The notes beneath the pieces are model-generated. The model was given only the letters and a program-made list of their open reading frames with translations. It was not told the DNA's origin and did not search any database. A DNA stretch of 43,211 bases from Bacteroidota bacterium (GTDB lineage Bacteria > Bacteroidota > Bacteroidia > Palsa-965), in contig JAAFIA010000039.1 of NCBI GenBank assembly GCA_013298545.1, positions 1-43,211 on the forward strand, given 5' to 3'. The position numbers and the translations under genes were made by a program. Each line of letters opens with the position of its first letter. Position 1 is the stretch's first letter. Shown here piece by piece: positions 1 to 43,211 of the stretch.

Positions 1-1
1 T

Positions 2-115
2 CGTACTTGGGAAGAAGATGGAAAACGCCGTAGCCGCTTGGAGGTTATTGTGCGTGATTTTATGCTGATGGAAGCGAAACCGCAGCCGGAGGCGGTGGTG
101 TTGACGTTACACTAG
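2..115 (+). CDS. C-terminal fragment of a probable single-stranded DNA-binding protein (SSB)
   Basis: Partial gene cut by the window edge; 37 residues and a TAG stop are present. The fragment begins RTWEEDGKRRSRLEVIV, which resembles the beta-strand of SSB proteins that carries R-x-W/Y-E-D-x-x-G-x-x-R-x-x-x-E-V/I. It then ends in a short tail. SSB coats single-stranded DNA in replication and repair. The tail lacks the acidic DDDIPF-like tip of canonical SSBs, so this may be a short accessory SSB paralogue. A rho-independent terminator follows about 35 nt downstream. The assignment rests on a short segment and is tentative. Confidence 0.5.
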   Translation, partial: RTWEEDGKRRSRLEVIVRDFMLMEAKPQPEAVVLTLH

Positions 116-148
116 ATTTTTATTTTAACAAAACTGTTCTTGATTTTG

Positions 149-188
149 AAAGCCATCTGCAACGCGTCGGATGGCTTTTTTTTGTTTT
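149..188 (+). terminator. Rho-independent terminator after the SSB-like gene
   Basis: The stem aagccatc (150-157) pairs with gatggctt (170-177) around a 12-nt loop and is followed directly by a long T-rich tract. It lies about 35 nt after the stop codon of the upstream plus-strand gene. Confidence 0.85.
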
Positions 189-234
189 TGTTTTGCAATG
201 ATTTATAGAGTCATAATCTTCTTGACGTGCTATA

Positions 235-318
235 TACAATTCGCCTGCGGCGGGCCGAAGGTTGGAGTGTTGAAAAGGAAGTTGTTCTTTACTTTCTTTG
301 CTTGCCCAAAGAAAGTAA
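235..318. repeat. Dispersed intergenic repeat, copy A, with an 11-bp hairpin
   Basis: Positions 235-302 align with 42998-43066 at the other end of the window. Both begin tacaattc, carry ctgcgg and gaaaaggaa blocks at matching spacing, and end in ttactttctttgct. In this copy the last block forms a perfect hairpin: ttactttcttt (289-299) pairs with aaagaaagtaa (308-318). No coding potential is convincing here. It looks like a chromosomal dispersed element of the kind common between Bacteroidota genes. Confidence 0.65.
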
Positions 319-331
319 CAAAGAAAAGGCA

Positions 332-417
332 CCACGAATACCAACCGACAATAAAAAATGGCCTGACGATAAGAGCCGGTTAGCCATTTTTTAAATGTCG
401 GTTCACACGATTCGTGG
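332..417. repeat. Long three-block hairpin (about 86 nt)
   Basis: Three nested perfect inverted repeats share one axis. The pairs are ccacgaat (332-339) with attcgtgg (410-417), aaccgaca (343-350) with tgtcggtt (396-403), and aaaaaatggc (353-362) with gccatttttt (383-392). The apical loop is about 20 nt. Arms are separated only by short, nearly symmetric bulges, so DNA or RNA from this stretch would fold into one long rod. It directly follows the dispersed repeat and may be part of the same element. Confidence 0.7.
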
Positions 418-462
418 ACGTCTCCCCGCAGATTCTAGCGACGTACGTTGTAGTTACTTTTC

Positions 463-515
463 CTTTGCGCTCTTTGCGCCTGCTTTGCGGACTTTGCGGT
501 TAATTTTCCTTTGCT
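463..515 (+). repeat. Short tandem ctttgcg-type repeats
   Basis: The heptamer ctttgcg occurs at 463-469, 472-478, 483-489 and 492-498, with a variant ctttgct at 509-515, so the spacing is about 9-11 bp. It is a low-complexity intergenic repeat. The rest of 419-629 shows no gene; 554-585 holds three copies of a tctcatgtc-like unit. Confidence 0.55.
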
Positions 516-629
516 ACTCTCTGCATAATCATTTCGCCAACACGCAAAAAAATCTCATGTCTCATGTCTAGCGTCTCATGTCTGCGCGGGCCATGCGGGA
601 AGAAAAACCAATTCCAAATTCGAAACCTG

Positions 630-637
630 TATCTTTG
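630..637 (+). promoter_or_regulatory. -7 promoter element TATCTTTG before hrpB
   Basis: TATCTTTG matches the Bacteroidota -7 consensus TAnnTTTG exactly. The motif ends 6 nt before the ATG at 644, which supports that internal start and suggests a leaderless or nearly leaderless transcript. No clear -33 TTG-type box was found at the expected distance. Confidence 0.5.
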
Positions 638-643
638 CCACCC

Positions 644-3139
644 ATGTCAAACCAGCTTCCGATATACGAAGTACTCGATGCGATTAAAGAAGCCTTAGTC
701 GCACAGACGGTATTGATTTTGCAGGCTCCACCGGGGGCGGGAAAAAGTACCGTATTGCCGCTTGAATTGTTGAACGAAAATTGGCTGGGCACTCAAAAAA
801 TTATCTTACTCGAACCACGACGCATTGCGGCGCGAGCTGTTGCGGCAAGGCTTGCGGCAAGTTTGAACGAAGAAGTAGGCGAAACCGTTGGTTACCGCGT
901 ACGCTTTGAAACCAAGGTGAGCAAGCAAACCAGAATTGAAATTGTTACCGAAGGCATCCTCACCCGCATGTTGCAAAACGATGGTGCGCTCGAAGGTGTA
1001 GGCTTGGTTATTTTCGATGAGTTTCATGAACGCAGTTTGCATGCCGATCTTGCTTTGGCTTTATGCCGCGAATCGCAACAAATTTTACGTCCCGATTTAC
1101 GCATGCTCATCATGTCGGCCACGCTTGATGGCGCAGGTTTAGCATCTTTGCTCGGACAAGCTCCTGTTATTACTAGTGCGGGGCGGCAGTTTCCGGTAAC
1201 GCATACATACTTGGAACAAGATGAGCGTTTGCCTTTGTACAAACGCATGAGTTCGGCCATTCGTAAAGCCTTGGCAGAACAAACCGGCGATATTCTGGCT
1301 TTTCTTCCGGGTACGGCAGATATTCTGCGCACACAAACGGCTTTGGATGAATTTGTAAGCGGGGTTACAATTTATCCGTTGTACGGCGATTTATCGCCAC
1401 AGGCGCAGCAACAAGCCTTGTTGCCCGATGCGCATGGCTTGCGCAAAATAGTCTTAGCAACATCCATTGCCGAAACATCGCTTACCATCGAAGGCATTAC
1501 AGTAGTGATTGATTCGGGCTACGCGCGTGTGCCACGTTTCGATCCGCGCACGGGCCTTACGCGATTAGAAACCATTAAAGTTACCCAAGATGCAGCCGAT
1601 CAGCGCGCAGGTCGTGCGGGACGTTTAGGCCCGGGCCATTGCTACCGCTTATGGGCTGAGGGAACAAATCGGTATTTGAATGCGCACCGCAAACCCGAAA
1701 TTGCAGAAGCCGATCTGACACCGCTCACGCTCGAGCTGGCGCGCTGGGGCGTAACGGATCCACGCACGCTAACGTGGCTCACGCCCCCACCCGCACAAGC
1801 CATCGCACAAGCGCACGACCTCCTCACACAACTCGATGCCATCGACGATCAAAAAATAACAGCGCGCGGAAAAAAATTACTCGATCTTCCTACACATCCG
1901 CGCATCGCTCACCTCCTTCTCGAAGCAAGCGAATTGACCGATGCAAAAAAACGCATTCGGCTTACCGCATTGGCTGCCGATGTTGCAGCCTTGCTCGAAG
2001 AACGCGACCCGCTCGAACGTCAAGCAGGTGCCGATCTTTCGCTGCGCGTTGAACTGCTTCGCAAATGGCGCAACCGCGAACGTGTATCGGTTGATCGATC
2101 GCGCCTCGAACGCATTGAACGCTTATCGCTTGCATGGCGAAAAGTGTTGCGCGTCGATGCCGATAACGAAATGCCTGTGGCCGAAGAAATTGGTTGGCTC
2201 ATTGCTGCCGCTTATCCCGATCGCATTGCCAAAAAAGAAAACAATCGGTACCGCATGGCCAATGGTCGTCCAGCAAAATTGCCCGAACACGATCCGCTCG
2301 AACAAGAAGCGTGGATTGCTGTGGCGCAATTGGATGCGGGAACAAACGAAGGACGTATTTTTTTAGCCGCATCTTTAGATGCCGATGATTTGCTGCACTT
2401 AGCCAAAGAACGCGAAGTAACAACGTGGGATGCGCAAGCAGGCGAATTGATTTCGCGGGCCGAGTTGCGCGTGGGCGAATTGGTGATTCGCGCATCGAAG
2501 CCCAAAGAAATTGCCAAAGAAAAACGTATGCAATTGCTCACCGATGTGGTGCGGCAAGAAGGACTCGATTTGCTCAACTGGAGCGATGACTTGAACGATT
2601 TACGCACACGCATCGCTTGTATCAAGAAATGGCAACCGGAAGAAGATTGGCCCGATTTGAGTGATGTGCATTTGCTAGAAACGCTCGACGAGTGGCTCCG
2701 TCCTTGGTTAGAAAACGTTAGAAGGCGTAGCGATTTCAAAAAAATTGATCTCGACGGAATTATACGTGCGCGTATCGACTGGAATTTGCAGCAGCAGTTG
2801 GATAAATTAGTGCCTGAAAAAATGGAAGTGCCAAGCGGTTCGTTCATTCGGTTGCAATACAGCAGCGATGGTGCGCCGCCCATTTTGGCCGTGCGTTTGC
2901 AAGAATTATTTGGTTTACTCGATACGCCAAGCATCAACGCAGGAAAAACGAAATTGATGATTCATTTGCTATCGCCAGCGTATCGTCCGGTGCAAGTAAC
3001 ACAAGATTTGCGAAGCTTTTGGCAACACACGTACACCGAAGTGCGGAAGGAGTTGCGAATGCGTTATCCGAAGCACGCATGGCCGGAAGATCCGTTTACA
3101 GCGCAGGCCGTGCGGGGTGTTAAAAAGAAAACTTCTTGA
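644..3139 (+). CDS. hrpB: ATP-dependent helicase HrpB
   Basis: A DEAH-like superfamily 2 RNA helicase of the HrpB family, 831 residues with the start used here (family usually about 800-850). Visible motifs in order: Walker A APPGAGKST (about 28-36), motif II DEFHERSL (HrpB typically has DEFH rather than DEAH), motif III SAT, motif V region IAETSLTIEG, and motif VI DQRAGRAGRLGPG. An HrpB-type C-terminal region follows. The open frame extends upstream to 578, but the ATG at 644 is preferred. The sequence after it (MSNQLPIYEVLDAI) matches the usual HrpB N-terminus, and a TATCTTTG promoter element lies just before it. The cellular role of HrpB is poorly defined, though the family assignment is secure. 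Confidence 0.93.
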   Translation: MSNQLPIYEVLDAIKEALVAQTVLILQAPPGAGKSTVLPLELLNENWLGTQKIILLEPRRIAARAVAARLAASLNEEVGETVGYRVRFETKVSKQTRIEIVTEGILTRMLQNDGALEGVGLVIFDEFHERSLHADLALALCRESQQILRPDLRMLIMSATLDGAGLASLLGQAPVITSAGRQFPVTHTYLEQDERLPLYKRMSSAIRKALAEQTGDILAFLPGTADILRTQTALDEFVSGVTIYPLYGDLSPQAQQQALLPDAHGLRKIVLATSIAETSLTIEGITVVIDSGYARVPRFDPRTGLTRLETIKVTQDAADQRAGRAGRLGPGHCYRLWAEGTNRYLNAHRKPEIAEADLTPLTLELARWGVTDPRTLTWLTPPPAQAIAQAHDLLTQLDAIDDQKITARGKKLLDLPTHPRIAHLLLEASELTDAKKRIRLTALAADVAALLEERDPLERQAGADLSLRVELLRKWRNRERVSVDRSRLERIERLSLAWRKVLRVDADNEMPVAEEIGWLIAAAYPDRIAKKENNRYRMANGRPAKLPEHDPLEQEAWIAVAQLDAGTNEGRIFLAASLDADDLLHLAKEREVTTWDAQAGELISRAELRVGELVIRASKPKEIAKEKRMQLLTDVVRQEGLDLLNWSDDLNDLRTRIACIKKWQPEEDWPDLSDVHLLETLDEWLRPWLENVRRRSDFKKIDLDGIIRARIDWNLQQQLDKLVPEKMEVPSGSFIRLQYSSDGAPPILAVRLQELFGLLDTPSINAGKTKLMIHLLSPAYRPVQVTQDLRSFWQHTYTEVRKELRMRYPKHAWPEDPFTAQAVRGVKKKTS

Positions 3140-3165
3140 TCCAAGATTCGTACAACATTGAAATT

Positions 3166-3173
3166 TATATTTG
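3166..3173 (+). promoter_or_regulatory. -7 promoter element TATATTTG before the YeeE pair
   Basis: TATATTTG fits TAnnTTTG and ends 5 nt before the ATG at 3179. It would overlap the reading frame if the upstream TTG at 3158 were the start, so it argues for 3179 and a leaderless message. It lies within the short gap after hrpB. Confidence 0.4.
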
Positions 3174-3178
3174 CTTTG

Positions 3179-3739
3179 ATGAATTGGATACTCGCACCTT
3201 GGCCTTGGTATGTTTCAGGCCCATTAATTGGATTGATTGTTCCTTTGCTTTTACTGTTGGGCAATAAATCATTTGCCGTGAGTGCCACACTGCGACATAT
3301 TTGCGCGGCTTGTGTTCCTGCAAATATTTCGTTTTTCAATTACGATTGGCGCAAAGAAGCGTGGAATTTGTTTTTTGTTTTCAGCATTGTACTTGGTGCG
3401 TTTCTGGGCCATTTCTGCCTATCTGAAAATGCGCCCGTTGTTGTTGATCCGCGTTTGGCAAACGAACTGGCAACCTACCACATAACCGATTATTCCGAAT
3501 TAATTCCGGTACAGATTTTTTCGTGGTCGAATTTAATTTCGGTTCAAGGATTTTTGTTTGTGGTGGTTGGTGGTTTTCTTGTTGGCTTTGGAACGCGTTA
3601 TGCGGGAGGTTGTACTTCTGGGCATTCCATCATGGGCTTGTCAAACCTGCAATGGCCTTCGCTTGTAGCCACATGCTGTTTTATGATTGGTGGTTTTATT
3701 TCGGCCAACTTGCTTGTACCATTTCTTCTAGCACTTTAA
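3179..3739 (+). CDS. YeeE/YedE family membrane protein, N-terminal half of a split sulfur transporter
   Basis: A hydrophobic protein of 186 residues with about five membrane segments. The motif RYAGGCTSGHSIMG near residue 145 is the diagnostic cysteine-containing signature of YeeE/YedE (DUF395) proteins, such as thiosulfate transporter TsuA. In many bacteria the protein is split into two small genes (PmpA/PmpB-like), as here with the next gene 7 nt downstream. The likely role is uptake of a reduced sulfur compound across the inner membrane. The start is uncertain: ATG 3179 is chosen because of the adjacent TATATTTG element, while a TTG at 3158 would add seven residues. No rhodanese, persulfide dioxygenase or BigR-type regulator lies next to it. 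Confidence 0.85.
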   Translation: MNWILAPWPWYVSGPLIGLIVPLLLLLGNKSFAVSATLRHICAACVPANISFFNYDWRKEAWNLFFVFSIVLGAFLGHFCLSENAPVVVDPRLANELATYHITDYSELIPVQIFSWSNLISVQGFLFVVVGGFLVGFGTRYAGGCTSGHSIMGLSNLQWPSLVATCCFMIGGFISANLLVPFLLAL

Positions 3740-3746
3740 ATCAGCG

Positions 3747-4160
3747 ATGCTCAACTACATCAAATACATCCTTGCCGGAACAGCGTTTGGCATCATTCTC
3801 GTCAAGTCGGAAGTCATGTCGTGGTTTCGCATTCAGGAAATGTTTCGCTTGCAATCCTTCCACATGTATGGTGTGATGGGTTCTGCGGTGGTAGTTGGCG
3901 CGTTGAGTGTTTGGCTCATCAAACGCTACAACATCAAAAGTATGGATGGCGAACCGATTGTTATTGCTCCCAAGAAATTTCAAAAAGGTCAAATCATTGG
4001 CGGACTTTTATTCGGAATCGGTTGGGCCATCACAGGCGCATGCCCAGGCCCGCTTTTTGCACAAATTGGTTCCGGCTCAACAGTTGTTGCCGTCAGTTTA
4101 CTCAGTGCAATCGTGGGTGTTTGGGTGTATGGAAAATGGCAGCATAAATTGCCTCATTAA
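3747..4160 (+). CDS. YeeE/YedE-like membrane protein (DUF6691 type), C-terminal half of a split sulfur transporter
   Basis: A protein of 137 residues with about four hydrophobic segments. It carries GWAITGACPGPLFAQIG near residue 95; the TGACPGP motif is the second cysteine signature of the YeeE/YedE fold. It follows the first half after 7 nt, so the two are almost certainly co-transcribed and act together as one channel-like sulfur transporter. The gene ends only 1 nt from the stop of the convergent VWA gene, with no visible terminator between them. Confidence 0.85.
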   Translation: MLNYIKYILAGTAFGIILVKSEVMSWFRIQEMFRLQSFHMYGVMGSAVVVGALSVWLIKRYNIKSMDGEPIVIAPKKFQKGQIIGGLLFGIGWAITGACPGPLFAQIGSGSTVVAVSLLSAIVGVWVYGKWQHKLPH

Positions 4161-4161
4161 G

Positions 4162-5661
4162 CTACTTTACTTCATAAAATTCGCCTTTGATGATGCGGTA
4201 CTTTTGTCCGAAAATAATCACATCGGCATTGTCTTGCATGTACCCCAAATTTCCAATATCCGACTCAATTGTATGTACCGAACCTTTGGTAGCACGCGCA
4301 ATGGCTAAATAATCGGGCTCTGCCGATTTGCGGTAACGTGTGCCACATAAAATAATGTGAATGGGTTTTCCCAGTTTCACCAATTCCGGCAAAAACTGCA
4401 TATCAACAACAGGACTTGTATTATCGGCAATGAGTACCACTTCGGTAAATGGTTGTTGCGCAATTTTCTGTGCCATGACCAAGGCTTCGATGTTGTTTTC
4501 TTCGTATGGACCACCGCCACCCTCATGATGCCAACGCAAAGAACGACGCACAAGCGTATCAATATTTTTTGAATTGAGGTAAAGCCAATTGTTTGTTCGG
4601 CCCAATTCTTTGGCTGGTTGACGATCATTGAATAAAACAAATTGCCGGTTTGGATCATCTTGTTTATGTTTCTCTGTCCAAGCCAAAACCTGTGTCAAAT
4701 AACCATTCATACTTCCGGTAACATCGCACACGATTAATTTATTTTTCCAAGCGCGATTGCGTTCAAGAACCGTCATAATTACGGGATCTTCAAATTCATC
4801 TGGATTTTTAATGCCGCTATAAATACGATCTTTTTCTGCTTCTTCTGGACTCATTCCCATGCGTCGTGCTTCGGCTTCCTGTTGTTTGCGTTCGCGTTCC
4901 TCGCGCAGTTTTTGTTGGGCAACACGTATTTCTTCCTCTTTTTTGCGACGCAAGTATTCGGCAGTACCAACATATTGAATGGTCAACGAACCTTCCGAAA
5001 GCGATTTCAAACACGATACTTCTTGCGTGTGGTAATTGGGATGGTATTTAAAATTGACGGTATAAAAATCGCACTTCGGCAAGCGCATCGTGATTTTTCC
5101 TTGCGCATTAGTTTTTCCGGAAAATGATTTTTTAGAATTCCGCCCAGTAAACGTTACCGCTTCATTCGCCAACGGCAAATCGTCTATACCGCGCAATTCG
5201 ATCTCTAAGATCACCCATTGCATATCGGGCTTCAACAGCTTCGATTCCGACGCTCGATAGAAGGTTGTATCAGGAAGGGTTTTGACAAATAACTGAATAG
5301 CTTGTTTATCGCTTTCGGGCATGGCCATTTTCTGTTCTTGCTGGCGCATATCGGCATCGAAACTAATTTCGCGGTTGATGGTTCTGCCCGGCACATTTCC
5401 TGAAGCAATTATTTTCTCACGCGAATAAAGCGGCGTTGTCATTTTATACACCGCATTCGCAGGCACATCAAAACGCGTATTGCCTGTTGCATCGGTCGTT
5501 TGGACAAACTGTTTTCCTGAACTTGTATCAGTCAGCGTAATAACTTGCCCAACATGTGGCGTTCCACTCATGGTCAATAATTTAATTTTAATGACCACTT
5601 CGTCTTGCGCCAAAACAGGCAAAGCCACTAGGAGGAGAAAAATTGAAAAGAATAAACGCAT
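4162..5661 (-). CDS. Secreted VWA-domain protein with carboxypeptidase-regulatory-like repeats
   Basis: 499 residues. The start at 5661 is chosen because it gives a clean signal peptide (MRLFFSIFLLLVALPVLAQ); the open frame extends upstream without support. Two Ig/CarboxypepD_reg-like beta modules follow (about 25-100 and 120-210), with phrases such as TDATGNTRF and TNAQGKITM. A charged coiled-coil stretch (about 240-285, KKEEEIRVAQQKLREERERK) comes next. The C-terminal von Willebrand factor A-like domain begins at IVCDVTGSM, a variant of the DxSxS metal site. It is probably periplasmic or surface-exposed. The substrate is unknown. A TATTTTTG element lies upstream on the minus strand. Confidence 0.75.
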   Translation of the reverse strand: MRLFFSIFLLLVALPVLAQDEVVIKIKLLTMSGTPHVGQVITLTDTSSGKQFVQTTDATGNTRFDVPANAVYKMTTPLYSREKIIASGNVPGRTINREISFDADMRQQEQKMAMPESDKQAIQLFVKTLPDTTFYRASESKLLKPDMQWVILEIELRGIDDLPLANEAVTFTGRNSKKSFSGKTNAQGKITMRLPKCDFYTVNFKYHPNYHTQEVSCLKSLSEGSLTIQYVGTAEYLRRKKEEEIRVAQQKLREERERKQQEAEARRMGMSPEEAEKDRIYSGIKNPDEFEDPVIMTVLERNRAWKNKLIVCDVTGSMNGYLTQVLAWTEKHKQDDPNRQFVLFNDRQPAKELGRTNNWLYLNSKNIDTLVRRSLRWHHEGGGGPYEENNIEALVMAQKIAQQPFTEVVLIADNTSPVVDMQFLPELVKLGKPIHIILCGTRYRKSAEPDYLAIARATKGSVHTIESDIGNLGYMQDNADVIIFGQKYRIIKGEFYEVK

Positions 5662-5710
5662 GGGAGATTTTTTGAGTGTGTAAGCATAACGCAAAAAAGT
5701 GAGTTTGTTA

Positions 5711-5718
5711 CAAAAATA
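5711..5718 (-). promoter_or_regulatory. -7 promoter element TATTTTTG for the VWA-protein gene
   Basis: TATTTTTG on the minus strand fits TAnnTTTG. It lies about 50 nt upstream of the ATG at 5661, between that start and the terminator of the preceding operon, as expected for an independent promoter. Confidence 0.5.
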
Positions 5719-5744
5719 AAACCGCAATATATTTTGAATGAAGC

Positions 5745-5785
5745 GCAATAAAAAATCCCGCCTCTGCGTTCAGTGGCGGGATTTT
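5745..5785 (-). terminator. Terminator of the Cys-rich/barrel/lipoprotein operon
   Basis: aaaatcccgcc (5752-5762) pairs perfectly with ggcgggatttt (5775-5785) around a 12-nt loop. Read on the minus strand the stem is followed by a six-T run. It is 15 nt after the lipoprotein stop codon, so it ends the 7531-5800 transcript. Confidence 0.85.
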
Positions 5786-5799
5786 CTCATTCATCAATT

Positions 5800-6198
5800 T
5801 TATTCCGTTACAGCTAAACTAATATCCTGTTCTGCTTTGCGGTCTTTGCGTTTGATTTTTACGGGTAAGCCACCAATGACACGTTCATTTACTGCTGGAT
5901 CAAAGCCTGCACCATAAATGTAATAATCGCCATGCTTTAACCCTTCGATGTGTACATGGTCTTCGCCCACTTCACCCACAAAAATGGCATCGTACTCTTT
6001 TGTCGGGTTGGCTGGAGCTTCCTTGGTATTGAACTTGACATATACCGTATCGCGATGGGTGGCTGTACTATAAATTACGGCACTATGATGTTTGAGCGTT
6101 ACAGCAAGTACTGCTTCGCCGCCCAAACCTTCTTTGGTGCATGAATCGGCAAAAAATGCAAGCGTTGCCAGTGCTAAAAGTGTGCTATATTTTTTCAT
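5800..6198 (-). CDS. Small lipoprotein, last gene of a three-gene unit
   Basis: 132 residues. The signal peptide ends in FFADSC, a plausible lipobox with Cys20, so it is probably a lipidated periplasmic or outer-membrane protein. The mature part is a small beta-rich domain (VYVKFNTKEAPANPTKEYD, then GDYYIYGAGFD and KIKRKDRKAEQDISLAV) resembling a transthyretin/CarboxypepD_reg-like fold; this is an inference from the pattern. It overlaps the end of the upstream barrel gene by 14 nt, indicating translational coupling, and a strong terminator follows. No specific function is recognised. Confidence 0.75.
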   Translation of the reverse strand: MKKYSTLLALATLAFFADSCTKEGLGGEAVLAVTLKHHSAVIYSTATHRDTVYVKFNTKEAPANPTKEYDAIFVGEVGEDHVHIEGLKHGDYYIYGAGFDPAVNERVIGGLPVKIKRKDRKAEQDISLAVTE

Positions 6199-7117
6199 AA
6201 TAATTGGATTTTGCTTGTTTAAAGTTAATACTTTTTGAGAGAAACAAACGAAGCTGAATACTTGTTCGTTGTATGCTTGTTGCTTGATTTTGAATTATTG
6301 GCAATGAGGTTTGTACTCCCAAACGCCAATTTGATTTTGTGGCCCAAGTTAATGTAGCCATACTCGAATATATATGCGAATAGCTTTTTATACGGCTACC
6401 AGAAACTAGCACATTACCCGAAAATTCGGCATTTAAACCCCAATAAACCGCCAAGCCCGATTCAAATTCGCGCCCCATAAGTAAGCGCGTACGGCTTAAT
6501 CGGCTGAGGCGTGTATAGTGCGAATCGTAGATGGTGTATTTGTGGCTTGCGCTAAATTGCACGAAGTAAGAACGCAATTTCTTACGAAAAATTACCTGAG
6601 CAAATGGATCGCTAGCACCTGTTGCTAATGCCATTTGAGGTTCAGCTGCATAACGTGTACGCATGCCCGTTGGCAATTCGGCACCAGCACTCAAGAGCAA
6701 GGTTGTACCCGTGCACGAATTTGGAAAAACATTCCAACCCAATTGCAACGACAAATCCCCTGTACCACGCACAAGACCATAATTTCCATACATATCGATT
6801 ATTGCTTGCTGAACACCAACAAACAAATAAGTATTGACTCCAACAAAAGTCGATAAAGAGACTTGTTGAATATGATGCATTTCCACTTGAGGCAAGGCAT
6901 CAAGTGATGTTGTATGGTGTGCAGAACTTGATTTCGCATGGAATCCACGATAATCATACGCCAATTCGGTAAACACAACACCTTTCTTCAATCCGAAAGA
7001 AGCTGTTGATTCCGAAAAGCCGGCAACTCCACCTCCCGCAGACTCACAAGAGCATTGTGCCGAAAGTAAATTGCCTAAACACACACCAACAAGCATCAGA
7101 TTATATTTTCTGAACAT
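6185..7117 (-). CDS. Outer-membrane beta-barrel protein of unknown substrate
   Basis: 310 residues. ATG 7117 is selected because MFRKYNLMLVGVCLGNLLSA forms a signal peptide. Cleavage would leave QCSCESAGGGVAGF, a Cys-containing glycine-rich N-terminus seen in small Bacteroidota transporter-like barrels. The remainder is alternating amphipathic strands (for example YLFVGVQQAIIDMYGNYGL, GDLSLQLGWNVF, NWRLGVQTSLPI), typical of a 12-14-strand porin-like barrel. It sits 45 nt after the Cys-rich gene and overlaps the lipoprotein gene. The context suggests export or uptake of a small solute, possibly a metal, but no substrate can be read from the sequence. Confidence 0.7.
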   Translation of the reverse strand: MFRKYNLMLVGVCLGNLLSAQCSCESAGGGVAGFSESTASFGLKKGVVFTELAYDYRGFHAKSSSAHHTTSLDALPQVEMHHIQQVSLSTFVGVNTYLFVGVQQAIIDMYGNYGLVRGTGDLSLQLGWNVFPNSCTGTTLLLSAGAELPTGMRTRYAAEPQMALATGASDPFAQVIFRKKLRSYFVQFSASHKYTIYDSHYTRLSRLSRTRLLMGREFESGLAVYWGLNAEFSGNVLVSGSRIKSYSHIYSSMATLTWATKSNWRLGVQTSLPIIQNQATSIQRTSIQLRLFLSKSINFKQAKSNYYEKI

Positions 7118-7162
7118 ACTGCTTGTATTAAATAAAACATCTGAATTAATTAAAAACAAATG

Positions 7163-7531
7163 TTAGCAGCGTGGCGGATGAAAAGGTGCTGATGAATGTA
7201 CCGATGAAGAAAACGAAACATACAAACATGTTACGTCATTGGATGTATCGACCTGAGGAAAAAATAACGACTGCGCGACGGCTAAAAAATAAACTTCCTT
7301 ACTTGCTTTAAGGCTCTCTTTGCCCGTAGAAATAGGTAATTCTTGTTTCTTCAAACGTTTTTTTAATTGACAGCAACCACCGCATTTTTTCTCGGGTGCA
7401 TTGCGATTTTCGCAGAGCAAGAGCGCAATCCAACTTTGATTGTATTTGAAGGTAGAATAGACAATGGTATAAGAACTGACTTGCAGTAAAAAAGCAAAAA
7501 GCAGTAAGAAGCTAAATACCTGTCGTTTCAC
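7163..7531 (-). CDS. Small Cys-rich exported protein (LCENRNxPxxxCxGCC family)
   Basis: 122 residues beginning with a hydrophobic signal or anchor (MKRQVFSFLLLFAFLLQVSS). It has the pattern YNQSWIALLLCENRNAPEKK followed by CGGCCQLKKRL (about residues 30-60) and a C-terminal PFHPPRC. This matches an unnamed Bacteroidota family with the pattern I-A-x-x-L-C-x-N-x-x-x-P-x-x-x-C-x-G-x-C-x-L-x-K-x-L and a terminal FHPPR-like tail. The paired cysteines suggest metal or thiol chemistry, which is inference only. The start codon is GTG, since no ATG is available in frame. A TATTTTTG -7 element lies only 4 nt upstream. First gene of the operon with the barrel and lipoprotein. Confidence 0.7.
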   Translation of the reverse strand: MKRQVFSFLLLFAFLLQVSSYTIVYSTFKYNQSWIALLLCENRNAPEKKCGGCCQLKKRLKKQELPISTGKESLKASKEVYFLAVAQSLFFPQVDTSNDVTCLYVSFSSSVHSSAPFHPPRC

Positions 7532-7535
7532 GGCA

Positions 7536-7543
7536 CAAAAATA
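7536..7543 (-). promoter_or_regulatory. -7 promoter element TATTTTTG directly before the Cys-rich gene
   Basis: A minus-strand match to TAnnTTTG ending 4 nt before the GTG at 7531. The implied transcript is leaderless. It is placed at the head of the three-gene unit. Confidence 0.5.
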
Positions 7544-7574
7544 GAATTCTTTGAAACACGAAATATGTTACAAA

Positions 7575-8957
7575 TCAAATTTTCTGCAAAATGGCTTGGT
7601 AGCGTGGCATTGTCCGAATGGATTGAAACGTCATATCCGTTTCCAAACGCATGCGGTCTTTAAACCCAAGTTCAACAGCTTTTTCTAAATCGGTTAATGC
7701 TTGCTCCGAAAATTTCAAGCGGATGTATAATGTCGCGCGTAAATATGCCCATTCGCTATTTTGCGGATCAACAATGCGGTAGAGGTTAATCATCTTTTCG
7801 GCAGCGCGCAAGTTCTCTACCTTCAACGCTTGATTGGAATATGAATAACACATCAAACTGGCATAACCTTGTAAACGTTGCCGCATCATTTGGTCAAGCA
7901 CATTTCCCTCCGATTTAAAATACGAATCGGCATGCAGGTTCCACCAACTGGTATCTTGCTGCATCAAGTTTTCACGAATTTCTTGTTGTAGTTTTTTTTC
8001 TTCGGTAGCCGTGCGTTCGTGTGCAGCAATGGACTTTTTAAGGCAAGCATTTTTCTGCAAGCGTTGCAAAGCATCGTTTAAAGTTGTTGCTCGACCGTAA
8101 TTTTTCAGGCAATTGACAGCGGGTTGCAAGGTTTGTTGCGCGCGCATGCAATCTGTACCAATCTGCATATTCGCTTGCTCCAAAGCCCAATCGCCATAAA
8201 GATCTGCCGTTGCCGAGTCTTTCGCATCAAACGGAATGCCAGGATGATAGGCGCGTAAAAGCGTTATGGCTGCATCCATCGTTTCGAGCGGTGGCCATTC
8301 GTGTTTGCCATCGAATACCAACAATTCGTGTGGCGCTTGCGTTTGAGGCAAACGATCCATATACGACTCCAATTCGCTGTAATTCATATCGCCTAAACCA
8401 GCAATGCCCACAACTCCTTTCAAGTCGAGTGGACCACTGGGACTTGCCGAACACGCAATCACCCCACGCACATCCGAACGCGCAGCCGCAATAACAGCCG
8501 CCGAACGCGCCCCGCCCGAAAAGCCGCACAACAACAAACGCGAACTGTCTAACGCAAACAACCGATTTAAATCATTCAACAACGCATTTCCAATAAACGA
8601 CACATCCGTCATCGTCATCCCGTTCTGAATCACATTCGAACCAATCAAGACATACCCATGCTTTTCGGCTAGTGCTTCGTATTTGGTCAAGGGCAGTTTT
8701 CCATCGGCATGTGGATCAAAAAACACCAGCACACGACGCGCTTTTGTCGTATCGAGCGATTTGGGCAAATAAACGACATACCGATTTGAGGGATCGGATT
8801 GGCAACTTATTTCACTCACCGCTCCGCGCTCAACTTGTTCGGGAACAACCGAAGATGCAGTGGCGGTTGAATCTGTTTTCGTGTTTTTTTTCGGTTCGCT
8901 ACAACTGATCAACAGAACAAGCAGGATAAAAGAATAAACGAGATGGCGCATAAACAT
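7575..8957 (-). CDS. Lipoprotein with alpha/beta-hydrolase fold and C-terminal TPR-like helices
   Basis: About 460 residues. The signal peptide ends LVLLISC, a clear lipobox, so the protein is probably membrane-anchored outside the cytoplasm. After a Ser/Thr-rich linker comes a hydrolase domain: RYVVYLPKSLD, RVLVFFDPHADGK, then the nucleophile elbow GFSGGARSAAVIA (about residue 147) and a candidate catalytic His in FDGKHEWPP. This resembles feruloyl esterase/PHB depolymerase-like or dienelactone hydrolase-like enzymes. The C-terminal third is helical and includes a TPR-like unit (ADDPQNSEWAYLRATLY-type spacing, then FSEQALTDLEKAVELG). Start choice among TTG 8960, ATG 8957 and ATG 8951 is unresolved but hardly changes the product. 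Substrate unknown. Confidence 0.75.
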   Translation of the reverse strand: MFMRHLVYSFILLVLLISCSEPKKNTKTDSTATASSVVPEQVERGAVSEISCQSDPSNRYVVYLPKSLDTTKARRVLVFFDPHADGKLPLTKYEALAEKHGYVLIGSNVIQNGMTMTDVSFIGNALLNDLNRLFALDSSRLLLCGFSGGARSAAVIAAARSDVRGVIACSASPSGPLDLKGVVGIAGLGDMNYSELESYMDRLPQTQAPHELLVFDGKHEWPPLETMDAAITLLRAYHPGIPFDAKDSATADLYGDWALEQANMQIGTDCMRAQQTLQPAVNCLKNYGRATTLNDALQRLQKNACLKKSIAAHERTATEEKKLQQEIRENLMQQDTSWWNLHADSYFKSEGNVLDQMMRQRLQGYASLMCYSYSNQALKVENLRAAEKMINLYRIVDPQNSEWAYLRATLYIRLKFSEQALTDLEKAVELGFKDRMRLETDMTFQSIRTMPRYQAILQKI

Positions 8958-9035
8958 CAAAATACCGGAAATAAGTGCACTTGAACAAATCTTTTAGCGC
9001 CGTAGTTTTAATTATCTTGCATCGCTCAAAACACT

Positions 9036-12023
9036 ATGAAATCGATTTATTTTTTCGTCGCTTCTGCCCTACTCGGTTTTGCATCTTGCACAACTGAAAC
9101 TCCAGATCATAAAATTGCAAAAGCGTTTGACTGGTCTTATGCACCAACAACCGATTCGTTTGCGCAGTTTGTTAATCCGATGATTGGTACAGACGGTCAT
9201 GGCCATACCTTTCCCGGACCTTCTGCGCCCTTTGGCATGGTTCAACTTGGCCCCGATACGCGGCTCGAGGGTTGGGATGGTTGCTCGGGCTACCACAACA
9301 GCGATTCGTTAATTTATGGATTTTCGCACACGCATTTGAGTGGAACGGGCTGCTCCGACTACGGCGATATTTTAGTTGTTCCCGAATCGGGTGAAGCTGT
9401 TTTTAACAATGGTGTTGATGGAAAACCGGGCTACCGTTCGCATTTCTACAAAAAAGACGAAAAAGCCGAAGCCGGTTATTATGCCGTGAAATTGCATCAA
9501 GCAGCAGTAAACGTAGAACTTACGGCTTCGCCACGCGTAGGCGTACACAAATACACATTTGAAAACAACCAAAACCACGCCCTTTTATTCGACCTCGAAC
9601 ACCGCGATGAAGTGCTCGATGCGTATATCGAATATGTCGATGCCAATACCATTCGAGGCTATCGCTGGTCAAAAGCATGGGCAACCGATCAACGGATTTG
9701 GTTTTATGCTACGTTTTCTAAACCCATTCAACAGAAAAAATTCTGGAACGCAGAACTGGTTAAAGATAGTTTGCACTTGCACGGAAAAAAACTAAAACTC
9801 TGGCTCGATTTCGGTTCCGAAAAAGTTGTAGAAGTAAAAGTGGCACTCTCGCCTGTTTCGTTTGAGAATGCCAAACTGAATATGTGGAACGAAGTTCCTG
9901 ATTGGAATTTCGAGCGTGTGCGAAAAAAAGTACGTGAGCATTGGAATTCGGAGTTATCCAAAATCGCAGTTCGTTCTGGCGACGAAACTAAAAAACGTGT
10001 TTTCTATTCGGCCTTGTACCATTGCTTTTTAGCGCCCAATGTGTATTCCGATGTGAACGGCGATTACCGCGGTCGCGACAATGCGGTTCACCGCGATTCC
10101 ATTCATCCGCATTACACCGTGTTCTCACTTTGGGACACGTACCGTGCTTTGCATCCGTTGTTTACACTAGTACAACAAGAACGCACAAACGATTTTATCA
10201 CCACCTTCATCGATCAACACAAACAAGGTGGTCGTTTGCCTGTTTGGGAATTGTCGGCCAACGAAACGGAATGTATGATTGGTTACCATGCAGTTCCAGT
10301 AATTGCCGATGCGTGGTTGAAAGGCATTACCAATTACGATACGGCGGCAGCATTTCAGGCCATGCTTACGAGTGCCTCGCTCGATCGGCTTGGATTGAAA
10401 TCGTTTAAGCAATGTGGATTTGTGGCTGCCGAAGGCGAAGCCGAATCGGTTTCTAAAACATTGGAATATGCCTACGACGATTGGTGTATTGCCCAATGCG
10501 CGGGGCGAATGAACAACGAAAAAGAAAAACAAAACTACATTCAGCGTTCGCAGAACTGGCGCAATTTATTTGATCCAACAACTAAATTTTTCCGCGCCCG
10601 AAATAACAACTCCTTTGTTGAACCATTTGCACCGGAAGAGGTAAACTTTCATTTTACCGAAGCCAACGCATGGCAATACAGTTTGTATGCACCACAAGAC
10701 GTGAGTGGCTTAATTGCAGCACACGGTGGCGATGCCAATTTCACCGCACGACTCGATCAATTATTCTCCGTATCGTCGCAAACATCGGGGCGCGAACAGG
10801 CCGACATTACGGGCCTTATCGGGCAATATGCGCATGGCAATGAACCTAGCCATCATGTGGCGTATTTATACACATACGCGGGGCAGCCTTGGAAAACAGC
10901 CGATCGCGTTTCAGAAATTTGTACGAAGTTTTACACCAATGCGCCAGATGGTTTATGCGGCAATGAGGATTGTGGACAAATGTCGGCGTGGTATGTGATG
11001 AGCGCACTGGGGTTTTATCCCGTATGTCCGGGAACAAATGAATATGCGATTGGGATGCCGCAATTTGAAGAAATTGAATTGCGTTTGGAGAATGGCAAAA
11101 AGGTTACAATTAAAACCAATCAGCGTCATGCAACGGGCATGCACATCACCGCCGCTTCGTGGAACAATCAAAACTGGCCCAACGCGTTTATCACGCATGC
11201 GGCTTTGATGCAAGGCGGAATATTAAACTTCACACTTGTGCCAGTAGCCACGCCTGATTGGGGAACAGCTTTGTCCAATCGTCCACACACGTATTTGCTA
11301 GAAGACTTGCGCTATCCCCTAACGCCGCGTATTGCCAATACTTCGGCACGTACGTTTACGACCGAATTGAAAATTGAATTGGCTGCTGATGCAGGTGCAA
11401 AAATTATTTATTCGCTGAACGGAAAACCTTGGGAAGCCTATACGCAGCCACTCGTACTGCGTGAGCCATCGCGTTTACAGACGTATGCCGTTTTTGAAAA
11501 TGGCTTGTCTTCGGATACAGCGTTTTCTGAATTTTACAAATCGCCGGGTTGGAAATCGGTTGTTTATGAATCGCCTTATGCACAGCAATATGCGGCTGGT
11601 GGTAGTATTGGATTGATTGACGGCATCCAAGGTGGGGCCGACTATCGCGCGGGAACATGGCAAGGATTTGAAGGCGAAAATTTTGCAGCAACGGTTGATT
11701 TGGGTACTACCAAAAAATTGGAAGCTGTACGCATCAATTTTTTCCAAGATGAAAATTCGTGGATTTTTATGCCCGACTCGGTGGTGTTTTTCATCTCGAT
11801 GGATGGAAAAAAATTCACACGCATTGGCAAGCAAATCAACGATGTTCCAAAATTAAAAACGGGTGCTATCCAAAAACTATTTTTTGCCGCGGCGCAAGGC
11901 CAACAAGCACGTTATGTGCAGGTGATTGGTTATACGCTTGGAAAATGTCCGCCAAACCATAAAGGTGCAAACGGAAAATCGTGGCTCTTCACAGACGAAA
12001 TACAAATCATGCCCCAACAATGA
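9036..12023 (+). CDS. GH92 family alpha-mannosidase with C-terminal F5/8-type domain (lipoprotein)
   Basis: 995 residues with a lipoprotein signal (LGFASC, Cys about 19). GH92 hallmarks in order: FVNPMIGTDGHGHTFPGPSAPFG split over 45-70, YGFSHTHLSGTGCSDYGD (about 93-110), FSLWDTYRALHPLF (about 368), the EANAWQYSLYAPQD region holding the expected catalytic Glu, and GNEDCGQMSAWYVMSALGF (about 650). GH92 enzymes are calcium-dependent exo-alpha-mannosidases acting on N-glycan or yeast mannan linkages. A chitobiase-C-like module (about 775-830) and an F5/8 discoidin-like domain (about 845-985) follow; these may bind glycan. The stop overlaps the start of the glycosylasparaginase gene, so the two are coupled. 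Confidence 0.93.
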   Translation: MKSIYFFVASALLGFASCTTETPDHKIAKAFDWSYAPTTDSFAQFVNPMIGTDGHGHTFPGPSAPFGMVQLGPDTRLEGWDGCSGYHNSDSLIYGFSHTHLSGTGCSDYGDILVVPESGEAVFNNGVDGKPGYRSHFYKKDEKAEAGYYAVKLHQAAVNVELTASPRVGVHKYTFENNQNHALLFDLEHRDEVLDAYIEYVDANTIRGYRWSKAWATDQRIWFYATFSKPIQQKKFWNAELVKDSLHLHGKKLKLWLDFGSEKVVEVKVALSPVSFENAKLNMWNEVPDWNFERVRKKVREHWNSELSKIAVRSGDETKKRVFYSALYHCFLAPNVYSDVNGDYRGRDNAVHRDSIHPHYTVFSLWDTYRALHPLFTLVQQERTNDFITTFIDQHKQGGRLPVWELSANETECMIGYHAVPVIADAWLKGITNYDTAAAFQAMLTSASLDRLGLKSFKQCGFVAAEGEAESVSKTLEYAYDDWCIAQCAGRMNNEKEKQNYIQRSQNWRNLFDPTTKFFRARNNNSFVEPFAPEEVNFHFTEANAWQYSLYAPQDVSGLIAAHGGDANFTARLDQLFSVSSQTSGREQADITGLIGQYAHGNEPSHHVAYLYTYAGQPWKTADRVSEICTKFYTNAPDGLCGNEDCGQMSAWYVMSALGFYPVCPGTNEYAIGMPQFEEIELRLENGKKVTIKTNQRHATGMHITAASWNNQNWPNAFITHAALMQGGILNFTLVPVATPDWGTALSNRPHTYLLEDLRYPLTPRIANTSARTFTTELKIELAADAGAKIIYSLNGKPWEAYTQPLVLREPSRLQTYAVFENGLSSDTAFSEFYKSPGWKSVVYESPYAQQYAAGGSIGLIDGIQGGADYRAGTWQGFEGENFAATVDLGTTKKLEAVRINFFQDENSWIFMPDSVVFFISMDGKKFTRIGKQINDVPKLKTGAIQKLFFAAAQGQQARYVQVIGYTLGKCPPNHKGANGKSWLFTDEIQIMPQQ

Positions 12024-13018
12024 ACAGAAAAAAATTTATTACCAGTGCGGCATTCTTCGCAGCATTGACAAGTCTTGGCGCAACGCCGACGCAAGCCAAA
12101 AAGAAAAAAGCGAAAAAAAATCCCAATAGCAAAACGGGAATGCCGTTGATTATTTCAACGTGGAATCATGGTGTTCCGGCAAACGAAGCGGCATTTAAAA
12201 TTTTGCAAAATGGTGGTTCGGCACTCGATGCGGCTGAAAAAGGCGTGGCCGAAATTGAATCCGACAAAACCAATACAAGCGTTGGCCTTGGTGGCTTTCC
12301 CGATCGTGAAGGAATTGTAACGCTCGATGCGTCGATCATGGATGGCTCAGGCAAAGCGGGTTCGGTTAGTTTTGTGCAAGGCATCGAACACCCGATTACG
12401 TTAGCGCGTATGGTGATGGAACGCACGCCGCATGTGATGTTAACCGGAAAAGGTGCTGAGATTTTTGCAGAATCGCAAGGGTTTAAAAAATGGCCCAATA
12501 CGCTAACCGCAACAACCGACAAGGCTTGGAAAGATTGGCTGAAAGAAAAAAACTACAAACCCATCATCAACATCGAAAATCACGATACGATTGGATTGCT
12601 GGTGTTGGATAGCAAAGGTTTTTTAGCCGGTTCTTGCACCACAAGCGGATTGGCGTTTAAAATGCACGGTCGTGTGGGCGATTCGCCAATTATTGGAGCG
12701 GGTTTGTATGTTGATGATGAAGTTGGTGCTGCAACCTGTACGGGCTTGGGCGAAACCGTTTTGCGTACGCTGGCCTCGCATCTTGCGGTGGAGCGTATGC
12801 GTATGGGCGCTACTCCACAGGAGGCCTGCGAAGAAGCCATCACACGCATTGTCAAAAAACACGACAACTGGAAAGATTTTCAGGTGGGCATTCTCGCCAT
12901 TACCAAAACTGGGGAGCATGGCGCTTATGGCATTCACAAAGGATTTAATTATGCCTTGCATCAAGACACGAAAAATGTATTGCTTGATGCTGCTTGGTGG
13001 AATCCGGAACAGAAATAA
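12020..13018 (+). CDS. Glycosylasparaginase (N4-(beta-N-acetylglucosaminyl)-L-asparaginase)
   Basis: An Ntn-hydrolase of 332 residues. The start at 12020 overlaps the GH92 stop as ATGA; the longer frame from 11981 is rejected. The N-terminus MNRKKFITSAAFFAALTSLG is a signal peptide with a Tat-like charged start (RK rather than RR). The autoproteolysis site is visible as ENHDTIGLLVLD, where Thr becomes the nucleophile of the beta subunit. It is followed by HGRVGDSPIIGAGLYVDDEV and a TCTGLGE segment, closely matching the flavobacterial enzyme. It cleaves the GlcNAc-Asn bond of N-glycoproteins. Coupling to an alpha-mannosidase supports a joint role in N-glycan breakdown outside the cytoplasm. 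Confidence 0.92.
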   Translation: MNRKKFITSAAFFAALTSLGATPTQAKKKKAKKNPNSKTGMPLIISTWNHGVPANEAAFKILQNGGSALDAAEKGVAEIESDKTNTSVGLGGFPDREGIVTLDASIMDGSGKAGSVSFVQGIEHPITLARMVMERTPHVMLTGKGAEIFAESQGFKKWPNTLTATTDKAWKDWLKEKNYKPIINIENHDTIGLLVLDSKGFLAGSCTTSGLAFKMHGRVGDSPIIGAGLYVDDEVGAATCTGLGETVLRTLASHLAVERMRMGATPQEACEEAITRIVKKHDNWKDFQVGILAITKTGEHGAYGIHKGFNYALHQDTKNVLLDAAWWNPEQK

Positions 13019-13072
13019 GTCTAGTAGCTTTTCGACACGATTCATTGGTATTGCAATGAATCTAAATTTCAT

Positions 13073-13169
13073 GCTCCGCAGGATTTGCAATCCTGCGGCT
13101 CTTACTCGCATTATAATTACAACGCATTTAATTGTCGTTTTTTCCGCAGGATTGCAAATCCTGCGGAGC
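13073..13169. repeat. Perfect 26-bp inverted repeat with a 45-nt spacer
   Basis: The arm at 13073-13098, beginning gctccgcaggatttgc, is the exact reverse complement of 13144-13169. Each arm is also nearly palindromic in itself (ccgcagga...tcctgcgg). A partial third copy (ctgcggagcg) lies at about 13221-13230, next to a ccgaaggttcggaacc stretch. There is no gene in 13019-13318. These look like members of a dispersed palindromic repeat family. Confidence 0.75.
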
Positions 13170-13260
13170 GACGAGATAAAATCAAGATAAAAAGCTCCTC
13201 AGCTTCCGAAGGTTCGGAACCTGCGGAGCGGAGAAGACGAAAAAAGAAGACCATTACCGC

Positions 13261-13299
13261 AAAAAAAAATCATGCGCAGAAACGCATGATTTTTTTATT
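13261..13299. terminator. Bidirectional terminator between the glycosylasparaginase and S46 peptidase genes
   Basis: aatcatgcg (13268-13276) pairs with cgcatgatt (13283-13291), flanked by an A run on the left and a T run on the right. It can therefore work for the plus-strand GH92/glycosylasparaginase transcript and for the convergent minus-strand peptidase gene ending at 13319. Confidence 0.85.
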
Positions 13300-13318
13300 T
13301 ATCGTTTTAAGGAATCTT

Positions 13319-15538
13319 CTACTCCACCAATTTCATTTCGTTGAGCAAGTAGCCGCAGCCACCAAATTTGTCAATAACAAAAAGTGTGTAGCGCACATCC
13401 ACAACAATATTCCGACAAATCTGCGAATCGTAGTTGATGTCGCTCATGGTTCCTTCCCAGCAACGGTCAAAGTTTGTTCCAATCAGATTGCCATTGGCAT
13501 CGAGTACCGGGCTGCCTGAATTGCCACCAGTAGTATGGTTCGAGGCAATGAAACAAGTATGCAGTTTGCCATCTTTATCGGCATACGGACCGTAGTCTTT
13601 TTTCTGCCACAATTCTTTCAGGCGCGGATGAACGGTGTAATCATCAATGTTTGGATTTTCTTTTTCCATCACCCCATCGAGTGTTGTAAACCAATTGTAG
13701 TTCATGCCATCACGCGCTGAATATGGATCAACTTTTCCGAAAGCCACACGCAAGGTGGAATTGGCATCGGGATAAAATTTACGATCGGTCATCACCGTCA
13801 TTTGTGCCGTCATGTAATCGCGGTTTAAACGCGAAACTTCATTGTTCTTATCCGTCCATTCGGGATTGATGACGTTGTAGTATTTGCCCCAAACATCTTG
13901 TGTCAGCTTTACACCTTGGTCTTTACTCAATTTCTTGAGCGAAGCCGCTGAGTAGCTGTTTAAAAAGGCACGAACTTTTGCCGAATCGTTGAACATTGTT
14001 TTTCCATAGATTGCATTCACATAAGCCGCATAATTTCCTTTGTATTTACCCGCAACAGTTTTGTATAAATCAGGACGCGTTCCATTACTTATTTTATCGC
14101 GTCTCATTTTACCATCTACCGAGATTTCAACTTCATACGTTCGGAAAATTTCAGGTTCTTTTGCGCCTTCTTCAAACATGGCCGTAGCCATTTTTTTATC
14201 GGTTGTCAAATCAAAATCTTTGTAAAACGGCACCAATCCTTTTTTCAAGGTAGCAACGAGTTTATCAATTTCTTTTTGATCGCGTTTTTCAGCGCGTTCG
14301 AGTTCAAATAGCTTTGTAAAACCATTGATATACCGCAGCAGTTCGATCGAGAGTAAACCATCTGTCATTAAATCGTATTGCCTTTGCCATGGAACAAGTT
14401 CTTTGTATGCGTATTCGAGCGAAGGTAAAATTTGCCCGAAACGTCTATTCCAATCGGCATTTTTACTTACCCGTTCTGAAAAAATAGTTTCGTAATTCAT
14501 TTTCTTTTCAATGGCTTTCGAGCGTTGGAGGCCGTACATTTCGCCGCTCCATTTTTTCCAATAATTGCTCACGCTATTGTGTTTTGCCGCGTACTTGATG
14601 TAAACGCTGCGGTCTTTATCCATTTCGGCTTCCATCACTTTCAGGCGTTTATCGCGCAAATGAACTTTGAGTGGATCGGAAACATTTTGCACCAAGCTTA
14701 CCCCAAACGAGCTGAGGTATTCGTTAGTACGACCAGGGAAACCGTACACCAACGTAAAATCATCGGGCTTTACACCACGCATGGAAATTGGAAAAAAATG
14801 ACGTGGTTTAAATGGAACGTTCGTGCTGGCATATTTCGCTGGCTTGTTGTCTTTGTTTGCGTAAATGCGAAACATCGAAAAGTCGCCAGTATGGCGTGGC
14901 CAAACCCAATTGTCGTAATCGCCACCGAAGTTGCCAATCGATGTTGGTGGCGCAAATACCATACGCACATCTTCAAATGTTTCGGTGATGAACAAGTAAT
15001 AGGCATTGCCCGAATAAAACGCGCGAACAAAAGCGCCGTAACCTTCTTTGGTGCTTTCTTTCTCAATAGCTTCCATGTTTTTCTGAATCGCTTTCTGACG
15101 TGCCGCCTCCGGTACATCATTTGCAACGCCAAAGAGTACGCGGCTGGTAACATCTTCCATGCTCACAATAAACATCACCGTAAGTCCGGGACAAGCCAAT
15201 TCTTCAGAACGCGATTTGGCATAAAAGCCATCTTTCAAATAATCATGTGCGGTTGACGAGTGCGATTGAATTTGCCCATAGCCACAGTGGTGGTTGGTGA
15301 GCACAAGTCCTTCGCCCGAAATCATTTCAGAAGTACAGCCTCCGCCAAACTGGCCAACGGCATCTTTCATACTGGAATGATTGACGCTATAAATATCCTC
15401 AGCCGTTAACTTAAAGCCGCGCGCTTTCATGTCGGTTATGTTCATTTGCTCCAACAAGGTCGGAATCCACATGCCTTCATCGGCACGAAGGTTGAACAGC
15501 GAAAGGCTGCACGCCAGAGAAAAAAGAATACGTTTCAT
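13319..15538 (-). CDS. S46 family dipeptidyl-peptidase, DPP11-like (Asp/Glu-specific)
   Basis: 739 residues. ATG 15538 is chosen because it gives the signal peptide MKRILFSLACSLSLFNLRAD; the frame upstream is open by chance. S46 features: LTNHHCGYGQIQ (catalytic His, about 83), GGDYDNWVWPRHTGDFSMFR, and the nucleophile in TTGGNSGSPVLD (about 674). The subsite sequence is NFDRCWEGTMSD. In characterised S46 enzymes an Arg at this position marks DPP11, which removes dipeptides with Asp or Glu at P1, whereas DPP7 has Gly. The enzyme is probably periplasmic and serves peptide use. A TATTTTTG element lies 18 nt upstream of the start. Confidence 0.92.
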   Translation of the reverse strand: MKRILFSLACSLSLFNLRADEGMWIPTLLEQMNITDMKARGFKLTAEDIYSVNHSSMKDAVGQFGGGCTSEMISGEGLVLTNHHCGYGQIQSHSSTAHDYLKDGFYAKSRSEELACPGLTVMFIVSMEDVTSRVLFGVANDVPEAARQKAIQKNMEAIEKESTKEGYGAFVRAFYSGNAYYLFITETFEDVRMVFAPPTSIGNFGGDYDNWVWPRHTGDFSMFRIYANKDNKPAKYASTNVPFKPRHFFPISMRGVKPDDFTLVYGFPGRTNEYLSSFGVSLVQNVSDPLKVHLRDKRLKVMEAEMDKDRSVYIKYAAKHNSVSNYWKKWSGEMYGLQRSKAIEKKMNYETIFSERVSKNADWNRRFGQILPSLEYAYKELVPWQRQYDLMTDGLLSIELLRYINGFTKLFELERAEKRDQKEIDKLVATLKKGLVPFYKDFDLTTDKKMATAMFEEGAKEPEIFRTYEVEISVDGKMRRDKISNGTRPDLYKTVAGKYKGNYAAYVNAIYGKTMFNDSAKVRAFLNSYSAASLKKLSKDQGVKLTQDVWGKYYNVINPEWTDKNNEVSRLNRDYMTAQMTVMTDRKFYPDANSTLRVAFGKVDPYSARDGMNYNWFTTLDGVMEKENPNIDDYTVHPRLKELWQKKDYGPYADKDGKLHTCFIASNHTTGGNSGSPVLDANGNLIGTNFDRCWEGTMSDINYDSQICRNIVVDVRYTLFVIDKFGGCGYLLNEMKLVE

Positions 15539-15556
15539 AAAGAAAAAGTTGAGGCA

Positions 15557-15564
15557 CAAAAATA
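15557..15564 (-). promoter_or_regulatory. -7 promoter element TATTTTTG for the S46 peptidase, next to a hairpin
   Basis: A minus-strand TATTTTTG lies 18 nt upstream of the start at 15538. Immediately upstream on the same strand, aggcatt (15564-15570) and aatgcct (15583-15589) form a 7-bp inverted repeat spanning the -10 to -35 interval, which could be a regulator site. A TTTG lies about 16 nt upstream of the -7 element. Confidence 0.5.
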
Positions 15565-15617
15565 GGCATTCGCAGCGAAGCAAATGCCTGTTTTTGAAGA
15601 TCGGGAAATGGGTGTGT

Positions 15618-16487
15618 TTAACGGACAATAATCCGCTTCGCGGCGCGCTCGCCTTCGCTTTCGATGACAAACTGGTAAAGCCCTGCCGACAATCCGGTGA
15701 GTGAAACTTCTAGCGCCTGACCATTTTGCAAGAAAATACGCTCAGAACGTATCAATGCGCCTTGGCTGCTATACATAAAGAGGTTGGCTTGCACATTTCG
15801 GCTTTCGGTGTATTGAATGCGAATAAAGTCAGATGCGGGATTGGGGAAAAATTCCAATTTTCCGGCAAAAGAGGTTTCTTCAATACCTGTACAAAAAGAC
15901 GGATCGAAATAAATGGTGTCGCTTGTGGTACTTTGACAAGTCAAAATATCGGTTGTGGTAACGGAATAGACACCTGGTTGTGTTACTTGAATGGATTGCG
16001 TTGTATCGCCTGTTGACCAAGCGTACGATGCGCCCGGATTGAGTGCGGTGAGCGTAATGGTATCGCCAGGACATGCCGAATCGCCAGGATTGCTGACAAT
16101 ATCATTCAACTGTGCAATTTGGGTAATGATGATGGTATTGGGACTGGAATTGCTTGTATCGCTCGGACTTGAGGCGATGATGCGTACGCGATACAAAAAA
16201 CCGAAATTGGTATTGGCCGGAATGGTGGCAAAAATAATTCCATTGGTAAACCAAGGAATAGAACCGATATTGACCGGATTGGCAAAACTGCCCCACATAT
16301 CGGAAAGCTGTGCGGTGAAGACATTGCCAAAATTAAAATTGCTGGAAACAGAAAATGGAATAATCACATTTCCTCCAGCGCAGGTTGACGTTTGTAAAAC
16401 ACTGTCGCACATAACGGTCTGTGCTTGCGATTTTTCAGCTAAAGCAAAAGTACCGATGAGTAAAAAGAAAAAGTAGATTTTTTTCAT
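15618..16487 (-). CDS. Secreted protein with T9SS type A C-terminal sorting domain
   Basis: 289 residues. The start at 16487 gives a signal peptide (MKKIYFFFLLIGTFALAEKS, ending AQA). The middle contains an Ig/PKD-like module of the SprB/gliding-protein type (GDTITLTALNPGASYAWSTG, then GVYSVTTTD). The last roughly 75 residues are a T9SS type A sorting domain: FFPNPASDFIRIQY, a GLSAGLYQFVIES turn and a basic KRIIVR end. The domain directs export through the type IX system, where it is removed and the cargo is anchored or released. The protein is surface-exposed or secreted, and its ligand is unknown. Confidence 0.88.
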   Translation of the reverse strand: MKKIYFFFLLIGTFALAEKSQAQTVMCDSVLQTSTCAGGNVIIPFSVSSNFNFGNVFTAQLSDMWGSFANPVNIGSIPWFTNGIIFATIPANTNFGFLYRVRIIASSPSDTSNSSPNTIIITQIAQLNDIVSNPGDSACPGDTITLTALNPGASYAWSTGDTTQSIQVTQPGVYSVTTTDILTCQSTTSDTIYFDPSFCTGIEETSFAGKLEFFPNPASDFIRIQYTESRNVQANLFMYSSQGALIRSERIFLQNGQALEVSLTGLSAGLYQFVIESEGERAAKRIIVR

Positions 16488-16515
16488 GGGAATAGTTATG
16501 TGTTTTGGGGACATA

Positions 16516-16523
16516 CAAAACTA
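16516..16523 (-). promoter_or_regulatory. -7 promoter element TAGTTTTG for the T9SS cargo gene
   Basis: A minus-strand match to TAnnTTTG, 28 nt upstream of the ATG at 16487. It lies in the gap between this gene and the stop of the DUF4276 gene. Confidence 0.45.
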
Positions 16524-16577
16524 AAGAAATGATTCGAGGATTGTATGCTCAAGATTATTCAAAATCAGGTTTTGGGT

Positions 16578-17252
16578 TTAGGACAAATTATTTTCCGGTA
16601 ATTCATCCAAGATAGTGCAAAGCTTATTAAAATGATGACAGGCTTTTCTAATTGTTGGAATACCTATTTTCTTCATCAACGTAATCCCATCCGAAGTTTT
16701 ACCATATTGAGGGTAAATGTTTAAAATTCGTTTTGATGGAGCAGTCGTTCTGTTATCATTAATAAGTTCTGGATTATTATTAAACTTATTGAGAATTTGA
16801 ATTAAATCATTTTCGCCTATACCATCAAAATGCTCGGCAACCGCTTGTGTATTCGAAAACAACCAAGCTTCATACTCATGAAGTTGAAGATGAAAAATGA
16901 ATCTACTATTTCCAATTTCATTCATCAAACGTTGCTCTAAAGCATCAATTTTTGAGTCTAATTGAGAAATCTGGTGAATTTCGTCTGTGAAAAAAGAATT
17001 ATGCAAAGCATAAAAATCTAATGTTAGAATGACCTTGTCAGCATGTGATGCTTGACGAAGAAAACGCCTACAGACATCCACACATGAATCAAATGTTATA
17101 GTACCGCCTTTATGTGTACGACTGTAATAATTCTTCTTTGTTGGAACAATAACGACAGTAAAATTATGTTTCGTTGCAACATATTCTTGTAGAATATTTT
17201 TATAAAAACCTTCTTCCGTAGGACCTTCTACAATAAAAAAGACATTAGCCAT
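16578..17252 (-). CDS. DUF4276 TOPRIM-like protein, partner of the adjacent AAA ATPase
   Basis: 224 residues. The N-terminal FFIVEGPTEEGFY (about 5-17) carries the TOPRIM-type glutamate. VILTLDFYAL (74-83) matches the second acidic position of DUF4276, and HLQLHEYEAWLFS (121-133) is the family's HEFEALLFS-like motif. DUF4276 proteins are predicted metal-dependent nucleases or toxins; AriB of the PARIS anti-phage system belongs to this family. This copy is shorter than AriB, so it may belong to a related ATPase/TOPRIM class. Its ATG lies 1 nt after the ATPase stop (TGATATG), so the two are translationally coupled. The coding sequence is visibly AT-rich, which suggests transfer. Confidence 0.85.
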   Translation of the reverse strand: MANVFFIVEGPTEEGFYKNILQEYVATKHNFTVVIVPTKKNYYSRTHKGGTITFDSCVDVCRRFLRQASHADKVILTLDFYALHNSFFTDEIHQISQLDSKIDALEQRLMNEIGNSRFIFHLQLHEYEAWLFSNTQAVAEHFDGIGENDLIQILNKFNNNPELINDNRTTAPSKRILNIYPQYGKTSDGITLMKKIGIPTIRKACHHFNKLCTILDELPENNLS

Positions 17253-17253
17253 A

Positions 17254-18345
17254 TCAAGGTCTGCCTCCCATCAAATTGCTTAACCATATCTGACCTAACG
17301 AATAATCTTCGAGCCAATCCTTTAATTCATCTGAAGATTTTCTCGAAAAAACAGTCGCACCTTCATGATCTCTTTCTGTTACAACAATATCTTCTGGCGT
17401 AAAATGGTCAATTAGCGTTATACTTTGTGTAGCAATAATTAACTGACATTTTTGTGAAGCTTTCTGTATAAGCTCTGCAAGAATTTCGAGAGCAAAAGGA
17501 TGTAATCCCAATTCAGGCTCGTCTATGATAATTGTTTCCGGACTGTCATCGAAATTATACGGCTTATTCAACAAAACAGCTAGGCACATAAATCGTAAAG
17601 TACCATCAGATACTTGCCGAACGTGGAATGAATTTGACGTTCCCCGTTCACGCCATCTAAGAATTACCTTTCCTTTTGCAAAAGGACTTTCCGCAATGTC
17701 GAAATCGAGAAAAAGAGGATATACTAATTGAATTGACTCCACAACACGTCTATAGTTATTTGGATGCTTATTTTTCATCCAAAGTAAATAAGGTGCTATA
17801 TTTTGTCCTTCGTTTTTAAACTCATACACATCATCAATTGGTTGCGGTTGCTTTATTTGGGCATTATTAGTCGTATCGTGAAAGTGATAAACACGAAATG
17901 ATCTTAGGTAATAACGAACGTACTCAGCTGCATAATCATTGGCATCTTTGAGGCTAGATTCACTGCCTTGATACCGCGAATAATCGACAGATTTGTGTTT
18001 AGGCAAAACATATCCAAATTCATCTTTTATGAATCTGTACCTTTCACCTTCCGTCTGCAACTTAGCTTGATAATAGTTTTTATAACCTGAATTTTCTTCG
18101 AAAAGTACTTTTACGCCCAATGTATTGCTTGTTTCAATTCCTCCATACAAGAAATGTTCGATCCCTCCCGACATGAAAAAATAATCATTTAGTCCTTGCC
18201 AGTATAATTTCTCTAAAAAAGTAAACAGACTAATAAGATTACTTTTCCCCGCCCCATTCTGCCCAATAAAAATATTGATACGCTTTAAGTCAAGCGTCTG
18301 CTCTTTAATGCTCTTAAAATTACTAATTATGAGTTGCTCAATCAT
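17254..18345 (-). CDS. AAA/ABC-type ATPase (OLD/RecF-like) of a putative two-gene defence module
   Basis: 363 residues. N-terminal LIISNFKSIKEQTLDL and Walker A IGQNGAGKSNLI (28-38) are typical of SMC/RecF-like AAA_15/AAA_21 ATPases. The ABC signature is QVSDGTLRFMCLA (244-256), Walker B is TIIIDEPELGLHP (271-283), and LIIATQS (302-308) follows. Such ATPases pair with TOPRIM or DUF4276 effectors in PARIS, AbiL and OLD/Gabija-like systems, where the ATPase senses phage factors and restrains or activates the effector. Here it is the first gene of a coupled pair. AT content is clearly higher than in the flanking rimO, and the cassette sits between unrelated core genes. The exact system type cannot be fixed by eye. 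Confidence 0.88.
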   Translation of the reverse strand: MIEQLIISNFKSIKEQTLDLKRINIFIGQNGAGKSNLISLFTFLEKLYWQGLNDYFFMSGGIEHFLYGGIETSNTLGVKVLFEENSGYKNYYQAKLQTEGERYRFIKDEFGYVLPKHKSVDYSRYQGSESSLKDANDYAAEYVRYYLRSFRVYHFHDTTNNAQIKQPQPIDDVYEFKNEGQNIAPYLLWMKNKHPNNYRRVVESIQLVYPLFLDFDIAESPFAKGKVILRWRERGTSNSFHVRQVSDGTLRFMCLAVLLNKPYNFDDSPETIIIDEPELGLHPFALEILAELIQKASQKCQLIIATQSITLIDHFTPEDIVVTERDHEGATVFSRKSSDELKDWLEDYSLGQIWLSNLMGGRP

Positions 18346-18369
18346 AAATATAAAGATAGCAGAACATTT

Positions 18370-19683
18370 CTAAACAACCACTTCGCCAAACAAATCAAAT
18401 TCTTCGGCTTTGGTAATTTTCACTTGTGCAAAATCGCCAATGCGTACATAACTGTTTTTGGCATCCACAAGCACTTCGTTGTCCACTTCCGGCGAATCGG
18501 CCTCGGTGCGACCAATAAAGTAATCGCCTTCTTTGCGGTCGAACAAAACCTTGTAGGTATGACCAACTTTTTGTGCATTCAATTCCATCGAAATACCTTG
18601 CTGTATGGCCATTACCGCCTCTGCCCGTTCCTGCTTAAGTTCTGCCGGAACATCGTCGTTCAACAAATGTGCGTGGGTATTTTCTTCGTGCGAATAGGTA
18701 AAAATGCCGAGGCGGTCAAAGCGTGTATCTTCTACCCAACGCAACATTTCTTCGTGATCTTGTTCGGTTTCGCCCGGATAGCCGGCAATTAAAGTGGTAC
18801 GCAACGTAATGTTCGGAACGCGATCGCGGATGCTATTGACTAAATCAATTGTTTTTTGTTTGGTTGTACCGCGACGCATGCTTTTGAGCATGTTATCCGT
18901 AATGTGTTGCAAAGGCATATCGAGGTACGAACAAATGTTTGGCGTATCGCGCATGACATCGAGCACATCGGTTGGAAAGCCGCTTGGAAACGCATAATGC
19001 AAGCGAATCCAATCGATACCATTCACATCAGCCAATTTTTGCATCAACTCGGCTAAATTGCGTTTGCCATATAAATCCAATCCGTAATACGTTGAATCTT
19101 GTGCAATGAGAATGAGTTCGCGTGTGCCATTTTTTGCCAGGTTTTGAGCTTGTGTTACCAATTGTTCGATTGGCGTTGAAATGTGTTTGCCACGCATGAG
19201 CGGGATGGCGCAAAACGAGCACGGACGGTCGCAGCCTTCCGAAATTTTGAGGTAGGCAAAATGCTGTGGTGTTGTGAGAATGCGTTCGCCCACCAATTCG
19301 TGCTTGTAATCGGCTTTTAAGGTTTTGAGCAAACGTGGCAAATCGCGTGTTCCAAACCAAGCATCCACTTCAGGAATTTCTTTCTCCAAATCGCCTTTGT
19401 AGCGTTCGCTCAAACAGCCCGTAACATATACTTTTTCGACAAGGCCTTGCTCTTTGGCATCGACGTATTGCAGAATAGTATTGATGCTTTCTTGCTTGGC
19501 ATTATCAATAAAGCCGCAGGTATTGACGATGATGATGGACGCGTCGCCGGAGTTGCTTTCGTGTTCAACTTCGTAATGATTGGCTTTCAATTGTCCCATC
19601 AGGACTTCGGAGTCAAAGATGTTTTTGGAACAGCCGAGTGTTACGACATTGACTTTATTTTTGCGAAGAGTGCGCGCTTTCAT
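18370..19683 (-). CDS. rimO: Ribosomal protein S12 methylthiotransferase RimO
   Basis: A radical-SAM methylthiotransferase of 437 residues, the normal RimO length. The N-terminal UPF0004 domain has VNVVTLGCSKNIFDSEVLMG; GCSKN distinguishes RimO from MiaB. The radical SAM cluster motif CxxxCxxC is in SEGCDRPCSFCAIPLMRG (about 144-161), and DMPLQHITDNMLKSMRRG is a typical methylthiotransferase segment. A C-terminal TRAM domain is present. RimO adds a methylthio group to the conserved Asp of ribosomal protein S12. It is a single gene, divergent from hldD. Confidence 0.95.
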   Translation of the reverse strand: MKARTLRKNKVNVVTLGCSKNIFDSEVLMGQLKANHYEVEHESNSGDASIIIVNTCGFIDNAKQESINTILQYVDAKEQGLVEKVYVTGCLSERYKGDLEKEIPEVDAWFGTRDLPRLLKTLKADYKHELVGERILTTPQHFAYLKISEGCDRPCSFCAIPLMRGKHISTPIEQLVTQAQNLAKNGTRELILIAQDSTYYGLDLYGKRNLAELMQKLADVNGIDWIRLHYAFPSGFPTDVLDVMRDTPNICSYLDMPLQHITDNMLKSMRRGTTKQKTIDLVNSIRDRVPNITLRTTLIAGYPGETEQDHEEMLRWVEDTRFDRLGIFTYSHEENTHAHLLNDDVPAELKQERAEAVMAIQQGISMELNAQKVGHTYKVLFDRKEGDYFIGRTEADSPEVDNEVLVDAKNSYVRIGDFAQVKITKAEEFDLFGEVVV

Positions 19684-19816
19684 TGGTGCAAAGATACCTT
19701 TTTCAAAGTTTCAAAATACAAGCGCTAAGTTTCAACCATAATTACGAGGCTTCGATATCCAATGCACAGTATATCACTCTCTAGAGAAACGCGACTAGGC
19801 TCTAAAACCAATTCCT

Positions 19817-19824
19817 TACCTTTG
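19817..19824 (+). promoter_or_regulatory. -7 promoter element TACCTTTG before hldD
   Basis: A plus-strand match to TAnnTTTG, 29 nt upstream of the ATG at 19854. It lies in the divergent region between rimO and hldD. Confidence 0.5.
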
Positions 19825-19853
19825 CGCTTCATTCTCAAATACGTTTTCAAGCT

Positions 19854-20819
19854 ATGTATGTCATCACAGGCGCTTCGGGTTTTATAGGTTCGTGCTTTGT
19901 TCAATTTATGAATGTGCGCGGCATTACAGATTTAATTCTGGTGGATGAATTTGAACGCGAAGAAAAATTCCCAAACCTGGAAGGAAAATCATTTCGTGCC
20001 AAAATCGACCGCGATCTTTTTCCGGCTTGGTTTGAAGAACATGCCCAAGAAGTGAAAATGGTTTTTCACATCGGTGCACGAACCGATACAACCGAATTTG
20101 ATCGAAGTATTTTTGACAAACTCAATGTCAAGTACTCGCAACTGATTTGGAATTTGTGTAGTCGGTTTCAAATTCCACTCGTGTATGCTTCTTCTGCGGC
20201 AACGTATGGATTGGGCGAATTTGGTTATGCCGACGATCACGCGCTGGTTGAAAAATTGAAACCGCTCAATCCGTATGGCGATTCAAAAAACGATTTCGAT
20301 AAATGGGCTTTGGCACAAACAACGTCGCCCCCAAATTGGTATGGTTTGAAATTTTTTAACGTCTATGGCCCCAATGAATACCACAAAGGACGCATGGCTT
20401 CCGTTATTTTTCATGCGTTTCACCAAATACAAAAAACGGGTGGCATGAAATTGTTCCGCTCGCACCGCGACGACTACCGCGATGGCGAACAGCTCCGCGA
20501 CTTCGTGTATGTGAAAGATGTATGCAGTGTGATTTTATTCTTGATGGATCAACGCCCAGTTTCTGGGCTTTATAATTTAGGTACCGGAAAAGCACGCACT
20601 TTCCTCGATTTGGCGCGAAGCACGTTTCAAGCGCTCGGAAAGTCAGAAAATATTTCGTTTGTCGATACGCCTGAAGATATTCGTGATAAGTACCAATACT
20701 TTACCGAAGCGGATATGAAAAAACTACGCGATGCGGGTTACGCTGTTCCATTTTATGAATTGGAAGAAGGTGTGGCCGATTACGTGAACGGCTATCTTCA
20801 AAAAGAGAAATATTGCTAA
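19854..20819 (+). CDS. hldD: ADP-L-glycero-D-manno-heptose 6-epimerase
   Basis: An extended short-chain dehydrogenase of 321 residues. The Rossmann motif is TGASGFIGS (4-12). The catalytic YxxxK appears in NPYGDSKNDFDKWA, with the preceding YASSAATYG. The family-typical FFNVYGPNEYHKGRMASV and QLRDFVYVKDVC are also present. HldD epimerises ADP-D-glycero-D-manno-heptose for the lipopolysaccharide inner core. The length matches the family. The other heptose pathway genes are not in this window. Confidence 0.93.
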   Translation: MYVITGASGFIGSCFVQFMNVRGITDLILVDEFEREEKFPNLEGKSFRAKIDRDLFPAWFEEHAQEVKMVFHIGARTDTTEFDRSIFDKLNVKYSQLIWNLCSRFQIPLVYASSAATYGLGEFGYADDHALVEKLKPLNPYGDSKNDFDKWALAQTTSPPNWYGLKFFNVYGPNEYHKGRMASVIFHAFHQIQKTGGMKLFRSHRDDYRDGEQLRDFVYVKDVCSVILFLMDQRPVSGLYNLGTGKARTFLDLARSTFQALGKSENISFVDTPEDIRDKYQYFTEADMKKLRDAGYAVPFYELEEGVADYVNGYLQKEKYC

Positions 20820-20844
20820 ACCTTCACACTTCAAAAAGTAAACG

Positions 20845-21387
20845 ATGTACATTTTTCTCATCATCCTCTTTTCGATTCTCGGACTTGTTGCACTTGTTTT
20901 AGTGCTTGCGCTATTTATTAAAAAAGAATATGCCGTTCAGCGTTCGATTACGATTCAAAAACCGCGAACCTTGGTTTTTGACTACATCAAACACCTTAAA
21001 AATCAAGACCATTTTAGCAAATGGGGCAAGATGGATCCAAATATGAAAAAAGAATTTCGCGGGGTTGATGGTACAGTTGGTTTTGTTTCTGCATGGACCA
21101 GTGAAGACAAAAACGTAGGCGCTGGTGAACAAGAAATCAAAAAAATTAGTGCAGACGAACGCATTGATTATGAATTGCGTTTTATCAAACCGTTCAAATC
21201 TGTTTCAAATGCCTATATGCAAACCGAAAAAATTTCGGAAACAGAAACCCTTGTCAAATGGGGATTTGACGGAAAAATGAATTACCCGATGAATTTCATG
21301 TTACTCTTCCTCAAAATGGATCAGTTGATTGGAAAAGATTTTGAAGAAGGTTTATCCAATTTGAAAGGTATTTTAGAACGCGATTGA
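20845..21387 (+). CDS. SRPBCC family protein with N-terminal membrane anchor
   Basis: 180 residues. One N-terminal transmembrane helix (MYIFLIILFSILGLVALVLV) precedes a START/Bet v1-like domain: VQRSITIQKPRTLVFDYIKH, WGKMDPNMKKEFRG, and LVKWGFDGKMNYPMNF followed by a C-terminal helix. This is the polyketide cyclase/SRPBCC group common in Bacteroidota, which binds hydrophobic ligands in a deep cavity; the ligand is not known. It follows hldD after 25 nt and may share its transcript. It is convergent with the OmpA-like gene only 7 nt away. Confidence 0.82.
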   Translation: MYIFLIILFSILGLVALVLVLALFIKKEYAVQRSITIQKPRTLVFDYIKHLKNQDHFSKWGKMDPNMKKEFRGVDGTVGFVSAWTSEDKNVGAGEQEIKKISADERIDYELRFIKPFKSVSNAYMQTEKISETETLVKWGFDGKMNYPMNFMLLFLKMDQLIGKDFEEGLSNLKGILERD

Positions 21388-21394
21388 ATCCCCA

Positions 21395-22444
21395 TTACTG
21401 GGTGAAGAAAAACTCCACACGTCTATTCCATTCATTATCATCAGAAACAGGTTTTTCGTCGGCAAAGGCGCGTGTAGTGATGCGTTTGGGGTCAATCCCT
21501 TTCGCAATCAAATATTCAGCGGCGGCTTTTGCACGGTCTTCCGAGAGTATTAAATTTTTCTCCGTATTTCCGGTTGTATCGGTGTGCCCGTCTAGTGTAA
21601 CATGCAGCTTGGGGCGCGATTTCAAAACCTGCGCCAAGGTATCTAAAACCAGTTTGGATTGTGGTTTTAAAACGGCTAGATCCACATCAAAATAAATATT
21701 GCGTGTGATTGGAAGCGTTGGCAAGGGAGCCGGAACAGGCAAACGTGCACCATCGTGCCGAACAATCGAAAAATCATCGAAAAAGTAATAGGCAAAAGGT
21801 AAATCGCTACCCGTTCGTTGCTTTTTAACGGTTTTGGTTCTCCATTCGCTTCCCCGATAGCCGAGCACAAAATATTGCTCCCCACCAACTGCCTGATAAT
21901 CTAGCGCAATTTGTGTCCATACACCATCGTTTTTGGCTTTTTCAATGCCATTGATTGTACATTGACTAATCGAACCTGAAAGCCCGAGTGAAGTCTCAAA
22001 ACACATATACTCTTTAAAAAAAAGCATGTTTAAATTGTACAAGGCAATATCACTTTGCTCACTCAATAAAATCCAAAACGTAATGCGGTAGTTTTTTCCT
22101 GCTTCCAAGGGGTCAGTTAATGTTCCCCGCATATACTCTTTCCATTTCGCATCCAAATAAAGTCCAGCAAACGAATTTCCAGAATGTGCTTTATTGGCAG
22201 CCGGAAAACGCTTCTCAACTTGTGGCCCACGCGAAACGCCTTGCGCAAAAAAATCAGTCGTTAAAAATTTACTAAAGGGCGTACACCAACCCGTAACACC
22301 ATTGGTGGAAAAATAATCAGACGGACGAACATTGGCCGAATCTACCTCATAACGCAATTCAAACCCGGGGTTGACTACTAGATTCTGTGCTTGGACTGAA
22401 AAACAACCAAGTAAAACAGCTATGAGGATGATGTTTTTTAGCAT
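21395..22444 (-). CDS. OmpA family protein with N-terminal carbohydrate-binding-like domain
   Basis: 349 residues with a signal peptide (MLKNIILIAVLLGCFSVQAQ). The N-terminal 200 residues start NLVVNPGFELR and contain HSGNSFAGLYLDAKWKEYM and KNYRITFWILLSE, a jelly-roll pattern similar to CBM-like modules found in front of OmpA domains in Bacteroidota. The C-terminal OmpA/MotB domain has NIYFDVDLAVLKPQS, LDGHTDTTGN and LSEDRAKAAAEYLIAKGI, ending in NRRVEFFF. The OmpA domain binds peptidoglycan, so the protein probably links the outer membrane or periplasm to the cell wall. Confidence 0.88.
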   Translation of the reverse strand: MLKNIILIAVLLGCFSVQAQNLVVNPGFELRYEVDSANVRPSDYFSTNGVTGWCTPFSKFLTTDFFAQGVSRGPQVEKRFPAANKAHSGNSFAGLYLDAKWKEYMRGTLTDPLEAGKNYRITFWILLSEQSDIALYNLNMLFFKEYMCFETSLGLSGSISQCTINGIEKAKNDGVWTQIALDYQAVGGEQYFVLGYRGSEWRTKTVKKQRTGSDLPFAYYFFDDFSIVRHDGARLPVPAPLPTLPITRNIYFDVDLAVLKPQSKLVLDTLAQVLKSRPKLHVTLDGHTDTTGNTEKNLILSEDRAKAAAEYLIAKGIDPKRITTRAFADEKPVSDDNEWNRRVEFFFTQ

Positions 22445-22470
22445 AGATCGTAAACGAATGGCGTAACGAA

Positions 22471-25452
22471 TTATTGCTTCGCATCTTCGATCAGCACTTT
22501 TAGTATCGCATTTCTTGTGCCGAGTTTATTGAGTTTGTTTTCTTCTGCACTTGGATAAACACGATTAGATAAAAACACAAACACAATTCCGGTTTCGGGA
22601 TCGGCCCACGTTACTGTTCCTGTAAATCCTTGATGGCCGAAACTTTTAAGCGAAATGCCATCGCATACCGGACTATTTTTCTTGGCATCAAATTCAGGCT
22701 TATCGAAACCAAGCGCGCGACGGTTTTCGTTTTGCGGAAACTGACAACGTGTAAACTCATTGACGGTTGCGGTATCGAAATACGTTTGTCCGCCATACGA
22801 TCCGCCATTGAGGAAAACTTGCATCATCACCCCCACGTCATTGGCATTGCTGAAAATTCCGGCATGCCCAGCAATTCCGCCAAGCATAGCCGCACCTTGA
22901 TCGTGAACATCGGCCACAATTTGTTGCTTGCGGAATTTTTCGTCGTATTCGGTAGGCGCGCATTGCGACGATGAAAAACGGATGCGTGGCTGAAAACCCA
23001 TTGTCGTTAATCCCAAAGGCGCATAAAAGTTTTTAGCCACATACTGATTCAACAGCATGCGCGATTTTTGCTCAATGATTTGTTTTAAGAAATAATACCC
23101 CAAATCGCTGTACTTGAATTTTTTCTCGCCCAATGGACTTTCCATAATCTGTTTGTAAATCGTATCGACATACGTTTTGCTGATAAACAAACCGGGAGCA
23201 ACACGCACCGGAAACGAATCGCTGAATACTTTGCTGTAAACGTCCTTCTTCCAATTGCCATCTTTATCAACAGTACGCATCCAAAACGGAATCCAATCTT
23301 TCAATCCAGCTTGGTGCGCCATCATCTCACGGATTACAATGTCTTGTTTGTTCGATCCTTGCAAGTACGGCAAATACGTTACAAGTCGCTCATCCAAATT
23401 AATTTCTTTGCGCTCACTCATACGCATAACAGCAGGCGTAGATGCCATGATTTTTGTAACCGAAGCCACATCGTATAAATCGGTATTTTGAACCACATGT
23501 TTTTTATCGTACGTGAAATAGCCATACGATTTATTCAGAAAAACTTTGCCGTCTTTTGCCGCAAAAACTTGACATCCAGGAAAGGCTTTTTCGGTCATGC
23601 CATACGCTACAATGGAATCAATGGCCGCAAGTGTTTTACGGCTGATGGAAACTTCTTCAGGCATGGTATATTTCAAACGCGAAGCGGTTGTATAAACACC
23701 TGTGCCGCTTTTCCAAATTCCGCTACTCACAGGCAAACTTCCTTTTACACCAATGCCACCAAAAATAGCTTGTGCCGAAAGATCAGCGAGGTATGGACGA
23801 TCTTCATACGATACCAGCACAGCATCGCAATTTTCAGCTTGTGCAATGCCGTTGAGCGCATACGCCGAAGCAAATACATTCAAGACCACACGTTTTTTCA
23901 ATTTCAAAAGTGTATCGATCAACACATCCAAGGTACTGTCGATACCAAAATTATTTTTGGGGCGGTAGCTGGTGTTGCAGAGCGAAAGTAAAATCACATT
24001 GTGTTTGCTCAATTGTGCCAGTAAAGAATCGCGTTGTTCTTTTTTACTTTCCCAACTGATGTTGTACTGCTTCATGGGTGCATACACGGCCAAACGTTGC
24101 TGCACATCGTGTTTCTTGGATGAGCCATAGGCAACCGAAGCAATGGAACAGGTATCTAAATGTGTGAGTGGTAAAAAATTGTTATCGTTTTTCACAAGCG
24201 TTACCGCATGTTCGGCCAATTGACGGCAAATCCATTCGGCTTGCGTTGTATTTAAATCGTTGATCAGATTTTTTGTTTTGATCGGTTTGAACGATTTGAG
24301 TCCACACCAGAATTTGGTCATCAGAATTTTTTTGCACCGTGCATCAATTTCGGCTTGTGTAATTTCACCTTTGGTGATGGCTTCTTGAATGAGTTTGACG
24401 GCAGTTGGTACATCTTCCGAAAAAAGCAGCATGTCGTTTCCGGCAAGCAATGCTTTTACACTCACTTCGCCCGGTTTAAAAAATCCGCTTACCCCTTTCA
24501 TGTTGAGCGCGTCGGTAAACACCAAGCCTTTGAATCCGAGTTTTGTTTTGAGCAAGCCATTGACCACTTTGGATGAAAGTGTGGTGGCAGTATTGGTTGT
24601 TGTATCATAGGCCGGAACATACAAATGTGCCACCATCATACTGCCTAACCCTTCATGAATCATGCGTTTGAAGGGATACAATTCGAGCGAATCGAGGCGC
24701 AAGGTATCGTGTTTGATGATGGGCAATGTTTTATGCGAATCGCTATCGGTATCGCCGTGTCCGGGGAAATGTTTTCCGCAGGCCAAAACGCCACCATCTT
24801 GCAAACCTTGCATGTACGCAATTCCTTTATCGGCAACTGAAAATTTATTTTCACCAAACGAACGCATGCCAATGACCGGATTGGCGGCATTGTTATTGAC
24901 ATCGGCCACAGGCGAAAAACTCACGTGTATGCCTATGCGCTTGCATTCGCGCGCAATCTCGCGCCCCATCGTATAAATCAACGAATCGTTGCGAATGGCT
25001 CCAAGCGTCATTTGGCGTGGAAAAATAGGCGTACTATCTAAACGCATGGATAAACCCCATTCAGCATCCATGGCAATGAGCAAGGGCGTTTTGGAAAGTT
25101 TCTGGTATTTATTGGTCAAGTTCGCCTGCCGCACTGGCCCACCCTGCATAAAAATCAATCCGCCAATTTTGTATTGCGTGATGAGCGTCGAAATTTCTTT
25201 GACATGCTTCGCATCTTTGTTGGAATATGCCGCCACCATAAACAACTGTCCAAGCCGTTGTGTGGGTGTCATTGTTTTCATGAGCGAGTCGGCCCAATGA
25301 TCGGCATCGGCAGCATAAAACGGCGGTTCTTTTGCAACCGTAGCAAATTCGATGCCTTGCGAAGGCTGAAAACGTGCTTGTGTTCGCTGCGCCAAAGGCA
25401 ACAGGAGCAATACAGCAAGCGGCAAAAAGATATAGCGGATTCTTTGGAACAT
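22471..25452 (-). CDS. GH3 beta-N-acetylhexosaminidase fused to a beta-lactamase-like serine hydrolase
   Basis: 993 residues. The start at 25452 is preferred because MFQRIRYIFLPLAVLLLLPL is a signal peptide. The first half is a GH3 NagZ-type domain: GGLIFMQGG, ACGKHFPGHGDTDSDSHKT with the catalytic Asp/His pair, and the nucleophile in VFTDALNMKGVSG. A GH3 C-terminal-like domain follows (about 420-590). The last roughly 390 residues are a class C beta-lactamase/penicillin-binding fold: SVTK (SxxK), YSDLGYY in the YxN position, and GHQGFTGT as the KTG-like box. The fusion is known in Bacteroidota and probably acts on peptidoglycan sugars and peptides in the periplasm. Confidence 0.92.
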   Translation of the reverse strand: MFQRIRYIFLPLAVLLLLPLAQRTQARFQPSQGIEFATVAKEPPFYAADADHWADSLMKTMTPTQRLGQLFMVAAYSNKDAKHVKEISTLITQYKIGGLIFMQGGPVRQANLTNKYQKLSKTPLLIAMDAEWGLSMRLDSTPIFPRQMTLGAIRNDSLIYTMGREIARECKRIGIHVSFSPVADVNNNAANPVIGMRSFGENKFSVADKGIAYMQGLQDGGVLACGKHFPGHGDTDSDSHKTLPIIKHDTLRLDSLELYPFKRMIHEGLGSMMVAHLYVPAYDTTTNTATTLSSKVVNGLLKTKLGFKGLVFTDALNMKGVSGFFKPGEVSVKALLAGNDMLLFSEDVPTAVKLIQEAITKGEITQAEIDARCKKILMTKFWCGLKSFKPIKTKNLINDLNTTQAEWICRQLAEHAVTLVKNDNNFLPLTHLDTCSIASVAYGSSKKHDVQQRLAVYAPMKQYNISWESKKEQRDSLLAQLSKHNVILLSLCNTSYRPKNNFGIDSTLDVLIDTLLKLKKRVVLNVFASAYALNGIAQAENCDAVLVSYEDRPYLADLSAQAIFGGIGVKGSLPVSSGIWKSGTGVYTTASRLKYTMPEEVSISRKTLAAIDSIVAYGMTEKAFPGCQVFAAKDGKVFLNKSYGYFTYDKKHVVQNTDLYDVASVTKIMASTPAVMRMSERKEINLDERLVTYLPYLQGSNKQDIVIREMMAHQAGLKDWIPFWMRTVDKDGNWKKDVYSKVFSDSFPVRVAPGLFISKTYVDTIYKQIMESPLGEKKFKYSDLGYYFLKQIIEQKSRMLLNQYVAKNFYAPLGLTTMGFQPRIRFSSSQCAPTEYDEKFRKQQIVADVHDQGAAMLGGIAGHAGIFSNANDVGVMMQVFLNGGSYGGQTYFDTATVNEFTRCQFPQNENRRALGFDKPEFDAKKNSPVCDGISLKSFGHQGFTGTVTWADPETGIVFVFLSNRVYPSAEENKLNKLGTRNAILKVLIEDAKQ

Positions 25453-25605
25453 GGTGAAAAAGCAAGTGGCATTCAACGAAATACGGCCTCGCTGATAAAA
25501 TTAGGTACAAAGTACGCGCCGAATTTCAGCCCTTCACCGACTTTTCAACAAATGTTATGTTAATCGGAAGAACTGCTAAAAACGAGCGGACAGGCGGGAA
25601 TTCCG

Positions 25606-25613
25606 TATTTTTG
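25606..25613 (+). promoter_or_regulatory. -7 promoter element TATTTTTG before the mutL operon
   Basis: A plus-strand match to TAnnTTTG, 60 nt upstream of the mutL ATG at 25674. It is the only such motif seen ahead of the four-gene operon. No convincing -33 box is visible. Confidence 0.5.
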
Positions 25614-25673
25614 CAAGCATTCCAAAACAACCTTACATCAAGGCTGTTTGTTGGTGTGTTTTTTTAGCAGTTT

Positions 25674-27521
25674 ATGTCAAACCTAATTCGTCTTTTGCCC
25701 GATGCTGTTGCCAATCAAATTGCGGCAGGAGAAGTAGTGCAACGTCCAGCCTCGGCAGTCAAAGAACTGCTCGAAAATGCTATTGATGCTGGCGCACAGT
25801 CGATCAAGCTGCTGATCAAAGATGCGGGGCGTACGCTGTTGCAAGTGATTGATGATGGTAGTGGCATGTCTGAAATCGATGCCCGTTTGAGTTTTGAACG
25901 CCATGCCACATCCAAAATTCAAGCTGCCGAAGATTTATTTGCTTTGCGCACCATGGGTTTTCGTGGCGAAGCCTTAGCCTCGATTGCAGCTGTTGCGCAA
26001 GTAGAAATGAAAACGCGCCGCGCCGAAGACGAGCTGGGCATTCGCATTGTGATTGAAGGCAGCGAAATCAAAACACAAGAGCCGTGTGCTGCACCTGTGG
26101 GAACATCCATCGCAGTCAAAAATTTATTTTTCAATATTCCGGCGCGACGCAATTTTTTGAAATCGGATGGTGTTGAATTTCGACACATTCTCGAAGAGTT
26201 TGAACGCATTGCCCTCGCGCATCCCGACCGCGCATTCTCGCTCACGCACAACAACACCGAAGTGTATCGCCTCGAAAAAGCAATTTTGCGTCAACGCATT
26301 GTTGCCCTTTACGGATCGCCTTACAACCAACGCCTCGTTCCAGTTCAGGAAGAAACCGATATTCTCCGCATTACAGGATTCATTGGAAAACCAGAATTTG
26401 CTAAAAAGACCCGCGGCGAACAATTTTTCTTTCTCAATACGCGATTCATTAAGAATAGCTATTTGCATCATGCCATTCAAACCGCATTTGAGCAATTGCT
26501 ACCTACAGATAGTTATCCCTCGTATTTCTTGTTCCTCGATGTCGATCCGCGTACGATTGATGTCAATATCCATCCCACCAAAACAGAAGTTAAGTTTGAA
26601 GATGAACGGGCCATGTACGCCATCATCCGTTCTGCCGTAAAACGCGCCTTGGGGCAATACAACATCACGCCTTCGCTCGATTTTGAACAAGAAATGAGCA
26701 TCGATATTCCGTATCGTCCTTCCGATAAACCGATTCAACAACCAGGCATTACCGTTGATCCAACATTCAATCCATTTGAGCCGAAAGTAAAAAGTGGTAC
26801 AGCCGTTTCATCAACACCCAAAGAAAAAATTCCGGCCAATTGGCAAGATCTATATCAGAATTATTTCAATCCGCAAACACAAACCGAGCAGCAAACCGAG
26901 CAACAAGTCATCCACAGCGATTTGGATGAAGGAACAGATGAACGTCCGGCGAAAAATATTTCTGATCCCTATCAGTTGCATCAACGGTATATTTTAACGC
27001 ATATCAAAAGTGGTTTCTTAATCATTGACCAACAGCGCGCGCACGAGCGTATTTTGTACGAGCGTTATTTGCGTGTTGCCGAAAATCATCAAGCGCCGAG
27101 CCAGCAAGTTTTATTTCCAGAAACGGTTGAGTTTTCGATGAGCGATTCGGGACTGATGATTAGTTTGTTGGATGCGATCAACAGTTTAGGATTTGATGTG
27201 CGGCCCTTTGGGCAACAATCGTTTGTGGTGCATGGCGTTCCGGCGGGTACAGAAGAATACGATGCGCACCAGATGTTGGAAGGCATTTTAGAAACGCATA
27301 AAAATTCGGATCAAGAAATAAAACTGAATGTGCAAGATAGCATGGCGCGGGCACTTGCGAGGCAAGCAGCCATTAAATCGGGACGTGCGTTGAGTATTCC
27401 TGAGATGCGTGTTTTGGTGGATGAACTTTTTGCATGTTCGTTGCCGTATCATGCGCCCGATGGCAAGCCAACAGTAAGTACGTTTGGTATGGATGAGTTG
27501 GATAGACGATTTAAGCGATGA
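25674..27521 (+). CDS. mutL: DNA mismatch repair protein MutL
   Basis: 615 residues. The GHKL ATPase N-terminus is clear: IAAGEVVQRPASAVKELLEN, DDGSGM and MGFRGEALASIA, then DVNIHPTKTEVKF near 300. A Gln/Thr-rich linker (about 350-425) leads to the C-terminal dimerisation domain. The endonuclease motif DQHAxxExxxxE is present only in altered form, as DQQRAHERILYE, with His and Ala replaced. The CPHGRP-like motif near the end reads APDGKPT. The nicking activity may therefore be reduced or arranged differently. It is the first gene of an operon and overlaps the next by ATGA. Confidence 0.95.
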   Translation: MSNLIRLLPDAVANQIAAGEVVQRPASAVKELLENAIDAGAQSIKLLIKDAGRTLLQVIDDGSGMSEIDARLSFERHATSKIQAAEDLFALRTMGFRGEALASIAAVAQVEMKTRRAEDELGIRIVIEGSEIKTQEPCAAPVGTSIAVKNLFFNIPARRNFLKSDGVEFRHILEEFERIALAHPDRAFSLTHNNTEVYRLEKAILRQRIVALYGSPYNQRLVPVQEETDILRITGFIGKPEFAKKTRGEQFFFLNTRFIKNSYLHHAIQTAFEQLLPTDSYPSYFLFLDVDPRTIDVNIHPTKTEVKFEDERAMYAIIRSAVKRALGQYNITPSLDFEQEMSIDIPYRPSDKPIQQPGITVDPTFNPFEPKVKSGTAVSSTPKEKIPANWQDLYQNYFNPQTQTEQQTEQQVIHSDLDEGTDERPAKNISDPYQLHQRYILTHIKSGFLIIDQQRAHERILYERYLRVAENHQAPSQQVLFPETVEFSMSDSGLMISLLDAINSLGFDVRPFGQQSFVVHGVPAGTEEYDAHQMLEGILETHKNSDQEIKLNVQDSMARALARQAAIKSGRALSIPEMRVLVDELFACSLPYHAPDGKPTVSTFGMDELDRRFKR

Positions 27522-28213
27522 GTGATTATTTCCGCCAATACCGCCCCGCCAAACACAATTTGTTTCCTCCAGTTGTGTTGAACTTGATCATCATCAACGC
27601 GATTTTGTATTTCGCGAAGGTGGCGTTTATGAGTTCGCAGCGCATTGATTTTGACGAATTATTTGGGCTGCATCATCCCTTTGCGATGGGTTTCCGGTGG
27701 TGGCAACCGTTTACGCATTTGTTTATGCACGGCGATAGCGGCCATCTTATTTCCAATATGTTTGGTTGTTGGCTCTTTGGTCATTTGCTCGAAAATGCCT
27801 TTGGCCCAAAACGGTTTATTTTGTATTACGTGGTTTGCGGCATTGGTGCGAGTGCCATTTTTCTGGGTTGGGAAACGTGGAGTGTGTGGAAGAGTTTGCA
27901 AGCTGCTGGTTACAATGCGTATGATTTCGGTGTGTTTTTAGAACGTTGGAATCTGAATTTGATTGGCGCGTCGGGAGCTTTGTTTGGTTTGATTATGGGG
28001 GCGGCCTTGTTGTTTCCAAATTCAACCTTACCGGTTTATAGTATTTTACCCATCCAGTTGAAATACATTGCGCTCATTTATGGCATTGCCGAATTGTACC
28101 GCGGTGTAAAAATGACAAACGATGGTGTTGCACATTTTGCCCATTTGGGTGGCATGATTTTCGGATTTATCTTAATCAAATTGTATAACCGTAACAGAAC
28201 ACATTTTTACTAG
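27518..28213 (+). CDS. Rhomboid family intramembrane serine protease (first of two)
   Basis: 231 residues and six or so membrane segments. The oxyanion Asn region is HLISNMFGCWLFG, the nucleophile is Ser152 in IGASGALFG, and the catalytic His209 is in HFAHLGGM. All catalytic residues are present, so it should be active. The ATG overlaps the mutL stop (ATGA), and the next rhomboid starts 3 nt after its stop. Its substrate is unknown. In Bacteroidota a mutL-rhomboid-rhomboid-EEP order recurs, but the functional reason is not established. Confidence 0.92.
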   Translation: MSDYFRQYRPAKHNLFPPVVLNLIIINAILYFAKVAFMSSQRIDFDELFGLHHPFAMGFRWWQPFTHLFMHGDSGHLISNMFGCWLFGHLLENAFGPKRFILYYVVCGIGASAIFLGWETWSVWKSLQAAGYNAYDFGVFLERWNLNLIGASGALFGLIMGAALLFPNSTLPVYSILPIQLKYIALIYGIAELYRGVKMTNDGVAHFAHLGGMIFGFILIKLYNRNRTHFY

Positions 28214-28216
28214 GCA

Positions 28217-29074
28217 ATGAGTTTCTCGAATGATATGCGTATGGCGTTTACGGGCACGTACCGTGGGTTGAACCGCCTGCTTTTTCTCTTAGTCGTTGTT
28301 TTTTTATTGATCAACATCGGCGATGCGTTGCAATTAATGAACAAGGGCCGACAAATCCATTCGGTATCGTTGTACTTATCGATTCCGGGTTGGTTTCAAG
28401 ATTTTCTGGCGCAGGGTTGGAGTTTGCTGACGTATATGTTTACGCATGAATCGTTGTTGCATTTATTGGGCAATGTGCTTTGGCTGTATTCGTTTGGGCG
28501 CATGTTTACCGATTTATTGGGTGGTTCGCGGATGTTGGGCTTGTTTGTTTTGGGTGGCTTGTGCGGTGGTATTTTCTTTTTAATACTGGCGCAATTGGTT
28601 CCGGCATTTCGCGATTTTCATTTGCTGGGCGCGTCGGCAGGTGCGATGGCGGTGGTTATTGCAACAGCAGCATATCGGCCCGAACAAGTAGTTTCGTTGT
28701 TTGGTGTTTGGCAAATTCGTTTAAAATATTTGGCCTTGATTTCGTTTGTCTTTTTCTCGCTCTTGAATTTGTCTGACAATACAGGCGGTAAAGTGGCACA
28801 TATCGGCGGTTCGTTGATGGGGTTGATTTACGGCTGGCAAATGCGCAAAAAAAATGGGATGCTCGAATCCTTCATGAAACTTTTCAGAAAAGCGGATGGA
28901 ACAAAATTAAAAGTGGTACACCGTCGTCCGGTTTCGGATGAAGTATTTCATGATACACGTGTCAATCGTCGCAAAAAAATTGATGAAATTTTAGATAAAA
29001 TTTCGCGTTCCGGTTACGATAGTTTAAATCCCGAAGAGAAAAAGTACCTTCAAGAAAATCACGACAAAACATAA
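28217..29074 (+). CDS. Rhomboid family protease with C-terminal DUF6576-like tail (second of two)
   Basis: 285 residues. The rhomboid core has HLLGNVLWLYSFGRMF, the nucleophile Ser140 in LLGASAGAM and His195 in KVAHIGGSLMG, so the catalytic dyad is intact. The cytoplasmic tail (about 215-285) ends in KKIDEILDKISRSGYDSLNP followed by EEKKYL. This is the short helical module found at the end of many Bacteroidota rhomboids. The tail differs from the first rhomboid, so the two are not simple recent duplicates. The EEP-fold gene begins 1 nt after its stop. Confidence 0.92.
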   Translation: MSFSNDMRMAFTGTYRGLNRLLFLLVVVFLLINIGDALQLMNKGRQIHSVSLYLSIPGWFQDFLAQGWSLLTYMFTHESLLHLLGNVLWLYSFGRMFTDLLGGSRMLGLFVLGGLCGGIFFLILAQLVPAFRDFHLLGASAGAMAVVIATAAYRPEQVVSLFGVWQIRLKYLALISFVFFSLLNLSDNTGGKVAHIGGSLMGLIYGWQMRKKNGMLESFMKLFRKADGTKLKVVHRRPVSDEVFHDTRVNRRKKIDEILDKISRSGYDSLNPEEKKYLQENHDKT

Positions 29075-29075
29075 A

Positions 29076-30233
29076 TTGAGTTTGACCACAACGCCTCATA
29101 CACAAACGCCAGCAGTTTCCTTACCACGGAAATTGAGTTGGTTCAGTAAATTTTTACTGGGCTTGAATGCGTTTGCGGTTGTGGGATTGATCCTTTCTTA
29201 CATTGCGCCATACATCAATCCCGATGTGTTTTGGCCTACCGCCTTTTTTGGTCTGGCCTACCCTGTTTTTGTTTTGGTCAATATGCTCTTTCTCTTGTAT
29301 TGGTTGATTCGTCGTCGGAAATTGTGGATGATTTCGTTGGGGGTATTGGTTTTGGGTTGGACGATTCAGGGGCGTACGTTTCAATGGCGTTTTGCATCGC
29401 CCGCTCCCGCGCCTAAAAATTGCATGCGTGTCATGTCGTACAACGTTAAATTATTTGATTTGTACAATTGGTCGCACAATACCGATACGCGTAATAAAAT
29501 TTTCAATTTGATTCATGCCGAAAAACCAGCCATTTTTTGTGTGCAAGAATTTTTCACCGAAGATGAGGGTGAGTTTCAAAATTTAGATACGCTACGCAAA
29601 CTTTTGAATTTACCCTTCACGCATGTTGAATATACGGTTACGCTTCGCAAAACCGATCATTGGGGCGTTGCCACGTTCAGCAAATATCCGATTGTTGCAA
29701 CGGGCCACATTGTCTTCAACAGCCGCAGCAACAACCGCTGTATTTATTCCGATTTGCTTGTAGAAGGCGATACCATTCGTGTGTATAACATGCACCTGCA
29801 ATCGATCAACTTCGGTTATGTCGATTATAAATTCTTAAGCGATTTGAAAGCAGGAAAAGATGTAACTGACGAAGCCGAACGTTCAAAAAATATCTTGCGT
29901 CGTTTGAATATCGGTTTTGTGCGGCGTTCGCGGCAGGCCGATGCGGTTGCCGAAAATATCGCGGCTTGTCCCTACCCTGTCATTGTTTGCGGAGATTTCA
30001 ACGATACACCGGTTTCGTATGTGTATCAAACAATTTCAAAAAATCTGACAGACGCATTTGTTGAAAGTGGCAATGGATTTGGAAAAACGTTTGTCAATCC
30101 GCTTCCTTTTCCGCGCATTGATTATATTTTGCACAGCAAGCAATTTCAGTCGTACAATTTTAATGTGAACCAACAGCAGGGCCTTTCAGATCATTTTCCG
30201 ATCATGTGCGATATTTATAAAAGCAAAAAATAA
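29076..30233 (+). CDS. Membrane-anchored endonuclease/exonuclease/phosphatase (EEP) family protein
   Basis: 385 residues. The start is TTG at 29076, 1 nt after the upstream stop; no ATG is available before the membrane segments. Three hydrophobic helices (about 20-115) precede an EEP domain facing, probably, the periplasm. It has RVMSYNVKLFD, the metal-ligand Glu in IFCVQEFF, VYNMHLQS, CGDFNDTP and the terminal SDHFPIMCD. These are the DNase I/sphingomyelinase-like motifs, and all catalytic positions are present. The substrate could be a nucleic acid, phospholipid or inositol phosphate. Last gene of the mutL operon. Confidence 0.88.
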   Translation: MSLTTTPHTQTPAVSLPRKLSWFSKFLLGLNAFAVVGLILSYIAPYINPDVFWPTAFFGLAYPVFVLVNMLFLLYWLIRRRKLWMISLGVLVLGWTIQGRTFQWRFASPAPAPKNCMRVMSYNVKLFDLYNWSHNTDTRNKIFNLIHAEKPAIFCVQEFFTEDEGEFQNLDTLRKLLNLPFTHVEYTVTLRKTDHWGVATFSKYPIVATGHIVFNSRSNNRCIYSDLLVEGDTIRVYNMHLQSINFGYVDYKFLSDLKAGKDVTDEAERSKNILRRLNIGFVRRSRQADAVAENIAACPYPVIVCGDFNDTPVSYVYQTISKNLTDAFVESGNGFGKTFVNPLPFPRIDYILHSKQFQSYNFNVNQQQGLSDHFPIMCDIYKSKK

Positions 30234-30237
30234 CTGC

Positions 30238-31566
30238 TTAACTTTTACCCAGTCCAACTTTATAGGTTTGCAAACACCGCTCCCTTGCGAATACATGATC
30301 GACAATGGGTTTGGGATAATTTACCGTTCCAAATTCGGGCACCCATTTTTTGATGTAACTAAAATCGGGATCAAATTTTTTCTGCTGTTCGGTAGGATTA
30401 AAAATACGGAAATAGGGTGCGGCATCTGTTCCTGTTCCTGCCGCCCACTGCCAGCCGCCATTGTTTGCCGACAAATCGAAGTCTAGTAATTTCTGCGCAA
30501 AATATGCTTCGCCCCAACGCCAATCGAGCAATAAATGCTTTGTTAAAAAACTCGCGACAACCATGCGTACACGGTTGTGCATAAATCCGGTTGCGTTCAA
30601 CTCGCGCATGCCCGCATCCACAAGCGGATACCCTGTTTTTCCGGCACACCACGCATTGAAATCAGCTTCGTCTGTACGCCAGCCAATATTATCGTATTCG
30701 CGCCGAAACGCATGCGTTGCCACGTGTGGAAAATGCCAGACAATCATCATGTAAAAATCGCGCCAGATCAATTCATTCATCCACACATCACTAATCGGGA
30801 AAGCCTGTTGCGCCAATTGCCGGATCGAAACCGTGCCAAACCGCAAATGTACACTCAGGCGCGAAGTTCCTGCGACAGCTGGTAAATCACGTTTTGTAAC
30901 ATAATTTTTCAGTAATTCATCGCGCACCGTTTTGGGTGGAAACGACAGGACTACTGGTTCAAATCCCATAGCCTTTAATTCGGGAATGGGTTTGTCTTCA
31001 ATGACCGTAGCCGAGAGAAAATGTTGACCGTACTTTTCTGTTGGGTACGATTTCAGGTAAAACGCATTGAGTTTTGCGCGGTATTTATTTTTGTAAGGCG
31101 TAAACACCGTGTATGGCAAACCATCGTCCTTGGTTACTTCCGAACGTTCAAAAAGACATTGATCTTTGCAGAGAAAAAATTTTATTCCTTGTGCTTCGAG
31201 GAACGTGCCAATTTCTTGATCGCGTTTACGTGCAGCCGGTTCGTAATCGCGATTCGTGAATACGTTTTTGACCTTATATGTTTCGCAGATTTCTTTCCAA
31301 ACTTCCGATGGCGTTCCGTACCAAACCGACAATTTACTGCCCAATTTTTCCAACGCCGCATTCAGGTCAATCAAGGCGTTATGAATAAATTGGACACGCG
31401 CATCCTGCTTGTCCGTTAAGCGTTCAAGAATCGTGGTATCAAATATAAAAATGGGTAGAACGGGTAATCCCGATTTCAGTGCGTGGTACAAACCACCATT
31501 GTCGTGCAAACGCAAATCGCGGCGAAACCAGAATACGGTAATTTCTGGCTTATCGGTATTTTTCAT
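30238..31566 (-). CDS. phrB: Deoxyribodipyrimidine photo-lyase (class I CPD photolyase)
   Basis: 442 residues. The antenna-binding N-domain begins ITVFWFRRDLRLHDNGGLYH. The FAD domain contains TSRLSVHLRFGTVSIR, WRDFYMMIVWHFPH, GYPLVDAGMRELNATGFMHN and the strongly conserved NNGGWQWAAGTGTDAAPYFR. The reaction is light-driven repair of cyclobutane pyrimidine dimers. The ATG overlaps the stop of the upstream DUF6934-like gene (ATGA), so the two are co-translated. It is convergent with the EEP gene, only 4 nt apart. Confidence 0.94.
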   Translation of the reverse strand: MKNTDKPEITVFWFRRDLRLHDNGGLYHALKSGLPVLPIFIFDTTILERLTDKQDARVQFIHNALIDLNAALEKLGSKLSVWYGTPSEVWKEICETYKVKNVFTNRDYEPAARKRDQEIGTFLEAQGIKFFLCKDQCLFERSEVTKDDGLPYTVFTPYKNKYRAKLNAFYLKSYPTEKYGQHFLSATVIEDKPIPELKAMGFEPVVLSFPPKTVRDELLKNYVTKRDLPAVAGTSRLSVHLRFGTVSIRQLAQQAFPISDVWMNELIWRDFYMMIVWHFPHVATHAFRREYDNIGWRTDEADFNAWCAGKTGYPLVDAGMRELNATGFMHNRVRMVVASFLTKHLLLDWRWGEAYFAQKLLDFDLSANNGGWQWAAGTGTDAAPYFRIFNPTEQQKKFDPDFSYIKKWVPEFGTVNYPKPIVDHVFARERCLQTYKVGLGKS

Positions 31567-31997
31567 AATCGTCCTTTTCGGGTTACTAAGGCCGAATTTC
31601 CGCTGAAATTAAAATCCCAAACGGCTTGATCAAAAATACGTGGCAGGTACCGTTTGTAAAGCAAGGTTCGTTTCGAGTCTTGCGATTCAGATTCATCGTC
31701 GCGGGGAATGCCATTGAATTCGTAAATCATGATTTTCGGATGTTCGCGCATAAAAATGCGTACGATTTCCGAAATGGTTGTCATGACCCGAAAGACTTCG
31801 CCGCGGTTGGTAACCACATATTCTTCACCATCAAATTCGTCGTTAATGACACCGAAAACAATTGTAGCGTGTAAAATGTTGTCTTGTCGTCGTCCAAATC
31901 GTACTTCGTAGTTGAGGCCGCTATCTGTTGTGAAAAAATAAACACCTGCCGATGCGATTGCCGGAGCTTGAATGCGATAAATCGGGACTGTGTTCAT
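31563..31997 (-). CDS. Small DUF6934-like protein overlapping phrB
   Basis: 144 residues, soluble, with no signal peptide. The core pattern is VFGVINDEFDGEEYVVTNRG, then MTTISEIVRIFMREHPKIMI and KRTLLYKRYLPRIFD. It resembles the short Bacteroidota DUF6934 proteins (beta sheet, Asn-Gly turn, helix, then TRLYxxxI). The function of that family is unknown, and the match is by pattern only. The stop overlaps the phrB start by ATGA. A TACTTTTG promoter element lies upstream. Confidence 0.7.
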   Translation of the reverse strand: MNTVPIYRIQAPAIASAGVYFFTTDSGLNYEVRFGRRQDNILHATIVFGVINDEFDGEEYVVTNRGEVFRVMTTISEIVRIFMREHPKIMIYEFNGIPRDDESESQDSKRTLLYKRYLPRIFDQAVWDFNFSGNSALVTRKGRL

Positions 31998-32011
31998 AAA
32001 TTGAGTAAAGA

Positions 32012-32019
32012 CAAAAGTA
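32012..32019 (-). promoter_or_regulatory. -7 promoter element TACTTTTG for the DUF6934-like/phrB pair
   Basis: A minus-strand match to TAnnTTTG, 14 nt upstream of the ATG at 31997. It would drive both genes. The rest of 32020-32226 is non-coding and shows a plus-strand TACATTTG at about 32111, which may serve the divergent gene at 32227. Confidence 0.45.
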
Positions 32020-32226
32020 ACTGAATCTATTCAATTAGCCCGAAATTAGAATTGTCGAAGCCCGTAAACAGGTTTTAAGGTATTTTTTGGACATTAATTT
32101 AAATGTATCTACATTTGATGTTGGTACAACAGTTGTAAGTACACAAGCATTGCCGTAAAAAGTCTAAGCGGTTTCCGAATTTGTTTTCAAATCTTTGTAT
32201 CACTCAACACATCAACATTTTTTTAT

Positions 32227-33051
32227 ATGAAAAAAACAGTTATACTTTTGAGTGTCTTAACGGTTAGCATGTTAGCAATGCAAATCGGAATGGATGCATT
32301 TTCTAACACAAGCGGATCATCCGCTGGAAAAACCGGATCGCCAGGCGATGGTGCGAATTGTACACAATGCCATTCAGGTTCACCACAACAGCAAGCCGGA
32401 TTGATTACAACCAATATTCCTGGCGGTGGTTATACTCCTGGGTTTATCTATCAGATTACGGCAACCATTGTTGATACCAATAGCACAAAATTTGGATTTC
32501 AGGTTTCTCCGCAAAATGTACAAGGCACTCGTTTGGGTACATTGATTGCTACTAATACAACCGAAACACAAACGCAACAAACCGGAAAATACATCACGCA
32601 CAAAACGGCTGGTACACCCGGTGTTGGCATGCGTACATGGACGTTCAACTGGCAAGCTCCTGCATCGGGTACGGGTAATGTAACTTTTTATGGTGCATTC
32701 AATGTGGCAAACAGCAACAACCTCTCTTCTGGCGATCGTATTTTCCTTTCTAGCACGCAGGTGAGCGAAGATTTGACCAGTGTTTCGAATAATACAGAAG
32801 CATTTCCGTCAATCAAATTGTATCCTAATCCAGCGGTTGATTTCCTGCAATTGGATTTAGGCAAACAGATCAACACACCTGTTGATGTGCGCATTTATAC
32901 ATTGGAAGGTCGTTTGGCTGAAAAAAATACAGTAACACCGGAAAACGGTAAAACACTTCAGATTGAAGTTTCAGGATTGGCTACAGGTGTTTATTTCATT
33001 ACACTTGAAACAGAAGGCAATATCACAACTCGTCGCTTCGTGAAAAATTAA
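32227..33051 (+). CDS. Choice-of-anchor V type secreted protein with CxxCH motif and T9SS sorting domain
   Basis: 274 residues. A signal peptide (MKKTVILLSVLTVSMLAMQI) is followed by GSPGDGANCTQCHSG at about 40-50, a heme-c-like CxxCH typical of choice-of-anchor V proteins. A Reeler-like beta domain comes next: FIYQITATIVDTNSTKFGFQ, and GMRTWTFNWQAPASGTGNVT followed by FYGAFN. The last 80 residues form a T9SS type A sorting domain (LYPNPAVDFLQLDL, GLATGVYFITLETEG, RRFVKN). The protein is exported to the surface. The CxxCH may bind heme or act structurally. A clear terminator follows. Confidence 0.88.
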   Translation: MKKTVILLSVLTVSMLAMQIGMDAFSNTSGSSAGKTGSPGDGANCTQCHSGSPQQQAGLITTNIPGGGYTPGFIYQITATIVDTNSTKFGFQVSPQNVQGTRLGTLIATNTTETQTQQTGKYITHKTAGTPGVGMRTWTFNWQAPASGTGNVTFYGAFNVANSNNLSSGDRIFLSSTQVSEDLTSVSNNTEAFPSIKLYPNPAVDFLQLDLGKQINTPVDVRIYTLEGRLAEKNTVTPENGKTLQIEVSGLATGVYFITLETEGNITTRRFVKN

Positions 33052-33073
33052 TTTGGTTAGTATATTTGGTTAG

Positions 33074-33108
33074 AACGCTGCATCTTTTCAGATGCGGCGT
33101 TTTTTTTT
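33074..33108 (+). terminator. Terminator after the choice-of-anchor V gene
   Basis: aacgctgcatc (33074-33084) pairs with gatgcggcgtt (33091-33101) with one G-T wobble and a 6-nt loop, followed by a run of nine T residues. Confidence 0.9.
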
Positions 33109-33114
33109 ATCTAC

Positions 33115-33591
33115 TTAAAAAACCAAAAACGTAACGAGAACAATACCTAAAAAAATTCCTAGCGACAGCGCAATGTAATATGTTTGCTTGCGGATGCCAT
33201 GAAAACCGAGTATGCGGTAATGGGTCATGAGCAGCAATTGAAAAAGGGTGAGTAAGGCAAAAATGAATTGAATAGTAAATGTTTTTTCTTGGTAGATGAC
33301 AACAGCGAAAGAAACGGCTTGCATAAACAACATACCCATCGAAATAACAAAAAGCACACACCACGACCACCAGTACCCTTTTCTGAACCGAATTAATTGT
33401 ACACCCATAAAACCGAACACCATAAGCATCCCGATGGTTAGGGATAAATCCGTAGGTGAAGCAAACAGGATAAGTAAGAACAACAGCAATTCAACCAACC
33501 ACAAGACACCAAAAATAGCGGTGATAACTTGATTCAGTTGAAACGTCTTTAATTGATGTAAACGGAATACAGGCAAAAGCTTGTTGATCAT
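33115..33591 (-). CDS. Small four- to five-helix membrane protein, unknown function
   Basis: 158 residues from the ATG at 33591. The longer frame to 33675 would run through three hairpins and is rejected. Hydrophobic segments lie at about 20-45, 50-65, 75-100, 105-120 and 135-158, with a cluster FRKGYWWSWCVLFVISMGM. No family is recognised. The gene is preceded by a terminator-like stem whose T run ends about 15 nt before the start, so its expression could be controlled by read-through. It may instead lie simply downstream of a small RNA gene. Confidence 0.6.
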   Translation of the reverse strand: MINKLLPVFRLHQLKTFQLNQVITAIFGVLWLVELLLFLLILFASPTDLSLTIGMLMVFGFMGVQLIRFRKGYWWSWCVLFVISMGMLFMQAVSFAVVIYQEKTFTIQFIFALLTLFQLLLMTHYRILGFHGIRKQTYYIALSLGIFLGIVLVTFLVF

Positions 33592-33604
33592 GCAGCAAAC
33601 GTAA

Positions 33605-33640
33605 ATAAAAAAATCCTGCCACCAATTCAGCAGCAGGATT
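33605..33640 (-). terminator. Terminator-like stem just before the membrane-protein start
   Basis: aatcctgc (33612-33619) pairs with gcaggatt (33633-33640), and a T run follows on the minus strand. It lies about 20 nt upstream of the ATG at 33591, which is unusual for a simple gene end and fits attenuation. Confidence 0.7.
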
Positions 33641-33725
33641 GAAAAGCTCATCGGCTTTTCGGATGCCACAACCATAAGGGGCTATGTGGGTTGTGCACAT
33701 CGTTGGAGAATTTTAGATACTACCT
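33605..33725 (-). ncRNA. Candidate structured small RNA or attenuator leader with three tandem hairpins
   Basis: On the minus strand, a TACATTTG -7 element (33736-33729) is followed by three adjacent hairpins. The first (33701-33662) has gatg/catc outer and cacaacc/ggttgtg inner stems. The second (33660-33641) is gaaaagc/gcttttc with a 6-nt loop. The third (33640-33612) is aatcctgc/gcaggatt and ends in a run of seven T residues. The arrangement suggests a transcript of about 110-120 nt with a rho-independent end. It matches no RNA family I can name; signal recognition particle RNA, tmRNA and known riboswitch cores were not seen. It could act as a leader of the membrane-protein gene at 33591. 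Confidence 0.5.
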
Positions 33726-33728
33726 TTC

Positions 33729-33736
33729 CAAATGTA
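33729..33736 (-). promoter_or_regulatory. -7 promoter element TACATTTG upstream of the hairpin cluster
   Basis: A minus-strand match to TAnnTTTG. It is placed about 28 nt before the first hairpin and about 140 nt before the coding start at 33591, so a transcript from here would contain all three hairpins. No clear -33 box was found. Confidence 0.45.
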
Positions 33737-33789
33737 TTTTACACTATAAGAGCCTGTTTAAATTTTATCCTTTGTTCCGAAGCCTCGGA

Positions 33790-33865
33790 ATTGTTATGCT
33801 GTTGATTTGTAAAAGTGGCTTACAGGTTTGCTAAAACAAGACTGGCTTATCAAAATCATAACAAT
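33790..33865. repeat. Inverted repeat in the gap before the lipoprotein cluster
   Basis: attgttatg (33790-33798) and cataacaat (33857-33865) are perfect inverted arms around 58 nt. Just upstream, ttccgaagcctcgg (33776-33789) resembles cccgaagcctcgc at about 43067-43079, and agagcctgtttaaa (33750-33763) resembles insertion-sequence tips. No transposase is present. This may be a decayed mobile-element remnant. Confidence 0.4.
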
Positions 33866-33868
33866 AGC

Positions 33869-34819
33869 TTAAGTTAAGAGCAAAACAACTATGGCCAAAG
33901 AACCGAATACCAATGCGATACCAATGAGAAAGTTTTGTGCCCATTTAGAAGCCTTATCTCCTGAAGGTTGTTTAGTTGATCCTTGATAAATTCGTTCGGG
34001 AGCAGTTGGATCAGTTGATTCCGCTTTAACTGGTTTCTTCAAAAGAAATGTAATTAGGGCTACTATGAAACAAATTATAGCAATAGCAACATAAAAGGCA
34101 GCGGCTATACTATCAACTCCAACACTTATCGTAACGAATGCGATGATTCCAAAAAACAGAAATAGCAATAAGGCGATTTTCCAAACTCGTGGCCGAAATA
34201 TATCTTCTTTCGTAATTCGTTTTTTAGGTTTATTCGGAAAATAAGCCCGGAAGAAATAAACAAGTAATGCAATCAAGCCTAATGTTACAAACATAGCCAT
34301 TAACATGAGCAGTACAGTATTACTTACGCCAATAATGATGCATACACTTGCTACAAGACCGAAGGCTAAAAAAGCTATAAAAGCTGTTTTAAATAGTCGA
34401 TTTTCCCAGAAATTTTTCCCTGCAATATTGTGTTTTAATTGCTCATTTATTGATTTCTGTTTTAGGTGTTTACCAAGCTCGTTTCTTTTCCAATTTACAA
34501 ATCCAGACTCATCATTGATCGAATCAGTTGCGATTTTATTTTCATTCACATAGCTTGCTGTGCTATTTTTTGCACTATCGGTTGTTCTGCGTTCCGTTTG
34601 TTCAAAATCCGGACTCATACCATTACTCGTCCTTTCGGTAGCAGAATAATTAGCAACGGAATCTTGATTTGATTTTTCACCAGAAATTGCACCTGAACGA
34701 TTAGAAGCAACCCGTTCGATATGCAAACCAGTTGAATTATGACGCTTTTCAATACGGAGTGCATGGCATGAAACACACAATACACTAATTGCGACTAAAA
34801 GTAAATGGGTATTTTTCAT
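33869..34819 (-). CDS. Tandem lipoprotein paralogue 3 with two 2-TM units
   Basis: 316 residues. The signal peptide ends LCVSC, giving a lipidated Cys19. Directly after it comes HALRIEKRHNSTGLHIERV, the family's motif in diverged form. A Ser/Asn/Thr-rich linker (about 40-125) leads to two similar membrane units: NRLFKTAFIAFLAFGLVAS and PRVWKIALLLFLFFGIIAF, each about 65 residues with two or three helices. A last helix closes the protein (FLIGIALVFGSLAIVVLL). The function is unknown. The combination of lipid anchor and polytopic C-terminus is odd. It is AT-rich and has its own intergenic gap upstream. Confidence 0.7.
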   Translation of the reverse strand: MKNTHLLLVAISVLCVSCHALRIEKRHNSTGLHIERVASNRSGAISGEKSNQDSVANYSATERTSNGMSPDFEQTERRTTDSAKNSTASYVNENKIATDSINDESGFVNWKRNELGKHLKQKSINEQLKHNIAGKNFWENRLFKTAFIAFLAFGLVASVCIIIGVSNTVLLMLMAMFVTLGLIALLVYFFRAYFPNKPKKRITKEDIFRPRVWKIALLLFLFFGIIAFVTISVGVDSIAAAFYVAIAIICFIVALITFLLKKPVKAESTDPTAPERIYQGSTKQPSGDKASKWAQNFLIGIALVFGSLAIVVLLLT

Positions 34820-34929
34820 GAGCGAATGTGCTTATCAATTAGTTCAGTAGCATGTTGTTAACTTACTTGTCGTTAAAACATAAAATGCTTAACCGATTTG
34901 TAGTGATTGAGCTTTATGGTTTAAATTAA

Positions 34930-35616
34930 TTATTCGTAAGTGGTAGCAATTCGTATGATTAGAAGAACTAAAAATGTAAGGAAGGTTGACATTAATGCTG
35001 CAAATGCGAGATAGAAGAACCATAAACGTTTACGATCTTCTTCTGCAATTATTTTCTTTTCTGGTTTATTCTTATGCATGAACAAAGCCAAAACACCAGT
35101 GATTAATGCGATCAATGTCATGAATAGAAAAAATAACCCAATACCATAAGCGGACAACAATACCATTGTTATAGCCAGTGCAATAAATAGCAAGGCTTCT
35201 AATAGCAATGCCTTCCACAAACGAGGCTCGATTATGCGTTCAGCATTCTTCACGCTGGCTTGCACCTGTTTAGGCTCTGGCGAATGATCTGCTTTTGTAT
35301 ATCCAGAACTGTTTTTTTGCGGGAAATCAATTTTTTGCTTTGGGCTTTCTACGGCCACTTGAATAAGTGTATCAGAATCCGTTTTTATTATTTGCTTTTC
35401 CTTATTGTCATTGGTATGTATTGTATCAATGCCACGATCTGACTTGGCCCTCTCAGAAAACGCTTGTCCTGTTTCTCGCGTCTCAAGCTCTGGCGCGCGC
35501 GCACCTACCCGATCAACATGCCAGCCATTTTGATAACGACGTTTTTCGATGCGCAAGGTGCTGCACGATGTACTTAGGAGCATCATGGCAACGAGAATAG
35601 AGACAATTGTTTTCAT
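34930..35616 (-). CDS. Tandem lipoprotein paralogue 2
   Basis: 228 residues from ATG 35616, chosen because MKTIVSILVAMMLLSTSC is a lipoprotein signal. The mature N-terminus is STLRIEKRRYQNGWHVDRV, nearly identical to paralogue 1. After an acidic and polar linker (about 40-130) comes a membrane region beginning EPRLWKALLLEALLFIALAI, with about four helices in all. The nucleotides encoding the motif (35510-35547) are identical over 38 nt to those of paralogue 1 (36338-36375). This points to recent duplication or gene conversion. No enzymatic motif is visible. Confidence 0.72.
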   Translation of the reverse strand: MKTIVSILVAMMLLSTSCSTLRIEKRRYQNGWHVDRVGARAPELETRETGQAFSERAKSDRGIDTIHTNDNKEKQIIKTDSDTLIQVAVESPKQKIDFPQKNSSGYTKADHSPEPKQVQASVKNAERIIEPRLWKALLLEALLFIALAITMVLLSAYGIGLFFLFMTLIALITGVLALFMHKNKPEKKIIAEEDRKRLWFFYLAFAALMSTFLTFLVLLIIRIATTYE

Positions 35617-35688
35617 GTTTTTCAGTGTTGTGTATTCGGGTTGTAACACGATGTCTAAAACTAGGTGATAACCGTAATTACGTTAGCT

Positions 35689-36444
35689 TTATGATAGCGC
35701 AATGAATGCCAATCCGAAAATTCCAATAAAACCCAAAGCAACTGACATGAGTAATGCTCCAAGGCTGTACAAAATCCAAACAGTAATTTTCTCGCTCTTC
35801 AAAACTTCGCCCGTATTCGGATCGGGGTGTAAGTGTGGATTTATTTCCTTGCGACAGAGGTAAGAAATTAATGCCGTCAGCAATGCAAAAGAGCCAGCCA
35901 GAATAAATACAATACCGAGCCAAGTGATCAAAGACAAAATGGAAGGAAAACCAAATAAAAGTAAACCAGAGGTAGCTATCAATATAAATGCCGTCAATAA
36001 ACAAGCTTTCCAAAATTTAGGCTCCGAAAAATCGCCTGCGCTGCTTCGCTGTTGAGTATTATTTTTTTGTGCAGCAACCTGCTCTTGTTTCCCTAAACCA
36101 ATTCCCTTATGTTTATGAAAATCTGCTCTAGTTTTCGACGTTGAATCATTGAATGAATTGGGTTGTGGCTGCACTTGATTCGATTGCTCCATCGGTACAG
36201 CAAACACAACCAGTTCTTCTTGTTTCGCTGCAACAGGGTTATCCTCTTCTTTCACAACAGGATTTGCAACAATCGCCTCTGCCGAATCTAGATTTATTTT
36301 TGCTACACTTGGCGAACTCGTTCGGTCTTGCGCCACACGATCAACATGCCAGCCATTTTGATAACGACGTTTTTCAATGCGAAGCGTACTGCAAGATGTA
36401 CAAAGAAGTACAATGGCTATTAGAATGGAAAGACCTGTTTTCAT
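35689..36444 (-). CDS. Tandem lipoprotein paralogue 1
   Basis: 251 residues from ATG 36444; upstream codons in frame are not supported. The signal MKTGLSILIAIVLLCTSC gives a lipidated Cys, followed by STLRIEKRRYQNGWHVDRV. The linker (about 40-140) is rich in Ala, Gln and Glu. The membrane part starts EPKFWKACLLTAFILIATSG and has about four helices. The KRRYxxGWHV-type motif right after a lipoprotein signal recurs in many Bacteroidota proteins of unknown role. The upstream sequences of paralogues 1 and 2 are also alike (tttcatgtnttt...gtgttgtgt), so promoters may have been duplicated too. Confidence 0.72.
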   Translation of the reverse strand: MKTGLSILIAIVLLCTSCSTLRIEKRRYQNGWHVDRVAQDRTSSPSVAKINLDSAEAIVANPVVKEEDNPVAAKQEELVVFAVPMEQSNQVQPQPNSFNDSTSKTRADFHKHKGIGLGKQEQVAAQKNNTQQRSSAGDFSEPKFWKACLLTAFILIATSGLLLFGFPSILSLITWLGIVFILAGSFALLTALISYLCRKEINPHLHPDPNTGEVLKSEKITVWILYSLGALLMSVALGFIGIFGLAFIALS

Positions 36445-36587
36445 GTGTTTAAGTGTTGTGTTAATTTTTCTTTTAAAATTCGGGTTATGACACTTATTCG
36501 TATTCGTAATCGGCAAAGAACGTTTTTGCAAGTGTAATATACTCAAAAACTATTCATTACCCATTTCTTCATTCCATCCTATTGTTA

Positions 36588-36794
36588 CTAAACATGTGCA
36601 TTGACAGCAGGTTTTGTGTATTTACAGAAATCGTTTCCACCCTGACTCAGCCAGTACAAATAGCGTTTCTGCTTGCGATCTTCTGCGCGTGTATATAACA
36701 CATTCATATCGTGCAAACTGGCTTGTTGCGAGTAGAGATACATCGTCATGACCAATTTGGTCCATGCCCACGATTTTTGCAGCTTATTTTTCAT
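36588..36794 (-). CDS. Small hypothetical protein downstream of the CsgG-like gene
   Basis: 68 residues, basic and aromatic: KNKLQKSWAWTKLVMTMYLY and RAEDRKQKRYLYWLSQGG. No signal peptide or known domain. The ATG lies 8 nt after the stop of the CsgG-like gene on the same strand, which is the main support for its reality. It may be a small partner translated from the same message. The composition is plausible for a real protein, but a chance frame cannot be excluded. Confidence 0.45.
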   Translation of the reverse strand: MKNKLQKSWAWTKLVMTMYLYSQQASLHDMNVLYTRAEDRKQKRYLYWLSQGGNDFCKYTKPAVNAHV

Positions 36795-36802
36795 ACACCG
36801 AT

Positions 36803-37990
36803 TTATTTGCGGCGGTTGCGCGCATTGTACCCAACAGATAAACCATAACGCAAGCCTTCGCGCCCAGGAACCACAAAAGCATTGATTGGGATATTCAAGT
36901 TGCCCGAACGGAATGTTTTACCAATGCCAAACACAAACGAAGGTTGTAAGACCACATCGCCACGACTATCTAAACGCGAAATGTATGAAGGCGGTGCAAA
37001 ACCAATATTACTCGTATCGGCTTCCCATTGACCTTGCGTAACAAACGTTTCGCCCACATAATAGCCTTTCGATTTTTGCACCAAACTAAAACTTGGACCA
37101 AAAGCAAATTCCAATCCCCATTTGCTGCTGCGCAATCCATTCATAAACGTCATGCTCGGAATGACTAATCCTTGATCCAATCCGGTAACCATCGGAATAA
37201 ATTCAAACAAGGCTTGAAACGTTCCTGTGTTCAAGTATTGCTTTTCAAACTGATAACCAAACTGAAACATGAGTGGCTGCGCATCAAATCCACCCTCATC
37301 GCGCGATTTGCCTAAGACGTCGGCGGTATGACCTGTAAAAAATGTGCCTCCCATACGTGGTCCGTCAAGTCGCAATTGCGTTTCGTTGGGATTATTTTTC
37401 ATCGACTCGTAATTGTAAGGTTTGGTGAGTTGCGTAAGCAACGTTGCATTGACCGGACGTTTAAACAATTGCAAAAGCATGATGTGCGACATGGTTTGCA
37501 ATTCGCTGGTATTGTTCAAAAATTCGGTTACTTGTGTGCGTTCTACAATACCTTCTTTCACATCAATTAAACGAAGTGTATAAACAATGGTATTGGAATA
37601 CAGCTCGGCACTTCCGGTCAGCATTTTATCGGCACCCAACGTACGGCCTGTTTCTACCAAACATAATTTGCCATAGCAATTTTCTGTTTTGAGTTTATTT
37701 TTCTCAATCAGGTAAGCCACATCATAGCGATCCATCACCTCAAACGAATCGAGTTTTTCTAGTTCGATGCGTACAACATTTCCCAATTGAATCGGATCGA
37801 GGTTGACATTTTTTGAGTCGATGTTGAGTACTACAATTTTTTGACGGACACTCGTTGTTTGTCCCAAAAGAGCATTTGACATGAGCATCCAAAGCGTGCA
37901 AAGTACCACAAGCATGATCGCTTTTCCGCTGAAGCCAGAACGGCTATGTGTTTCGCTTGAACTTGGTGTATGGTTGTTTTCGGTTTTCAT
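36803..37990 (-). CDS. CsgG-like N-domain protein with C-terminal outer-membrane-like region
   Basis: 395 residues from ATG 37990. An N-terminal cytoplasmic-type tail (about 1-24) precedes a hydrophobic signal/anchor (AIMLVVLCTLWMLMSNALLG). The domain at about 45-185 (KIVVLNIDSKNVNLDP, FEVMDRYDVAYLIEKN, GRTLGADKMLTGSAELYSNT, YTLRLIDVKEG) has the pattern of the CsgG/LpoB-like fold, which in other bacteria forms secretion channels or activates envelope enzymes. The C-terminal half shows beta strands typical of outer-membrane barrels (KWGLEFAFGPSFSLVQ, GDVVLQPSFVFGIGK, LRYGLSVGYNARN). The exact role is unknown. Confidence 0.68.
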   Translation of the reverse strand: MKTENNHTPSSSETHSRSGFSGKAIMLVVLCTLWMLMSNALLGQTTSVRQKIVVLNIDSKNVNLDPIQLGNVVRIELEKLDSFEVMDRYDVAYLIEKNKLKTENCYGKLCLVETGRTLGADKMLTGSAELYSNTIVYTLRLIDVKEGIVERTQVTEFLNNTSELQTMSHIMLLQLFKRPVNATLLTQLTKPYNYESMKNNPNETQLRLDGPRMGGTFFTGHTADVLGKSRDEGGFDAQPLMFQFGYQFEKQYLNTGTFQALFEFIPMVTGLDQGLVIPSMTFMNGLRSSKWGLEFAFGPSFSLVQKSKGYYVGETFVTQGQWEADTSNIGFAPPSYISRLDSRGDVVLQPSFVFGIGKTFRSGNLNIPINAFVVPGREGLRYGLSVGYNARNRRK

Positions 37991-38213
37991 CGTTTTGTTG
38001 ATTGGTTGATGAGGCAAAACTAGATGGCGCAACTTAGCTGAGGAAACGGCTTTTTGCAGCACGATTTGGCTTGTATGCAACAAATGCGACTTTCTGAAAT
38101 TCGGTGTTATTCAAAGCCCTTTTTTTGCGATTTTTGCAACTAGTACTATTCATTTTGCATTTTTTGCTTGAAATGAACATACCCATACCGAATACTTACC
38201 ATACGATTATATC

Positions 38214-39227
38214 ATGCCCACAACCCAACGCACCTCCCAACAGGTATTTATTCAACGCATCAAAGACATTATTCCGGCAAATCATTCGTTGGTAGATGAA
38301 CTTGCTGATATTTTATCGGTGAGTACCGATAGTGCTTACCGCCGCATTCGTGGCGAAACGGCCTTGAGTATTGATGAAGTCAGTATTTTATGTAGCCATT
38401 ATCGTATTTCGTTCGATACGGAAAGTTCGAAGCATGGCAATAGTGTTACGTTTAATTATCATCCACTTTCTTCCGACGAGAAAAATTTTGCCGTTTACCT
38501 CAACAACATTGCGAATGATATGCAACGCATTCGCAGTGCGGCACAGAAAGAAATTATTTTTGCAGCAGAAGACATTCCTATTTTTCATCACTTCCGTTAC
38601 CCCTTGCTTTCGGGGTTCAAATTATTTTACTGGAATCGCTCTATTTTGAATGCGCCTGGTTTGGAAGGTAAAAAATTTGACCCCAAAACCATCAATGGCG
38701 AATTGCTGGAGCGCGTACAATCCATTTACGATACCTACTTGGAAATTCCATCCATCGAAATTTGGTCAGAAGACACACTCAACAGTACGCTCAAGCAAAT
38801 TGAATACTACTGGGAATCTGGTTTTTTCAACAACCAAGACGAGGCTTTAGCCGTATTGGCTGATGTAGAAGCGATGCTCAACGATATTGCCCGTCAAGCC
38901 GAGCACGGCTGCAAATTTCGTGGCGACGTGCCTCCGGCAAACAGCGAAAACAATTATACGTTGTACAATTCGGAATTGATGATTGGCAACAATTGCATTC
39001 TCGTAACCATTGGTGGCAGTAAAGTAACCTACCTTTCACACAACACCTTTAATTCGATGGCAACAACAAGCCCCGGATTTTGTGATGAAACAGAAAAATG
39101 GTTGCGCAACCTCATTCGTAAATCCATTCCAATCAGTGGTGTTTCGGAAAAGCAACGCTTTCGTTTCTTCCGCAACAAGCTCGACAAAATTGCTAAACTC
39201 CGCGATTTGATTTCCAGTGCGCACTAA
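38214..39227 (+). CDS. XRE-type helix-turn-helix transcriptional regulator
   Basis: 337 residues. The N-terminal HTH is visible at about 15-70: ELADILSVSTDSAYRRIRGE, then ALSIDEVSILCSHYRIS. The SAYRRIRGE recognition-helix segment is typical of a Bacteroidota regulator family with a long helical C-terminal domain of unknown ligand. It is divergent from the CsgG-like gene, whose promoter region it shares, so it might control that gene; this is only positional inference. The end overlaps the TIGR02757 gene by 11 nt. Confidence 0.8.
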   Translation: MPTTQRTSQQVFIQRIKDIIPANHSLVDELADILSVSTDSAYRRIRGETALSIDEVSILCSHYRISFDTESSKHGNSVTFNYHPLSSDEKNFAVYLNNIANDMQRIRSAAQKEIIFAAEDIPIFHHFRYPLLSGFKLFYWNRSILNAPGLEGKKFDPKTINGELLERVQSIYDTYLEIPSIEIWSEDTLNSTLKQIEYYWESGFFNNQDEALAVLADVEAMLNDIARQAEHGCKFRGDVPPANSENNYTLYNSELMIGNNCILVTIGGSKVTYLSHNTFNSMATTSPGFCDETEKWLRNLIRKSIPISGVSEKQRFRFFRNKLDKIAKLRDLISSAH

Positions 39228-39999
39228 ACCACCATCAGACGAAATACGCGATTTCCTAAACGAGAAAGTGCGTTTGTACAACCGTCCTTCGTTTATCGAA
39301 AACGATCCGGTGTGTATTCCACATCTCTTCACGAAAAAACAAGACATTGAAATTGCCGGATTATTTGCGGCAACATTTGCTTGGGGACGGCGCGAACAAA
39401 TCATTAAGAGCGCAACTACGCTCATGCAGTTGATGGATATGGCTCCGCACGATTATGTGCTCAACGCCAAAGAACATGAATTGAGTCGATTGAATACATT
39501 TGTACACCGCACATTCAATACCGAAGATGCGCGCTATTTTGTACGTTCTTTGCGTCGCATGTACAAACTCAATGGTGGTTTGGAAGGAACGTTTACGCGG
39601 GGCATGCAACAGGGAAATCATACGGTTGCTGATGCGATTGAACATTTCAGAAGTTTCTTTTTTTATGGCCGCTACCCCCGACGCACACTCAAACATGTTT
39701 CCAATCCGGCTGCTGGTTCGAGTTGCAAACGCTTGAATATGTTTTTGCGTTGGATGGTGCGCAAAGACAACAACGGCGTTGATTTCGGCCTCTGGCGAAA
39801 AATTGATCCTTCGCAATTGTATTGTCCACTCGATGTGCATTCGGGACGTGTGGCGCGCACACTAGGCATTCTTCACCGATCAACCGACGACTGGAAAGCG
39901 GTGGAAGAATTAACACATACCTTACTCCTACTCGATCCGAACGATCCCATAAAATACGACTTCGCCTTGTTTGGTCTTGGCGTAAATGACGAACTTTAA
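39217..39999 (+). CDS. TIGR02757 (DUF2400) family protein
   Basis: 260 residues from a GTG at 39217 that overlaps the upstream gene by 11 nt; no closer ATG exists in frame. Family features include FIENDPVCIPHLFTKKQDIE, IAGLFAATFAWGRREQIIKS, KRLNMFLRWMVRKDNNGVDF and CPLDVHSGRVARTLGI. It is widespread in Bacteroidota and some other phyla. The fold resembles HhH-type DNA glycosylases by reputation, but the function is not established. Confidence 0.88.
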   Translation: MRTKPPSDEIRDFLNEKVRLYNRPSFIENDPVCIPHLFTKKQDIEIAGLFAATFAWGRREQIIKSATTLMQLMDMAPHDYVLNAKEHELSRLNTFVHRTFNTEDARYFVRSLRRMYKLNGGLEGTFTRGMQQGNHTVADAIEHFRSFFFYGRYPRRTLKHVSNPAAGSSCKRLNMFLRWMVRKDNNGVDFGLWRKIDPSQLYCPLDVHSGRVARTLGILHRSTDDWKAVEELTHTLLLLDPNDPIKYDFALFGLGVNDEL

Positions 40000-40016
40000 A
40001 ATTCACCTTTCTCCCT

Positions 40017-42941
40017 ATGAAAAAAATTCTGCTTTTGGGTTTTATGCTTGTTGCATCGGTGCTACCGGCTCAGAAAAAAAATGCGGCTAAACTTCCCGAC
40101 GCACCAGAACCGAAACCTACCAGTGCTGCCGAACGCATGGCTGGTCTCGAAAAACGCAAACAAGCCGAAGCCCGTTCGCTCGTTTCCAATATCGGTTTCC
40201 GAAATGTTGGGCCAACGATCATGAGTGGCCGTGTGGTTGATTTGGATGTGAATCCAAACGACCCCACACATTTTTATGTGGCGTATGCTTCGGGCGGTTT
40301 ATTTTTTACCGATAACAACGGCATTACCTTTCGTCCTGTTTTTGAAAACGAAGAAGCGATTACCATTGGTGATATTGCGGTAGATTGGACAAATCCTTCG
40401 GCAACAAAAATCTGGGTAGGCACGGGCGAAAATAATTCGAGCCGTTCGTCGTATTCCGGAACAGGTTTGTACTATTCCTCCAACAGCGGAAAAACGTGGG
40501 AGAAACGAGGTTTAGAGGAATCGCATCACATTGGTAAAATTTTAATTCACCCAACAAATCCCAATACGGTTTGGGTTGCTGTAATTGGGCATTTGTATTC
40601 GCCTTCGCAAGATCGTGGTGTTTACAAAACTACAGATGGCGGCAAATCGTGGAAAAAAACATTATTCATCAACGAAAATACGGGCGTGATTGATTTGTTC
40701 ATCAATCCCGACAATGCAAACATCGTGTATGCGTGTGCGTGGCATCGCGAGCGGCGCGCGTGGAATTTCGTGGAGTCTGGCGTGGGTTCTGGCATTCATG
40801 TAAGCAGCGATGGCGGCGATTCGTGGAATTTACTTTCTGTGGCGGCAAGCGGTTTTCCGCAAGGCGAAGGCGTTGGACGTATTGGTCTGAGTATTTTTCC
40901 GAGCAATACAAACATCATGTATGCCATTGTGGACAACCAATCGGTGCGCGAAAGCAAAGCAGGAAGTTCAGAAGCAAAAGCCTTGAAAGCAGCTGATTTC
41001 AAGACCATGACGCGCGATGCGTTTTTGAAATTAGATCACGATTTGCTCGAAGCGTATTTGCGCGAAAATGAGTTTCCGGCAGAACATACGGCACAAACCA
41101 TCATGCAATTGGTGCAGGACAATAAACTTCAACCCATTTCGCTGGCCGATTATGTATATGATGCGAATGCTGATTTGTTTAGCAAACCCATCATTGGCGC
41201 AGAGGTTTACCGTTCTGAAGATGCCGGAAAAACGTGGAAGAAGACAAACGATAAAGACATCAAAAATTTATTTTATACGTACGGTTATTATTTTGGTAAA
41301 ATCTGGGTTTCGCCAAGCAATGTCGATGAAATTTTTATTGCGGGTGTTTCGCTTTTGAAAAGTAGTGATGGCGGAAAAACATTTCAACCTGTTGATGGCG
41401 CAAATCAGCATGGCGATCATCATGCCTTGTGGATCAATCCCAAACGCGCTGGACATTTGATCAATGGGAATGATGGTGGCGTAAACATTTCTTGGGACAA
41501 TGGCAAAGCTTGGTTTAAAGCGAATACACCTGCAGTAGGACAATTTTATGCGGTAGCAGTTGATCAAGCCAAACCGTACAATGTGTATGGCGGATTGCAA
41601 GACAATGGCGTGTGGACTGGCCCAAGCACTTATGTAGCGGATTTAGGTTGGTACGATTCGGGCCAATATCCGTACAAGTTTATTTTGGGTGGCGATGGCA
41701 TGCAGGTTCAAGTTGATCCTCGCGATAACAATACGGTGTATTCTGGTTTTCAGTTTGGAAATTATTACCGCATTGATAAAACAACGGGAAAAACATCGGA
41801 AACAAAACCGAAGCATGCCTTAGGCGAAAAACCGTTGCGTTTCAATTGGCAAGCGCCGATCTGGCTCTCGGTACACAATCCAGATATTTTATACATGGGT
41901 TCCAATAAATTGCATCGTTCGTTAGATCAAGGCGATCATTTTACAGCACTTTCGGGCGATTTGACGCGCGGCGGTCGTGTGGGCGATGTGCCTTATGGAA
42001 CGCTTTCGAGCATTCACGAGTCGCCGATGAAATTTGGATTGCTTTATACGGGAAGCGATGATGGTTTAATTCATGTTACCAAAGATGGTGGCGCAACGTG
42101 GACACGCATTTCGGATGCCTTGCCGCAGCATTTGCGCGTGAATCGTGTACAAGCGTCGGCGCATGTGGAAGGTCGTGTGTATGCGGTGTTGAGCGGTTTT
42201 CAGTGGGATCATTTTGCACCATACATTTTTGTTTCGGAAGATTTTGGTTCTACATGGAAACGCATTGGTCTCGATTTGCCAACGGAACCAGTGAATGTTT
42301 TACGTGAAGATCCGGTAAATCCAGATTTACTTTTTGTGGGTACAGATAATGGTCTTTACACATCGCTTGATCGGGGCAATTCGTTTATGCGCATGAGCAA
42401 TGGCTTACCCGCAGTTGCAGTACACGATTTGGTGATTCAACCACAAACACACGATTTGGTTGTGGGTACGCATGGCCGCTCAATATACATTGCCAACATT
42501 ACGATTTTGGAACAAGTTACGTCGCCCGTTTTACTAGCGGCATTTCATCTTTTCGACGTTGAAAATGTGCGGTTGAAAAATAATTGGGACCAAACGGATG
42601 GCAATTGGGAGCAATCGCTTTTTGCATCGACGCAACTCAATTATTTTACGCGCGATGCGGGTGTAACGCGTGTGCGCTTGTTGTATAAAGAAAAAGAATT
42701 GATGACGCTGACAGATACTTCCGAAGCAGGAGTCAATATCATTCCATTCAACTTGAGTGCCGATTCGGTTACGGTCAACGCGGCATTAGGCAATGTGCGT
42801 ACTGATTTTACAGGCAACCTCGCCGTTTTTCAAAGTGGTGCGATTACGTTGCCGCCGGCTACTTATGTGTTGGAAGTGAGCAGTCCGAAGGGTGTGGTGA
42901 TGCGGCAAGAGGTTAGTGTTTTGCCTGCGGCGAAGCGGTGA
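40017..42941 (+). CDS. Large secreted BNR/VPS10-sortilin-like beta-propeller protein
   Basis: 974 residues with a signal peptide (MKKILLLGFMLVASVLPAQ). Many BNR/Asp-box-like repeats are present: YYSSNSGKTWEKRG, VYKTTDGGKSWKKT, HVSSDGGDSWNLL, YRSEDAGKTWKKT, HVTKDGGATWTRI and FVSEDFGSTWKRIG. These form one or two propellers (about 50-830), followed by a C-terminal beta domain (about 835-974). Similar proteins are annotated as glycosyl hydrolase-like or VPS10 domain proteins and are common in Bacteroidota; their substrates are largely unknown. No T9SS sorting domain is seen at the end. The gene starts 17 nt after TIGR02757. Confidence 0.88.
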   Translation: MKKILLLGFMLVASVLPAQKKNAAKLPDAPEPKPTSAAERMAGLEKRKQAEARSLVSNIGFRNVGPTIMSGRVVDLDVNPNDPTHFYVAYASGGLFFTDNNGITFRPVFENEEAITIGDIAVDWTNPSATKIWVGTGENNSSRSSYSGTGLYYSSNSGKTWEKRGLEESHHIGKILIHPTNPNTVWVAVIGHLYSPSQDRGVYKTTDGGKSWKKTLFINENTGVIDLFINPDNANIVYACAWHRERRAWNFVESGVGSGIHVSSDGGDSWNLLSVAASGFPQGEGVGRIGLSIFPSNTNIMYAIVDNQSVRESKAGSSEAKALKAADFKTMTRDAFLKLDHDLLEAYLRENEFPAEHTAQTIMQLVQDNKLQPISLADYVYDANADLFSKPIIGAEVYRSEDAGKTWKKTNDKDIKNLFYTYGYYFGKIWVSPSNVDEIFIAGVSLLKSSDGGKTFQPVDGANQHGDHHALWINPKRAGHLINGNDGGVNISWDNGKAWFKANTPAVGQFYAVAVDQAKPYNVYGGLQDNGVWTGPSTYVADLGWYDSGQYPYKFILGGDGMQVQVDPRDNNTVYSGFQFGNYYRIDKTTGKTSETKPKHALGEKPLRFNWQAPIWLSVHNPDILYMGSNKLHRSLDQGDHFTALSGDLTRGGRVGDVPYGTLSSIHESPMKFGLLYTGSDDGLIHVTKDGGATWTRISDALPQHLRVNRVQASAHVEGRVYAVLSGFQWDHFAPYIFVSEDFGSTWKRIGLDLPTEPVNVLREDPVNPDLLFVGTDNGLYTSLDRGNSFMRMSNGLPAVAVHDLVIQPQTHDLVVGTHGRSIYIANITILEQVTSPVLLAAFHLFDVENVRLKNNWDQTDGNWEQSLFASTQLNYFTRDAGVTRVRLLYKEKELMTLTDTSEAGVNIIPFNLSADSVTVNAALGNVRTDFTGNLAVFQSGAITLPPATYVLEVSSPKGVVMRQEVSVLPAAKR

Positions 42942-42997
42942 GGTGTTTTTTTTTATTGGAATGGTCGCCTGCGCGCAAGTTTTCTTGACAGGCGGAG

Positions 42998-43066
42998 TAC
43001 AATTCTCCTGCGGAGGGCTTACGGTTGGCCTGTAGAAAAGGAAATTTTTTATTTACTTTCTTTGCT
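42998..43066. repeat. Dispersed intergenic repeat, copy B
   Basis: A diverged second copy of the element at 235-302: tacaattc, ctgcgg, gaaaaggaa and ttactttctttgct blocks appear in the same order and spacing. Shared sequence extends left to tcttgac. The hairpin's second arm is missing here and is replaced by cccgaagcctcgc, so this copy is truncated or a variant. Confidence 0.6.
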
Positions 43067-43148
43067 CCCGAAGCCTCGCATGCACGTTAAGTTAAAAAGC
43101 TCTATTCACAGTATAGGTCTGAAAACGAAAGCTATAATTCAAAAAAGA

Positions 43149-43207
43149 GACTTCCCAATAGCATAACTATGCAGTGCAAACAAACATAAAAATGCACAAG
43201 GGAAGTC
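43149..43207. repeat. Branched inverted-repeat structure at the window edge
   Basis: gacttccc (43149-43156) pairs with gggaagtc (43200-43207). Inside are two smaller hairpins: gcat/atgc at about 43161-43172, and gtgca/tgcac at about 43174-43197. The result is a three-way, cloverleaf-like fold. It lacks tRNA landmarks. It could be the end of a mobile element or a regulatory RNA beginning outside the window. The remaining bases of 42942-43211 show no gene. Confidence 0.45.
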
Positions 43208-43211
43208 AGCA

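Follow-up and report, generated by a model that had tools for sequence, protein, structure and literature searches.

Lipoproteins without a surface-export signal are brought to the outer membrane by the Lol pathway. The Pmp3, TM2, DUF4190 and DUF2752 domains are widespread and poorly understood. In Bacteroidota, the lipoprotein export signal (LES), an acidic motif at positions +2 to +6 (K-(D/E)2 or Q-A-(D/E)2 / SDDxx), sends lipoproteins to the surface (PMC5080379). In the outer-membrane lipoproteins Pal, RcsF and NlpE, a disordered linker comes after the lipidated Cys, and NlpE is cited as needing to span the periplasm to the inner membrane (PMC12846838). Finally, TonB and TolA combine an inner-membrane helix with a flexible domain that reaches to the outer membrane, and the periplasm-spanning domain II of TonB has a median length of 113 residues (PMC12204202).

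The tagged proteins described here resemble each of these systems in part. As in LES lipoproteins, a short motif is located just past the (here putatively) lipidated Cys in proteins of Bacteroidota; however, the LES is acidic and directs proteins to the surface, whereas the tag has a basic-aromatic character and a greater length and goes together with membrane helices and a long linker. At our locus, the sequence S-T-L-R-I-E-K-R-R-Y from position +2 does not match the LES. Pal, RcsF and NlpE share with the tagged proteins the (in the latter, predicted) lipidated Cys and the disordered linker but have soluble ends, whereas the tagged proteins have multi-helix membrane ends and a common sequence tag. 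By contrast to TonB and TolA, the tagged proteins have their helices at the C terminus, a lipidated tag as the predicted distal end, no folded domain that binds the outer membrane and no known motor; in particular, the structural model of one of them and hydropathy analysis gave C-terminal helices and no globular C-terminal domain, i.e. not the force-transducer layout of TonB and TolA, in which an N-terminal anchor helix is followed by the disordered domain II and a C-terminal globular domain. In total, we regard the family as lipoproteins that combine an N-terminal address with a long linker; a tether between two membranes is the bolder reading.

Three tagged lipoprotein genes in tandem

The window, i.e. 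the whole stretch of 43,211 nucleotides analysed here (contig JAAFIA010000039.1 of a Bacteroidota bacterium), contains three consecutive minus-strand ORFs at the place where the original prediction had put three lipoprotein paralogues: gA (35689-36444, ATG at 36444, 251 aa), gB (34930-35616, ATG at 35616, 228 aa) and gC (33869-34819, ATG at 34819, 316 aa). The signal peptides, of the SPII type with an n-region and a hydrophobic stretch, end in the lipoboxes LLCTSC, LLSTSC and VLCVSC, respectively, with the Cys at position 18 in gA, and in all three proteins LRIEKR starts three residues past this Cys, as had been claimed. The tag LRIEKRRYQNGWHVDRV (aa 21-37) is identical in gA (36334-36384, minus strand) and gB (35506-35556, minus strand), and the predicted motif RIEKRRYxxGWHVDRV is exact in these two; by contrast, gC has the degenerate version LRIEKRHNSTGLHIERV (aa 21-37; 34709-34759, minus strand), which is without the Tyr. 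The pattern common to the three proteins is LRIEKRxx..G.H..RV.

As anticipated, the tag is followed by a variable polar linker and a C-terminal multi-helix unit, with three, three and five helices after the Cys in gA, gB and gC, respectively, as determined by hydropathy. The membrane domain of gA (35692-36024, minus strand) consists of a two-helix unit and one further helix, and that of gB (34933-35220, minus strand) comprises aa 133-228. In gC, two two-helix units (34202-34399 and 34028-34201, both minus strand) precede a last helix (33875-33931, minus strand). The two units are related, with a local score of 80 compared to 32.6 +/- 5.6 for shuffled sequences and 0 of 500 shuffles scoring as high; the proposed duplication in gC is thus confirmed. 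An AlphaFold2 model of gB has a signal helix (residues 2-20) and helices at 133-153, 157-182 and 192-227. Its mean pLDDT is 63, with values below 50 for residues 43-118 and confidence of 76-83 over most of the three-helix part.

A Foldseek search of the PDB with the gB model gave no fold match (best E 1.9). Similarly, scans of whole gA, gB and gC against Pfam and NCBIfam gave no model above its cut-off and only sub-threshold matches to the helices, in agreement with the earlier statement that no function was recognised. The best match was that of gC to DUF6541 (PF20176), over the helices only, at 22.4 bits compared to a cut-off of 29. None of the three proteins matched DUF4190 (PF13828) in Pfam, despite a similar layout and charged loop, or Pmp3/YqaE (PF01679), TM2 or DUF5670/lmo0937. 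We propose a family defined by a lipobox, the tag [IV]xKRxYxxG[YFW][YH][VI], a linker of about 100-160 aa and C-terminal helices; gA and gB have all of these features, and gC has them with a degenerate tag that lacks the Tyr.

A run of 38 nucleotides, GAAAAACGTCGTTATCAAAATGGCTGGCATGTTGATCG, is exactly the same in gA (36338-36375, minus strand) and gB (35510-35547, minus strand), as originally noted, while the longest run shared by gC is 9-10 nucleotides. The run spans 12 codons (EKRRYQNGWHVD) without a single synonymous difference; with the codon usage of the window, the chance of such codon identity is ~2.6e-4 over these 12 codons and 7.9e-5 over 13 codons. Outside the run, the same codon is used at 20 of the 44 residues common to gA and gB, and both flanking and distal codons have diverged. 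A recent copy, strong constraint and gene conversion had all been considered for this identity. Because the synonymous divergence is non-uniform, we prefer a short and recent event of conversion or copying as the better reading and conclude that it likely generated the tract in gA and gB without involvement of gC. Among the tandem copies in another genome, G550 (four in one stretch), there are many synonymous codon differences across the motif; therefore, constraint on the motif at the DNA level would be unlikely as a general cause.

A portable tag before unrelated membrane domains

A profile built from the N-termini of gA, gB and gC (A1) was searched against genomes from the genus, family and class of the source bacterium. 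At all three levels we found the same arrangement, i.e. ORFs with a signal peptide, a Cys, the motif and a low-complexity linker followed by differing endings. Thus, treating the motif as a private trait of three genes was too narrow, and the combination of a lipid anchor and C-terminal helices, which had been called unusual, is common in this lineage. In its general form, the module reads Cys-x(0-13)-[IV]x-KR-x-Y-xx-G-[YFW]-[YH]-[VI], followed by a disordered, Lys/Ser/Thr-rich linker with a net positive charge and then the membrane domain. The genome that contains the window encodes a fourth tagged copy (L036, at C67:89164). For a further, weaker profile match in this genome (C68:52403, E 2.9e-8) a regular-expression check did not confirm a tagged gene, and a pattern match on contig C120 was a chance match within a dihydroorotase-like ORF.

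At phylum scale, a profile that included the signal peptide (A3) matched any lipoprotein and was dropped in favour of a DNA pattern for the motif only. The pattern KRxYxxG[YFW][YH][VI] had matches in 100 of 396 genomes of the class; more than 150 matches were listed, compared to about 40 for the reversed pattern (counted from the table). They were clustered in some families and sparse or absent in others, with up to seven per genome (G550). A scan of named genomes restricted to IEKRRY gave matches in Flavobacteriales, other Bacteroidia MAGs and Crocinitomix. There was no tagged ORF at a match in Spirochaetia (L159).

Among 113 in-frame matches selected by the motif DNA alone, 103 have a lipobox Cys at most 24 residues upstream. 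Two of the ten others (L197, on the reverse strand at about 247, and L205, at about 2029) are tagged proteins whose type I signal peptide, once cleaved, would expose a Gln right before KRxY, presumably reflecting the Q-rule of Bacteroidota; therefore, lipid anchoring is not indispensable. A third (L183) is a short ORF in which Ser replaces the Cys; the remaining matches look like chance frames. The consensus of 96 collected proteins has 0-13 residues after the Cys, then [IVFLM], often E/Q/T, K (93/96), R (92/96), R/K/H, Y (93/96), two variable positions, G (96/96), Y/F/W, Y/H, V/I and often D/E/S. Because several of these positions were fixed by the regular expression used for collecting, the DNA-only test is the fairer one. 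Similarly, S, A or G at lipobox position -1 (96/96) was imposed by the collecting script, whereas L or F at position -3 (79/96) was not a selection criterion. Between orthologues, the tag is 60-100% identical, compared to 22-91% for the linker, which is below 65% in most pairs; the tag is thus under constraint.

Tandem duplicates are frequent (L040, L055, L152, L154, L168, L172, L228 and L229). Among these, L154 (G550:C34, Flavobacteriales MAG CRAIB_MAG100) has four motif matches within about 4 kb, with three full tagged paralogues and another copy.

With one N-terminal profile we recovered fusions to Pmp3, TM2, DUF5670/lmo0937 and unnamed helical domains. Many tagged proteins have a C-terminal domain that scores as Pmp3/YqaE, TM2, DUF4190 or DUF5670/lmo0937: among 99 members, Pfam assigned DUF4190 to 19, Pmp3 to 14, TM2 to seven and DUF5670 to seven, and NCBIfam assigned the CCC motif membrane protein model (NF040945) to eight and lmo0937 to eight. 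The fourth copy in the genome of the window ends in a Pmp3 domain (43.8 bits compared to a cut-off of 22.9), and the TM2 ending of another tagged protein scored 50.7 bits. At the level of sequence, these fusions show that the N-terminus is a portable module with several unrelated membrane domains behind it. Because the module is found before unrelated membrane domains, the C-terminal unit is the interchangeable part. Three tagged lipoproteins of 355-454 aa (L072, L221 and L223) have long Gly/aromatic-rich ends that resemble outer-membrane barrels and match no Pfam model.

Searches that started from the C-terminal domains led back to the tag. A Pmp3-only search of 119 genomes gave either short proteins (about 50-75 aa), which are without an N-terminal extension and differ from the tagged proteins in having no lipid tag or linker, or long ones, most of which, on reading, had a lipobox together with either the tag or one of its variants ([KR][KR]xY / RKYxxF; e.g. 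KRKYLKNF, RKYYNF and RKYTHF). Starting from TM2, we obtained tagged proteins (L278, L280, L282, L288, L290 and L292), others whose signal peptide is of type I, and short proteins.

The sole recurrent neighbour with a functional look is DUF2752 (CPGCGLTRA), which directly adjoins tagged Pmp3 or TM2 genes at eight loci (L048, L050, L055, L073, L120, L201, L219 and L231), co-directionally in all and downstream in seven; the five neighbours that were scored gave 51-63 bits compared to a cut-off of 27. Other shared neighbours reflect synteny between close relatives or common genes. No DUF2752 gene lies beside gA, gB and gC. At L266, a DUF2752-like ORF is located beside an untagged Pmp3 protein with a type I signal peptide. 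We found no model of the KRxYxxG tag in Pfam or NCBIfam, including NF040945 and DUF2752, and the open-licence literature held no description of the motif, of tagged Pmp3 or TM2 proteins, or of DUF2752. The tagged family is widespread yet apparently undescribed.

A minimum spacing that accompanies the tag

The distance from the Cys to the first helix is 106-216 residues (median 130, quartiles 122-142), with a single exception of 40. When classes were assigned with simple patterns, the floor was 115 residues for Pmp3, 111 for TM2, 120 for DUF5670 and 125 for DUF4190-like domains. We conclude that a minimum of about 106 residues is common to unrelated C-terminal domains. In L197 and L205, the two tagged members that carry a type I signal peptide, the helix begins about 126 and 128 residues past the cleavage site, respectively; in the untagged type I homologues L260, L266, L277 and L281, this distance is about 46, 46, 51 and 95. 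Cleavage sites were judged by eye, and the untagged group comprises these four proteins. Because the tagged type I proteins keep the spacing and the untagged ones do not, the spacing accompanies the tag and not the lipid.

The linkers were not enriched in O-glycosylation sites (D[ST][AILMVT]; 33 compared to 30 +/- 5 in shuffled sequences). Many longer members (L044, L151, L154, L204, L206, L208 and L209) have an extra domain, CDxIxLKNGxExxAKVxEI..IKYKxC...GP...KSDVFMIKYPNG, between the tag and the helices.

A two-membrane tether and its alternatives

The reading we favour, with slightly less than even confidence, is that the lipid-anchored tag is held far from the inner membrane, likeliest at the outer membrane, by a tether of the size of that in TonB. 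As judged from the lipobox, lipoprotein peptidase would cleave the signal peptide and the new N-terminal Cys would be lipidated, and the basic-aromatic tag [IV]xKRxYxxG[YFW][YH][VI] would stand next to it. A disordered, periplasmic linker of about 110 residues would lie between the tag and a small helical domain that is predicted to sit in the inner membrane with its N-terminus towards the periplasm. Because the spacing floor is the same across unrelated domains and follows the tag rather than the lipid, the tag would have to extend to a place distant from the inner membrane, most likely the outer membrane on its periplasmic side, to which the Lol pathway would carry the lipid. In this arrangement, every protein would act as a flexible tether from the outer to the inner membrane and keep a small membrane domain (Pmp3, TM2, DUF4190-like or another) under a common outer-membrane site, and some of these domains may act with DUF2752. 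We infer this purpose, as well as the outer-membrane end and the partner of the tag there.

In support of the tether, the median distance from tag to helix is 112.5 residues, close to the 113 residues of TonB domain II (PMC12204202). Moreover, the tag is without an acidic surface-export signal, as expected for a periplasm-facing lipoprotein. The chief difficulty is that, in three-helix members including gB, the loop that joins helix 2 to helix 3 is rich in Lys/Arg (mean 2.96 in the 25 proteins scored with three helices); in the tether topology this loop would be periplasmic, which contradicts the positive-inside rule. The net positive charge of the linker, the two tagged proteins without a lipobox, the three barrel-like endings and the small size of the untagged comparison group (four proteins) also count against the tether, and we know of no close precedent for delivery to the outer membrane of the lipid on a protein with inner-membrane helices.

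A short motif that recurs in one and the same position before at least four unrelated membrane-domain families, at a fixed minimum distance to the membrane, behaves like an address label. If the tag is a mark for the outer membrane or for a receptor located in it, it would offer a ready test of the linkage between inner and outer membrane beyond model organisms, it would name many genes now called 'hypothetical' (as many as seven motif matches in a single genome, G550), and it would provide a functional setting for Pmp3, TM2, DUF4190 and DUF2752. In its most far-reaching form, which we consider doubtful, the proposal is that of a sorting and docking module used throughout this class of Bacteroidota, in which a lipidated KRxYxxGYxV tag anchored or docked at the outer membrane would be bound by a dedicated receptor and linked by a length-gauged tether to interchangeable inner-membrane mini-domains.

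The main alternative to the tether, possible but in our view rather improbable, is docking at a periplasmic partner without insertion in the outer membrane. Here, the lipid and the helices would both reside in the inner membrane, the KRxY tag would avoid Lol or bind a partner in the periplasm or the peptidoglycan, and the linker would be a floppy loop. This would fit with every recognised C-terminal domain being of a helical inner-membrane type and with the basic stretch past the Cys, which is unlike known surface-export signals; moreover, the two tagged proteins without a lipobox suggest that the tag may itself be the docking peptide. However, neither the floor of about 106 residues across unrelated domains nor the link between tag and spacing in the type I proteins would be explained unless the partner is far from the membrane.

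We regard a reversed topology, in which the N-terminal helix would be an uncleaved anchor, KRxY its positive-inside flank, the linker cytoplasmic and the Cys incidental, as very unlikely. The Lys/Arg-rich second loop of the three-helix members, which is the chief difficulty for the tether, would fit the positive-inside rule in this orientation, as would the basic residues after helix 1. However, 103 of the 113 matches have the Cys at a lipobox although they were not selected for it, two members have exchanged the Cys for type I sites exposing a Gln in line with the Q-rule, related untagged Pmp3 and TM2 proteins carry type I signal peptides, and the tag is conserved even when located up to 13 residues from the Cys. 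Equally improbable is an ordinary old gene family, with an N-terminus explained by descent and domain swapping and a linker length that is inherited rather than selected: tandem duplicates and the recent 38-nt tract in gA and gB would fit with it, but the tag is kept while the linker sequence is mostly lost and one spacing floor holds across unrelated C-terminal domains, and since length is held while sequence is lost, passive inheritance is disfavoured.

In the window, two genes for secreted proteins were also observed near gA, gB and gC. One (36803-38083, minus strand), directly upstream of the three genes, weakly resembles DUF2380/LpoB, with matches at E 8.6e-4 and 0.086 that do not reach the cut-offs. 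The other (32227-33051, plus strand) contains a haem-like motif, NCTQCH, and a domain of the sorting type at its C terminus.
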